From Bacteroidales bacterium (GTDB lineage Bacteria > Bacteroidota > Bacteroidia > Bacteroidales > UBA932), in the NCBI GenBank assembly GCA_017473705.1, contig JAFUJQ010000008.1:1-42803 (forward strand): DNA of 42,803 nt, in the 5' to 3' direction. This document shows, in pieces, positions 1 through 42,803 of this stretch (positions are counted from its first letter, which is position 1; every line of letters starts with the position of its first letter). The notes under the pieces were generated by a model that saw nothing but the letters and a program-made list of their open reading frames with translations, was not told where the DNA came from and searched no databases. A program made the translations under genes and the position numbers.

Positions 1-1119
1 GAGGGAACTCCTGGCGGAAACCTTCTCTCGACACTCGCAGAGCAGAAGAGCTTCCTTCCGTCTGCATGTGGTGGCAAGGGTGCATGCGGACAGTGCAAGT
101 GCCGCGTGACCGAGGGTGGCGGAGAGATCCTCCCTACCGAGGTCGGCTTCTTCAACCGCAAGCAGATCGCTGCAAACTGGCGTCTCGGATGTCAGGTTAA
201 GATCAAGGAAGACATGTCAATCGAGGTTCCGGCTTCAGCGCTCAGCGTGAAGAAGTGGGAGTGCGAGGTTGTTTCAAACCACAATGTGGCTACATTCATC
301 AAGGAGTTCGTGGTGAAGCTTCCTGAGGGAGAGCACCTCAACTTCCAGTCAGGTGGATATATCCAGATCGACGTGCCTGCAGTTACAGTAGACTACAAGG
401 ATATCGACGTAGACGATCAGTATAAGGAAGATTGGGAGAAGATGGGTCTCAGGACTCTCAAGATGGTCAACCCTACTCCTACCGTTCGTGCATACTCGAT
501 GGCCTGCTACCCTGCAGAGGGCGACATCATCAAGCTCAACGTACGTATCGCAACTCCTCCATTCGACAGGGCTGCGGGCAAGTGGGTTGATGTGAACCCT
601 GGTATCTGCTCTTCATACATCTATTCTCTCAAGCCAGGTGACAAGATCACTATCTCAGGTCCTTACGGTGAGTTCTTCCTTCCAAAGGATCTCCCTGCAG
701 ACCAGGAGCTGATCTTCGTCGGTGGTGGTGCAGGTATGGCTCCTATGAGAAGCCACATCATGCATCTCTTCAAGACAGAGAAGACAGACCGCAAGGTGAA
801 CTTCTTCTATGGTGCGCGTGCGCTTAAAGAGGCATTCTACCTCGACGACTACCATGCAATCGAGAAGGAATTCCCTAACTTCAAGTTCCATCTTGCACTT
901 GACAGACCGGATCCAGAGGCTGATGCAGCAGGTGTTCCATACGTTGCAGGTTTCGTACACAATGTGATGTTCGAGACTTACCTCAAGCAGCATGAGAATC
1001 CAGAGGATGCGCTTTACCTCATGTGCGGACCTCCTATGATGGTCGGCGCGGTTGTAAACCTCCTCGACTCACTCGGAGTTCCACCAGAGAACATCCTCTA
1101 CGACAACTTCGGAGCATAA
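1..1119 (+). CDS. nqrF: Na+-translocating NADH:quinone reductase subunit F (5' truncated by window)
   Basis: NqrF is the NADH-oxidising subunit of the Na+-pumping NADH:quinone oxidoreductase in the inner membrane; it passes electrons from NADH through FAD and a 2Fe-2S centre. Codon 1 of the window is already in frame, and 372 residues are visible, so the N-terminal membrane anchor and the start lie upstream. The ferredoxin motif CGGKGACGQC (window residues 23-32) plus Cys64 supply the four cluster ligands. RAYS (163-166) is the FAD-binding motif, GGGAGMAP (241-248) the NADH-binding glycine loop and CGPPMM (about 342-347) the C-terminal reductase motif. The ending YDNFGA is typical of NqrF. 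nqrA-E are presumably just upstream. Codon use is strongly biased, as in highly expressed genes. A terminator follows 6 nt after the stop. Confidence 0.97.
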   Translation, partial: EGTPGGNLLSTLAEQKSFLPSACGGKGACGQCKCRVTEGGGEILPTEVGFFNRKQIAANWRLGCQVKIKEDMSIEVPASALSVKKWECEVVSNHNVATFIKEFVVKLPEGEHLNFQSGGYIQIDVPAVTVDYKDIDVDDQYKEDWEKMGLRTLKMVNPTPTVRAYSMACYPAEGDIIKLNVRIATPPFDRAAGKWVDVNPGICSSYIYSLKPGDKITISGPYGEFFLPKDLPADQELIFVGGGAGMAPMRSHIMHLFKTEKTDRKVNFFYGARALKEAFYLDDYHAIEKEFPNFKFHLALDRPDPEADAAGVPYVAGFVHNVMFETYLKQHENPEDALYLMCGPPMMVGAVVNLLDSLGVPPENILYDNFGA

Positions 1120-1125
1120 CGCAAA

Positions 1126-1152
1126 AGAGCCAGCATGACCGCTGGCTCTTTC
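1126..1152 (+). terminator. Rho-independent terminator of nqrF
   Basis: AGAGCCAGC (1126-1134) and GCTGGCTCT (1141-1149) form a 9-bp perfect stem with a 6-nt loop, followed by a short T-rich run. It sits directly after the nqrF stop codon. Confidence 0.85.
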
Positions 1153-1173
1153 TATATATGTCTATATGGTAAG

Positions 1174-1327
1174 TTTGGCTTGGTTTCGTCGGAAGAAGTT
1201 CCGAATTCATCTCTCTCAGCGAAAGCGATGGGTCCCAACCGGCGGGCTAAAGCCCTACTGCTCAGGCACGAATGTCCACCGGACATTCTCTAACGGCCAT
1301 CGCGACCGTTCACGAGGTCATGGACCT
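1174..1327. repeat. Structured dispersed repeat, copy 1
   Basis: This shares 83 of 84 bases with copy 2 over 1234-1317 versus 21307-21390, and both copies start with TTTGGCTTGGTTTCGTCGGA. Predicted hairpins in order: TCGGAA-GAAG-TTCCGA, GGGCT-AA-AGCCC, and GAATGTCC-ACC-GGACATTC (1270-1288). The CCC/GGG hairpin seen in copies 2 and 3 is degenerate here. It lies between the convergent nqrF and opine-dehydrogenase-like genes. I see no protein-coding potential; a short open frame crossing it looks accidental. Confidence 0.85.
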
Positions 1328-1334
1328 CTTTGTG

Positions 1335-2345
1335 TTATAATTTACTGATGCCCCATTGGTAGACTTCGTCTATGACCGGGGTTGAGATGTTGTGTGAATG
1401 AGCAAGCTGCCAGATGTATCTTAAGCCGTATGGGAAGTCTTCGGTGAAGTAGCGGCTCTTGAAGTCCGGTATCCATCCGTCTTCGGTCTGGATCATAGGC
1501 GATGTTATGCCTTTGAAACCTGCTATCGATGATAGTTTTGCGGCAAGCGACTTAGCGTCATGACTTTCGTAATAGTCTAGAATCGTCGGAAGATATCCTT
1601 CCGTTACAGGAAGCACCTTCAACAGGTTGAAGAACTCATGGTCCATCTTTATCAGGACATCTGCAGCCTCGACTGTCCAGTCTTCATAGAAGTTGACCAT
1701 ACGAGGATAAGCTCTGCCTTCGTTTTCCCTGCCGAACATTGTATACAGACGTGAAGTATGCAGAAGAGGATTGCTGTTGGTAAGGCTCGCTTCATAATAG
1801 TTTTTCAGCAGATGCACCGGCCTCTGGAACCATTCTGAAATCACATCGGCGAACTCACGCTTCTGCCCATCCGTAACATTCTCTACAGCAATATGATAGC
1901 AAGGCTTATATCCTAAAAGGTTGGCGGATCTTCCGTATTCGTTCACACGGCATATGAAAGGAACTCTCTGAAAACCCCATAGAGGCTGGTGTGGTGAAAG
2001 AATCTTGAGAGCTTCGAAGAAGAAGCCGGTGGATGAGAACACGCTGCCGACATAGGCGTCCGTTTTAAGATATGGCTTTATCCTTTCCAGCTCCGACGCA
2101 ATCATAAAGCCAGGATAGCAGAACAGGACGACATCCGCATTTGAAATGACCTCCGCCGGATTTCCACTTACTGCAGTCAGGTGGCCTGTCAGCGTTTCAG
2201 ACTCCGGAAGCAAGACTTCGATATCTTTATTCCATCTGTCCGGACTTCCTGTCAGAATATTCACCTCTGCCTTGCCTTTTGACGACAGCCAGCCGGCGAT
2301 GACATGGCCAAGTGAGCCTCCACCGCATAAACATATCTTCTTCAT
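1335..2345 (-). CDS. Opine/octopine-dehydrogenase-like NAD(P)-dependent oxidoreductase
   Basis: The 336-residue protein opens with a Rossmann motif, CGGGSLGH (7-14), and carries the octopine/nopaline dehydrogenase signature SNPLLHTSRLY (191-201, with His196), followed by Asp235 in a MDHEF stretch. Known members reductively condense the amino group of an amino acid with a 2-oxo acid such as pyruvate. It is the last gene of a six-gene minus-strand operon, and its ATG follows the previous stop by one base (TAAGATG), so translation is probably coupled. Inference: in this glycan locus it may N-alkylate the amine handled by the fused nucleotidyltransferase/aminotransferase, or make an opine-like polysaccharide substituent. 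The family call is good; the substrate is unknown. Confidence 0.8.
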   Translation of the reverse strand: MKKICLCGGGSLGHVIAGWLSSKGKAEVNILTGSPDRWNKDIEVLLPESETLTGHLTAVSGNPAEVISNADVVLFCYPGFMIASELERIKPYLKTDAYVGSVFSSTGFFFEALKILSPHQPLWGFQRVPFICRVNEYGRSANLLGYKPCYHIAVENVTDGQKREFADVISEWFQRPVHLLKNYYEASLTNSNPLLHTSRLYTMFGRENEGRAYPRMVNFYEDWTVEAADVLIKMDHEFFNLLKVLPVTEGYLPTILDYYESHDAKSLAAKLSSIAGFKGITSPMIQTEDGWIPDFKSRYFTEDFPYGLRYIWQLAHSHNISTPVIDEVYQWGISKL

Positions 2346-2346
2346 C

Positions 2347-4158
2347 TTATAGCGACTTTAGGGCTTCTATCAACCTATGGTTATCTTCCCTGTTGCGGAT
2401 TGCTATCCGGATATAGCTTCTTCCGGCAAAGACTTTCTTCGTGCTGCAGTCTTTTATAAGGATGTTATGTTCGTTCAACAGGCGTACTGCAAGACCATAT
2501 GACCCGTATGGAGGCAGAACCTCACATAGGAAATAGTTTGATTCGCTGTCAAAGACACGCAGGTAAGGGACTGACATCAACTCTTCCTTGAACACTTCCC
2601 TCTCCTTCCGGAACTTCAGCGCTGCCTTTCTGTAATCTCCCTCGTGCTTGGTGTATATCTGCATGAAGAATTCCGCAAATGAGTTCAGATTCCATATCGA
2701 CACATCCTTCTTTACAAAGGAGATCAGTTCCTTGTCTGCCGACGCCATTATACCCAGACGAAGTCCCGGAACGCCATAAGACTTGGAAATGCTTTTCACG
2801 ACAATCATGTCTGGGAACTGTTCAAGGACATCATTACGCAGCAATGTGTTCTGAGGGAACTCTGTGCTGAAGTCCACGAAGGACTCGTCAACCACGAGTC
2901 TTATGCCTTCGGCCTGGCACCATGAAGCCAGCATCAGGACATCATTATACGGAAGGTAGTTTCCCGACGGATTGTCCGGATTGATCAAGAGAAGTGTCTC
3001 CGGCCTGTGCTTTGAAAAATATTCAATCACATCATCAGCCGTATAGTGGAAATCTTCCGTCTGAGGGACAAATATCTCCAGAGAATCTGCCGAACGTCTG
3101 TTAGGATATTCCTCGAAAGTAGGATATATCACGCCCATGCGACCCTCAACCTTCTCCATCAGGCTCTTGATCAGCTCTGCAGCGCCATTGCCGGGAACAA
3201 TGTATTCCTGCTTGACACCGAAACACTTGCCGGCAAGAAGAGAATTGACATACATGCCGGACGGATACTCCGTCAGGAGAGTGTCGAAGTTGGCCCGCAT
3301 CTCATCCTTGAGATGTCTCGACGGGAAATAAGGGTTCACAAGATAGCAGTAGTCCAGCATTCCCGGGAATCTCCAATAACCTCCGAAACGTTTCATATAA
3401 AGTCTGTGATGCTCCTCATCAGAAGCAAAGAGAGCCTCAGCTATATCCAGGTCCTGTATGTCGTCAATCTCATACCACCTCTCGTTCGAGATCGGAAGAG
3501 CCTTGAGGTCTGAGTTCTCAAGCATGCATATGACCCTCAGTACTTGCTCGTAATATTCATTATTGCCGAGAGCAGCGCAATATGCATCAAGGAAAGGCAC
3601 ATATTTATGCTGAAGGAAGTCCTTGCTGAACTTATAGAGGTTGACGGTCTTGTAATAGAATTCCACATCGGAATACTTGAAGGCCTTCTTAGGGACAAAA
3701 TTCACGACATTGTTCTCGTCGTCTATCCTCACCATAGTTCCGTCCATCCATGTCTGGTATTTCGCTACAAGCGCAATATTCGGATGCGGGTTGTCCATTA
3801 TGAGGGGAAACATCCTGTCATCCAGAATAAGGTCCGACTCTATCAGCAGGGTGTCATCTTCCAGAAGCCTGTCCTTGGTGAGAGCAAGTGAGTAGATGTT
3901 ATTGGTCTTGTCATAGATGGGATTTTCAACATACTCGATATTGAGTCTGCCGGCATAACGGTCACCGATATGTTCTACAAGGTTCGCGCCCTTGTATCCT
4001 ACCACGATTATGACCCTTGTCAGGTCAAGGCGGCTCAGCTGGGTCAGGAGTCTGTCAATCAGAGTGACTCCGTTGACCTGCACCATGCATTTGGTGTTAT
4101 CTTTTGTAAGCTCCTTAAGGCGCTTACCCATACCGGCGGCAAGAATTATTGCTTGCAT
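2347..4158 (-). CDS. LicC-like nucleotidyltransferase fused to a HisC/CobD-like PLP aminotransferase/decarboxylase
   Basis: Two enzymes lie in one 603-residue chain. Residues 1 to about 245 are a nucleotidyltransferase: it starts AIILAAGMGKRLKELTKD (3-20), with Lys23 and an acidic ESD (107-109), resembling CTP:phosphocholine and CTP:phosphonate cytidylyltransferases. Residues about 265-603 are a fold-type I PLP domain close to histidinol-phosphate aminotransferase and threonine-phosphate decarboxylase: NPDNPSGN (393-400), DES (424-426), PLP lysine K459 in SISKSYGVPGLRLG, and Arg467. Known PntC-AEPT proteins also join a cytidylyltransferase to a transaminase, but I recall their PLP half as the PhnW type. 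No PEP mutase is visible here. Inference: it makes or converts a phospho-amino-alcohol and activates it as a CDP derivative for LicD downstream of the same promoter. Substrate unproven. Confidence 0.85.
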   Translation of the reverse strand: MQAIILAAGMGKRLKELTKDNTKCMVQVNGVTLIDRLLTQLSRLDLTRVIIVVGYKGANLVEHIGDRYAGRLNIEYVENPIYDKTNNIYSLALTKDRLLEDDTLLIESDLILDDRMFPLIMDNPHPNIALVAKYQTWMDGTMVRIDDENNVVNFVPKKAFKYSDVEFYYKTVNLYKFSKDFLQHKYVPFLDAYCAALGNNEYYEQVLRVICMLENSDLKALPISNERWYEIDDIQDLDIAEALFASDEEHHRLYMKRFGGYWRFPGMLDYCYLVNPYFPSRHLKDEMRANFDTLLTEYPSGMYVNSLLAGKCFGVKQEYIVPGNGAAELIKSLMEKVEGRMGVIYPTFEEYPNRRSADSLEIFVPQTEDFHYTADDVIEYFSKHRPETLLLINPDNPSGNYLPYNDVLMLASWCQAEGIRLVVDESFVDFSTEFPQNTLLRNDVLEQFPDMIVVKSISKSYGVPGLRLGIMASADKELISFVKKDVSIWNLNSFAEFFMQIYTKHEGDYRKAALKFRKEREVFKEELMSVPYLRVFDSESNYFLCEVLPPYGSYGLAVRLLNEHNILIKDCSTKKVFAGRSYIRIAIRNREDNHRLIEALKSL

Positions 4159-4160
4159 AA

Positions 4161-5099
4161 TTATCTATTTATGAAAAAGGCACAACATTTAACAAAAATC
4201 TGGAGCGGCACCCAGACATCAGACCCAGACTTTATCCTGGCCTTGCGTATCTCGGAGGCGAGATAAGGATACTTGTCGAAAAGGTCCAGGCCATAGGCAA
4301 TGGAATACCATCCGGCCTGCATGAGTATGTCATCCGAGAGCACAGCTACAGGATTGCTTTCCGGAGCGTGGTCCCGGTATAGCTCATAAAGGTTCAGGAA
4401 ATTCATCGCATACTCGTTCTTCCTTCTCTTCCTGCCCTGACGTGTGATTGAAGACGGATTGTTCTTTCTGTAATGGTACACATCCATGTCCAGATATGCA
4501 ATGCTTTGAGCATATCCCACCAGCTGAACTGACAGAAAACAATCCTCTGCGTATGAATATAACGGATGATGCACATGCTCATAGAGACTCTTCTTCACAC
4601 ATTTGTTGCAAAGGGTTCCAAAAGCCCTGTGGTTATACATGTTCCTTATATACTCGTCCTTCCGCTCAATGGAATATTCCCTTTCCTTCTTGACAGAAGA
4701 ACGGTTTGAATACTCCTTCACATAGTTGAAATATATGATGTCCGCATCGGTCTCACGGCATTTAGCCGCTATCGCTTCCATCGAGCCGGGAGAAAGCCAG
4801 TCATCCGGATCAACGTGATATATATAATCTCCGGCAGCATGCTCAAGTCCTGTCTTTCTTGCTGCCGGAAGACCCGCATTCTCTTTATCCACTATCAGGA
4901 TCTGCTCTCTCAGATGCGGATATTTAGAATCTATGAGTTCATTAAGGACTTCCATCGACCTGTCCTTGGTCCCATCATTCACAAACACATACTGCACATC
5001 AGGAGATGACTGGCCGAATACGGAATCCGCAAACTCCGAAATATATCTTTCAACACCGTACACAGGTATGATCATGGATATCAATGCTGACTTTTCCAT
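4161..5099 (-). CDS. Glycosyltransferase family 2
   Basis: This GT-A glycosyltransferase is predicted to act on the cytoplasmic face of the membrane in surface polysaccharide assembly. I start it at the ATG at 5099 (MEKSALISMIIPVYG), giving 312 residues; this ATG follows the stop of the preceding gene by one base (TAAGATG). The upstream in-frame ATG at 5147 would overlap the Stealth gene by 47 bases and only adds a non-GT2 tail. Visible motifs: ISMIIPVYG at the N terminus, YVFVNDGTKD (nucleotide binding), and the metal-binding DPDDW (97-101). The donor and acceptor sugars cannot be read from the sequence. Confidence 0.92.
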   Translation of the reverse strand: MEKSALISMIIPVYGVERYISEFADSVFGQSSPDVQYVFVNDGTKDRSMEVLNELIDSKYPHLREQILIVDKENAGLPAARKTGLEHAAGDYIYHVDPDDWLSPGSMEAIAAKCRETDADIIYFNYVKEYSNRSSVKKEREYSIERKDEYIRNMYNHRAFGTLCNKCVKKSLYEHVHHPLYSYAEDCFLSVQLVGYAQSIAYLDMDVYHYRKNNPSSITRQGRKRRKNEYAMNFLNLYELYRDHAPESNPVAVLSDDILMQAGWYSIAYGLDLFDKYPYLASEIRKARIKSGSDVWVPLQIFVKCCAFFINR

Positions 5100-5100
5100 C

Positions 5101-5982
5101 TTACTTCTCGTATTTAGACTTGGAAGGGAAAACTGATTCGAATGCATCTATGATGGCGCTGTGCAGATTCTCATAACGTTCCTCGCTGAGATGCACATCA
5201 TTGATGCACACGAGGTTGCGTGTCGGCTTGCGCAGGAAAGCACGAAGGCTTTCCGGAGAAGCCACCGCAACTGAAAAGTGCTTGTTGGAGATCTTGTGAT
5301 GTAGGATCAGGCCTTTATAGTTCATATAATCCAGGAAGAGATACTGATTGAGATTCTCTTCCGTACGCGTTCTTGTTGCAGATGTCTTGCGTATTTCATC
5401 CTCGACAAGGGCATACAGTTCCTCACACTGGCTCTTGAGCATCGGTGAGCATATATGCTGAGGACGGGTGAAGAAGCAGGATGGCTTAAGGCCCATGGCC
5501 TTGCGCGCCAGCCTGTCTGAGTTACGACATATCTTCTTATACATTCCTGATGCAAAGAAATGTCTGTAATAGCCTATGACAGCCTTGCCGTCACGGAAGA
5601 AATCCTCCGGTCTGCAATCCCCTACCGGAAACATGTCGTCATTGAAGTATAGATATTCCTCATCAAGACCAGGAATCCTGTGCAGATGCATCTCTATGGG
5701 ATTACAGTTGAACGTAGGCAGGAACTCTGCCGGTATTATATCCTTATGCAGAACTATCTTCAGATTGTCACAATCTGCCCATTCAGGAACCTGAGATGGG
5801 TGCGACACCACAAGATATACATTCCTTATGAAAGGCATCCTGCATTCTATGCCCCTGAGCAGGTATTTGAGCGTTCCCCAGTCGCGGAACCTCTTCTGCA
5901 TCACCGGGACATTTGTCGTCTTCTCATAATCCTGCTTCCATATAGGATCGTTTCCGTTCACATATGTTATCACTGCATCCAT
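5101..5982 (-). CDS. Stealth-family hexose-1-phosphate transferase (capsular polysaccharide phosphotransferase)
   Basis: Stealth proteins transfer sugar-1-phosphate from a nucleotide sugar to build phosphodiester-linked capsule or wall polymers. All four conserved regions are visible: CR1 DAVITYVNGNDPIW (2-15), CR2 from RFRDWGTLKYLLRGIE through EEYLYFNDDMF, CR3 FFTRPQHICSPMLK with an ENLNQYLFLDY stretch, and CR4 VCINDVH near the C terminus. At 293 residues it is a compact member. A GGAGAATAA ribosome-site candidate overlaps the stop of licD. It suggests that the polymer made by this operon contains hexose-phosphate linkages. Confidence 0.9.
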   Translation of the reverse strand: MDAVITYVNGNDPIWKQDYEKTTNVPVMQKRFRDWGTLKYLLRGIECRMPFIRNVYLVVSHPSQVPEWADCDNLKIVLHKDIIPAEFLPTFNCNPIEMHLHRIPGLDEEYLYFNDDMFPVGDCRPEDFFRDGKAVIGYYRHFFASGMYKKICRNSDRLARKAMGLKPSCFFTRPQHICSPMLKSQCEELYALVEDEIRKTSATRTRTEENLNQYLFLDYMNYKGLILHHKISNKHFSVAVASPESLRAFLRKPTRNLVCINDVHLSEERYENLHSAIIDAFESVFPSKSKYEK

Positions 5983-5990
5983 AAACGCAA

Positions 5991-6788
5991 TTATTCTCCA
6001 AATATTTCTTTTATATACAACGGATAGTGCATAGACTTCCTTATCTTCTCCTCAGACGGGAGCTTCCTCCAGTCACCATATATATTTGTGAGGTATGAGT
6101 CAACATTGGCCGGCACCGGGAATTCAATGCCCTCAAACTCCATCTTTGACAGAGGGAAGATGTCCTTCTCATAGAAACAGCTCTTGTAGAAGCCCGCTCC
6201 AAGGCTGATCCTGTATTGGTCTTTCGGGTTTATCTTACCAACAAGCCTGCAGAACGGTATCAGCAGGTTGAAGTTTATGAACTGGACCACCTTGTTCGCA
6301 AAATGTCTCACCGACGCCTTCTTTATATGCTGAGTAGGATTTATCATATTGAGATAGAAGAACTTGGCCATATGAGACGCGAAGCGGTTAGACTTCTCTA
6401 TGTAAAAGACATCAAGGCCGACTCCCTGATATTTGAAATACTGAGACCTGGGGTCTGTCGAAGCGACAGGATCGCTCTTCTTCCGGAACTTTCCGAACAC
6501 ATTCACATGGTCCGGATCTGTCTTCAGACACTGATAGAAATAATCCTCGCTGTCCAGCTCCACAAGAACCTTCTCAAGCTTTCTGTAATCCTCTTCATAC
6601 ATGGTGACATCCATGTCGTCATCCCATGGAATGAAACCCTTGTGACGAGCCGCTCCAAGCAATGTACCCGAGCACAGCCACCATTTTATATCGTGCTTCG
6701 CGCATATTTCTGCAAATGCGACCAACACCTTCAGCATTTCCTTCTGGTCCCTTCGGAGGGCAGACCCTTCTGGATTATACTCTCTCAT
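5991..6788 (-). CDS. licD: LicD-family phosphotransferase
   Basis: LicD proteins transfer phosphocholine or related phospho-amino-alcohols from a CDP carrier to surface glycans. The diagnostic block runs from WWLCSGTLLGAARHKG to FIPWDDDMDVTM (36-63) and contains the acidic metal-binding DDDMD. The protein has 265 residues, usual for the family. It lies in the same operon as the LicC-like nucleotidyltransferase, which would supply the activated donor; that pairing is the main argument for phospho-linked decoration. The transferred group may be phosphocholine, phosphoethanolamine, aminopropanol phosphate or aminoethylphosphonate. Confidence 0.92.
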   Translation of the reverse strand: MREYNPEGSALRRDQKEMLKVLVAFAEICAKHDIKWWLCSGTLLGAARHKGFIPWDDDMDVTMYEEDYRKLEKVLVELDSEDYFYQCLKTDPDHVNVFGKFRKKSDPVASTDPRSQYFKYQGVGLDVFYIEKSNRFASHMAKFFYLNMINPTQHIKKASVRHFANKVVQFINFNLLIPFCRLVGKINPKDQYRISLGAGFYKSCFYEKDIFPLSKMEFEGIEFPVPANVDSYLTNIYGDWRKLPSEEKIRKSMHYPLYIKEIFGE

Positions 6789-6799
6789 ATCTACATAAA

Positions 6800-7963
6800 T
6801 TATTGAATGACAAGCATGTCAAACAGTTTTTTCCATTTTTCGGCTATTACTTCCGGGGCATACTCCGAACGTTTCCGTACGGCGTTCACCCTTATCTTCA
6901 TCTGTTCATCCGCATCCATAGACGCCACTTTGATGAGCGTTTCCGCAAACTTTGCCTCATCGAAGGCCGGAACAGCAAAACCGCACTCTCCGTCCAAGAT
7001 CGCCCTTATTCCCGAAGTCGCATCAAACGCCACTCCGATGCATCCCTGCGCCTGTCCTTCGGTCAGGGCCAGAGGCCAGCCTTCCGTTTCCGATGTAAGG
7101 CATACTATCGACGCCTTACGGTAATACCCGGCCACATCCCTCTGCATTCCCTCAAATGACACTCTCTCAAGTTTCAATTCCGCCGCCAGACTTCTCAGCA
7201 TCTTGCCGTCACGTCCGTCGCCGACCAAGACAAGTCTCCAGCCGTCAAGGACCGGTTCAACCTTCGCCCATATGCGCAGAAGCCTGTCTATGCGCTTGGA
7301 CCAGTTTTCAAATCTTCCGCAGAAAAGGACGGTCTTCTCCTTTTCATAGCAGACATCCGTAACCGGCAGTTCTGCATTCTCTATCGCATATATATGCGCA
7401 CCCGAGTCATCAAGGCCAAGAGTCTCGATGACTTCCTTGCGATATGATCCGCATAATACGGTATAGGCATCATTGAGCACATAGTCCCTCACCGTCCTTT
7501 CCTTTGCCATCTTCATGGCAAGCGTCCCGTCCTCGAACCTGCGTCTGTTCCACAGATGCCACATAAGGCGGCGGACCAGACCTTTCTGTCTGCGATGCAT
7601 GATGACATGCCGCTGCCAGAACGGTTCCCCATGGCAAGCGATCACGGTCTTGCATCCGGTCCTCTCCTTTATGCCTTCGATCCCGGGAAGAGACTTTCCC
7701 ACCTGCACCAGGACATCTATATTGTCTGACACCACATATGACTCCACCACCTTCGTCCGTCCGGCCGTCCTGGCCTGAGATGGAAGAGTCCTTACAGTCA
7801 GAATATCATTGACATCATCACTTAAAAGGCCTTCCGACACCCTCGTAGCATATACGAAAACACGATAGCCGTCAAAACGTTTCAGGTATCTGGCGATATC
7901 GATTGTCACCCTCTCCGCTCCACCGGCAGGGAAACTGTTATGTATGAATGCAATGCTGACCAT
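6800..7963 (-). CDS. Glycosyltransferase family 4 (GT-B)
   Basis: First gene of the minus-strand glycan operon. Starting at the ATG at 7963 (MVSIAFIHNSFPAGGAERV) gives 387 residues and the standard GT4 N terminus with the GGAERV motif. A start 54 bases upstream would lie beyond a promoter-like TATCTTTG box and only adds unrelated residues. The C-terminal half has FCGRFENWSKRIDRLL, the VLVGDG strand, and the nucleotide-sugar-binding SETEGWPLALTEGQAQG with the E-x7-E pattern. It is a retaining transferase acting at the cytoplasmic membrane face; sugar unknown. Confidence 0.92.
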   Translation of the reverse strand: MVSIAFIHNSFPAGGAERVTIDIARYLKRFDGYRVFVYATRVSEGLLSDDVNDILTVRTLPSQARTAGRTKVVESYVVSDNIDVLVQVGKSLPGIEGIKERTGCKTVIACHGEPFWQRHVIMHRRQKGLVRRLMWHLWNRRRFEDGTLAMKMAKERTVRDYVLNDAYTVLCGSYRKEVIETLGLDDSGAHIYAIENAELPVTDVCYEKEKTVLFCGRFENWSKRIDRLLRIWAKVEPVLDGWRLVLVGDGRDGKMLRSLAAELKLERVSFEGMQRDVAGYYRKASIVCLTSETEGWPLALTEGQAQGCIGVAFDATSGIRAILDGECGFAVPAFDEAKFAETLIKVASMDADEQMKIRVNAVRKRSEYAPEVIAEKWKKLFDMLVIQ

Positions 7964-7974
7964 ATAAAATCTTT

Positions 7975-7982
7975 CAAAGATA
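7975..7982 (-). promoter_or_regulatory. -7 box of the glycan operon
   Basis: The minus strand reads TATCTTTG, matching the Bacteroidetes TAnnTTTG element, 11 nt upstream of the chosen GT4 start. I see no convincing -33 TTTG. The short leader supports the 7963 start. Confidence 0.5.
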
Positions 7983-8017
7983 CAGTATTTTTTACGGACT
8001 TCATAGAACAGAATCAC

Positions 8018-8181
8018 CTCAGAGCGAGGAAAATTGCTTAAAAAGATTTTTTATAGTGTATAAAATAAATTTTTAGCAGGTTAAAATAAATTTAAAATTA
8101 TAAAAAAGAGAAAAATCTGAAGTTTCTTTTTTACAATCGCTCCGTCATATGCTCCCTTCGACATAGATTTGCGAAAAAAAG
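8018..8181. other. AT-rich divergent intergenic region
   Basis: The spacer between the divergent glycan and fimbrial operons is markedly AT-rich, especially 8035-8125. The plus strand carries TAGATTTG (8164-8171), a good -7 match, 10 nt before the start of the DUF3575-like gene. No clear -33 box, repeat or small ORF is apparent. Confidence 0.5.
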
Positions 8182-8706
8182 ATGAGAGGAGCGTGGATAG
8201 CAGCAATCTGCCTGCTGGCAACCTACGACTGCGGATTCTGTCAGGACAGGCGATGCACCGCAGGCGTATGCGTCAGCGGATTCATTACAGGCTGTGCGGA
8301 GATACAGATTGAATATGCGTTCGGCATGCATTGGTCGGCAGCCGCAGAAGCGTGTCTTGGATTTTCACGCCTGTTCGAGGAGAAGGACATGCTGGAAAAG
8401 GAACATGACAGCGAGTTTTCCTTTGAAGAGCTTCCGCATATGAGAGCCACGGAACTGTTCACGGAATATATCCAAGGAAGATACTGGATATCGGACAACT
8501 CGAGAGGAGCCTACCTTTCAGCAGGGCTGAAACATGGAAACAGGAGCGGAGTGGACTGGACCATAGGGGTCGGATACAGAATGTACATCTGGCGCGGAAT
8601 ATCAGTCGGAACAGAATACAGAACCGGCATCATAAAGGCCATTAAGACGGGAAACCTTGCAACAGACGGGATAAGGATATATCTGAATTACACATTGGGA
8701 AAATAA
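8182..8706 (+). CDS. DUF3575-like outer-membrane barrel protein of a fimbrial operon
   Basis: A 174-residue exported protein with a signal peptide (about 1-20, MRGAWIAAICLLATY...). The remainder is rich in alternating aromatic beta-strands: IEYAFGMHW, YLSAGLKHG, WTIGVGYRMYIW and a C-terminal GIRIYLNYTLGK, as in the small DUF3575 proteins that precede Mfa/FimA-type fimbrillin genes. It is probably an outer-membrane barrel or assembly factor. The next gene starts 7 nt after its stop, so they form an operon. The assignment rests on overall pattern and context, not a catalytic motif. Confidence 0.7.
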   Translation: MRGAWIAAICLLATYDCGFCQDRRCTAGVCVSGFITGCAEIQIEYAFGMHWSAAAEACLGFSRLFEEKDMLEKEHDSEFSFEELPHMRATELFTEYIQGRYWISDNSRGAYLSAGLKHGNRSGVDWTIGVGYRMYIWRGISVGTEYRTGIIKAIKTGNLATDGIRIYLNYTLGK

Positions 8707-8713
8707 GAGGCAC

Positions 8714-9781
8714 ATGAACACACATCGGGACAATTTCACATCACTTGCTTTTGTCACACTTACACCTTCAGGTCACATGACGCTCTGTCAGCTCATTCTG
8801 AGCATTTTGATTTCACCGGTCCCGATACTGCACGGATGTGAATCCCTGCATCAGGACAGCAGCTTCACCGGACCATCGGACACGATGCTTCCGGTGAAGC
8901 TGGAGGTCCTTAAATCATCTGACTGTGCAATGGGGACCCTTGATGTACTTGCTTTCAACGACGACCCGCTTCAAAAACTTGACTGCTACCAACGGTTCGA
9001 CAAACCATCTTCCAAAACGGTCGGCATATCTTCCAGAAACGGAGAAAAGATAATCATGGCATGCGCCAATTCACATCTTGAACCCTGCGACTGGATGCGC
9101 GTAGGCTCGCTGTCAGGTCTGGAAGACTTCAAGGCCGAACTGGAGGACGAAGTACGCGAGAGGCCGGTCATGAGCGGAAGCCTGCGGACGAAAGCAGGAT
9201 CGGAAGGAGAATCCATAACGCTGGAAAGGCTGCATAGCGAAGTGATACTGCGGAGCATATCATGTGACTTCACCGGAAGGGCATACGAAGGAGAGCAGAT
9301 AAGGAATGCAAAGGCATACCTGACAAATGTCAACGCCTCATGCCCTTTATGGGGCGAATGCCGCTATGCCGAGAGATATGTAAACAGAAGCATGCTGTCT
9401 GAGAGCGACGTGGATAGATTCACTGACAGGTCACTGATTCTCAACACCTTAGGTACAATAGACAAAGAGACGAGGTACTGTAACGCAAAAATGATATGCT
9501 ACCCCAACATGCCTGAGTCTGAGGGCCTCGGAACGGCGTTCACCAGGCTTGTCATAGAAGGAGAAATAGCGGGCCAGACCTGGTACTGGCCGATAGACAT
9601 AAACAGAGGCGAAGGCATAGTGCAGGAAGGAATAGGAAGGAACATGGAATATGTCTACGACATCCGCATCACGAGGAAGGGGTCGGCTTATCCGGACACC
9701 GCCATCGAGTCAGGAAGCGTAGACTTCATTATGGAGGTTAGGGAATGGAACGAAAAGGACGAATACGAGGAGGTCTTCTGA
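8714..9781 (+). CDS. FimA/Mfa1-like fimbrillin lipoprotein
   Basis: A secreted lipoprotein predicted to polymerise into type V fimbriae after lipid transport and gingipain-type cleavage. A hydrophobic signal (LCQLILSILISPVPI) ends in a lipobox-like LHGC. From the ATG at 8714 this Cys is residue 42; from the in-frame ATG at 8777 it is residue 21, a more usual signal length, so the true start may be 8777, although GAGG precedes 8714. Fimbrillin features: the N-terminal LERLHSEVILRSI strand, KAYLTNVN, WYWPIDIN, and a C-terminal RNMEYVYDIRITRKGS block followed by a strand ending in the EVREW motif. It overlaps the next gene by 37 nt. Confidence 0.8.
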   Translation: MNTHRDNFTSLAFVTLTPSGHMTLCQLILSILISPVPILHGCESLHQDSSFTGPSDTMLPVKLEVLKSSDCAMGTLDVLAFNDDPLQKLDCYQRFDKPSSKTVGISSRNGEKIIMACANSHLEPCDWMRVGSLSGLEDFKAELEDEVRERPVMSGSLRTKAGSEGESITLERLHSEVILRSISCDFTGRAYEGEQIRNAKAYLTNVNASCPLWGECRYAERYVNRSMLSESDVDRFTDRSLILNTLGTIDKETRYCNAKMICYPNMPESEGLGTAFTRLVIEGEIAGQTWYWPIDINRGEGIVQEGIGRNMEYVYDIRITRKGSAYPDTAIESGSVDFIMEVREWNEKDEYEEVF

Positions 9782-10971
9782 TCTTCCTGGCTGCGGCGAC
9801 ATATTCCTGCAGCCCTTCCGGCCAGGACGATGAGATCAGATGCATCGTACACTTTGAAGACAACGGATATGTGACGAAGGCGTTGAACCCTGACGAGCAG
9901 AAGATCACAGACATCAGCCTGATGGTTTTTGACGAGGCAGGAGATGCAGAGGAGTGCATCTGGATTCCGAATGCGGGAAGATCAGCCGAGCTGACCCTCG
10001 TCAAGGGCAAGTCATATGATTTCAGAGCATGTGCAAACTTCGGCTATCAGGTATATGCAGACCACATCTCCGAACTGGACGAGACAACTTTCCACATGGC
10101 ATATCCTGATGAGTATCAAGAGGGTATGCCGATGTACGCATCTGCTGACGATATCACCATCGGGACAGACGGAACCGTACATCTGACCTTTGAGAGGCTC
10201 ATGGCCAAGATTACGCTCAGAATGGACAGAAGCCGTCTCTCCGACGGCGTGGAGGTGTATGTCAGGAGCGCCAGGATATGCAACTGTCCCAAAGTGACGA
10301 CGGTCTTCGTCCCTAACAAAGTAACCGGCAGCGACAGATGCCACAGTGTCGGTTTCTATCGCAACGATCTGGAGACATCCGTTCTCAACACATCAGGCAG
10401 AGACGGCAAAAGCGGAGAGATTTCTTTATATATGATGGAGAACATGCAGGGAGAAGAGAGACCTGATCCTAACGCTTGTTCCTATATAGAAATGGAACTC
10501 GACTATATGTCAGACACGAAATATTCCGTAGAACCGCTTAAATACAGGTTTTATCTTGGCGACGGCATGGGAAATCATGATGTAGAAAGGAATACACACT
10601 ACAAGATCCTGGTCTGCCCTGAAGACGACGGACTGTCGGATGACGGCTGGAGAGTGGACAAGGAAGGACTGAGGGACAATGTCCCTGTTACATTCGCCAG
10701 CTATCCGTCAAGCTATATCAGAGGCGACATTGGGGATAAGATCCACATATGGTGCGAATTCACACCTGAAGACACACCCTTTGATATCGGCGAGGAGTAT
10801 ATGAAGGATGACAAGGCGAACGGCATATATGACTATGAGATAGATCCTGACGGCCACGGAGCGACGCTGACGCTGACCGGACCGGGCCGAGGATTGATCT
10901 GCATGTCAGCCGGTAAGCCTGTGGATGAGAGCGCATTATATATCATAGAGGTCAATCTGGCAGGAGATTGA
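9745..10971 (+). CDS. DUF4906-like fimbrial tip/accessory lipoprotein
   Basis: A 408-residue lipoprotein: signal LLIFLAAATYSC with the lipobox Cys at residue 22. The middle has the fimbrillin-type HLTFERLMAKITLRMD strand. Residues about 270-315 read YRFYLGDGMGNHDVERNTHY then DGLSDDGWRVD, the pattern I associate with DUF4906 proteins that cap Bacteroidales fimbriae. A C-terminal Ig-like region follows. A strong ribosome site (GGAGG, then TAGGGA) lies inside the previous gene, so the two are co-translated. Its last 12 codons form the left arm and loop of a long palindrome that also contains the TGA stop. Confidence 0.75.
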   Translation: MERKGRIRGGLLIFLAAATYSCSPSGQDDEIRCIVHFEDNGYVTKALNPDEQKITDISLMVFDEAGDAEECIWIPNAGRSAELTLVKGKSYDFRACANFGYQVYADHISELDETTFHMAYPDEYQEGMPMYASADDITIGTDGTVHLTFERLMAKITLRMDRSRLSDGVEVYVRSARICNCPKVTTVFVPNKVTGSDRCHSVGFYRNDLETSVLNTSGRDGKSGEISLYMMENMQGEERPDPNACSYIEMELDYMSDTKYSVEPLKYRFYLGDGMGNHDVERNTHYKILVCPEDDGLSDDGWRVDKEGLRDNVPVTFASYPSSYIRGDIGDKIHIWCEFTPEDTPFDIGEEYMKDDKANGIYDYEIDPDGHGATLTLTGPGRGLICMSAGKPVDESALYIIEVNLAGD

Positions 10972-10988
10972 CCTCTATGATATATAAT
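10935..10988 (+). terminator. 22-bp perfect palindrome spanning the stop codon of the fimbrial operon
   Basis: The left arm 10935-10956 and right arm 10967-10988 are perfectly complementary over 22 bp with a 10-nt loop (CTGGCAGGAG). The left arm encodes the protein's C-terminal residues, and the TGA stop (10969-10971) lies in the right arm. It is a strong hairpin without a long T run and probably ends transcription between converging genes. Confidence 0.8.
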
Positions 10989-11018
10989 ACAGCGAAATAT
11001 TTAGAAATATTTCGCTGT
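10989..11018. terminator. Second palindrome, at the 3' end of uvrA (bidirectional)
   Basis: ACAGCGAAATAT (10989-11000) pairs with ATATTTCGCTGT (11007-11018); two further T-A pairs can leave an AG loop. The uvrA stop codon (complement of 11001-11003) sits at the apex. It directly abuts the previous palindrome, giving two hairpins back to back between convergent genes. Confidence 0.75.
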
Positions 11019-13832
11019 ATAAGACTCCTTACACTTGTCAAGCTTCTCAGGAGTGCCGGCATAGACAAGATGTCCGCCTTCATCACCAGCTTCAGGGCCG
11101 AGGTCTATCACCCAGTCTGCTGAACGGATCACATCCAGGTTATGCTCCACGACTACTATCGAATGTCCCTTGGCAAGCAGAGCGTCGAATGACTTCAGCA
11201 ACTTCTCTACATCATAGAAATGAAGTCCTGTCGTCGGCTCGTCAAAGATGAAGAGTATCCTCTGTGGCTTTGACCTGACTGAAGCGTCTGTCATCGACAG
11301 GAAGTATGCCAGCTTGATTCTCTGGCTTTCTCCACCGGAAAGCGTGCTGCTGCTCTGTCCGAGCTTTATGTATGACAGGCCCACGTCAACCAGAGGCTGG
11401 AGACGTTCGGCAATCCTCTTCGCCGTGGCATCCTCCTGTGCTACGAAAAACTCAATCGCTTCCTCAACACTCATGTTCAGGATGTCATCGATGTTGAGTC
11501 CTTTGTATTTCACCTCAAGAATCTCCGGCTTGAACCGCTTGCCCCCGCATGACTCGCAGACCATGGACACGTCAGCCATGAACTGCATTCCAATCTTGAC
11601 GAACCCCTCTCCCTGACACTCTGGGCAGCGACCTCCGTCCATATTGAACGAGAAATGTGATGGCGTGAAGCCGTTCATCTTGGCATACTGCTGGTCTGAC
11701 AGCAGTTTTCTTATATCATCATATATCTTGAGATATGTCACTGCATTGGAGCGTGAGCTCTTGCCTATAGGATTCTGGTCCACATATTCCACCTGCGTGA
11801 TGCGGTCCAGATTGCCGGATAGTCCGCGGAATGTTCCCGGAGGCGCTCCGGCCTGATTGATATGACGATACAGCGCCGGATATAATATGTCACCGACAAG
11901 GGACGACTTTCCGCTTCCGCTGACTCCGGTCACCACTGTCAGGACACCAAGAGGGAACCTGACATTGATATCCTTGAGGTTATGTTCCATAGCACCTTCC
12001 ACCACAATGGAATAGTCCCATGTGCGTTTTTTTCTCACATATCTTTTCCTCTTGCCACCGAGATACTGCAGGGTAAGTGAATTTTCATTGTCCCGATTCT
12101 CCACTCCGTCGGTTATCGTGCCGCTGAACACAATCTCACCTCCGTTGACACCCGCTTTCGGGCCGATGTCTATCAGAAGGTCTGCCGCACGCATGATCTC
12201 CTCGTCATGCTCCACCACGACCACGGTATTACCTATGTCACGAAGCCTCTTGAGCACTGCTATCAGCCTTTCCGTATCTCTCGGATGCAGGCCGATGCTC
12301 GGTTCGTCCAGAATATACAGAGAACCCACCAGAGAGCTTCCGAGCGCCGTCACGAGGTTGATTCTCTGGCTTTCTCCGCCGGAGAGGGTGTTGGATGTAC
12401 GGTTCAAGGTCAGGTATCCGAGTCCCACGTCCTCTATGTATTCAAGACGAGATATGATCTCCTCGATCGCCTTGTCGGCAATCTTATGCTCATTCGGATC
12501 CAGTTCGATATTGCGAAGGAATTCCAGCAGGGCAGACACATTCATGCACAGAAGCTCATGGATGTTCTTACCTCCGACCTTCACATACAGCGCCTCCTTG
12601 CGCAGGCGGCTGCCTCCGCACTCGCCACATACGGTCTTGCCGGAATAGCGGCTGAGCATATATTTATATTGTATCTTGTATCTGTTTGCCTCGACCCACT
12701 TGAAGAATTCGTCGAGTCCGATCACGGACTCTTCCTCCGTCTCAGCCTTGCGTCCCTTCCAGATCAGGTCCTTCACCTCCTGACTCAGATTGCAGTAGGG
12801 TTCGAAGATAGGTATGTTATATTTGACCGAGTTCTTTATCAGCTGATCCTTGAACCACCCCATCTTGTCTCCCCTCCAGCATGCTATCGCTCCGTCATAT
12901 ATTGACTTGCTCTTGTCCGGCACGACCAGATCCTCGCTTATGCCTATGATCTTTCCCAGGCCGCCGCAGACCGGACATGCGCCAAGCGGGCTGTTGAAGC
13001 TGAAAAGGTATTCATCAGGCCGCGTGAACTCCATGCCATCCGCTTCGAACCTGTTGATGAACTGCTTCATCACCGGTTCTTCGCCAGGGGCTTCCTTCCT
13101 TATATACAAAGTACCGCCACCCTTGTCGAATGCTGAGTCTATCGAAGCGTGAAGGCGTGTCTGAAGGTCATCATCGGAGCTCGGAAGCTTGAGTCGGTCA
13201 ACCAGCAGATACAATTCTTCAGGATAGTCTCCTGCTTCCGCACGCCTCATCACATCCTCTATCCTTATCGCCCTGTCCGTAAAGAATCTGGAATATCCTT
13301 CCTCCTTGAGCTGGAGCATAAGCTCGACCTTGTCTGCCCTGGCACTCCAGCCAAGTTCAGCCAGAATATATATCGCACAGTCATCCTGCCGTGAAATATA
13401 TTCAAGGACATCATTTGTCGTATGACATTTCACCTCCTCTCCGGTTATCGGAGAATATGTGCGGCCGATCCTTGCATATATCATCCGGAGATAGTCATAT
13501 ATCTCCGTGCTGGTTGCAATGGTCGAGCGAGGGTTCCTCGTGTTGACCTTCTGCTCTATGGCTATCGCAGGCGGTATGCCCTCGATAAGCTCCACATCAG
13601 GCTTGGACATCCTGCCAAGGAACTGGCGCGCATATGACGAAAGGCTTTCCGCGAAACGTCTCTGTCCCTCTGCAAACAATGTATCGAACGCCAGCGACGA
13701 CTTGCCGGAACCCGAGATGCCCGTGATCACCACGAACTTTCCTCTCGGTATCTCCACAGTGACATCCTTGAGGTTGTTGACCTTGGCTCTCCTTACTATG
13801 ATATTTCCTTCTTCTTTCATCCGTTCATGCAT
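11001..13832 (-). CDS. uvrA: UvrABC excinuclease subunit A
   Basis: UvrA is the damage-recognition ATPase of nucleotide excision repair; it loads UvrB at lesions. The 943 residues fit the family. Two ABC cassettes are visible: Walker A GISGSGKSS (38-46) and GVSGSGKSS in the second half, with the LSGGESQRI signature twice. Zinc modules are CPVCGGLG and CGECGG in the first half, and CPECQGEG with CESCGG in the second. The start is ATG at 13832, or ATG at 13820 (MKEEGNIIVRRAKVNN), which looks closer to the usual N terminus. It is a single-gene unit with its own -7 box. Confidence 0.98.
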   Translation of the reverse strand: MHERMKEEGNIIVRRAKVNNLKDVTVEIPRGKFVVITGISGSGKSSLAFDTLFAEGQRRFAESLSSYARQFLGRMSKPDVELIEGIPPAIAIEQKVNTRNPRSTIATSTEIYDYLRMIYARIGRTYSPITGEEVKCHTTNDVLEYISRQDDCAIYILAELGWSARADKVELMLQLKEEGYSRFFTDRAIRIEDVMRRAEAGDYPEELYLLVDRLKLPSSDDDLQTRLHASIDSAFDKGGGTLYIRKEAPGEEPVMKQFINRFEADGMEFTRPDEYLFSFNSPLGACPVCGGLGKIIGISEDLVVPDKSKSIYDGAIACWRGDKMGWFKDQLIKNSVKYNIPIFEPYCNLSQEVKDLIWKGRKAETEEESVIGLDEFFKWVEANRYKIQYKYMLSRYSGKTVCGECGGSRLRKEALYVKVGGKNIHELLCMNVSALLEFLRNIELDPNEHKIADKAIEEIISRLEYIEDVGLGYLTLNRTSNTLSGGESQRINLVTALGSSLVGSLYILDEPSIGLHPRDTERLIAVLKRLRDIGNTVVVVEHDEEIMRAADLLIDIGPKAGVNGGEIVFSGTITDGVENRDNENSLTLQYLGGKRKRYVRKKRTWDYSIVVEGAMEHNLKDINVRFPLGVLTVVTGVSGSGKSSLVGDILYPALYRHINQAGAPPGTFRGLSGNLDRITQVEYVDQNPIGKSSRSNAVTYLKIYDDIRKLLSDQQYAKMNGFTPSHFSFNMDGGRCPECQGEGFVKIGMQFMADVSMVCESCGGKRFKPEILEVKYKGLNIDDILNMSVEEAIEFFVAQEDATAKRIAERLQPLVDVGLSYIKLGQSSSTLSGGESQRIKLAYFLSMTDASVRSKPQRILFIFDEPTTGLHFYDVEKLLKSFDALLAKGHSIVVVEHNLDVIRSADWVIDLGPEAGDEGGHLVYAGTPEKLDKCKESYTAKYF

Positions 13833-13853
13833 GCCACATTTGAGGCAAGCTTA

Positions 13854-13861
13854 CAAATATA
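13854..13861 (-). promoter_or_regulatory. -7 box of uvrA
   Basis: The minus strand reads TATATTTG, a full match to TAnnTTTG, 21 nt upstream of the uvrA ATG at 13832. No -33 box is obvious. Confidence 0.55.
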
Positions 13862-13919
13862 GCAAATTTCACTCATTTCCACACGATAAATGGTCTGGAT
13901 ATTGGAATATGAACCATCG

Positions 13920-13941
13920 CATGCCTGCCAGCGCAGGCATG
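13920..13941 (+). promoter_or_regulatory. GC-rich hairpin in the 5' leader of hsp20
   Basis: CATGCCTGC (13920-13928) and GCAGGCATG (13933-13941) form a 9-bp perfect stem with a CAGC loop, 38 nt before the hsp20 ATG and upstream of its TAGGAGA ribosome site. It could be an operator, an RNA thermometer element or an mRNA stabiliser. It does not match the CIRCE operator. Confidence 0.5.
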
Positions 13942-13979
13942 AAGATATATAAACAATTTAACAGATAGGAGATTACAAT

Positions 13980-14423
13980 ATGTTACCATCACGAAGATTC
14001 AACGGCCAGCTGGCCCTTACGGATTTCTTCAATGACTTTTTCGAGAACAGGAGTCTTGAGAAGGTCGCAAACACTCCGGCAATCAATGTTGCCGAGAATG
14101 ACACTGAATACAGGCTCGAGATCGCAGCACCCGGAATGTGCAAGGATGACTTCAAGGTCCACATCAACAAAGACGGCAACATCGTCATCGAGATGGAGAA
14201 GACCGACTGCGGCTGCAAGGATAAAGAAAAGGAAAAGAAAGAGTGCAAATATCTGAGAAAAGAGTTTTCATACTCGAAATTCAGTCAGACTCTCCTCCTC
14301 CCCGACAACGCCGACAGAGAAAACATTGATGCTCAGGTTGCTAACGGAATCCTCAAGATTACAATACCTAAACTGGAGAAGCCGAAGGCAGAGGACGAAA
14401 AGAAGGTGATTGAGGTCAAATAA
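13980..14423 (+). CDS. Small heat-shock protein, Hsp20/alpha-crystallin family
   Basis: An ATP-independent holdase that binds unfolding proteins in the cytoplasm. The 147 residues contain a short N-terminal arm (FNDFFENRSLEKVANTPAIN), then the alpha-crystallin domain from about residue 33, with YRLEIAAPGMCKDDFKVHI and the family hallmark NGILKITIPK near the end. A lysine/cysteine-rich insertion (CGCKDKEKEKKECK) lies in the middle loop. A good ribosome site (TAGGAGA) precedes the ATG. The upstream hairpin may control it. It is monocistronic. Confidence 0.95.
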   Translation: MLPSRRFNGQLALTDFFNDFFENRSLEKVANTPAINVAENDTEYRLEIAAPGMCKDDFKVHINKDGNIVIEMEKTDCGCKDKEKEKKECKYLRKEFSYSKFSQTLLLPDNADRENIDAQVANGILKITIPKLEKPKAEDEKKVIEVK

Positions 14424-14453
14424 CAAAATTTTTACAAAAAAGTACGCAAAAAA

Positions 14454-14484
14454 TTTGGAGGTTCCGATTTTTTGCGTACCTTTG
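14454..14484 (+). promoter_or_regulatory. Promoter of tRNA-Asp
   Basis: TTTG (14454-14457), a 19-nt spacer, then TACCTTTG (14477-14484). This is the clearest complete Bacteroidetes sigma-ABfr promoter in the window, about 40 nt before the tRNA. Confidence 0.85.
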
Positions 14485-14523
14485 CATCCGCGTTCGACAA
14501 AAACGCTTTAAGACTGAACAATT

Positions 14524-14597
14524 GGTGCGGTAGTTCAGCTGGTTAGAATACCGGCCTGTCACGCCGGGGGTCGCGGGTTCGAGTCCCGTCCGCACCG
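14524..14597 (+). tRNA. tRNA-Asp (anticodon GTC)
   Basis: Acceptor arms GGTGCGG and CCGCACC pair perfectly with discriminator G. The anticodon stem CCGGC/GCCGG encloses the loop CTGTCAC, giving anticodon GTC. The T arm contains GGGTTCGAGTCCC. The CCA end is not encoded. It is 74 nt long. Confidence 0.97.
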
Positions 14598-14724
14598 CAA
14601 AAATGTTGATGTTTATTTTTGTCGAGAACAAGGAAGACAAGCTCTGAAGGAGGGAGTTACCTTGTGGTAATGACCGACTGAAGATGCGAAGTCTGACGCA
14701 GTAATCGGCAAAAAGAAACGAAAC

Positions 14725-14799
14725 GGGAGCATAGCTCAGTTGGTTTAGAGCATCTGCCTTACAAGCAGAGGGTCGGGGGTTCGACTCCCTCTGCTCCCA
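14725..14799 (+). tRNA. tRNA-Val (anticodon TAC)
   Basis: Acceptor arms GGGAGCA/TGCTCCC with discriminator A, D arm GCTCAGTTGGTTTAGAGC, anticodon stem TCTGC/GCAGA around CTTACAA (anticodon TAC), and T arm with GGGTTCGACTCCC. CCA is not encoded. It is 75 nt, 127 nt after tRNA-Asp. The spacer shows nothing beyond a small GTTACC/GGTAAT hairpin, so the two are probably co-transcribed. Confidence 0.97.
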
Positions 14800-14810
14800 C
14801 TAAAAACTTC

Positions 14811-14845
14811 AAATGCCTTTTCAGTAATCTGAAGAGGCATTTTTC
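14811..14845 (+). terminator. Terminator of the tRNA-Asp/tRNA-Val unit
   Basis: AAATGCCTTTTCAG and CTGAAGAGGCATTT pair over 14 positions with one G-T pair and a TAAT loop; the stem ends in a T run. It lies 11 nt after tRNA-Val. Confidence 0.85.
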
Positions 14846-14882
14846 TTTGGTGCATCTCTGTCCAGAGTGTCAAAAGTGAGTG

Positions 14883-14969
14883 CCAAAAGCACAAAATCGG
14901 GGCTATATGTGCTTTTGGACATAAAAAAGTGGTTTAAAAGCACATTACGCGCTGTTTTTGTGCTTTTAA
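14883..14969. repeat. Two tandem inverted repeats sharing AAAAGCACA arms
   Basis: CCAAAAGCACA (14883-14893) pairs with TGTGCTTTTGG (14908-14918). Then TTAAAAGCACA (14934-14944) pairs with TGTGCTTTTAA (14959-14969). Each is an 11-bp perfect stem with a 14-nt loop, and the two units share the arm core AAAAGCACA/TGTGCTTTT. They lie just after the tRNA terminator and before a convergent gene. Function unknown. Confidence 0.8.
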
Positions 14970-15003
14970 CATCATGCGATGGTGAGCATAATTCCTTTCA
15001 CCC

Positions 15004-15486
15004 CTATGGATGCCTCACCTTTATTCCCTTTTCAGTCAATGCCTCAATTACCTCTGCGCGTTTCTCTGCTGGCCAGCCATTATACTGGTTCAAGCACGGA
15101 CCGACAGGCAGGAAAGCGCCTTTGCGGGCAAATGTAATACGCTCTCTTTTACCCTTTCCTTGCTGGAAGACATCGATGGTATCATATGAATAAGTCTTTG
15201 TCTTCTCTTTGCCAAGACATAAACAGACAACTTCAACAGAATCATCCATTATCTTTACGGCATAAGGGTAGATGAGACGACGTGAAACAGAAAAGAGCAA
15301 GAAGTAAAGAGCTATAGGAGCAGCCCAAATGAGACCGGAAGCAACTCCCTGAAAGATGCTTTTCCCAAAATCCTGACATTCCATCAGAACATATAATGGA
15401 ATAAATATAAAAACGACAGCAGCGTAAACATCCATTCTCTTCACCCACCACCATCCGGATGGCTTGGAGACTTCAATACTTTTCAT
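15004..15486 (-). CDS. Small inner-membrane protein of unknown function
   Basis: I do not recognise this 160-residue protein. Two hydrophobic helices (AAVVFIFIPLYVLM and GLIWAAPIALYFLLF) are separated by a short loop, followed by a soluble C-terminal domain of about 95 residues with alternating strands (VKIMDDSVEVVCLCLG, KTKTYSYDTIDVF) that could be a PH-like bacterial domain. I chose ATG at 15486; a GTG 12 nt upstream is in frame. It lies 240 nt downstream of folC on the same strand and converges with the tRNA unit. Confidence 0.65.
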   Translation of the reverse strand: MKSIEVSKPSGWWWVKRMDVYAAVVFIFIPLYVLMECQDFGKSIFQGVASGLIWAAPIALYFLLFSVSRRLIYPYAVKIMDDSVEVVCLCLGKEKTKTYSYDTIDVFQQGKGKRERITFARKGAFLPVGPCLNQYNGWPAEKRAEVIEALTEKGIKVRHP

Positions 15487-15700
15487 AACTTTTAACACAC
15501 TTATTATCTACTTTTTCTATTGATCTGCATAGAGCGGACAGCTCCCTTTCAGCTGATTCCGACGGTCCAAGACCCATAACCAAGATTGATTTCGTGGTCC
15601 TGACAGGCAATAAGCCGCCTTATAGCAACGGCTTGTAGATATCTGCAGAATATGAATACTTTGTCAGCAGATTGTCATTCCTTACCTCCAGACCTGTCAT
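15473..15700 (-). pseudogene. Possible disrupted small ORF between folC and the membrane protein
   Basis: One minus-strand frame from an ATG at 15700 stays open for 26 codons (MTGLEVRNDNLLTKYSY...), meets a TAA at 15620-15622, then continues in the same frame for 48 more codons to a TGA at 15473-15475, including a helical-looking SAERELSALCRSIEKVD stretch. The second part also has its own ATG at 15577 (34 codons) and overlaps the start of the membrane-protein gene. It could be a decayed gene, a translationally coupled small ORF, or chance. Evidence is weak. Confidence 0.25.
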
Positions 15701-15725
15701 ACTCAAAGGACTTGCGCCCGACCGG

Positions 15726-17093
15726 TTACAGGATGGCCACCGCTTCGGCTACGACGTAGGTGCTGCCTCCTATGTAGATGAGAGGACGGGCGCCGGAATC
15801 GGACGACATGATGTCTGAGGCCATAGACAATGCCATTGATACAGCTTCAGAGACCACAGGCACTGCATGCACTTCGGCGGCAGGACATGACGCTTCCCTG
15901 CAATGCTTCAGATACTTCATCTTGACAGCCTCAGCATCCAAAGCCCTTTTGGAGGATGCCTGAGTGAATATATAAACTGCATCCGACGGCATGAGATGCA
16001 TCACGGAATCCACATCCTTGTCCGCCACAGAACCGTACACTATTATAAGATGCGAGCATTCTCCGTCCTCCTTCATACGCCGCAGCTGACGGAAATTATG
16101 TCTGAGTCCGTGCTCGTTATGACCTATGTCGCATATGACAAGCGGATCATCAGACAACTTCTCCCAGCGTCCACGGAAATCGGTCCTTGCCGCCGTACGC
16201 ACAAGGGCTTCACACATCGCCGGACTGCTGCATGACAGTACGTCGAGAGCCGCCATCACTGTACGTAGATTCTTCCTCTGATACCCGCCTTGAAGATCCA
16301 TCCTACGAAGGACATCTTCGTGACAGTCCCAAAGAGAGGGCTCGACCTTATCCGCAAATGTCAGCAGCGACATGATTGCATTACGGTCCCCCATGAAATC
16401 AGGTTCAGAAAGATTGGTATACAGCACTTTACGCTCAAAGACGGCATCAGTCTCCGGATGGCTTTCGCCAACCACCACAGGCACCTTTGGCTTGATGATC
16501 CCGGCCTTCTCGAAGGCGATTTCCGGAAGTGTTCCACCCAGCATGTCGCAATGGTCAAGGCCTATGTTGGTGATGACACTCAGCACCGGAGACACTATAT
16601 TAGTGCTGTCCAGCCGTCCTCCCAATCCTGTCTCCAGAACCACGATATCGACATCGCGGTCTGCAAACCAGTTAAGAGCAAGGAGAGTGGTGATCTCAAA
16701 GAACGACATGTCAAGATGGTCGAAAGTCTCCTGCCACTGACCTATGAAAGACCACACATCCTCCTTCGGGATCAACATATATGACCCATCCTTCACAATA
16801 CGTATCCGCTCTCTGAAATCCAATATATGCGGAGAGGTATAAAGGCCGACCTTCAGTCCTGAAGCCGCAAGACAGGAAGCCAGCATATTCGACACAGATC
16901 CCTTGCCGTTGGTCCCGGCAACATGAACCACCTTGTATTTCCTGTGCGGATGCCCCATCAGCTGATCCGCAAACTCCATATTTGCAATCCCGGGCTTATA
17001 CGCTCCGGCCCCAGCCTTCTGGAAAGACGGAAAGCGGACAAAGAGCTTCCGAATCATCTCCTCGTACCTTTCTTCAGAAAAAATCTCGTTCAT
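15726..17093 (-). CDS. folC: Bifunctional folylpolyglutamate synthase/dihydrofolate synthase
   Basis: FolC joins glutamate to dihydropteroate and then extends the folate polyglutamate tail using ATP, in the cytoplasm. The 455 residues are of family length. The Mur-ligase P-loop GTNGKGS (60-66) is present, followed by GLYTSPH, the ligase motif VDIVVLETGLGGRLDSTN, and NIGLDHCDMLG. The C-terminal domain has ICDIGHNEHG. The start at 17093 gives the normal N terminus. It is divergent from the PurL-like gene, with only 58 bp between them. Confidence 0.96.
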   Translation of the reverse strand: MNEIFSEERYEEMIRKLFVRFPSFQKAGAGAYKPGIANMEFADQLMGHPHRKYKVVHVAGTNGKGSVSNMLASCLAASGLKVGLYTSPHILDFRERIRIVKDGSYMLIPKEDVWSFIGQWQETFDHLDMSFFEITTLLALNWFADRDVDIVVLETGLGGRLDSTNIVSPVLSVITNIGLDHCDMLGGTLPEIAFEKAGIIKPKVPVVVGESHPETDAVFERKVLYTNLSEPDFMGDRNAIMSLLTFADKVEPSLWDCHEDVLRRMDLQGGYQRKNLRTVMAALDVLSCSSPAMCEALVRTAARTDFRGRWEKLSDDPLVICDIGHNEHGLRHNFRQLRRMKEDGECSHLIIVYGSVADKDVDSVMHLMPSDAVYIFTQASSKRALDAEAVKMKYLKHCREASCPAAEVHAVPVVSEAVSMALSMASDIMSSDSGARPLIYIGGSTYVVAEAVAIL

Positions 17094-17121
17094 ATCTTGG
17101 TAAAAACGCTTGTTGTAAGGA

Positions 17122-17129
17122 CAAATTTA
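17122..17129 (-). promoter_or_regulatory. -7 box of folC
   Basis: The minus strand reads TAAATTTG, matching TAnnTTTG, 28 nt upstream of the folC start. No convincing -33 box. The divergent gene's promoter must lie in the same 58 bp but I cannot place it. Confidence 0.5.
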
Positions 17130-17151
17130 CTTATTTTTACAAACTTTAAGC

Positions 17152-18327
17152 ATGAATAATACATTTTATATGAAGGAGAACGAATCAGCCTTATACTCTC
17201 ATTACATCATCGACGGCATGCGCTGCCCGTGCACTCCGGCACAGTTGATGGACGAGTGTATGGATTCAGACGAGCAGACGCCTGCCGGACACTTCGAGGA
17301 CATAATCGACGAGATCACTGAGCCCCCATTGTCATCCTTCACATACAGGAAGACAAAATACAAGGAATATCTCGCGCAGATTGCCCGTCTGCCTAAGCAG
17401 GAGAGGCCTTTCCGCATGCTGTATCCGGACCATTTCACCCGCCTCCAGGTCGCCAAGGCCCTTCTGGCCAGGCTCTGGAGCGAAGGCCACTTCAAGCTCG
17501 GAGACCTCCGCATATGGGCGCAGTGGGAGTGGAACACAAGGCCGATCGGCAACATGGCCGCCTTCTATGAAAGCATCAACAGCGCGAGCGAATACATATA
17601 CGGACTTGGAGTGAAGGTAGAGGACTACCTTTTCATGGAAAGCGACGGCAAAAGCAATGTGAAGTTCTTCGCATGGCTGCCGGAGACCCCGATGACCGAA
17701 GACGAGCCTTTCGAGGAGCAGGAGGACATTCTGTTCAAGTCATCTCCATATGAAAGCACACATCCATGGATCGACGAAAAGCGCAGATGCTCCCGTACAA
17801 TGGTGAACGATCCGGACAGCTGGATAATATACATACCGTTCGACACCTGCCAGTTCAAGATGGGTGGCTCTCTGCTTGCACAGCTGAACGACGACAACGG
17901 AGGCGCAGCTCCTTCCATCATGGACCCGGACTATTTCATCGACTGCTATGAAGTCGTGCGTGAGCTGACCGAAGACGGCATAATCATGGCAGGACGCACC
18001 GTAGCAGACGGAGGACTGGCCGCAGCGGCATCGCGCATGTGCGGTAATCTCGGTCTGAAAATGGACCTCAGCGGCATCCTTTCTTCATATCAGGAGGAGG
18101 ACAGGACAAAGGTGCTGTTCGGGGAGGTTCCGGGAGTGCTGATCCAGATCAGCAACGAGAATTATGACTATGTGGACTCGCAGTTCCTTCTCCAGGACAT
18201 TGCCTACTATCCTCTCGGGCACCCGTCCGCAAAAGTATCGGGAGCAGTACCCGCGGAAGGGGCAAGACCTGGTGTCGGAGACATACTCGCTTCGCTTTTG
18301 GGACAAGCTTCCGAAGGAGAGGACTAA
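17152..18327 (+). CDS. Orphan PurL/PurM (AIR synthase-related) C-terminal domain protein
   Basis: The C-terminal half (about 240-380) looks like the PurM-C domain of phosphoribosylformylglycinamidine synthase: FKMGGSLLAQL, then a GIIMAGRTVADGGLAAAASR helix equivalent to the AAHDVSDGGLA motif of PurL, and KVLFGEVPGVLIQI. Here HDVSDGG is replaced by GRTVADGG, so the canonical residues are only partly kept. The first 230 residues (FRMLYPDHFTRLQVAKALLA, IGNMAAFYESINSAS) do not match a domain I know. Full PurL is over three times longer. It is probably a non-catalytic or specialised relative; function unknown. Confidence 0.65.
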   Translation: MNNTFYMKENESALYSHYIIDGMRCPCTPAQLMDECMDSDEQTPAGHFEDIIDEITEPPLSSFTYRKTKYKEYLAQIARLPKQERPFRMLYPDHFTRLQVAKALLARLWSEGHFKLGDLRIWAQWEWNTRPIGNMAAFYESINSASEYIYGLGVKVEDYLFMESDGKSNVKFFAWLPETPMTEDEPFEEQEDILFKSSPYESTHPWIDEKRRCSRTMVNDPDSWIIYIPFDTCQFKMGGSLLAQLNDDNGGAAPSIMDPDYFIDCYEVVRELTEDGIIMAGRTVADGGLAAAASRMCGNLGLKMDLSGILSSYQEEDRTKVLFGEVPGVLIQISNENYDYVDSQFLLQDIAYYPLGHPSAKVSGAVPAEGARPGVGDILASLLGQASEGED

Positions 18328-18439
18328 AAGCGAAGATATTTTATCATTTTTTCGGGAAAAATCACTAAATTCGCGCCGGATTTTGCGTAAATCACAACGA
18401 AGAAAATTTATTTATTAATTATCAAATACTTACAGTTTT

Positions 18440-21166
18440 ATGGAATCTACAAAGAAAAGAGTGTATTGCTTCGGCGGCAAGACCGCTGAGGGTAATGGCA
18501 CTATGCGTGAGCTTCTCGGCGGTAAGGGTGCAAACCTCGCTGAGATGTGTACTCTCAACATTCCTGTACCTGCAGGTTTCACTATCACAACCGAGTGCTG
18601 TACTGAGTACTATGAGCTCGGTGGCGGTTACAACGACGCTCTCAAGGCAGAGGTAGCCGAGGCCCTCAAGAAGACTGAGGCAATCATGGGCATGAAGTTC
18701 GGTGACAAGGAGAATCCGCTCCTCGTTTCCTGCCGTTCAGGCGCCCGCAGCTCTATGCCTGGAATGATGGATACAATCCTCAACATCGGTCTCTGCTCTG
18801 AGACCATCCCTGGCATGATCGCAAAGACAAACAATCCACGTTTCGTATATGATGCATACCGTCGTCTCATCATGATGTACTCTGACGTTGTGATGGAGAA
18901 GGCAGAGGGCATCGAGCCTGCAGACGGCCAGGGTATCCGCCAGCAGCTCGACAGAATGATGGAAGAGGTGAAGGTAGCAAAGGGCTATGCTTCAGACACT
19001 GACATCACAGCTGAGGAGCTCAAGGATCTCTGCGACCGCTTCAAGGTTCGCGTGAAGGAAGTTCTCGGAACTGAGTTCCCTGATTCAGCAGAGGCCCAGC
19101 TTTGGGGATCTATCGGCGGCGTGTTCAAGTCTTGGAACGGAAAGCGCGCTATTGCATACCGTCGCATCGAGGGTATTCCAGACGAGTGGGGTACTGCAGT
19201 GAACGTACAGTCAATGGTATTCGGTAACATGGGTGACAATTCTGCAACAGGTGTTGCATTCTCACGTAACCCTGCAAACGGTGACAACAAGTTCTACGGT
19301 GAGTGGCTCATCAACGCTCAGGGTGAGGACGTAGTTGCCGGTATCCGCACACCAAACCCTCTCAACGAGGCGACAAAGAACCCGCACAACCAGAACCTCG
19401 CATCTCTCGAGACTTCAATGCCGGAGGTTTACAAGGAGCTTGACGGCATCCGTCTCCACCTTGAGAACCACTTCCGCGACATGCAGGACATCGAGTTCAC
19501 CATCCAGGACGGCAAGCTCTGGATGCTCCAGTGCCGCGTAGGTAAGAGAACAGGTCTTGCAGCCCTCAACATGGCTATGGACATGCTCGCAGAAGGCATG
19601 ATCGACGAGAAGACAGCAGTAATGCGCGTCGCTCCGGCTCAGCTCGACGAGATCCTCCACCCTATCCTCGACCCGGCTTCTGAGAAGAAGGCTTCAGTTA
19701 TCGCACAGGGTCTTCCTGCATCACCAGGTGGAGCGGTAGGAGTAATCGCATTCACTTCTGAGGCTGCAATGGCAGCTGCCGAGAAGGGCATCGCAACAAT
19801 CCTCGTACGTGAGGAGACTTCACCAGAGGATGTAGAGGGAATGCGTGCTTGCGCAGGTATCCTCACTCAGCGCGGTGGTATGACTTCACACGCTGCACTC
19901 GTTGCACGCGGATGGGGCAAGTGCTGTATCGTAGGCTGCGAGGCTATGCACATCGACCTCGAGAACAAGGTCATCAAGTTCAAGGGCTCAGACAAGGAGT
20001 ACCACGAGGGTGACGTTCTCTCTATCAACGGTGCAAAGGGTCTTGTTTACGACGTGGCTATCGAGACTATGGACGCTTCTGACAACCCACGTTTCCAGCA
20101 GTTCATGGAGATCGTTGACAAGTTCCGCACAATGGGCGTACGCACAAACGCAGATACTCCGGAGGATGCAGCTCGCGCAATCAGCTTCGGCGCTGAGGGT
20201 ATCGGTCTCTTCCGTATCGAGCACATGTTCTACGGACAGAACGCAGAGACTCCGCTCTCTAAGCTCCGCAAGATGATCCTTGCAAAGAACGACGAGGAAA
20301 GAAAGGCAGCTCTCTCAGAGCTCGAGCCATTCATCAAGGCCGCTGTAAAGGGCACTATGAAGGTAATGAACGGCAAGCCTGTTACATTCCGTCTCCTCGA
20401 CCCACCTCTCCACGAGTTCGTGCCTCAGACTGAAGGTAAGAAGGAAGAGCTCGCTGAGGAGCTTCACATCAGCGTCGGCGAGATCGAGAAGCGTGGTGAG
20501 TCACTCCATGAGGTAAACCCTATGATGGGTCACCGTGGTGTGCGTCTCCATGTGACATATCCTATGATCTCAGAGACTCAGTTCCGCGCTATCTTCACAG
20601 CTGCTGGTGAGCTCAAGAAGGAAGGATTCGATCCTAAGCCAGAGATCATGGTCCCTGTAACAATCTCAGACCGTGAGCTCCGCTTCCAGAAGGCTATCTG
20701 CGAGAAGATCCGCGCAGAGGTTGAGGCTGAGTTCGGTTTCGAGATCAAGTACATGTTCGGTACAATGATCGAGATCCCACGTGCAGCCCTCACAGCTGAC
20801 CGCATGGCCCGTACTGCAGAGTTCTTCTCATTCGGTACAAACGACCTCACTCAGATGACATTCGGATTCTCACGCGACGACGTAGGAACATTCATGGGCG
20901 ACTACCTCGGCAACAAGATCCTCGATGCTGACCCATTCAAGACTCTCGACCAGAAGTCAGTAGGTAAGCTCGTAGGTTACGCAGTGAAGGAAGGCCGCGA
21001 GACTCGCGAGAACCTCAAGTGCGGTATCTGCGGTGAGCACGGTGGTGATCCTGCATCAGTTGAATTCTGCTTCAAGACAGGTCTCAACTATGTATCATGC
21101 TCTCCATTCCGCGTTCCGATCGCAAGACTCGCTGCTGCTCAGGCAGCAATCAAGGCAGCTAAGTAA
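18440..21166 (+). CDS. ppdK: Pyruvate, phosphate dikinase
   Basis: PPDK interconverts pyruvate + ATP + phosphate and PEP + AMP + pyrophosphate; in anaerobic Bacteroidetes it works in PPi-linked glycolysis or gluconeogenesis. The 908 residues match the family. The N-terminal ATP-grasp domain begins with GGKGANLAEMC, the swivelling domain has GGMTSHAALVARGWGKCC with the phospho-accepting His484, and the TIM barrel ends in CGICGEHGGDP with Cys864. Codon choice is strongly biased (CTC Leu, CGC/CGT Arg, TCA/TCT Ser), unlike most neighbours, indicating very high expression. A clear terminator follows. Confidence 0.98.
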   Translation: MESTKKRVYCFGGKTAEGNGTMRELLGGKGANLAEMCTLNIPVPAGFTITTECCTEYYELGGGYNDALKAEVAEALKKTEAIMGMKFGDKENPLLVSCRSGARSSMPGMMDTILNIGLCSETIPGMIAKTNNPRFVYDAYRRLIMMYSDVVMEKAEGIEPADGQGIRQQLDRMMEEVKVAKGYASDTDITAEELKDLCDRFKVRVKEVLGTEFPDSAEAQLWGSIGGVFKSWNGKRAIAYRRIEGIPDEWGTAVNVQSMVFGNMGDNSATGVAFSRNPANGDNKFYGEWLINAQGEDVVAGIRTPNPLNEATKNPHNQNLASLETSMPEVYKELDGIRLHLENHFRDMQDIEFTIQDGKLWMLQCRVGKRTGLAALNMAMDMLAEGMIDEKTAVMRVAPAQLDEILHPILDPASEKKASVIAQGLPASPGGAVGVIAFTSEAAMAAAEKGIATILVREETSPEDVEGMRACAGILTQRGGMTSHAALVARGWGKCCIVGCEAMHIDLENKVIKFKGSDKEYHEGDVLSINGAKGLVYDVAIETMDASDNPRFQQFMEIVDKFRTMGVRTNADTPEDAARAISFGAEGIGLFRIEHMFYGQNAETPLSKLRKMILAKNDEERKAALSELEPFIKAAVKGTMKVMNGKPVTFRLLDPPLHEFVPQTEGKKEELAEELHISVGEIEKRGESLHEVNPMMGHRGVRLHVTYPMISETQFRAIFTAAGELKKEGFDPKPEIMVPVTISDRELRFQKAICEKIRAEVEAEFGFEIKYMFGTMIEIPRAALTADRMARTAEFFSFGTNDLTQMTFGFSRDDVGTFMGDYLGNKILDADPFKTLDQKSVGKLVGYAVKEGRETRENLKCGICGEHGGDPASVEFCFKTGLNYVSCSPFRVPIARLAAAQAAIKAAK

Positions 21167-21188
21167 TCAGCGTCTTAATATATCAAGG

Positions 21189-21217
21189 AAGCCGGCTAGC
21201 AATAGTCGGCTTTTTTT
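21189..21217 (+). terminator. Rho-independent terminator of ppdK
   Basis: AAGCCGGCTA and TAGTCGGCTT pair with one G-T position around a GCAA loop, followed by a run of T. It begins 22 nt after the ppdK stop. Confidence 0.9.
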
Positions 21218-21232
21218 AATATTGTTCATTGT

Positions 21233-21427
21233 ATACTATAATAATTTTGGCTTGGTTTCGTCGGAACGAGTTCCGACTTCATCCCTCCCACCGCTTTGCG
21301 GCGGGCCCCAACCGGCGGGCTAAAGCCCTACTGCTCAGGCACGAATGTCCACCGGACATTCTCTAACGGCCATCGCGACCATTCACGAGGCCACGGGCGG
21401 CCACACCAGCCAAAATTATCATAGTAT
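21233..21427. repeat. Structured dispersed repeat, copy 2 (with flanking inverted repeat)
   Basis: A 195-bp element between ppdK and djlA. The ends 21233-21252 and 21408-21427 are complementary at 19 of 20 positions. Interior hairpins: GTCGGAA/TTCCGAC, CCCACCGC-TTT-GCGGCGGG (21287-21305), GGGCT-AA-AGCCC, GAATGTCC-ACC-GGACATTC (21343-21361), and GGCC-ACGGGC-GGCC. The central 84 bp (21307-21390) is identical to copy 1 except for one base. The rest of the 322-bp gap holds the ppdK terminator and an AT-rich djlA leader. Confidence 0.88.
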
Positions 21428-21488
21428 GCGAATTGGCAGAATTCGTGATTTTTGTTTAAATTTGATTTTTATTTAAGTGAATTGAAGA

Positions 21489-22214
21489 ATGGGAATTGGT
21501 AAATGGATTGCTGGTGTGCTCGGATGGGCCATGTTCGGGCCGATAGGAGGCATATTGGGATATTATTTCGTATCACGAATCGAGAAAGCCACGGAAGGGG
21601 CTTCCGGATATGATGAGGATCAAAGATACAATCAGGGGCAGAGGAACAGTTTCCTGATGAGCCTTCTGGTCCTGTCTGCCGCAGTCATCAAGGCGGACGG
21701 CAAGGTCACTTCTCAGGAGATGGCAAGGCTCAGAAGCTTCTTTGCCGGTAACTTCGGAGCGCAGGCCGGAGATGAGGCGGAAAAGATTGTCAGGGAGATC
21801 CTCGACAAGGAATTCAATCTATATGAAGTCTGCTCTCAGGTCCGCCAATGCATGGACTATTCACAGCGTCTGCAGCTGTACCATTACCTCGTTTCGCTCG
21901 GAGCATGCGACGGGCTGGTACAACGGGAGGTCGATCTGCTCGAGACCATAGCGAACTACATCGGACTGTCAAAGAGCGACTCGGATTCAATATTCGCCCA
22001 ATTCCGTCCTGACAATGACAGCAACTATCGCATACTTGGAATCACCCCGGAAGCAACTGATGAGGAGGTGAAGAAGGCATACAGGAAGATGGCGGTGAAA
22101 TACCATCCTGACAAGGTCGCCACCCTTGGCGCAGATGTCCAGAAAGCCGCAGAGGAGAAGTTCAAGGCCATCTCGCAGGCATACGAGGCAATATGCCGTG
22201 AACGCGGAATTTAA
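21489..22214 (+). CDS. djlA: DjlA-like TerB/J-domain co-chaperone
   Basis: A DnaJ-type co-chaperone anchored to the membrane, expected to stimulate DnaK at the membrane. The 241 residues hold a glycine-rich membrane segment ([21 protein letters not shown], split about 7-27), a TerB-like helical domain (about 55-165, with [13 protein letters not shown]), and a C-terminal J domain (179-240) with [20 protein letters not shown] and the essential HPD (206-208). This N-TM/TerB/J order is that of DjlA. It is followed after 24 nt by a lipoprotein gene on the same strand. Confidence 0.92.
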
Positions 22215-22238
22215 TTTAAGACCAAAACTGCAGACAAT

Positions 22239-23510
22239 ATGAAAAAGTTCAGATTTACCATCGCGATCATGACACTTGCAGCACTCTGCTGCATGGTTTC
22301 ATGCGAAAAGCAGAAGACAGAAGATGACGGGAAGGATGATGACGAAGAAATCTACAGCGAAAACACATGGGTAGTCAACGGCATTGAAAATGACCTTTTC
22401 AGCACTGCCTTGACGATGGTATGTGACAACCTGGCTATAGCAGCTTCGACAGAGGAGGGACTGACGGACGTCACCTCGATAATGGAAAGCGAAGAATTCT
22501 TTTACGCAGCAGTAAGTCCTGTGCTGCTTAACAAGGAGTTCAACCCGAAGAACGAAGCTTCTGTTTTCACTCTCATCAGCACACTGACTGACGCAGTACT
22601 TGACACCGTTGCACCTGACAAGACCGATGAGATTCAGGACGGAAAATGTTTAATGACTTTTGAAGACAATGTCCTGACACTGAAGGCAAAGCTGATCCTG
22701 AGAGACGGAACGGAAGTCGGCCTTCATATCACTGCCGAAGCCAAACAGGACGAAGAGATCGTCATCAATGAAAACATAATCGGCAGAGGCAACGAAATCA
22801 AGCCTTTGAGAGCAGGATTCTACAAAGAGCAGGAAGGTACGACCTACCTCTTCTTCACCCCGGCAAACATATCATACTTCAGCGAGCTGGACATTGTGAC
22901 ATGGTATCTTTATCTGGCAATGCCTACCGACCTGATCAGAACGAAGAGCGGATCTGAAGTTATGTTCGGAATGGTGGACAACACCAATGCTGACAATAAC
23001 TTCGAAATCAGCACTGAAGCAGGCTCAGAAACAGTAAAGGCTTTCTACATAGCCACTTCAGGTGACGGAAAGTACACCGCTGACATATCTTTCATAATCG
23101 ATGGGATCACATACTGGATCCAGTTCGACGGAACATGCATCAGCGCAGACATCGAGAAACCTGTCGAAGTCTTTGAAACATCCTTCACGTTCAATGGTGA
23201 AACAATGGACATAGAGTCAGCAGCATTGATAAAGGGAGACCAGACATGGACACTTGAACTTTCTGTCAGCAACGGCAATAAGGCAGAAGTCACGATGCCG
23301 GCCAAGTTCTGGGCCTATGAAGCCGTCGGCTTCTCATACGATGCTGAAAACATACGTGTATCCTATGACGGGAATGTATACAACAAAGCCAGCGGAAGCA
23401 GCGGAACCATAAACCTGAAGCTCAACGAAGAACTCTCTCAGATTGAGATCAAATTCACCAACTACAACAATCTGGAGTTCTACTACAACGGGTCCTACTC
23501 TACAAGATGA
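22239..23510 (+). CDS. Hypothetical lipoprotein
   Basis: A 423-residue lipoprotein: signal MKKFRFTIAIMTLAALCCMV then SC, with the lipidated Cys22, followed by an acidic linker (KTEDDGKDDDEEI) that in Bacteroidetes often marks surface export. The rest is beta-rich with no motif I recognise; two parts look like repeated beta-sandwich units (VGLHITAEAKQDEE and GITYWIQFDGTC). Its 3' end overlaps the convergent DUF4954 gene by 16 bases. Probably co-transcribed with djlA. Function unknown. Confidence 0.8.
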   Translation: MKKFRFTIAIMTLAALCCMVSCEKQKTEDDGKDDDEEIYSENTWVVNGIENDLFSTALTMVCDNLAIAASTEEGLTDVTSIMESEEFFYAAVSPVLLNKEFNPKNEASVFTLISTLTDAVLDTVAPDKTDEIQDGKCLMTFEDNVLTLKAKLILRDGTEVGLHITAEAKQDEEIVINENIIGRGNEIKPLRAGFYKEQEGTTYLFFTPANISYFSELDIVTWYLYLAMPTDLIRTKSGSEVMFGMVDNTNADNNFEISTEAGSETVKAFYIATSGDGKYTADISFIIDGITYWIQFDGTCISADIEKPVEVFETSFTFNGETMDIESAALIKGDQTWTLELSVSNGNKAEVTMPAKFWAYEAVGFSYDAENIRVSYDGNVYNKASGSSGTINLKLNEELSQIEIKFTNYNNLEFYYNGSYSTR

Positions 23511-25435
23511 CCGATTGACTCAAGTCTGCCCAAGGCAAGTTCGCCGAGGGCGGACTTGTCTTTTATATGGTCACGGACCGATGCCACAAACGGATCCGAC
23601 TCAAAATCCGGCATTGAGCTCAGGGCGAAATCCTTGCGTGCATCCTCATATATCAGATTGTCCAATGAGATTACGGACTCCTTCCATCTGCTGACAAGGC
23701 CAGCAAGTTCACCCGCGGATGCTGTATTCAGATTCAGCCCATAGTTCATCCTGATGGCATCATATGCCCATTTCCATTCGTATGCATAATAGTTCTCATG
23801 CATCTCACGAAGACGAGCCTCCACCACATGGATATCCGACACCGTCCCGTTCTCCACATGTTCCAGAAGAGCATTGAATGCATTCTCCGGAACAATCATT
23901 CCACCAACATCCATCCACTCGCCATCTCCATAGCCGGTTGTCGGCAGCAAAGCCTCATGCAGTTCATCCAATGTCGAGAACGACGAATTCATGATCCGGG
24001 TTATAAGCGAGTTACCCAGGAATTTATCTATAGCCATCGAATATAGACGCAAGCCCTTCTGTAGCGACGACCTGCGGATCAGACCACTCTGAAACGAGTA
24101 AGTGTCCGACTTCTCTCCGGAGACAGCCTGCAATGATTGCAGGAGTTCCCTGCCATTGATCATTTTCCTTATAGTATACGGACTGAGAAGATTGAAATTA
24201 ATACAGTCCAGCCTGTCCGGATCGGTCCTTCCGTCCCTCTGCGGCCATTTCTTGGCATCACGGATGGTGCCGACACTCTTCAGATTCGCTCCCGGCACAA
24301 TATACGACGTACTCTCCTGCTCTATCAGATATGAGAAAGGAAGATCCCTGGTATCCTGATGGCACACATGCCTTCCCATCACCAGCGAAAACGCTCCTAT
24401 CTTTGCCGGCCAGAGCACATAAGAGTCCGAGGCCGTCTTCGCTCCCCTCTCCAGCAATCCATGATGGATCGGACCCAATTTATACATATGGTTGCTCTGA
24501 TTGGAGCCGGATCCGGCATTCATGAACGAAAACATTCCGGCTATAAGCAATGTGGATTTATGATGGGTGACGGTAAACGGGCCTGCAAATATGGCGCAGG
24601 CTTCGCCATTCTCGCCCTGGCAGTTGCTGAAGAACAGCGAGTCTGTTGCAGAATAATTATGACCAAGACGACAAGCCTGACCTATGAAGCATCGCGAAAA
24701 GGTGACTCCATCCGTAATGCTGCTGCCGCTGGATATGATGAAATCATCCCCGATAACACCTATTCCTATATGGACAGGAGCGGAGACATTGCTGTTTATG
24801 CTTCCGTTCTTGAGACGTGCGGCACCTTCTATCCTGCAACGATCCCCGATACGGACATTCTTTATATATCCTGAATCGACAATTATGACATCCTCACCGA
24901 TAATGCCCGTTGAAGAGGTAACAGACGCCGCATACCGCATAGCCATCTCCTTCATCCGCAAGATCAGTTCCGGCCTCCTGCGGTATACAGCCATGACATA
25001 GGCAGTCTGAGCCGACAGTCTGTCATAAATGACAACTTCATTGCCGCCGGTCTCATTGAGCACCGAGACCTGGACACCATTACCGAAAGCCGTAGGACCA
25101 TCCGTCAGAATGATGTCCACATTCTCTATGAATGTCCCGCGCCCGATGACGTAGTTCGCTATATAGTTGCTGATATTCTCAATGAGACAATCGTCACCGA
25201 CCGTGACGTTGTGCAGAGTCGCATGATATATTCCCGAATGCTTATGAATCCCTCCGGCAAGGCAGAACTCCTTCCGGAAGGCACCAAGCCTTATCTTTCC
25301 TGAAAACCTGACATCACTTACATGATCGGTCGAGAAGCCGTCGGCAACTTCGATTCCGTTCCAATCAGATGCTGTGCACATCTGCGCCTGCAGCCTCGCG
25401 ATCTCGGAAACTTCAAGCCTTCTATAATTCACCAT
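23495..25435 (-). CDS. DUF4954 family protein (hexapeptide left-handed beta-helix)
   Basis: A large (646-residue) cytoplasmic protein whose first 380 residues are built of hexapeptide-like turns, such as VGDDCLIENISNYIANYVIG, IGEDVIIVDSGYIKNVRIG and IGIGVIGDDFIISSGSSI, giving a left-handed beta-helix like acyl- and nucleotidyltransferases. The C-terminal 230 residues are helical. I associate this architecture with the Bacteroidetes DUF4954 family; its reaction is not known to me. I start it at 25435 (MVNYRRLEVSEIARL), preceded by AAGGG; an ATG 9 nt upstream is also in frame. It overlaps the end of recX, so they form one operon. Confidence 0.8.
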   Translation of the reverse strand: MVNYRRLEVSEIARLQAQMCTASDWNGIEVADGFSTDHVSDVRFSGKIRLGAFRKEFCLAGGIHKHSGIYHATLHNVTVGDDCLIENISNYIANYVIGRGTFIENVDIILTDGPTAFGNGVQVSVLNETGGNEVVIYDRLSAQTAYVMAVYRRRPELILRMKEMAMRYAASVTSSTGIIGEDVIIVDSGYIKNVRIGDRCRIEGAARLKNGSINSNVSAPVHIGIGVIGDDFIISSGSSITDGVTFSRCFIGQACRLGHNYSATDSLFFSNCQGENGEACAIFAGPFTVTHHKSTLLIAGMFSFMNAGSGSNQSNHMYKLGPIHHGLLERGAKTASDSYVLWPAKIGAFSLVMGRHVCHQDTRDLPFSYLIEQESTSYIVPGANLKSVGTIRDAKKWPQRDGRTDPDRLDCINFNLLSPYTIRKMINGRELLQSLQAVSGEKSDTYSFQSGLIRRSSLQKGLRLYSMAIDKFLGNSLITRIMNSSFSTLDELHEALLPTTGYGDGEWMDVGGMIVPENAFNALLEHVENGTVSDIHVVEARLREMHENYYAYEWKWAYDAIRMNYGLNLNTASAGELAGLVSRWKESVISLDNLIYEDARKDFALSSMPDFESDPFVASVRDHIKDKSALGELALGRLESIGHLVE

Positions 25436-25901
25436 CCCTTGCATTTCTTATCAAGATATCCACTACTTCGGAAACCTCATCATAAGAGTAGCCTCTTCCA
25501 AGACCGAAGCGGAGCATCTTGAGACGGCACTGGGAGTCATCCTTCAATGTCCTGAACTTATTCTCCAACAGTTTCTCCAGCCTCGACCCGGCCTTGTCCT
25601 GATCGATTTCCTCGAGAGCCTTATCTATCACGTCGCGTGCCACACCCTTCGCTGCGAGCATATATCTTATCTTCACCTCTCCCCATCCCTGGATGGCGGC
25701 CTTGTCGCGGGCAAAGGCAGAAGCATAACGCAGATCATCCACATATTTCTCACTGATCAGCAATTCCACCACCTCCTGCGCTGCCGTACGGTCTCCCTCC
25801 AGGGCATCACATGCCTTCTTCAAGACATCTGCGACACAATACTCACGCCTCGAGCACAGGCCTCTGAGCCTGTCTGCAACTTTCTTCTGCTTATCATCCA
25901 T
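25422..25901 (-). CDS. recX: RecX-family regulatory protein
   Basis: RecX proteins bind and inhibit RecA filaments. The start at 25901 (MDDKQKKVADRL) gives 159 residues and lies 4 nt after the patatin gene stop. The three-helix RecX repeats are visible: CSRREYCVADVLKKAC, LISEKYVDDLRYASAFARDKA with GWGEVKIRYMLAAKGV, and the third with CRLKMLRFGLGRGYSYDEVSEVV. recA itself lies 3.6 kb away on the opposite strand, separated by the patatin and rlmN genes. Confidence 0.9.
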   Translation of the reverse strand: MDDKQKKVADRLRGLCSRREYCVADVLKKACDALEGDRTAAQEVVELLISEKYVDDLRYASAFARDKAAIQGWGEVKIRYMLAAKGVARDVIDKALEEIDQDKAGSRLEKLLENKFRTLKDDSQCRLKMLRFGLGRGYSYDEVSEVVDILIRNARDGEL

Positions 25902-25905
25902 AACT

Positions 25906-28278
25906 TTAGAAATTGTAGCCTGCACTGATGTAGAAGCCCACCTTACCTGTCATGTTCGACCAATGGACATTCGCCGAAAGCGGACCGAAGATCGTATCGA
26001 AAGAGTACTCAGCCGCAGCGCCGAAATATCCTAAACCTTTCACATACTCGGAGAATGCATCACAATCCCGGGCATAATTTACAATAGCCTTCACATAGTG
26101 ATTCTTGGCAAGGCGGAAGCGGAAGTCTGTCCTGAATATCGTAAGAATATTCTTCATCGCAGAAAGCTGTGTCACTCCTACAAAAGGCATCTGCTGGTCC
26201 ACATAACGCGAGGCAAGCGAGCCTCCGACAGCGTTGAAATACGGAATAGGAATATCCTTTCCCAACAGGAAACGGAAGTTGAATGACGGGATGAACGCAA
26301 AGATGTCTCCAGCAGGGATAACCACTTTAGCATCCGCAGTCAGTGTATGGAAATTATGGAATCTGTTCGGGAATCCTGTGAAAGTCCAGGTATATGAAAG
26401 TCCCGCATCGACTCCCCTTGTCGGGAAATATCCGTCATCAAAGGTATATGTGCCTGCATCTATGAATGCCGACACGAAGTCATTGCCGAGAAGTTTCGAA
26501 TCATAGTCTCCCGGTATATGGGACTTTATGTCCTTTACCGAAATCACCTCATTACGCAGACCTCCCCTCACGTCCACCTGCTTCCACTTTATGTTCGAGA
26601 GATAGAACTCCTGCTTTGCAGACAGATAATTGAAGCTCAATCTGTTACTGCCGAAGTTCAACAGTCCGAGATCTGTCCAGCGCACAGAAACAGATCCGTT
26701 CAAAGTAGGGATCTTCGGCATGTCATACGACCAATGCAGGTTTACATAAGGGTTCGCGCTTATCTTTCCGGTCAGGTCGAACATATGTCCGTGAAGCTTG
26801 TGTGCATTGAGTCCTATGTTCAAGAGCACCGAAACGATCTCTTCAGTGTCCGCGCGCACTCCCAAACCGAACTGATGGACAGGGCCTTTCTTGCAGTTTA
26901 TCACAAGATCGAAAGGTTCGTCCTTGCCGAGAAGCTCATATGTCACAAAATCATATGCCTGAGTGCCATATATCTGAGCTACGATATGATCCAGGTCATC
27001 CATGCTTATCTTCTGGCCATATTTGAGATGAAGCCTGTCCTTGAGCAGCTCCTTCTCACGGGGCAGTACCCCCCTGATGTCCACATTTGCGATCACGAGA
27101 GAGTCTGCGGTCATTCCCAGAGCCGGTTTCTTCGGCATCGGAGAATATTTCCCCGCAGTCCTTGCCGCGACTTCGCGCAGGAGCGAATCCTGCGCCGCGG
27201 CCGCTTCATAGCCGCGTACGATCATCGTATCTATGCTGACAGGATTGAAGCTCATCATATTGTATTCTCTGAGCATCGGCTTGATCTTCACATCAGGGAC
27301 ATCCACATTCTTGTCAAAGGCATCACGTCCGAGCATGTCTATTCCCTGACCTATGATATCGCCCAGGTTATTCACTTCCAGATATGTCTTTCTTGCCTGC
27401 GACAGGTCCACTCCGATTATTATGTCCGCACCCATCTCACGCGCAAGAGATGTCGGATAATTATCCCTCAGACCTCCGTCAACCAGCACCATTCCGTCCA
27501 CCCTGACCGGAGCGAAGATGCCAGGAATGGACATGGTGGACCTCATCGCAGTGTTCATCTTGCCATTATGCCATACCTTTGCCTTTCCTGACACCATGTC
27601 AGCCGCTATGCACACATAAGGTATCGGAAACTCCTTGAAATCAAGAGAGTCCTGATATCCAATGGTGAGGGAACTTATCAGGTTGCTTACATTCTGCCCA
27701 TAAATATAGCCGGAAGGAAGGCTTCCCAGGAGATTGTTCCTGAACATCTCCGACCCGTGCTCGTTATCGGCTCCGATATGCAGCGCAGCGTGCCTGCGCA
27801 CAGGATCGAAACGGTACTCGTCCGCCACTTTCATCTTATAGTAATCCTTCTCATAATAGAACGGGATGGATATCATATACTTCTCCTTGTACTTGGCATC
27901 CGTATATGAGATGTATTTGCGGGAAAGTTCGTCGCTGAAGGCCCATTTCCAGTCTATGTTCCTGATCAGCGTATCCATCTGGTCAGTTGTGTATCCCAGC
28001 GAATAGAGACCTCCTATAAGACCTCCCATGCTCGTTCCGAGCACCATGTCCACAGGAATGCCGAGAGACTCGATATATCTGATCACGCCGATATGAGCGG
28101 CGCCTTTCGCTCCTCCTCCGCTGAGCACAAGGGCCACGGTAGGACGATGCTTCCTTATACTCTCCATGCGCTGGCGCATCTGCACAACCGCTACGGAATC
28201 GGCCTTCGGGTCGATTCCTCTCGCCTGCACCGACACGGATGCAAGGCATAAAAGGAAAAGTATAAACAAACGTTTCAT
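25906..28278 (-). CDS. Patatin-like phospholipase with C-terminal outer-membrane barrel
   Basis: A 790-residue exported protein of the PlpD/type Vd kind. From the ATG at 28278 it begins with a signal peptide, MKRLFILFLLCLASVSVQA. The patatin domain (about 45-290) has the oxyanion GGGAKG (54-59), the nucleophile elbow GTSMG with Ser83, and the catalytic DGG in VLVDGGLRDNYP. A POTRA-like segment follows (ANVDIRGVLPREKELL...), then a 16-strand-type barrel resembling BamA surface antigens, ending in GKVGFYISAGYNF with a terminal Phe. It should hydrolyse lipids at or outside the outer membrane. It is 4 nt downstream of rlmN and 4 nt upstream of recX. Confidence 0.92.
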   Translation of the reverse strand: MKRLFILFLLCLASVSVQARGIDPKADSVAVVQMRQRMESIRKHRPTVALVLSGGGAKGAAHIGVIRYIESLGIPVDMVLGTSMGGLIGGLYSLGYTTDQMDTLIRNIDWKWAFSDELSRKYISYTDAKYKEKYMISIPFYYEKDYYKMKVADEYRFDPVRRHAALHIGADNEHGSEMFRNNLLGSLPSGYIYGQNVSNLISSLTIGYQDSLDFKEFPIPYVCIAADMVSGKAKVWHNGKMNTAMRSTMSIPGIFAPVRVDGMVLVDGGLRDNYPTSLAREMGADIIIGVDLSQARKTYLEVNNLGDIIGQGIDMLGRDAFDKNVDVPDVKIKPMLREYNMMSFNPVSIDTMIVRGYEAAAAQDSLLREVAARTAGKYSPMPKKPALGMTADSLVIANVDIRGVLPREKELLKDRLHLKYGQKISMDDLDHIVAQIYGTQAYDFVTYELLGKDEPFDLVINCKKGPVHQFGLGVRADTEEIVSVLLNIGLNAHKLHGHMFDLTGKISANPYVNLHWSYDMPKIPTLNGSVSVRWTDLGLLNFGSNRLSFNYLSAKQEFYLSNIKWKQVDVRGGLRNEVISVKDIKSHIPGDYDSKLLGNDFVSAFIDAGTYTFDDGYFPTRGVDAGLSYTWTFTGFPNRFHNFHTLTADAKVVIPAGDIFAFIPSFNFRFLLGKDIPIPYFNAVGGSLASRYVDQQMPFVGVTQLSAMKNILTIFRTDFRFRLAKNHYVKAIVNYARDCDAFSEYVKGLGYFGAAAEYSFDTIFGPLSANVHWSNMTGKVGFYISAGYNF

Positions 28279-28282
28279 GTCA

Positions 28283-29350
28283 TTATTTCTTATTGTGCTC
28301 CCCGGCAAGCATTCCGCATGCTGCAAGAATGTCTTCACCGCGAGAAGCACGGACCGTCGTCATCAGGCCCAAATTGTTCAGGCGTGTCTTGAAGTTCTCT
28401 ATGATGACGTCCGGAGATGTCTCATAAGGGAAATCAGGAATCTTGTGAAAGCGGATGAGGTTCATCCTGCATTCCAGACCTCTGAGCATACGCACCAGAG
28501 CATCTGCATGGGCCTTTGTATCATTAAAACCTGCAAACATCGTGTATTCGAAGCTCACGCGCCTCTGACCACTGAAGTCATACTGCCTTATCAGGTCTAT
28601 GACATCCTGGATCGGCCACGCTCCCTGCACCGGCATCACGCTCAGGCGTTCCTCCGGAAGCGGATTGTGCAGGCTGACAGCCAGATGACACTTGCATTCG
28701 TCAAGATATCGCTTCAGATTGGGCAGGACTCCTATCGTCGAGAGAGTGATCCTCTTCGGGCTCCATGCAAATCCCCAGTCAGCAGTCAATATCTCTATCG
28801 CACGCATCACATTGTCATAATTGTCAAGCGGCTCTCCCATTCCCATGAAAACCGCGTTTGTCAGTCTGTCGGACTCGTCCACAGCTATGAACTGAGAGAT
28901 GATGTCCGCCGCCGACATGTGGCCATGGAAACCCTGACGGCCTGTCATGCAAAATCTGCACCCCATGCAGCATCCCGCTTGAGAAGATACGCACAAAGTT
29001 GCACGGTCTGCATCAGGGATCATCACCGCTTCGATGGCACTGGTCTCAAGTTCTTCTTCACTGACTCTCAGATTGAGTCCGCGCTTATGCGGACATCTTA
29101 CCGGGAAAAGATATTTCTTCGTGCCGTCTGACGATATCTGCAGACCGGCATAAGGTGTCACTCCTACTTCATATTTCTCTGACAGTCTGGCCCTTGCGAC
29201 CTTTGACAGGTTTGTCATCTCATCTATGGTGCGGACTTTCTTGACATAAAGCCACTGGGCAATCTGCTTGGCTGTAAAGCCAGGCAGGCCTTCCTCTGCA
29301 ACGAGCCTCTTGAGCTCTTCGAGATTCTTTCCTAAAAGTTTGATCTTCAT
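28283..29350 (-). CDS. rlmN: 23S rRNA (adenine-2503-C2)-methyltransferase
   Basis: RlmN is a radical-SAM enzyme that methylates C2 of A2503 in 23S rRNA and A37 of some tRNAs. From the ATG at 29350 it has 355 residues. The CxxxCxxC cluster motif is Cys127, Cys131 and Cys134, followed by MTGRQGFHG. AVFMGMGEPLDNYDNV and RITLSTIGVLPNL are the typical SAM-binding blocks, and the methyl-carrying cysteine is in the C-terminal ASRGEDILAACGML. It is the first gene of the minus-strand rlmN-patatin-recX-DUF4954 operon. Confidence 0.97.
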   Translation of the reverse strand: MKIKLLGKNLEELKRLVAEEGLPGFTAKQIAQWLYVKKVRTIDEMTNLSKVARARLSEKYEVGVTPYAGLQISSDGTKKYLFPVRCPHKRGLNLRVSEEELETSAIEAVMIPDADRATLCVSSQAGCCMGCRFCMTGRQGFHGHMSAADIISQFIAVDESDRLTNAVFMGMGEPLDNYDNVMRAIEILTADWGFAWSPKRITLSTIGVLPNLKRYLDECKCHLAVSLHNPLPEERLSVMPVQGAWPIQDVIDLIRQYDFSGQRRVSFEYTMFAGFNDTKAHADALVRMLRGLECRMNLIRFHKIPDFPYETSPDVIIENFKTRLNNLGLMTTVRASRGEDILAACGMLAGEHNKK

Positions 29351-29355
29351 ATCTA

Positions 29356-29363
29356 CAAAATTA
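29356..29363 (-). promoter_or_regulatory. -7 box of the rlmN operon
   Basis: The minus strand reads TAATTTTG, matching TAnnTTTG, only 5 nt before the rlmN ATG, which implies an almost leaderless transcript. No clear -33 element. Confidence 0.4.
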
Positions 29364-29436
29364 ATGATTTTTTTCAACAATATTTTACTTGTGCCTCACC
29401 TTGGCACATAAGACCTGTAATTTTGCAACAGAAAAG

Positions 29437-29467
29437 TTGGAGAAGTTCCTTATTTTCATTAATTTTG
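29437..29467 (+). promoter_or_regulatory. Promoter of recA
   Basis: TTG (29437-29439), a 20-nt spacer, then TAATTTTG (29460-29467): a well-spaced Bacteroidetes promoter 30 nt before the recA start. A second TAATTTTG at 29418-29425 lacks a properly spaced -33. I see no LexA-type palindrome. Confidence 0.75.
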
Positions 29468-29497
29468 CTTTGCTAACATTTAAACTTTTAAACATTT

Positions 29498-30526
29498 ATG
29501 GCTAAAGAAGTAGTACAGGACGGTACCGGCAACAATGCTGCGAAACTCAAGGCATTGCAGGCGACGATTGACAAGATTGAGAAAGATTACGGCAAAGGTA
29601 CGATCATGAAGTTGGGAGATCAGCCTAAATGGGAGGTTTCGGTAATTCCGAGCGGTTCCATTGCTCTTGACGCTGCACTCGGCATCGGAGGATACCCTCG
29701 CGGACGTGTGATCGAGATCTATGGACCAGAATCCAGCGGTAAGACAACCCTTGCCATCCACGCGATCGCACAGGCACAGAAGCAGGGCGGCATCGCTGCA
29801 ATCATCGACGCAGAGCATGCGTTCGACAGGACTTACGCCAAGAACCTCGGCGTAGACCTCGAGACATTGCTCATCTCGCAGCCTGACAACGGAGAGCAGG
29901 CGCTCGAGATCGCTGACAACCTCATCCGCTCTGGAGCGATCGACATCATAGTCATCGACTCAGTAGCGGCACTCACACCAAAGGCCGAGATCGAAGGCGA
30001 GATGGGTGACTCGAAGATGGGACTTCAGGCAAGGCTCATGAGCCAGGCGCTCAGAAAGCTCACAGCCAACATCAGCAAGACCAACACTTGCTGCATCTTC
30101 ATCAACCAGCTCCGAGACAAGATCGGAGTCATGTTCGGAAATCCGGAAACAACGACAGGCGGTAACGCACTCAAGTTCTACGCGTCAGTGAGAGTGGATG
30201 TCCGCAGGACAACACAGATCAAGGACGGAGACGAGGCGCTTGGAAACCGTACCAAGGTGAAGATCGTCAAGAACAAGATGGCACCGCCGTTCAAGAAGGC
30301 CGAGTTCGACATCGTTTACGGAGAGGGCATCTCGAGAGTAGGCGAAATCATAGACCTCGGAGTGGAATATGACATCATCAAGAAGAGCGGATCATGGTTC
30401 AGCTACGGCGAAAGCAAGCTTGCGCAGGGTCGTGAGGCTGTAAAGCAGCTCCTTACAGACAACGTCGAGCTCTGCGACGAGATCGAAGCAAAGATCAGAG
30501 AAGTTCTCCAGAACGTAACGGATTAA
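29498..30526 (+). CDS. recA: Recombinase RecA
   Basis: RecA forms the ssDNA filament for homologous recombination and SOS signalling. The 342 residues have Walker A GPESSGKT (76-83), the IIDAEHAFD segment, Walker [11 protein letters not shown], loop L2 region [21 protein letters not shown], and the [15 protein letters not shown] stretch. The C-terminal tail is short. The following lipoprotein ATG overlaps its TAA stop (TAATG), so the two are translationally coupled. Confidence 0.99.
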
Positions 30527-30900
30527 TGAAGAAATTACTATCAATCATCACAGCAGGGATCATCTCTCTGCTGTGTTTCACTTCCTGCGAGTATCACAGT
30601 GACTTTGACAGCAGAAGCTGCGACGCGTTCCTTACCTGCTATTATGCAGGGGGAATCCCTTCAGTAACTGCAGAAGATTCTTTCATCCTTGAAGGTCCTA
30701 TGACCGACAGGGATGTCGAAGACATTTTCTATATGCTGTCGGAAGCGGTCCGTCCCGGTTTCATTGAAGCAAGACTGACAATAGACTTCTATGATTGGAT
30801 GGATGCATACGACTACACACGCGAATATGACTTCTGGTGGGTCACCGAAGACCCTTATACAGGCGACGGATATTACGCCTGGGATGAGATATTCGACTAG
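30526..30900 (+). CDS. Small acidic lipoprotein coupled to recA
   Basis: A 124-residue lipoprotein: signal ending FTSC with Cys21, then a very acidic, aromatic-rich mature part (FYDWMDAYDYTREYDFWW, YTGDGYYAWDEIFD). I do not recognise it. Its ATG overlaps the recA stop by one base, so it is on the recA transcript. Its 3' end overlaps the convergent helix-hairpin-helix gene by 4 bases. Confidence 0.75.
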   Translation: MKKLLSIITAGIISLLCFTSCEYHSDFDSRSCDAFLTCYYAGGIPSVTAEDSFILEGPMTDRDVEDIFYMLSEAVRPGFIEARLTIDFYDWMDAYDYTREYDFWWVTEDPYTGDGYYAWDEIFD

Positions 30901-31745
30901 TCGACACACCTGGACAGCTTTGTTGCAGTCTCGCGGCTGATTATTCCGCAAGAAGCAAGAGAATCCACAGCCCATGCCTTCGGGTCGCTGTTCTGACGGA
31001 ACAGCACGATGGCATGGGCTGTTTCGTAGTTTCTGATGTAAGGGTGAAGGCGCAGCGAGTCTGCCGGAAGCGTCCACAAAGGATAGCGGTATGGCTCCGA
31101 AACCGTTATGAGGTCACTGAGGGCATCGAATTTTTCCTGATCGAAACGATAGATGTCCATCAGCTGCTCCTTATAGGAATATCCCCCAAGCCGCTCTCTA
31201 TGCTCGATCATCTTCGATGCAAACCAGCCACCTATTCCCGGCAATGAATCAAAGTCAGCGGAATCTGCCTGATTAAGATCTATAAGCGGTATCGAGATAT
31301 ATGCTTCCAGGCGTTTATATACCGAGTCGGCCACGACATATGATCTGGCAAAGTCTGACTTTCTGCGGAACACGCCTCCTTTCTGACGATAATTGTCTAT
31401 TGACTGGGCCTGCTTTCTGGAAAATCCCAGCCTCTGCAGATCATCCATCGAAACCGTATTGGGATTGAAAACGAATGACTCCGTCCTCGGATACGGCATT
31501 TCCTGACGAACCTTTTCTGCATGTCTGCTGTGCGGAGCATTCTTTCGCACCACGGAATCTGACGAGCCGTGCGAACGTTCACTCCTTCTGTCCTCTCGCA
31601 TGTCACGGTACACATACACGGTATCCGGCATATCCCTGTCCGCGACCACTTTCATCACAGCCGCTTCGTGTATGAACATGGCAGTCTGATATCCCACCAG
31701 CAGAAAAACTATCGCTATGACTCCCGTAACAAATGACTGCGCCAT
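30897..31745 (-). CDS. ComEA-like helix-hairpin-helix protein, membrane anchored
   Basis: The start at 31745 (MAQSFVTGVIAIVFLLVGYQ) gives an N-terminal membrane helix at once and is preceded by GGAGAAGGAAGG; a start at 31775 would sit only 5 nt from a promoter -7 box. After a basic, low-complexity linker come helix-hairpin-helix units: FNPNTVSMDDLQRLGFSRKQ, IDLNQADSADFDSLPGIGGW with a GIGGWFASKMIEHRE hairpin, and a degenerate third unit. HhH proteins of this type bind DNA at the envelope, for example in DNA uptake. 282 residues. Confidence 0.85.
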   Translation of the reverse strand: MAQSFVTGVIAIVFLLVGYQTAMFIHEAAVMKVVADRDMPDTVYVYRDMREDRRSERSHGSSDSVVRKNAPHSRHAEKVRQEMPYPRTESFVFNPNTVSMDDLQRLGFSRKQAQSIDNYRQKGGVFRRKSDFARSYVVADSVYKRLEAYISIPLIDLNQADSADFDSLPGIGGWFASKMIEHRERLGGYSYKEQLMDIYRFDQEKFDALSDLITVSEPYRYPLWTLPADSLRLHPYIRNYETAHAIVLFRQNSDPKAWAVDSLASCGIISRETATKLSRCVD

Positions 31746-31780
31746 TCCCGGCCTTCCTTCTCCCTTATCTTTCATACGGA

Positions 31781-31788
31781 CAAAGGTA
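31781..31788 (-). promoter_or_regulatory. -7 box of the helix-hairpin-helix gene
   Basis: The minus strand reads TACCTTTG, a good TAnnTTTG match 35 nt before the ATG at 31745. Its position argues against the upstream ATG at 31775. Confidence 0.5.
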
Positions 31789-31816
31789 TAAGGTTATGAT
31801 GAGGATGCATAAAAAA

Positions 31817-31856
31817 AGAAAAACCTGCAGAGCAAGTTTTTCTCTTTTTTATCTTT
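31817..31856. terminator. Terminator downstream of rsmI
   Basis: AGAAAAAC (31817-31824) and GTTTTTCT (31836-31843) form an 8-bp stem with an 11-nt loop, flanked by A-rich and T-rich runs on either side. It lies 3' of the minus-strand rsmI. Confidence 0.6.
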
Positions 31857-31858
31857 TT

Positions 31859-32569
31859 TTACTTTTTTTCGTATTTTTTCTTTTCTTTTGGCTTCTCAGG
31901 AGCACCTGCCACTATGATCACTATCTCTCCTTTCGGTTCATGCTCCTTATACCAGGCCGCCACTTCCGTCAATGTACCTCTCTTATGTTCTTCGAATTTC
32001 TTAGAAATCTCTCTGGCCACCGAACATTCACGCTCTGGACCGAAGACTTCGGCAAACTGCTCCAAAGTCTTCACGAGACGATAAGGAGATTCATAGAAGA
32101 TCATCGTCCTCTGTTCCTCAGACAGTTCGGTCAGACGGGTCTGTCTGCCCTTCTTCTGTGGAAGGAAACCCTCAAAGCAGAATCTGTCGCATGGATATCC
32201 AGATGACACCAGAGCAGGGACAAAAGCCGTAGCTCCCGGAAGGGTCTGCACCTCGATGCCTTCCTTGACACAGGTGCGCACCAGGAGGAAACCAGGATCA
32301 GAAATGCCGGGCGTGCCGGCATCGCTGATAAGCGCCACATTGAGACCTGACAGTATGCGCTCCTTTATCATCGACGCAGTCTTATGCTCATTGAACTTGT
32401 GATGAGACTCAAGACGGCCTTTGATTTCATAGTGCTTCAGGAGCACGGAGCTTGTGCGGGTATCCTCGGCAAGGATGAGGTCCGCCTCCTTCAGGACCCT
32501 GATGGCCCTGAAAGTCATATCCTCAAGATTGCCGACGGGAGTCGGTACTATATATAATATGCCCGGCAT
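31859..32569 (-). CDS. rsmI: 16S rRNA (cytidine-1402-2'-O)-methyltransferase
   Basis: RsmI methylates the ribose of C1402 in 16S rRNA with SAM. The 236 residues include the N-terminal LYIVPTPVGNLEDMTFRAI, ADLILAEDTRTSSVLL, the SAM-binding ISDAGTPGISDPGF, and FYESPYRLVKTL with REISKKFEE, all typical of the tetrapyrrole-methylase-fold RsmI family. The tail is lysine rich. Its ATG lies 3 nt after the stop of the EP-repeat gene. Confidence 0.97.
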   Translation of the reverse strand: MPGILYIVPTPVGNLEDMTFRAIRVLKEADLILAEDTRTSSVLLKHYEIKGRLESHHKFNEHKTASMIKERILSGLNVALISDAGTPGISDPGFLLVRTCVKEGIEVQTLPGATAFVPALVSSGYPCDRFCFEGFLPQKKGRQTRLTELSEEQRTMIFYESPYRLVKTLEQFAEVFGPERECSVAREISKKFEEHKRGTLTEVAAWYKEHEPKGEIVIIVAGAPEKPKEKKKYEKK

Positions 32570-32572
32570 ATG

Positions 32573-33352
32573 CTATTTTACCTTACGGCGTACAGCCATC
32601 ATGAAACGATAGACGACCTGAGAGCCCATGTCCCAGTTGAATGTCGAGGTGATATAGGCGACAGCCTCGTCAAGCGTGTTCATCGAATTGATGCGAGCTC
32701 TCGCCTGCTGGAACTTTGAAGGATCTTCATCAAAAAGAACATTGATGAACTGCACTCTGTCGTTCAAGGATATCGCACTGAGGACGTCTCTTACCGGAGC
32801 GCCTGGCATGTCAGTACGCCACGCTTCCTTGTCCTCCATGACATCGATCATCGCCTTTCTTGGCTTAGTCGCCTTCTGAGCCGCCTCGAAGATAGACTCC
32901 GGCTCAGCAAAAAGCGGCAGATCATCGTCGTCGTCCTCAACGACCGGTTCCTCCTTTGGTTCCTCTTCAGCAACCTGATCCGGCTCAACGGCTGGATCAT
33001 GGTCTGTCACCACTTCCTCGACCGGTTCAGGTTCCACTACAGGATCCACTTCCTGCTCTGGTTCAACGACTGGCTCTGGTTCCTCAACAGGATCAGGTTC
33101 AACAAAGTGCTCCGGCGCAACGACAGGCTCCGGCTCTGCAACAGACTCAGGGATATCCAGTTCCACCTGCTCCACAACCTCTGCAGACAGATAGTCATCA
33201 TCTATTTCAATATCAATAGGCGCAGAGATAACACCCTCTGTGTCAAATGATTGCTGAAACTCTGACATCTTGGCATCAAGTTTCTCAAGCTGAGTCCTGA
33301 TCGAAGACATCATCTCCTGGATTTCGGACAAAATTTGCTGCTGTCTATTTTC
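32573..33352 (-). CDS. Hypothetical acidic protein with coiled coil and EP repeats
   Basis: The start at 33352 (MENRQQQILSEIQEMM) gives 259 residues. The N-terminal 40 residues are a likely coiled coil. A central region of about 90 residues is a low-complexity repeat of Glu-Pro and Val-Glu-Pro units, which is disordered and could be an extended spacer. The conserved-looking C-terminal 90 residues (ISLNDRVQFINVLFDEDPSKF, LDEAVAYITSTFNWDMGS) resemble a helical domain common in uncharacterised Bacteroidetes proteins. It precedes rsmI in one operon and is divergent from tdk. Function unknown. Confidence 0.75.
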   Translation of the reverse strand, partial: ENRQQQILSEIQEMMSSIRTQLEKLDAKMSEFQQSFDTEGVISAPIDIEIDDDYLSAEVVEQVELDIPESVAEPEPVVAPEHFVEPDPVEEPEPVVEPEQEVDPVVEPEPVEEVVTDHDPAVEPDQVAEEEPKEEPVVEDDDDDLPLFAEPESIFEAAQKATKPRKAMIDVMEDKEAWRTDMPGAPVRDVLSAISLNDRVQFINVLFDEDPSKFQQARARINSMNTLDEAVAYITSTFNWDMGSQVVYRFMMAVRRKVK

Positions 33353-33370
33353 CATAAGGCAATAAATTTC

Positions 33371-33378
33371 TATATTTG
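33371..33378 (+). promoter_or_regulatory. -7 box of tdk
   Basis: TATATTTG matches TAnnTTTG, 26 nt before the tdk ATG, which is itself preceded by AAGGA. The -33 region is only a T-rich ATTTTCC. Confidence 0.6.
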
Positions 33379-33404
33379 CGTTCTTAACATACAAAAGTAA
33401 GGAA

Positions 33405-33986
33405 ATGTTTTTAGAAAGTACAAAAAAAGCGGGATCAATCGAAGTTATCTGCGGTTCAATGTTTTCTGGAAAGACAGAAGAGCTGATCCGTAGAATGAAA
33501 AGGGCTCAGTTTGCAAAACTTAAGGTCGAGATATACAAACCATGCATCGATGTGCGCTACTCAGAGGACGAGGTGGTCTCACACGACGCCCACAGCATTC
33601 CCTCAACTCCGATCGACTCACCGGCAAGCATGCTTCTGCTTTCAAACGACGTGCAGGTAGTGGGAATCGACGAGGCACAGTTCTTCGATGATTCCATCGT
33701 GGAAGTTGTCCAGACTTTGGCCAACAGAGGTGTGAGAGTGATCATCGCCGGTCTTGACACTGACTTCATGGGAAAGCCATTCGGTCCGATGCCGGCCCTC
33801 ATGGCTGTTGCCGAAGACATCCAGAAGGTGCATGCAATATGCGTGAAGTGCGGAAGTCCTGCCAATCATTCACATAGACTTTCTAAAAGTGAAGAGCTGG
33901 TAGTCCTCGGAGAGACAGACATCTACGAACCTCTTTGCAGACATTGTTACAATGAAGCCATACAAGCAGAAAAGGAAGCGAAATAA
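33405..33986 (+). CDS. tdk: Thymidine kinase (type II)
   Basis: Phosphorylates thymidine to dTMP in nucleotide salvage. The 193 residues carry the P-loop [10 protein letters not shown] (17-26), [10 protein letters not shown] with the DEAQ motif, the [12 protein letters not shown] lasso region, and zinc ligands in CVKCGSPAN and CRHC. The last six codons plus the region after the stop form a perfect palindrome with the TAA exactly in the loop. Confidence 0.97.
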
Positions 33987-34005
33987 TTTCGCTTCCTTTT
34001 CTGCT
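33965..34005 (+). terminator. 19-bp perfect palindrome with the tdk stop codon as its loop
   Basis: Arms 33965-33983 and 33987-34005 are perfectly complementary over 19 bp; the three-base loop 33984-33986 is the TAA stop itself. A TTTATAT tail follows. It ends tdk and the convergent RHH-like gene. Confidence 0.85.
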
Positions 34006-34011
34006 TTATAT

Positions 34012-34245
34012 CTAAAATAACGTAGGATGATTATCATCCAGTTCCTTCAAGACCTTCTCCATTATTGCCTCACGGAACAGCACTGCTTTTGTACCTACGC
34101 GGAACTTTTCGCAATATTGTCTGATTGCAGCCATCTCGCTGTCATTCAGATATATGACTTGTCTATGACGACGCACCAACGCCTCCTTCTGCTTCTTCAG
34201 GTAATCCGGATCAACCGGTGCTGATGTCTTTTTCTTTTTTGCCAT
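34012..34245 (-). CDS. Small ribbon-helix-helix-like protein
   Basis: A 77-residue basic protein: lysine-rich N terminus (MAKKKK), then RRHRQVIYLNDSEMAAIRQY (25-44), a strand followed by a helix as in MetJ/Arc/MobC-type ribbon-helix-helix DNA binders, and a second helix, KAVLFREAIMEKVLKEL. It is probably a small DNA-binding protein. It lies divergently next to the arginine operon and their -7 boxes are about 25 bp apart, so local regulation is possible but unproven. Confidence 0.65.
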   Translation of the reverse strand: MAKKKKTSAPVDPDYLKKQKEALVRRHRQVIYLNDSEMAAIRQYCEKFRVGTKAVLFREAIMEKVLKELDDNHPTLF

Positions 34246-34260
34246 AGATCAAATTTTTGA

Positions 34261-34268
34261 CAAAGTTA
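34261..34268 (-). promoter_or_regulatory. -7 box of the RHH-like gene
   Basis: The minus strand reads TAACTTTG, matching TAnnTTTG, 15 nt before the ATG at 34245. Confidence 0.5.
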
Positions 34269-34290
34269 GCATTTTATTCGTACAAATTGC

Positions 34291-34298
34291 TATCTTTG
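34291..34298 (+). promoter_or_regulatory. -7 box of the arginine operon
   Basis: TATCTTTG matches TAnnTTTG; a weak TTAG (34266-34269) lies 21 nt upstream. It would give a leader of about 200 nt before the first gene. Confidence 0.5.
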
Positions 34299-34306
34299 TA
34301 CTCATT

Positions 34307-34503
34307 ATGGTCATTCTTAGACAAATATTCGTCCGACTTTAGGAGGGGCTCTCGAGGCAATTCCCTCCCAATTGCAATTGACAATCTCGGTTTGTCTTGC
34401 CGTTAGGACACCTATCGACTTCCCTCATTGAGGGCAATCCGCATTTTCTAGTTAGTTTAATCAAGTTTCGCGAATGCGAGACCATATTGTTTATTGGAAC
34501 AAT
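34307..34503 (+). promoter_or_regulatory. Structured leader of the arginine operon (possible attenuator)
   Basis: Several stems compete or follow one another: AGACAAA (34319-34325) with TTTGTCT (34391-34397), the alternative GACAA (34380-34384) with TTGTC (34392-34396), GGAGGG (34342-34347) with CCCTCC (34363-34368), CCCTC-ATT-GAGGG (34422-34434), CGCATT (34440-34445) with AATGCG (34473-34478), and ATTGTT (34486-34491) with AACAAT (34498-34503) ending 1 nt before the ATG. An 11-codon open frame at 34307-34342 (MVILRQIFVRL) has two Arg codons but no ribosome site. Regulation by arginine is inference. Confidence 0.4.
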
Positions 34504-34504
34504 C

Positions 34505-35113
34505 ATGCACATTGATGTAGTGGTGGCCAATGAAGGCCATGCAGTGTATGCAGATGAAATCTGCGAAGAAATCCTTATTTCAGCCCGTGAGCGAGGCACC
34601 GGTATCGCTCGAAGAACTCCCGAGTATCTCATCGAGAAGATGGCGGCCGGCAAAGCCGTCATCGCGATAAGCGAAGAAGGCGAATTCGCCGGCTTCTCAT
34701 ACATCGAGACATGGGGAGGAAAGGAGTATGTAGCCAACTCCGGTCTTATAGTTTCTCATAAGTTCCGAGGAATCGGACTTGCCATGAGGATCAAGGAACG
34801 CATATTTCAACTTTCAAGAGAAAGATATCCGAAGGCCAAGATCTTCAGCATCACGACAGGAGCTGCTGTGATGAAGATGAATTATGAGCTCGGTTTCAGA
34901 CCTGTCACATTTGCCGCTCTGACAGACGATCCGGAATTCTGGAAAGGCTGCCAGGGATGCAGGAACTATGCAATTCTCGAAGCGAATGAATACAGGATGT
35001 GCCTGTGCACCGGCCTGCTCTTCGATCCGGCAGAGCATATAGAGGTAAAGAATCCGGCAGACCCCAAGATGGCGGATCTGAAGGATGGAGAACAGAAACA
35101 GAATAATAATTAA
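34505..35113 (+). CDS. GNAT N-acyltransferase heading the arginine operon (candidate N-acylglutamate synthase)
   Basis: The 202-residue protein from the ATG at 34505 has a GNAT fold: a conserved start (IDVVVANEGHAVYADEICEEI), AGFSYIETWGG, ANSGLIVSHKFRGIGLAMRI with the acyl-CoA pyrophosphate loop, then IFSITTGAAVMKMNYELGF. The C-terminal tail has four cysteines, CQGC and CLC, that could bind metal. An upstream in-frame ATG at 34397 only adds residues encoded by the structured leader. Bacteroidetes lack classical ArgA/ArgJ, and this gene heads a complete arg operon 12 nt before argG. By inference it makes N-succinyl- or N-acetylglutamate. Confidence 0.8.
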   Translation: MHIDVVVANEGHAVYADEICEEILISARERGTGIARRTPEYLIEKMAAGKAVIAISEEGEFAGFSYIETWGGKEYVANSGLIVSHKFRGIGLAMRIKERIFQLSRERYPKAKIFSITTGAAVMKMNYELGFRPVTFAALTDDPEFWKGCQGCRNYAILEANEYRMCLCTGLLFDPAEHIEVKNPADPKMADLKDGEQKQNNN

Positions 35114-35125
35114 ATCACAAAACAT

Positions 35126-36319
35126 ATGAACAACAAGGTTGTACTCGCCTTCAGCGGCGGTCTGGACACATCGTTCTGTGTCCCTTATCTTAAGGAAAAA
35201 GGTTATGAAGTCCACACTGTTATGGTCAATACAGGAGGATTCTCACCAGAGGAAGAGAAGTTCATCGAGAGCCGTGCGCTCACACTTGGTGCGGCGACGC
35301 ATACTACAGTAGACGCAGTAGATACATATTATAATAAAGGTATCAAGTATCTGATCTATGGAAACATCCTCAAGAATGCAACTTATCCGCTTTCGGTAAG
35401 TTCCGAGAGAGTATTCCAGGCGCTGGAGGTATTGAAGCACGTGCAGAAGATCGGAGCGGGAGCGGTTGCGCATGGAAGTACCGGGGCAGGAAACGACCAG
35501 GTACGCTTTGATATAGTGTTCGAGATTCTAGCACCTGAAGTCAAGATCATTGCGCCTGTACGTGATGAAGGATTCACACGTCAGTTCGAAATCGAATATC
35601 TGCAGCAGCACGGATTTGATTTCTCATGGGAGAAGGCGAAGTATTCGATCAACCAGGGGCTCTGGGGCACCAGCATCGGAGGCGTTGAGACACTTCACTC
35701 GGACGGATATCTTCCTGAGGAGGCATATCCGACAAAGGTGACGAAGTCTGAGCCTGAACATATCAAGATCGGTTTCTGCAAGGGTGAACCGATGTCGTTC
35801 AATGGCGTGCAGATGAGCCCGGTGGAGGTCATCAAGGCGGTTCGCGACGTTGCGGGTCCGTTCGGTATAGGACGTGATATCCATATCGGTGACACTATCA
35901 TCGGCATCAAGGGACGCGTCGGTTTCGAGGCGGCGGCTCCGCTTATCATCGTGAAGGCGCATCACCTTCTTGAGAAGCACACACTTACAAAGGGACAGCT
36001 TTACTGGAAGGATCAGATTGCCGGATGGTATGGACAGCAGATGCACGAGGCCATGTATCTGGATCCTGTCTGCAGGGACATGGAAGCGATGATGGACAGC
36101 ATCGAGCAGAACGTAACAGGAGAGGTGGAGATTGCCCTTATGCCATATCATTTCTCGGTGCTCGGATGCACAAGTGAGCATGACCTTATGAGTTCGAAGT
36201 TCGGAGCTTATGGTGAGGTTAACAACTCATACACAGGACGCGATGTGGTCGGATTCACCAAGGTGATCGCCAACCCGCTGAAGATCTATTATTCAGTAAA
36301 TAATCAAGAAATACAATAG
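35126..36319 (+). CDS. argG: Argininosuccinate synthase
   Basis: Joins citrulline and aspartate using ATP. The 397 residues include the PP-loop AFSGGLDTS (8-16), AHGSTGAGNDQVRF (citrulline/aspartate loop), IIAPVRDEGFTR, KYSINQGLWGTSIGG, and KGRVGFEAAAPLIIVKAHH. It follows the GNAT gene by 12 nt and precedes argC by 15 nt. Confidence 0.98.
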   Translation: MNNKVVLAFSGGLDTSFCVPYLKEKGYEVHTVMVNTGGFSPEEEKFIESRALTLGAATHTTVDAVDTYYNKGIKYLIYGNILKNATYPLSVSSERVFQALEVLKHVQKIGAGAVAHGSTGAGNDQVRFDIVFEILAPEVKIIAPVRDEGFTRQFEIEYLQQHGFDFSWEKAKYSINQGLWGTSIGGVETLHSDGYLPEEAYPTKVTKSEPEHIKIGFCKGEPMSFNGVQMSPVEVIKAVRDVAGPFGIGRDIHIGDTIIGIKGRVGFEAAAPLIIVKAHHLLEKHTLTKGQLYWKDQIAGWYGQQMHEAMYLDPVCRDMEAMMDSIEQNVTGEVEIALMPYHFSVLGCTSEHDLMSSKFGAYGEVNNSYTGRDVVGFTKVIANPLKIYYSVNNQEIQ

Positions 36320-36334
36320 GTTATCTGGATTGGC

Positions 36335-37414
36335 ATGAGTATGACTAAAAAAATAAGAGTTGCCATTGCCGGTGGTACGGGTTATACTGGCGGGGAGCTG
36401 TTCCGCATTCTGCTGAATCATCCTCATGTGGAGATTGTGGCGGCGACTACGACTTCCTCGGAAGGCACCCCTGTTGCTTCCGTGCACAGGGATCTGATCG
36501 GAGAGACTGACCTTTGCTTCGGCACGGAACTCAATGATCCAGATGTGATATTCCTATGTCTGGGGCATGGCATTTCAAGGCAGTTTGTGGACAGTCATGA
36601 AATCAGCCCGGACTGCAGGATCATAGACCTGGGCAATGACTTCAGGCTTGACGGAGATTATGCCGGAAGGCATTTCGTTTATGGTCTCTGCGAAAGCGCC
36701 CGCGAAGAGATCCGCAAGGCTCACGACGTGGCAAACCCCGGATGCTTCGCTTCTGCAATCCAGTTGGCTGTGCTGCCACTGGCCGCTGCCGGGCTCATAA
36801 ATGATGAGATTCATGTCACTGCCATCACGGGATCCACTGGAGCAGGCAAGAAGCCTGGAGAAACCACCCATTTCAGTTACAGGAGCGACAACATATCCAT
36901 ATACAAGCTGTTCTCGCACCAGCATCTGGCGGAGATCAGACAGAATCTGGGGCGCATATCAGAGAAGGCTGCAGCCTCCACTGCCCCCCTCCCGGCAAGC
37001 TGGGCCCCTCACCATACGCGGGGGTGCGAAAATGCCGGTTCCGTCTATCAGCCTTCTCCGAATATAAAAATCAACTTTGTGCCGATGAGGGGTGATTTTG
37101 CGAGGGGTATTTTTGCCAGCGTTTATACCAAGGCAGTGGAAGGGATGACATTGGAGGATTACAGAAAGCTTTATGAAGACTATTACGCTGAATCACCGTT
37201 TGTATTCCATAGCAATGAAGGCATCTCTCTGAAAGAGGTTGTGAACACAAACAAATGCCTGTTGCATGTGGAGCTTCACGACGGTTATGTACACATCGCC
37301 TCGGTGATAGACAACCTGGTCAAAGGAGCTGCAGGCCAGGCAGTACAGAACATGAACCTGCTCTTCGGGCTCCCGGAAGACACGGGACTGCACCTGAAGC
37401 CATCAGCATTTTAA
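36335..37414 (+). CDS. argC: N-acetyl/N-succinyl-gamma-glutamyl-phosphate reductase, with an in-frame insertion
   Basis: Reduces N-acyl-glutamyl phosphate to the semialdehyde with NADPH. The nucleotide loop AGGTGYTGGELFRILL begins at residue 12, the active cysteine is Cys137 in NPGCFASA, and GSTGAGKKPGETTHFS and FVPMRGDFARGIF are family motifs. At 359 residues it is long for the Bacteroidetes type, which I recall as about 320. The extra part is residues about 210-241 (AAASTAPLPASW, then HHTRGCENAGSVYQ). That DNA is bounded by a 10-bp inverted repeat and contains the CCCTCCC...GGGCCCC core of the dispersed repeats in this window. The frame is kept, so the enzyme is probably active. Confidence 0.95.
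   Translation: MSMTKKIRVAIAGGTGYTGGELFRILLNHPHVEIVAATTTSSEGTPVASVHRDLIGETDLCFGTELNDPDVIFLCLGHGISRQFVDSHEISPDCRIIDLGNDFRLDGDYAGRHFVYGLCESAREEIRKAHDVANPGCFASAIQLAVLPLAAAGLINDEIHVTAITGSTGAGKKPGETTHFSYRSDNISIYKLFSHQHLAEIRQNLGRISEKAAASTAPLPASWAPHHTRGCENAGSVYQPSPNIKINFVPMRGDFARGIFASVYTKAVEGMTLEDYRKLYEDYYAESPFVFHSNEGISLKEVVNTNKCLLHVELHDGYVHIASVIDNLVKGAAGQAVQNMNLLFGLPEDTGLHLKPSAF
36962..37058. repeat. Repeat-like palindromic segment inserted in frame inside argC
   Basis: GAGAAGGCTG (36962-36971) and CAGCCTTCTC (37049-37058) are exact inverted repeats. Between them lies a GC-rich stretch with CCCTCCC, 8 nt, GGGCCCCTCACC, resembling the CCCTCCC-N13-GGGCCCC core of copies 2 and 3. It encodes about 30 residues absent from typical ArgC. 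Confidence 0.55.
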
Positions 37415-37416
37415 TA

Positions 37417-37525
37417 TGTTCATGGAGGTGGTTTAAAAACTAAATCCCTCCCACGCCTACGGCGCGGGCCCCTCCCGTTCACAAGGCCACGGGCGGCCAT
37501 GGTTTTTAAACCACCTCCATGAACA
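37417..37525. repeat. Structured dispersed repeat, copy 3 (short form with 24-bp perfect flanking inverted repeat)
   Basis: It lies between argC and argD. Arms 37417-37440 and 37502-37525 are perfectly complementary over 24 bp and do not resemble the flanks of copy 2. The interior keeps the core hairpin CCCACGCC-TAC-GGCGCGGG (37450-37468), then GGCCCC, and the tail GGCCACGGGCGGCCA, but lacks the central 84-bp block and the TTTGGCTTGG end. The left arm contains GGAGGTGG, a ribosome-site-like string that is sequestered if the stem forms. Confidence 0.85.
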
Positions 37526-37539
37526 AAAAAACATTAAGC

Positions 37540-38664
37540 ATGAAATTATTTGAAGTATATCAGTTGTGGGATATCGAGCCCATAAAAGGCTCGGACACAA
37601 CACTTTGGGATAAGAACGGAGAGGTCTATACCGACCTATATGGCGGTCACGCTGTAATCTCAGTGGGGCATTGTCATCCGCATTATGTAAAGATGCTCTC
37701 TGAGCAGCTCGGCAACCTCGGATTCTACTCGAATGCAGTGCAGAATTCGTTGCAGAAGGAGCTTGCCGGACGCCTTGGCAAAGCATGCGGTTATGATGAC
37801 TACGCCCTCTTTCTCTGCAACAGCGGAGCCGAAGCCAATGAAAATGCACTCAAAGTGGCATCATTCCACACCGGCAAGGCCAAAGTCCTTGCATTCCGCA
37901 AGGCATTCCATGGCAGGACATCCGGAGCAGTTGCCGCTACAGACAACCCGAAGATACAGGCTCCGTTCAACTCTACAGAGAACATTGTCTTCTCCCCTCT
38001 CAATGACCTCGAGTCAGCAGAACGCGAACTGTCGGCCGGTGGATTTGCCGCAGTCATCATCGAGGGCATTCAGGGAGTGGCAGGAATATACGAGCCGACA
38101 GGCGAATTCCTCCATGGCCTGCGTTCGCTTTGCGACAAGCATGGATGTCTGCTTATTCTTGACGAAATACAGTCCGGATATGGCAGGACAGGAAGATTCT
38201 TCGCGCATCAGCACCATGGAGTACGCGCAGACATCATCACCACCGCAAAGGGAATGGCCAACGGCTTCCCTATCGGCGGAGTGCTGATCAGCCCTGCAGT
38301 CAAGGCATCATACGGCATGCTCGGCACCACATTTGGAGGCAATCATCTTGCGTGTACGGCAGCGCTTGCAGTACTCGACATAATTGAAAATGAACATCTT
38401 ATAGAAAATGCCGCAAAGATAGGAGAATACTTCAAGGCAACATTCGAAGGAGACAAAGCCGTCAAGGAGTACAGAGGAAAGGGACTGATGATCGGTCTGG
38501 AACTGAACGAAGAATACGTCGGCCTCCGCAACCGTCTTCTTTTCGAGAAGCATTTCTTCACAGGAGCGGCGGGCGCAGGCGTAATCCGCCTCCTCCCATC
38601 ACTCACCATATCTCAGGCAACAGCCGAATCATTCGTCACAGCCTGGAAAGAACTGACATTATGA
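37540..38664 (+). CDS. argD: N-acetyl/N-succinylornithine aminotransferase
   Basis: PLP-dependent transfer of an amino group from glutamate to the N-acylglutamate semialdehyde. From the ATG at 37540 (MKLFEVYQLWDIEPIKG) it has 374 residues; this matches the start usual in Bacteroidetes, whereas the ATG at 37519 lies inside the repeat's right arm. Motifs: LYGGHAVISVGHCHPHYV, FLCNSGAEANENALKVA, ILDEIQSGYGRTG, and the PLP lysine K237 in TTAKGMANGFPIGG. It overlaps argF' by 4 nt. Confidence 0.96.
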   Translation: MKLFEVYQLWDIEPIKGSDTTLWDKNGEVYTDLYGGHAVISVGHCHPHYVKMLSEQLGNLGFYSNAVQNSLQKELAGRLGKACGYDDYALFLCNSGAEANENALKVASFHTGKAKVLAFRKAFHGRTSGAVAATDNPKIQAPFNSTENIVFSPLNDLESAERELSAGGFAAVIIEGIQGVAGIYEPTGEFLHGLRSLCDKHGCLLILDEIQSGYGRTGRFFAHQHHGVRADIITTAKGMANGFPIGGVLISPAVKASYGMLGTTFGGNHLACTAALAVLDIIENEHLIENAAKIGEYFKATFEGDKAVKEYRGKGLMIGLELNEEYVGLRNRLLFEKHFFTGAAGAGVIRLLPSLTISQATAESFVTAWKELTL

Positions 38665-39614
38665 GACATTTCACATCAATAACCCAGCTTCCTGACCTCA
38701 AGCAGGCACTTGAAGCAGCAAAATATGTAAAGGAGAATCCTTTTGCAGACCAGGAGCTCGGCAGGAACAAGACCCTGCTGATGATATTCTTCAACTCCAG
38801 CCTCCGCACAAGGCTCAGCACCCAGAAGGCAGCCCTGAACCTCGGCATGAACGTTATCGTGCTGGACGTGAACCAGGGAGCCTGGAAACTGGAAACAGAG
38901 CACGGAGTCATCATGGACGGAGACAAACCAGAGCATCTCCTGGAGGCGATTCCTGTAATGGGAAGCTGTTGCGACATCATCGGAGTGCGCGCATTTGCAG
39001 GACTGCAGAACAGGGATTATGATTATAATGAAGTAATAATCAACCAGTTCATACAGTATTCCGGCAAGCCGGTCTTCAGCATGGAGGCTGCAACTAGACA
39101 TCCTCTGCAGACCCTGGCCGACCTGCTCACTATCGAAGAGCATAAGACAGTGGAAAAACCTAAGATAGTCATGACATGGGCTCCGCATCCGAAGGCACTC
39201 CCCCAGGCAGTTCCGAACTCATTTGCAGAAGGCATCAACATGACAGACTACGAGTTTGTGATCACTCATCCCGAGGGATACGAACTCGCACCGGAGTTCG
39301 TGGGCCGCGCCAAGGTGGAATACGACCAGCGCAAGGCATTCGAGGGCGCACATTTCATATACGCAAAGAACTGGTCGGCATACGCAGGAGAGAACTACGG
39401 TCAGATCCTCTGCACAGACCGCGACTGGACGGTAGACGCTGAAAAGATGGCACTTACGGACAACGCCTTCTTCATGCACTGTCTCCCGGTACGCCGCAAC
39501 ATGATCGTGACAGACGAAGTGATCGAAAGCCCGCAGTCACTGGTCATTCCGGAAGCGGCCAACCGCGTTGTCTCAGCGCAGACGATCCTAAAGGAAATTT
39601 TAGCTGGCCTCTAA
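38661..39614 (+). CDS. argF': N-succinylornithine carbamoyltransferase (ArgF')
   Basis: Transfers carbamoyl phosphate to N-acyl-ornithine, giving N-acyl-citrulline. The 317 residues carry the carbamoyl-phosphate motif SSLRTR (46-51), the family-specific DVNQGAWKLE (69-78), and HCLPVRRNMIVTDEV near the C terminus. Residue 90 is Pro (GDKPEHLLEA); in the characterised Bacteroides fragilis enzyme Pro90 gives N-succinylornithine specificity, while the Xanthomonas N-acetylornithine enzyme has Glu at this place. So the succinyl variant is predicted. ATGA overlap with argD. Confidence 0.95.
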   Translation: MRHFTSITQLPDLKQALEAAKYVKENPFADQELGRNKTLLMIFFNSSLRTRLSTQKAALNLGMNVIVLDVNQGAWKLETEHGVIMDGDKPEHLLEAIPVMGSCCDIIGVRAFAGLQNRDYDYNEVIINQFIQYSGKPVFSMEAATRHPLQTLADLLTIEEHKTVEKPKIVMTWAPHPKALPQAVPNSFAEGINMTDYEFVITHPEGYELAPEFVGRAKVEYDQRKAFEGAHFIYAKNWSAYAGENYGQILCTDRDWTVDAEKMALTDNAFFMHCLPVRRNMIVTDEVIESPQSLVIPEAANRVVSAQTILKEILAGL

Positions 39615-39632
39615 CCAACTATCTTACAGCGA

Positions 39633-39680
39633 CTTACAAAAAGCTCGTGCCGCCCAAGGGGAGCACGAGGTTTGGATAAG
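39633..39680. repeat. Imperfect palindrome in the argF'-argB gap
   Basis: The arms 39633-39650 and 39663-39680 pair at 14 of 18 positions, with the inner seven (CTCGTGC/GCACGAG) perfect, around CGCCCAAGGGGA. There is no T run, so it is not a classical terminator. It may be an attenuator, a processing site or a decayed palindromic element. The rest of the 98-nt gap shows nothing. Confidence 0.55.
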
Positions 39681-39712
39681 ACATTATTAATCAGGGAATT
39701 AAACGCCAGGGT

Positions 39713-40576
39713 ATGATTAAGGTTATCAAGATCGGTGGGAATGTGGTTGACAATCCTGCGCTTCTGCGGGAGTTTGTCCGGGATTTTGCGGCCATGCCGG
39801 GGATGAAGGTGCTCGTGCATGGGGGCGGAGTCATGGCGAGTCAGATGCAGAAGAGCATGGGTATGGTGCCGCAGATGGTCGAGGGTAGAAGGGTGACCGA
39901 CGAGGAAACTCTGAAGGTGGTCACTATGGTGTATGCGGGATGGTGCAACAAGAAAATCGTCGCACTGCTGCAGGCGGAAGGATGCAATGCCATCGGACTC
40001 AGCGGCGCAGACGGGAATGCAATCAGAGCGGCGAAAAGACCGCCGGTGCATGTCAAGAGCATAGGCCGTGAAGTCGATTATGGTTATGTCGGAGATGTGA
40101 CAGCGGAAAGCGTCAATGCCGGATTCATATACTCGCTGCTGGAAAAAGGGATAGTACCGGTGTTCAATGCAATCAATCACGATGGCGAGGGCAACTTACT
40201 GAACACGAACGCAGATACGATCGCATCATCAATAGCTGTTGCAATGGCAAACTACAGATACCGTTCACCACGAGAGGTCTGCTGCCGTTGCGAGGAATGC
40301 ACTCATTGCAGTGATGACGGAAGACTGACACATGAGACCGAACTCATATATTGCTTTGAGAAAGATGGAGTGCTGTATGACAAGGATGACGACAGCAGTG
40401 TAATCCCGGAAATGGACCGCAAAAGATTCGAGGGACTGAAGGCGGAAGGAAGGGTGGCGGACGGAATGATTCCGAAACTGACGAATGCATTCAAAGCGAT
40501 AGACAGCGGTGTGGGCAAAGTGATCATCAAGCATGCCTGCAACCTGCTTAAACAGATCGGAACAACATTGATATAA
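39713..40576 (+). CDS. argB: N-acetyl/N-succinylglutamate kinase with a cysteine-rich insertion
   Basis: Phosphorylates the gamma-carboxylate of N-acylglutamate. The 287 residues have the amino-acid-kinase motifs KIGGNVVDN (6-14), VHGGG (35-39), IGLSGADGNAIRA, FNAINHDGEGNLLNTNADT, and GMIPKLTNAF. Residues about 182-206 (YRSPREVCCRCEECTHCSDD) look inserted relative to the usual short loop before LIYCFEKDGVL; the cysteines at 190, 191, 193, 196 and 199 could bind a metal. It ends 1 nt before the argE ATG. Confidence 0.95.
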   Translation: MIKVIKIGGNVVDNPALLREFVRDFAAMPGMKVLVHGGGVMASQMQKSMGMVPQMVEGRRVTDEETLKVVTMVYAGWCNKKIVALLQAEGCNAIGLSGADGNAIRAAKRPPVHVKSIGREVDYGYVGDVTAESVNAGFIYSLLEKGIVPVFNAINHDGEGNLLNTNADTIASSIAVAMANYRYRSPREVCCRCEECTHCSDDGRLTHETELIYCFEKDGVLYDKDDDSSVIPEMDRKRFEGLKAEGRVADGMIPKLTNAFKAIDSGVGKVIIKHACNLLKQIGTTLI

Positions 40577-40577
40577 T

Positions 40578-41648
40578 ATGACTGACAGCAAAAACATAGA
40601 GAAACTGACTGCTGAGGCGGTTGAACTGCTGAGGGAGATGGTGGCGATACCGTCGCCGTCGTTTCACGAGGATGCCGTGTGCAGTCATATCAGCAATTGG
40701 CTCACAGCGAAGGGTGTGGAGCATGAGAGGGTCGGGAACAATATCATTGCAGAGCATATTGTTGACCCATCCAAGCCGACTTTGATGCTTTGCGCACATA
40801 TTGACACGGTGGTTCCATGTGAAGGATACACCTTCGACCCATATAAACCGGAGAATTGCCCGACTGATATGATCCAGGGCCTTGGCAGCAATGACGACGG
40901 AGCTTCCGCCGTAGCCATGATTGCCGCTTTCAGATTCTTTGGCACCCGCACAACTATACCAAATATAACGTTAGTACTTACATGTGAGGAAGAGAGATCC
41001 GGCAAAGGCGGAATGACAGGTTTGTGGGGAAAGCGATTGAACCGGATTGATTACGCAATCGTGGGAGAGCCTACAGGAATGAAGGCTGCAACTTCAGAAA
41101 GAGGCCTTCTTGTGATTGATGCGACAGCGCATGGAGTGAGCGGACACGCAGCGAGGAATGAAGGTAAAAACGCACTCTACATTGCACTGGAGGACATTGA
41201 AAGACTTCGTAAACATGAATTTACGAAAGTATCCCCAAAGATGGGCAGAGTCAACCTCAATGTAACTCAGATCTCCGCCGGAAGCGCCCACAACGTGATT
41301 CCGGACCGATGCGACTTCGTGATAGACATACGTCCGACTGAGCAATACAGCAATGAGGAGATACTTCAGGAACTGCAGGAGATATGCGAAAGCGAACTGA
41401 AGCCAAGGAATCTTGCAAACCGATCGAGCGCAACGAAAGAAGATTCGCCATTACAGAAGACAGCAGAGCGAATGGGCATAGAGACATTCTCTTCTGCCAC
41501 AACTTCTGATTGGATGAGAATAACATGCGACGCGATCAAGATGGGGCCAGGTGAGTCAACCCGATCACATCGGAAGGACGAATTCGTCTACATTGACGAG
41601 GTTAGAAACGCAATAGAAATATACATTGAATTTATTGAAAAAATATGA
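40578..41648 (+). CDS. argE: M20-family N-acyl-citrulline/ornithine deacylase
   Basis: A metallohydrolase of the ArgE/DapE family. The 356 residues carry the metal ligands His74 in LMLCAHIDTV, Asp107 in GLGSNDDGAS, and the Glu pair in TCEEERSGKGG (137-138), with the dimerisation domain HGVSGHAARNEGKNAL. In the N-succinyl pathway carbamoylation comes first, so the expected substrate is N-succinyl-citrulline, giving citrulline for ArgG. Position between argB and argH supports this. It overlaps argH by 4 nt (ATGA). Confidence 0.93.
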   Translation: MTDSKNIEKLTAEAVELLREMVAIPSPSFHEDAVCSHISNWLTAKGVEHERVGNNIIAEHIVDPSKPTLMLCAHIDTVVPCEGYTFDPYKPENCPTDMIQGLGSNDDGASAVAMIAAFRFFGTRTTIPNITLVLTCEEERSGKGGMTGLWGKRLNRIDYAIVGEPTGMKAATSERGLLVIDATAHGVSGHAARNEGKNALYIALEDIERLRKHEFTKVSPKMGRVNLNVTQISAGSAHNVIPDRCDFVIDIRPTEQYSNEEILQELQEICESELKPRNLANRSSATKEDSPLQKTAERMGIETFSSATTSDWMRITCDAIKMGPGESTRSHRKDEFVYIDEVRNAIEIYIEFIEKI

Positions 41649-42803
41649 GCACACTTTGGAGCAAAGGAACACAGGCGACAGATCTTGTAGACGATTTCAC
41701 AGTGGGAAACGACAGAATTCTTGATCTGCGTCTGGCAAAATATGACGTAACAGGTTCGAAGGCACATATAAAGATGCTGGAGTCCATCGGACTTCTGACT
41801 GCCGAAGAGCTCGAGACGCTGACAGCTGCACTTGACCAGATTCTGGCAGAGATAGAGGCAGGAGAATTCATTCTTGAGGATGATGTTGAAGACATCCACT
41901 CACAGGTCGAGCTTCTTCTGACAAGGCGTCTTGGCGACATAGGCAAGAAGATCCATTCGGGCCGTTCGCGCAATGACCAGGTGCTGGTCGACATCAAACT
42001 GTTCCTTAAAGATGAGGTCGTGACTCTGCGCAACGAAGTACTTGCATTGTTCGATACATTGCAGAAGCTCAGCGAGAAGCACAAGGACACATTACTCCCG
42101 GGCTATACACACGGCCAGGTTGCAATGCCGTCGTCATTCGGCCTCTGGTTCGGAGCGTATGCTGAGGCACTTGCCGATGACATGTACATGCTCAAGGGAG
42201 CATACAATGTAACTGACCAGAACCCTCTCGGTTCTGCGGCCGGATACGGAAGTTCATTCCCGCTGGACAGGCAGATGACCACAGATCTGCTCGGATTCGG
42301 AAGCCTTGATTACAACGTGGTGGCAGCTCAGCTCAGCCGTGGAAAGTCAGAGCGTGCAGTAGCGTCTGCCATGGGAGCGATAGCTCTGACACTCAATAAA
42401 TTCGCAGCAGACTGCTGCATGTATATGAGTCCAAACTACGGCTTCATAAAGTTCCCTGATGAACTTACGACCGGATCGAGCATCATGCCGCACAAGAAGA
42501 ATCCCGATGTATGGGAGATCATGCGCGGAAACTGCAACAGAATCATGGCGACAGAGACCCAAATCAGCATGCTCTGCAGCAACATGCCGCACGGTTACCA
42601 CCGTGAGTTCCAGCTTCTGAAGGACATCCTCTTCCCTGCTCTGGAACTTATGCACAAGTGTCTCCAGATGGCAGATTATATGCTCCAGCACATAATGATA
42701 AATGAAGGTATTCTGGACGCACCGATATACGACTACCTTTTCACGGTAGAGGAAGTCAACCGCCGTACACTTGAAGGCATGCCGTTCAGAGACGCCTACA
42801 AGT
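41645..42803 (+). CDS. argH: Argininosuccinate lyase (3' truncated by window)
   Basis: Cleaves argininosuccinate to arginine and fumarate. 386 codons are visible before the window ends. Motifs: N-terminal TLWSKGTQATDLVDDFT, DVEDIHSQVE, GKKIHSGRSRNDQVLVDIKL, GYTHGQVAMPSSFG, and the superfamily signature GSSIMPHKKNPDVWE with the catalytic Ser. It is coupled to argE by an ATGA overlap. The rest of the gene is outside the window. Confidence 0.97.
   Translation, partial: MSTLWSKGTQATDLVDDFTVGNDRILDLRLAKYDVTGSKAHIKMLESIGLLTAEELETLTAALDQILAEIEAGEFILEDDVEDIHSQVELLLTRRLGDIGKKIHSGRSRNDQVLVDIKLFLKDEVVTLRNEVLALFDTLQKLSEKHKDTLLPGYTHGQVAMPSSFGLWFGAYAEALADDMYMLKGAYNVTDQNPLGSAAGYGSSFPLDRQMTTDLLGFGSLDYNVVAAQLSRGKSERAVASAMGAIALTLNKFAADCCMYMSPNYGFIKFPDELTTGSSIMPHKKNPDVWEIMRGNCNRIMATETQISMLCSNMPHGYHREFQLLKDILFPALELMHKCLQMADYMLQHIMINEGILDAPIYDYLFTVEEVNRRTLEGMPFRDAYK

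Follow-up and report, generated by a model that had tools for sequence, protein, structure and literature searches.

The 42,803-nucleotide stretch of DNA analysed here (the window), from an uncultured Bacteroidales bacterium of the gut or rumen, carries, in the gap between argC and argD, a perfect palindrome that encloses a short repeat. An earlier note on this DNA had proposed that a repeat copy was inserted in the gap and that its insertion duplicated some of the neighbouring DNA in inverted orientation. The locus thus raises the question of where the arms of such a palindrome come from, and whether the core or the whole palindrome is the unit that was inserted.

The palindrome and its core

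The argC gene, encoding an N-acetyl-gamma-glutamyl-phosphate reductase (36335-37414, forward strand; NCBIfam TIGR01850, above its cut-off), is separated by a gap (37415-37539) from argD, which runs on the same strand from 37540 to 38664 when read from the start codon common to relatives (best match NCBIfam TIGR00707, below its cut-off). Palindrome and core both lie within this gap, on the forward strand. As the earlier note had stated, the palindrome is a perfect inverted repeat of 24 bp: the left arm (TGTTCATGGAGGTGGTTTAAAAAC, 37417-37440) and the right arm (37502-37525) are exact reverse complements, placed around a 61-nt core (37441-37501). The left arm begins 2 nt past the argC stop, and the copy lies in the sense direction. 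The outer part of this arm is specific to the copy, and its AAAAC corresponds to the nearly constant end of the element. By estimate, a perfect 24-bp inverted repeat within about 100 nt is expected by chance about 1e-8 times per 42.8 kb.

When the copy was folded as RNA, its stem formed 26 consecutive pairs (minimum free energy -62 kcal/mol; z = -8.1), and none of the 200 shuffled sequences was equally stable. The copy would give a 26-bp hairpin in the mRNA, and an effect on argD, if any, would likely be a side effect; such an influence of the element on argD is possible. The stem had also been said to include an ATG and so perhaps to lower argD translation relative to argC. An ATG does lie in the right arm (37519), and the argD frame can be read from it as an upstream in-frame codon, but the start common to relatives is ATG 37540, beyond the hairpin.

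The core belongs to a type that we call type A, aligned over 56 copies (A1): TAAATCCCTCCCA, a hairpin and GGGCCCCTCCC, followed by a pseudoknotted GGCC hairpin. In the first hairpin (37450-37468), CCC (37450-37452) pairs with GGG (37466-37468), and the inner pairs covary across copies. In the second (37482-37501), GGCC (37485-37488) pairs with GGCC (37495-37498); the A37483-T37500 pair covaries across copies, and A37484 and A37499 are unpaired in the argC-argD copy. The pseudoknot (37474-37493) is formed by CCCGT (37474-37478) with ACGGG (37489-37493), which lies in the loop of the second hairpin.

This fold, with its two hairpins and its pseudoknot (CCCRU with AYGGG), was drawn from one of the aligned sequences and evaluated over the A1 alignment (56 copies, 52 distinct rows). 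Standard pairs were found in 92.3% of cells, and 76 cells showed changes on both sides of a pair, versus a mean of 15.9 in shuffled alignments (none of 500 shuffles was as high) and 0 to 13 when the partner was slid. All cells of the pseudoknot helix (100%) were paired, 12 of them with changes on both sides. Two observations speak against the fold: the alignment had 14 pair types, no more than the shuffles (14.6), and two of the 22 core pairs were mostly unpaired (20 and 10 of the 52 rows paired). Because the motif used to collect the copies fixes some letters, invariant pairs carry no weight here and only the varying pairs count. Overall, the core varies little between copies, with covariation in its hairpins and in its pseudoknot.

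Two further copies, both of a longer subtype, were located on the forward strand of the window: copy 2 (21233-21427), and a third, degraded copy (approximately 1165-1323). The earlier note had matched the argC-argD core to copy 2, and rightly so: exact matches to GGCCACGGGCGGCCA lie at 21389-21403 and 37485-37499, with no further site in the window at up to 3 mismatches, and the CCCTCCC-hairpin-GGGCCCC arrangement is present in copy 2 too. It was also correct that the two copies have unrelated arms, those of copy 2 (21233-21252 and 21408-21427) being 95% complementary to each other. In the genome from which the window comes (2.35 Mb in 171 contigs, 71% complete), core copies were found at argC-argD, at carA-carB, upstream of rbfA, upstream of pyrF, at rnfC-rnfD and at other sites; their arms were mostly different. 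In general, most copies from one and the same genome showed no recognisable common arm sequence. Moreover, the window contains two perfect simple palindromes without a core (10935-10988, 24 bp with a 6-nt loop; 33964-34006, 21 bp with a 1-nt loop), which may be terminators or remains.

Pairing of the arms

A strict-motif search gave 79 copies, of which 23 were removed as redundant and 56 were kept (outer arm at most 60% identical to that of any kept copy). In these, the only conserved element ends were AAAC/GTTT, which are fixed by the copy-finding motif, and a weak fifth base; from position 6, the arms were near random. At arm positions 6-23, the two arms formed Watson-Crick pairs in 71-86% of copies per position, versus 25-41% when right arms were shuffled between copies, while the information content of the same positions was mostly around 0.1 bit, with a maximum of 0.48 bit. 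A weak consensus was perceptible (T at positions 8-9, G at 16-18). Pairing reached background by about position 29; the arms are approximately 22-26 bp long.

With a wider motif, 102 distinct copies (5151 pairs) were compared. Thirty-three pairs agreed at 13 or more of the 20 outer arm bases despite unrelated flanks, versus 1.95 expected from letter-shuffled arms, these counts being inflated by the weak arm consensus; a further 27 arm-sharing pairs had related flanks. More than half of the 33 (18 pairs) belonged to a single cluster, made up of seven copies from three genomes (L059, L088 and L109; L092, L101 and L151; L169). Among the 15 pairs outside the cluster, ten were at the 13-of-20 threshold, and three of the stronger ones joined copies of the same genome (L064/L150, L090/L121 and L003/L004, the last in the window's own genome). 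The 33 pairs comprised 187 arm differences, which are not independent because of the cluster: 121 were at positions paired in both copies, 63 in one and 3 in neither. Beyond the arm end, identity at the sampled positions was 0.21-0.48, and the likeness stopped there. In 16 orthologue-like pairs, 39 arm differences were found, with 17 paired in both copies, 16 in one and 6 in neither.

In the sister species G133, a locus elsewhere than argC-argD (C173) matched the window copy at 94% over 110 bp, including nearly all of both arms. Its left arm differed at 4 of 24 bases (20 identical), all four differences were mirrored in the right arm, and the right arm had one extra difference at its outer end. 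The argC-argD gap of G133 contained 15-bp arms identical to those of the window around a 3-nt loop (TGTTCATGGAGGTGG-ATA-CCACCTCCATGAACA), and the core was absent. Because the G133 argC-argD palindrome is coreless and another G133 locus has related, mirrored arms, the arms seem, from these sequences, to travel with the element and to diverge while still paired. The earlier note had named, as findings against its view, the same arms with other copies and an ancestral palindrome without the core; both were at least partly encountered, the former at the second G133 locus and the latter in its argC-argD gap.

Occupied, empty and remnant sites

Thirty loci were retrieved for argC-argD, and 27 of these were examined, including that of the window; argC could not be placed in 3 of the other 26, which left 23 junctions. 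The gap was at most 17 bp in 12 of these 23 junctions with both gene ends placed, which supports the claim that a repeat copy was inserted; five had other sequence; and six (L173, L176, L180, L184, L187 and L199, identified by reading) had a palindromic element of the same or a related type, with other arms.

Fourteen element sites were compared with possible empty counterparts. In three, the flanks could be aligned nearest to the arms; the rest showed more divergence, had other sequence or gave no pair. When L003 was compared with the empty site L331 (flanks 92 and 94% identical), only TGCAAAGCA remained, and only the outermost TGCA/GCA bases agreed with the arms. Likewise, neither arm was present at the empty sites of L004 (L335) and L282 (L343). 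One comparison differed: where L375 has the element, the corresponding site of G127 (L396) has GAAGTTTCTGAGGGTAATGTCAG, the sequence of the left arm, with neither core nor right arm; a 7-bp repeat, ATGTCAG, recurs after the right arm. On sequence grounds, this looks like a native arm plus an inverted copy, and it was the only such case among the empty-site comparisons. The suggestion that insertion made an inverted copy of local DNA is thus not supported as a rule, with neither arm at the best empty sites, and fits this single case.

Other sites appeared to be remnants or rearrangements. In G127, TCCAAACCGGA-G-TCCGGTTTGGA was present at a site where G131 has the element, and L386 and L391 appear to differ by a deletion between TCCGGT repeats of the arms. 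In related species, the core was inverted between the same arms at the same site (L433 versus L436, with flanks 95.5% and 86.8% identical; L371 versus L300). Target duplications gave no clear signal: matches of at least 5 between inner arm and opposite outer flank were found in 3 of 41 copies versus 2.8 expected, and in 3 of 41 versus 2.85 on the other side, and direct repeats of at least 4 just outside the arms numbered 12 versus 7.0 expected (permutation maximum 13). Overall, the repeat is a mobile element: individual sites occur both with and without it, and the same unit lies at unrelated loci.

The element was also found within genes. In several species, it sits in frame in KsgA between IVDALS and VRDVLEIGPGMG (of 32 loci examined, 4 gave no in-frame match), with the core forward (L450, from the same record as L084, L451, L453, L456 and L463) or reversed (L170, L452, L455, L458 and L470). 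Native forms without the element were present in, for example, L457, L462, L467 and L474; L452 and L457 were 95% identical where the proteins align, and neither arm was present in the native ksgA of L457 and L474. Some KsgA forms appeared to be partly deleted (L454, L459 and L460). A separate, coreless palindrome was seen in three KsgA loci, as GGTCCGATTTCCAAGAC-CGCG-GTCTTGGAAATCGGACC exactly in L461 and as variants in L456 and L453. In L461 and L456, its right half corresponds to the KsgA VLEIGP codons, that is, to an inverted copy of native DNA, which indicates that inverted (fold-back) copying of local DNA occurs in the genus.

Within the window, argC itself contains an in-frame palindromic insert of a related type (type C; approximately 36961-37059, forward strand), with outer arms AGAGAAGGCTG and CAGCCTTCTCC, which adds about 30 residues between QNLGRIS and NIKINFVP. 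Inserts of a related kind were found in the argC of L172, L173 and L205, with apparent remains in L206/L207, and were absent in L202 and most other ArgC proteins examined.

Several further repeats were seen near these sites. Two more subtypes (L332, L360 and L368; L338, L339, L351-L354 and L364), recognised by GACCCCCGCC... and by TTGGCCCCCTCCC... / CAGAGGCCCC..., have their own paired arms and occupy gene junctions where other species have type A. A CGTCATTGCGAGGAGC...GACGTGGCAATCTG repeat, resembling CGTC-tagged REPs, was located near elements or in their place in L203, L232 and L351. Finally, a repeat of about 250 bp that contains GCAGGTGTGC motifs in inverted orientation was found next to several copies in G029, G077 and G091 (L427, L433, L434, L436, L437 and L440). 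The flank common to the copies of these three genomes was considered as a mobiliser gene; it held no convincing open reading frame and reads as another non-coding repeat.

Among 61 genomes searched, matches to the repeat family were found in 28 of 37 genomes of the genus and in none of 24 genomes from other families of the order, the latter sample consisting of one genome per family and including no other genus of the same family. Five close genomes gave 6-16 matches each. The genus rich in the element is probably Cryptobacteroides as named in GTDB. Scanning of public genome contigs with the core pattern gave at least 119 stretches, from metagenome-assembled genomes titled Bacteroidales, Bacteroidia or Bacteroidaceae, many of them from ruminant guts. 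Two other titles were present among the matches listed, Candidatus Cryptobacteroides intestinavium and Candidatus Coprenecus avistercoris (one each), and because of these record titles the family may extend past one genus. No match was found in viral contigs (exact pattern) or in plasmids and phages (blastn of one copy). Rfam covariance models, run on seven loci at E ≤ 5, left the elements unmatched and gave three weak matches elsewhere in the loci, all below gathering scores, and literature searches found no account of this repeat family.

Genomic context was assigned for 94 of the 102 copies, those with enough flank, using open reading frames defined by length only and with orthologues incompletely removed. 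Copies between co-directional frames were in the sense direction in 41 cases and antisense in 17; 13 copies were within a single open frame (12 sense), 13 lay between divergent or convergent frames, and for 10 only one side could be assigned. Most of the 41 sense copies (36) started within 25 nt of the upstream stop.

Origin of the arms and comparison with known repeats

The reading that we favour, and hold to be fairly probable, is that a mobile palindromic element, small and non-coding, inserted between argC and argD, and that such elements move as whole palindromes, their arms being inherited and then drifting while paired. The unit would be the structured core, with its two hairpins and pseudoknot, within a stem of about 22-26 bp. 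Arms would be inherited at transposition and would drift thereafter, and their complementarity may be due to template-switch correction when the DNA is replicated, to selection for folding, or to both. The mobilising enzyme would act in trans; since little of the terminal sequence is conserved apart from AAAC/GTTT, it would have to recognise the folded core and not the sequence of the ends. A more specific and rather doubtful version is that structure defines the ends: the machinery would recognise the pseudoknotted core of a single-stranded molecule (RNA or DNA) and cut at the foot of the stem, which spans about two helical turns and could have any sequence; the ends would then be free to change, with fold-back copying keeping them paired. 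If the intermediate were RNA, the element would be a minimal retro-element at operon stop codons.

Three other origins were weighed against inheritance of the whole palindrome. The arms might be made at insertion, if the folded element joined one flank and its free end copied about 22 nt of it, leaving one native arm and one inverted copy. The unrelated arms of most copies fit this scheme, as do the G127 site with its retained left arm and ATGTCAG repeat, and the L461 and L456 palindromes as instances of inverted copying of local DNA in the genus. However, the empty counterparts of L003, L004 and L282, like native ksgA, had neither arm, there was no general repeat between inner arm and flank, and unrelated loci have arms in common. 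Empty sites and arm sharing together led us to reject local inverted copying as the general source of arms; it is kept as a rival owing to L375/L396, and we regard it as unlikely.

Slightly less likely, in our estimation, is that a core entered the loop of a pre-existing hairpin, the old hairpin providing the arms. The coreless palindrome of G133 at argC-argD could be such a hairpin, as could TCCAAACCGGA-G-TCCGGTTTGGA of G127, where G131 has the element, and there is a precedent in some REP dimers, which lie within longer palindromes (PMC3733652). Against this, no such palindrome was present at empty sites such as L331, L335, L343, L457 and L474 or in the 12 argC-argD gaps of at most 17 bp, what is seen in G127 amounts to a deletion between two TCCGGT arm repeats, and in most copies the arms end near position 28, the same place where the likeness between paralogues ends. 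As a general target, a pre-existing hairpin was rejected in view of the close empty sites, which are without it. The last origin, a regulator built at the locus, in which the hairpin evolved in place and sets the expression of argD relative to argC, would suit a very stable stem between two operon genes and the bias towards the sense direction at upstream stops; it is nevertheless very improbable, given that an identical core type occurs at many unrelated loci in both orientations, that 17 of the 23 junctions of relatives have no element of these types and the other six have other elements with other arms, and that the conserved argD start lies outside the stem.

Mobile palindromes of this kind invite comparison with several known systems. 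Wolbachia palindromic elements are short palindromic repeats found between genes and in frame in housekeeping genes, as are those of Rickettsia (RPE). The latter comprise several subfamilies of short palindromic repeats, both intergenic and in frame in housekeeping genes (PMC10969869). In-frame insertion in conserved protein genes was likewise encountered here, in KsgA (several species, both orientations) and in ArgC (the window's own genome, L172, L173 and L205). The present element differs from RPE, in so far as these are known by partial description (PMC10969869), in belonging to another phylum, and in having outer arms that pair with little common sequence and a covarying pseudoknot. It provides a second bacterial lineage, far from Rickettsia, with palindromic repeats in frame in housekeeping genes such as ksgA.

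With REP/BIME sequences, which are thought to be spread in trans by RAYT (Y1) transposases, the element shares the character of dispersed, extragenic, structured palindromes. However, a REP stem (20-40 bp) is constant within its family and bears a GTAG or CGTC tag, whereas no such tag was present at the ends of the element (A1) and its outer stem mostly held about 0.1 bit. A search for Y1 (HUH) transposases (PF01797, E ≤ 1e-5) gave no match in the window's own genome, where absence is weak evidence because the genome is incomplete (71%), or in the element-bearing genomes G013 and G016 (96 and 98% complete). Of the 37 genomes searched, 22 gave matches: 11 of the 23 genus members (weak, best E 1e-10) and 11 of the 14 other genomes. 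A RAYT/Y1 transposase was rejected as the mover, being absent from some element-bearing genomes, and no other mobilising enzyme was found. MITEs are also small, non-coding and numerous, with inverted-repeat ends; these ends are conserved because the transposase binds them, and target duplications are made, whereas here the sequence of the ends varies, and no target duplication was clearly seen.

Perfect inverted repeats with arms kept identical have been described in conserved genes of nematomorph mitochondria, as coding palindromes for which template switching was proposed; the available part of that description gives no conserved core or mobile unit for them, in contrast to the element studied here (PMC6649704). 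Overall, this element works like the REP, RPE and MITE repeats, yet it fails the tests made for RAYT-linked REPs and MITE-type ends. In small palindromic repeats known so far, the ends are kept because they are read by an enzyme; what is new here is an element with ends conserved in pairing and not in sequence, plus a pseudoknotted core. It offers a testable case for the compensated (template-switch or selected) evolution of bacterial inverted repeats and, with nearly sequence-free paired ends around such a core, for structure-only recognition in transposition.
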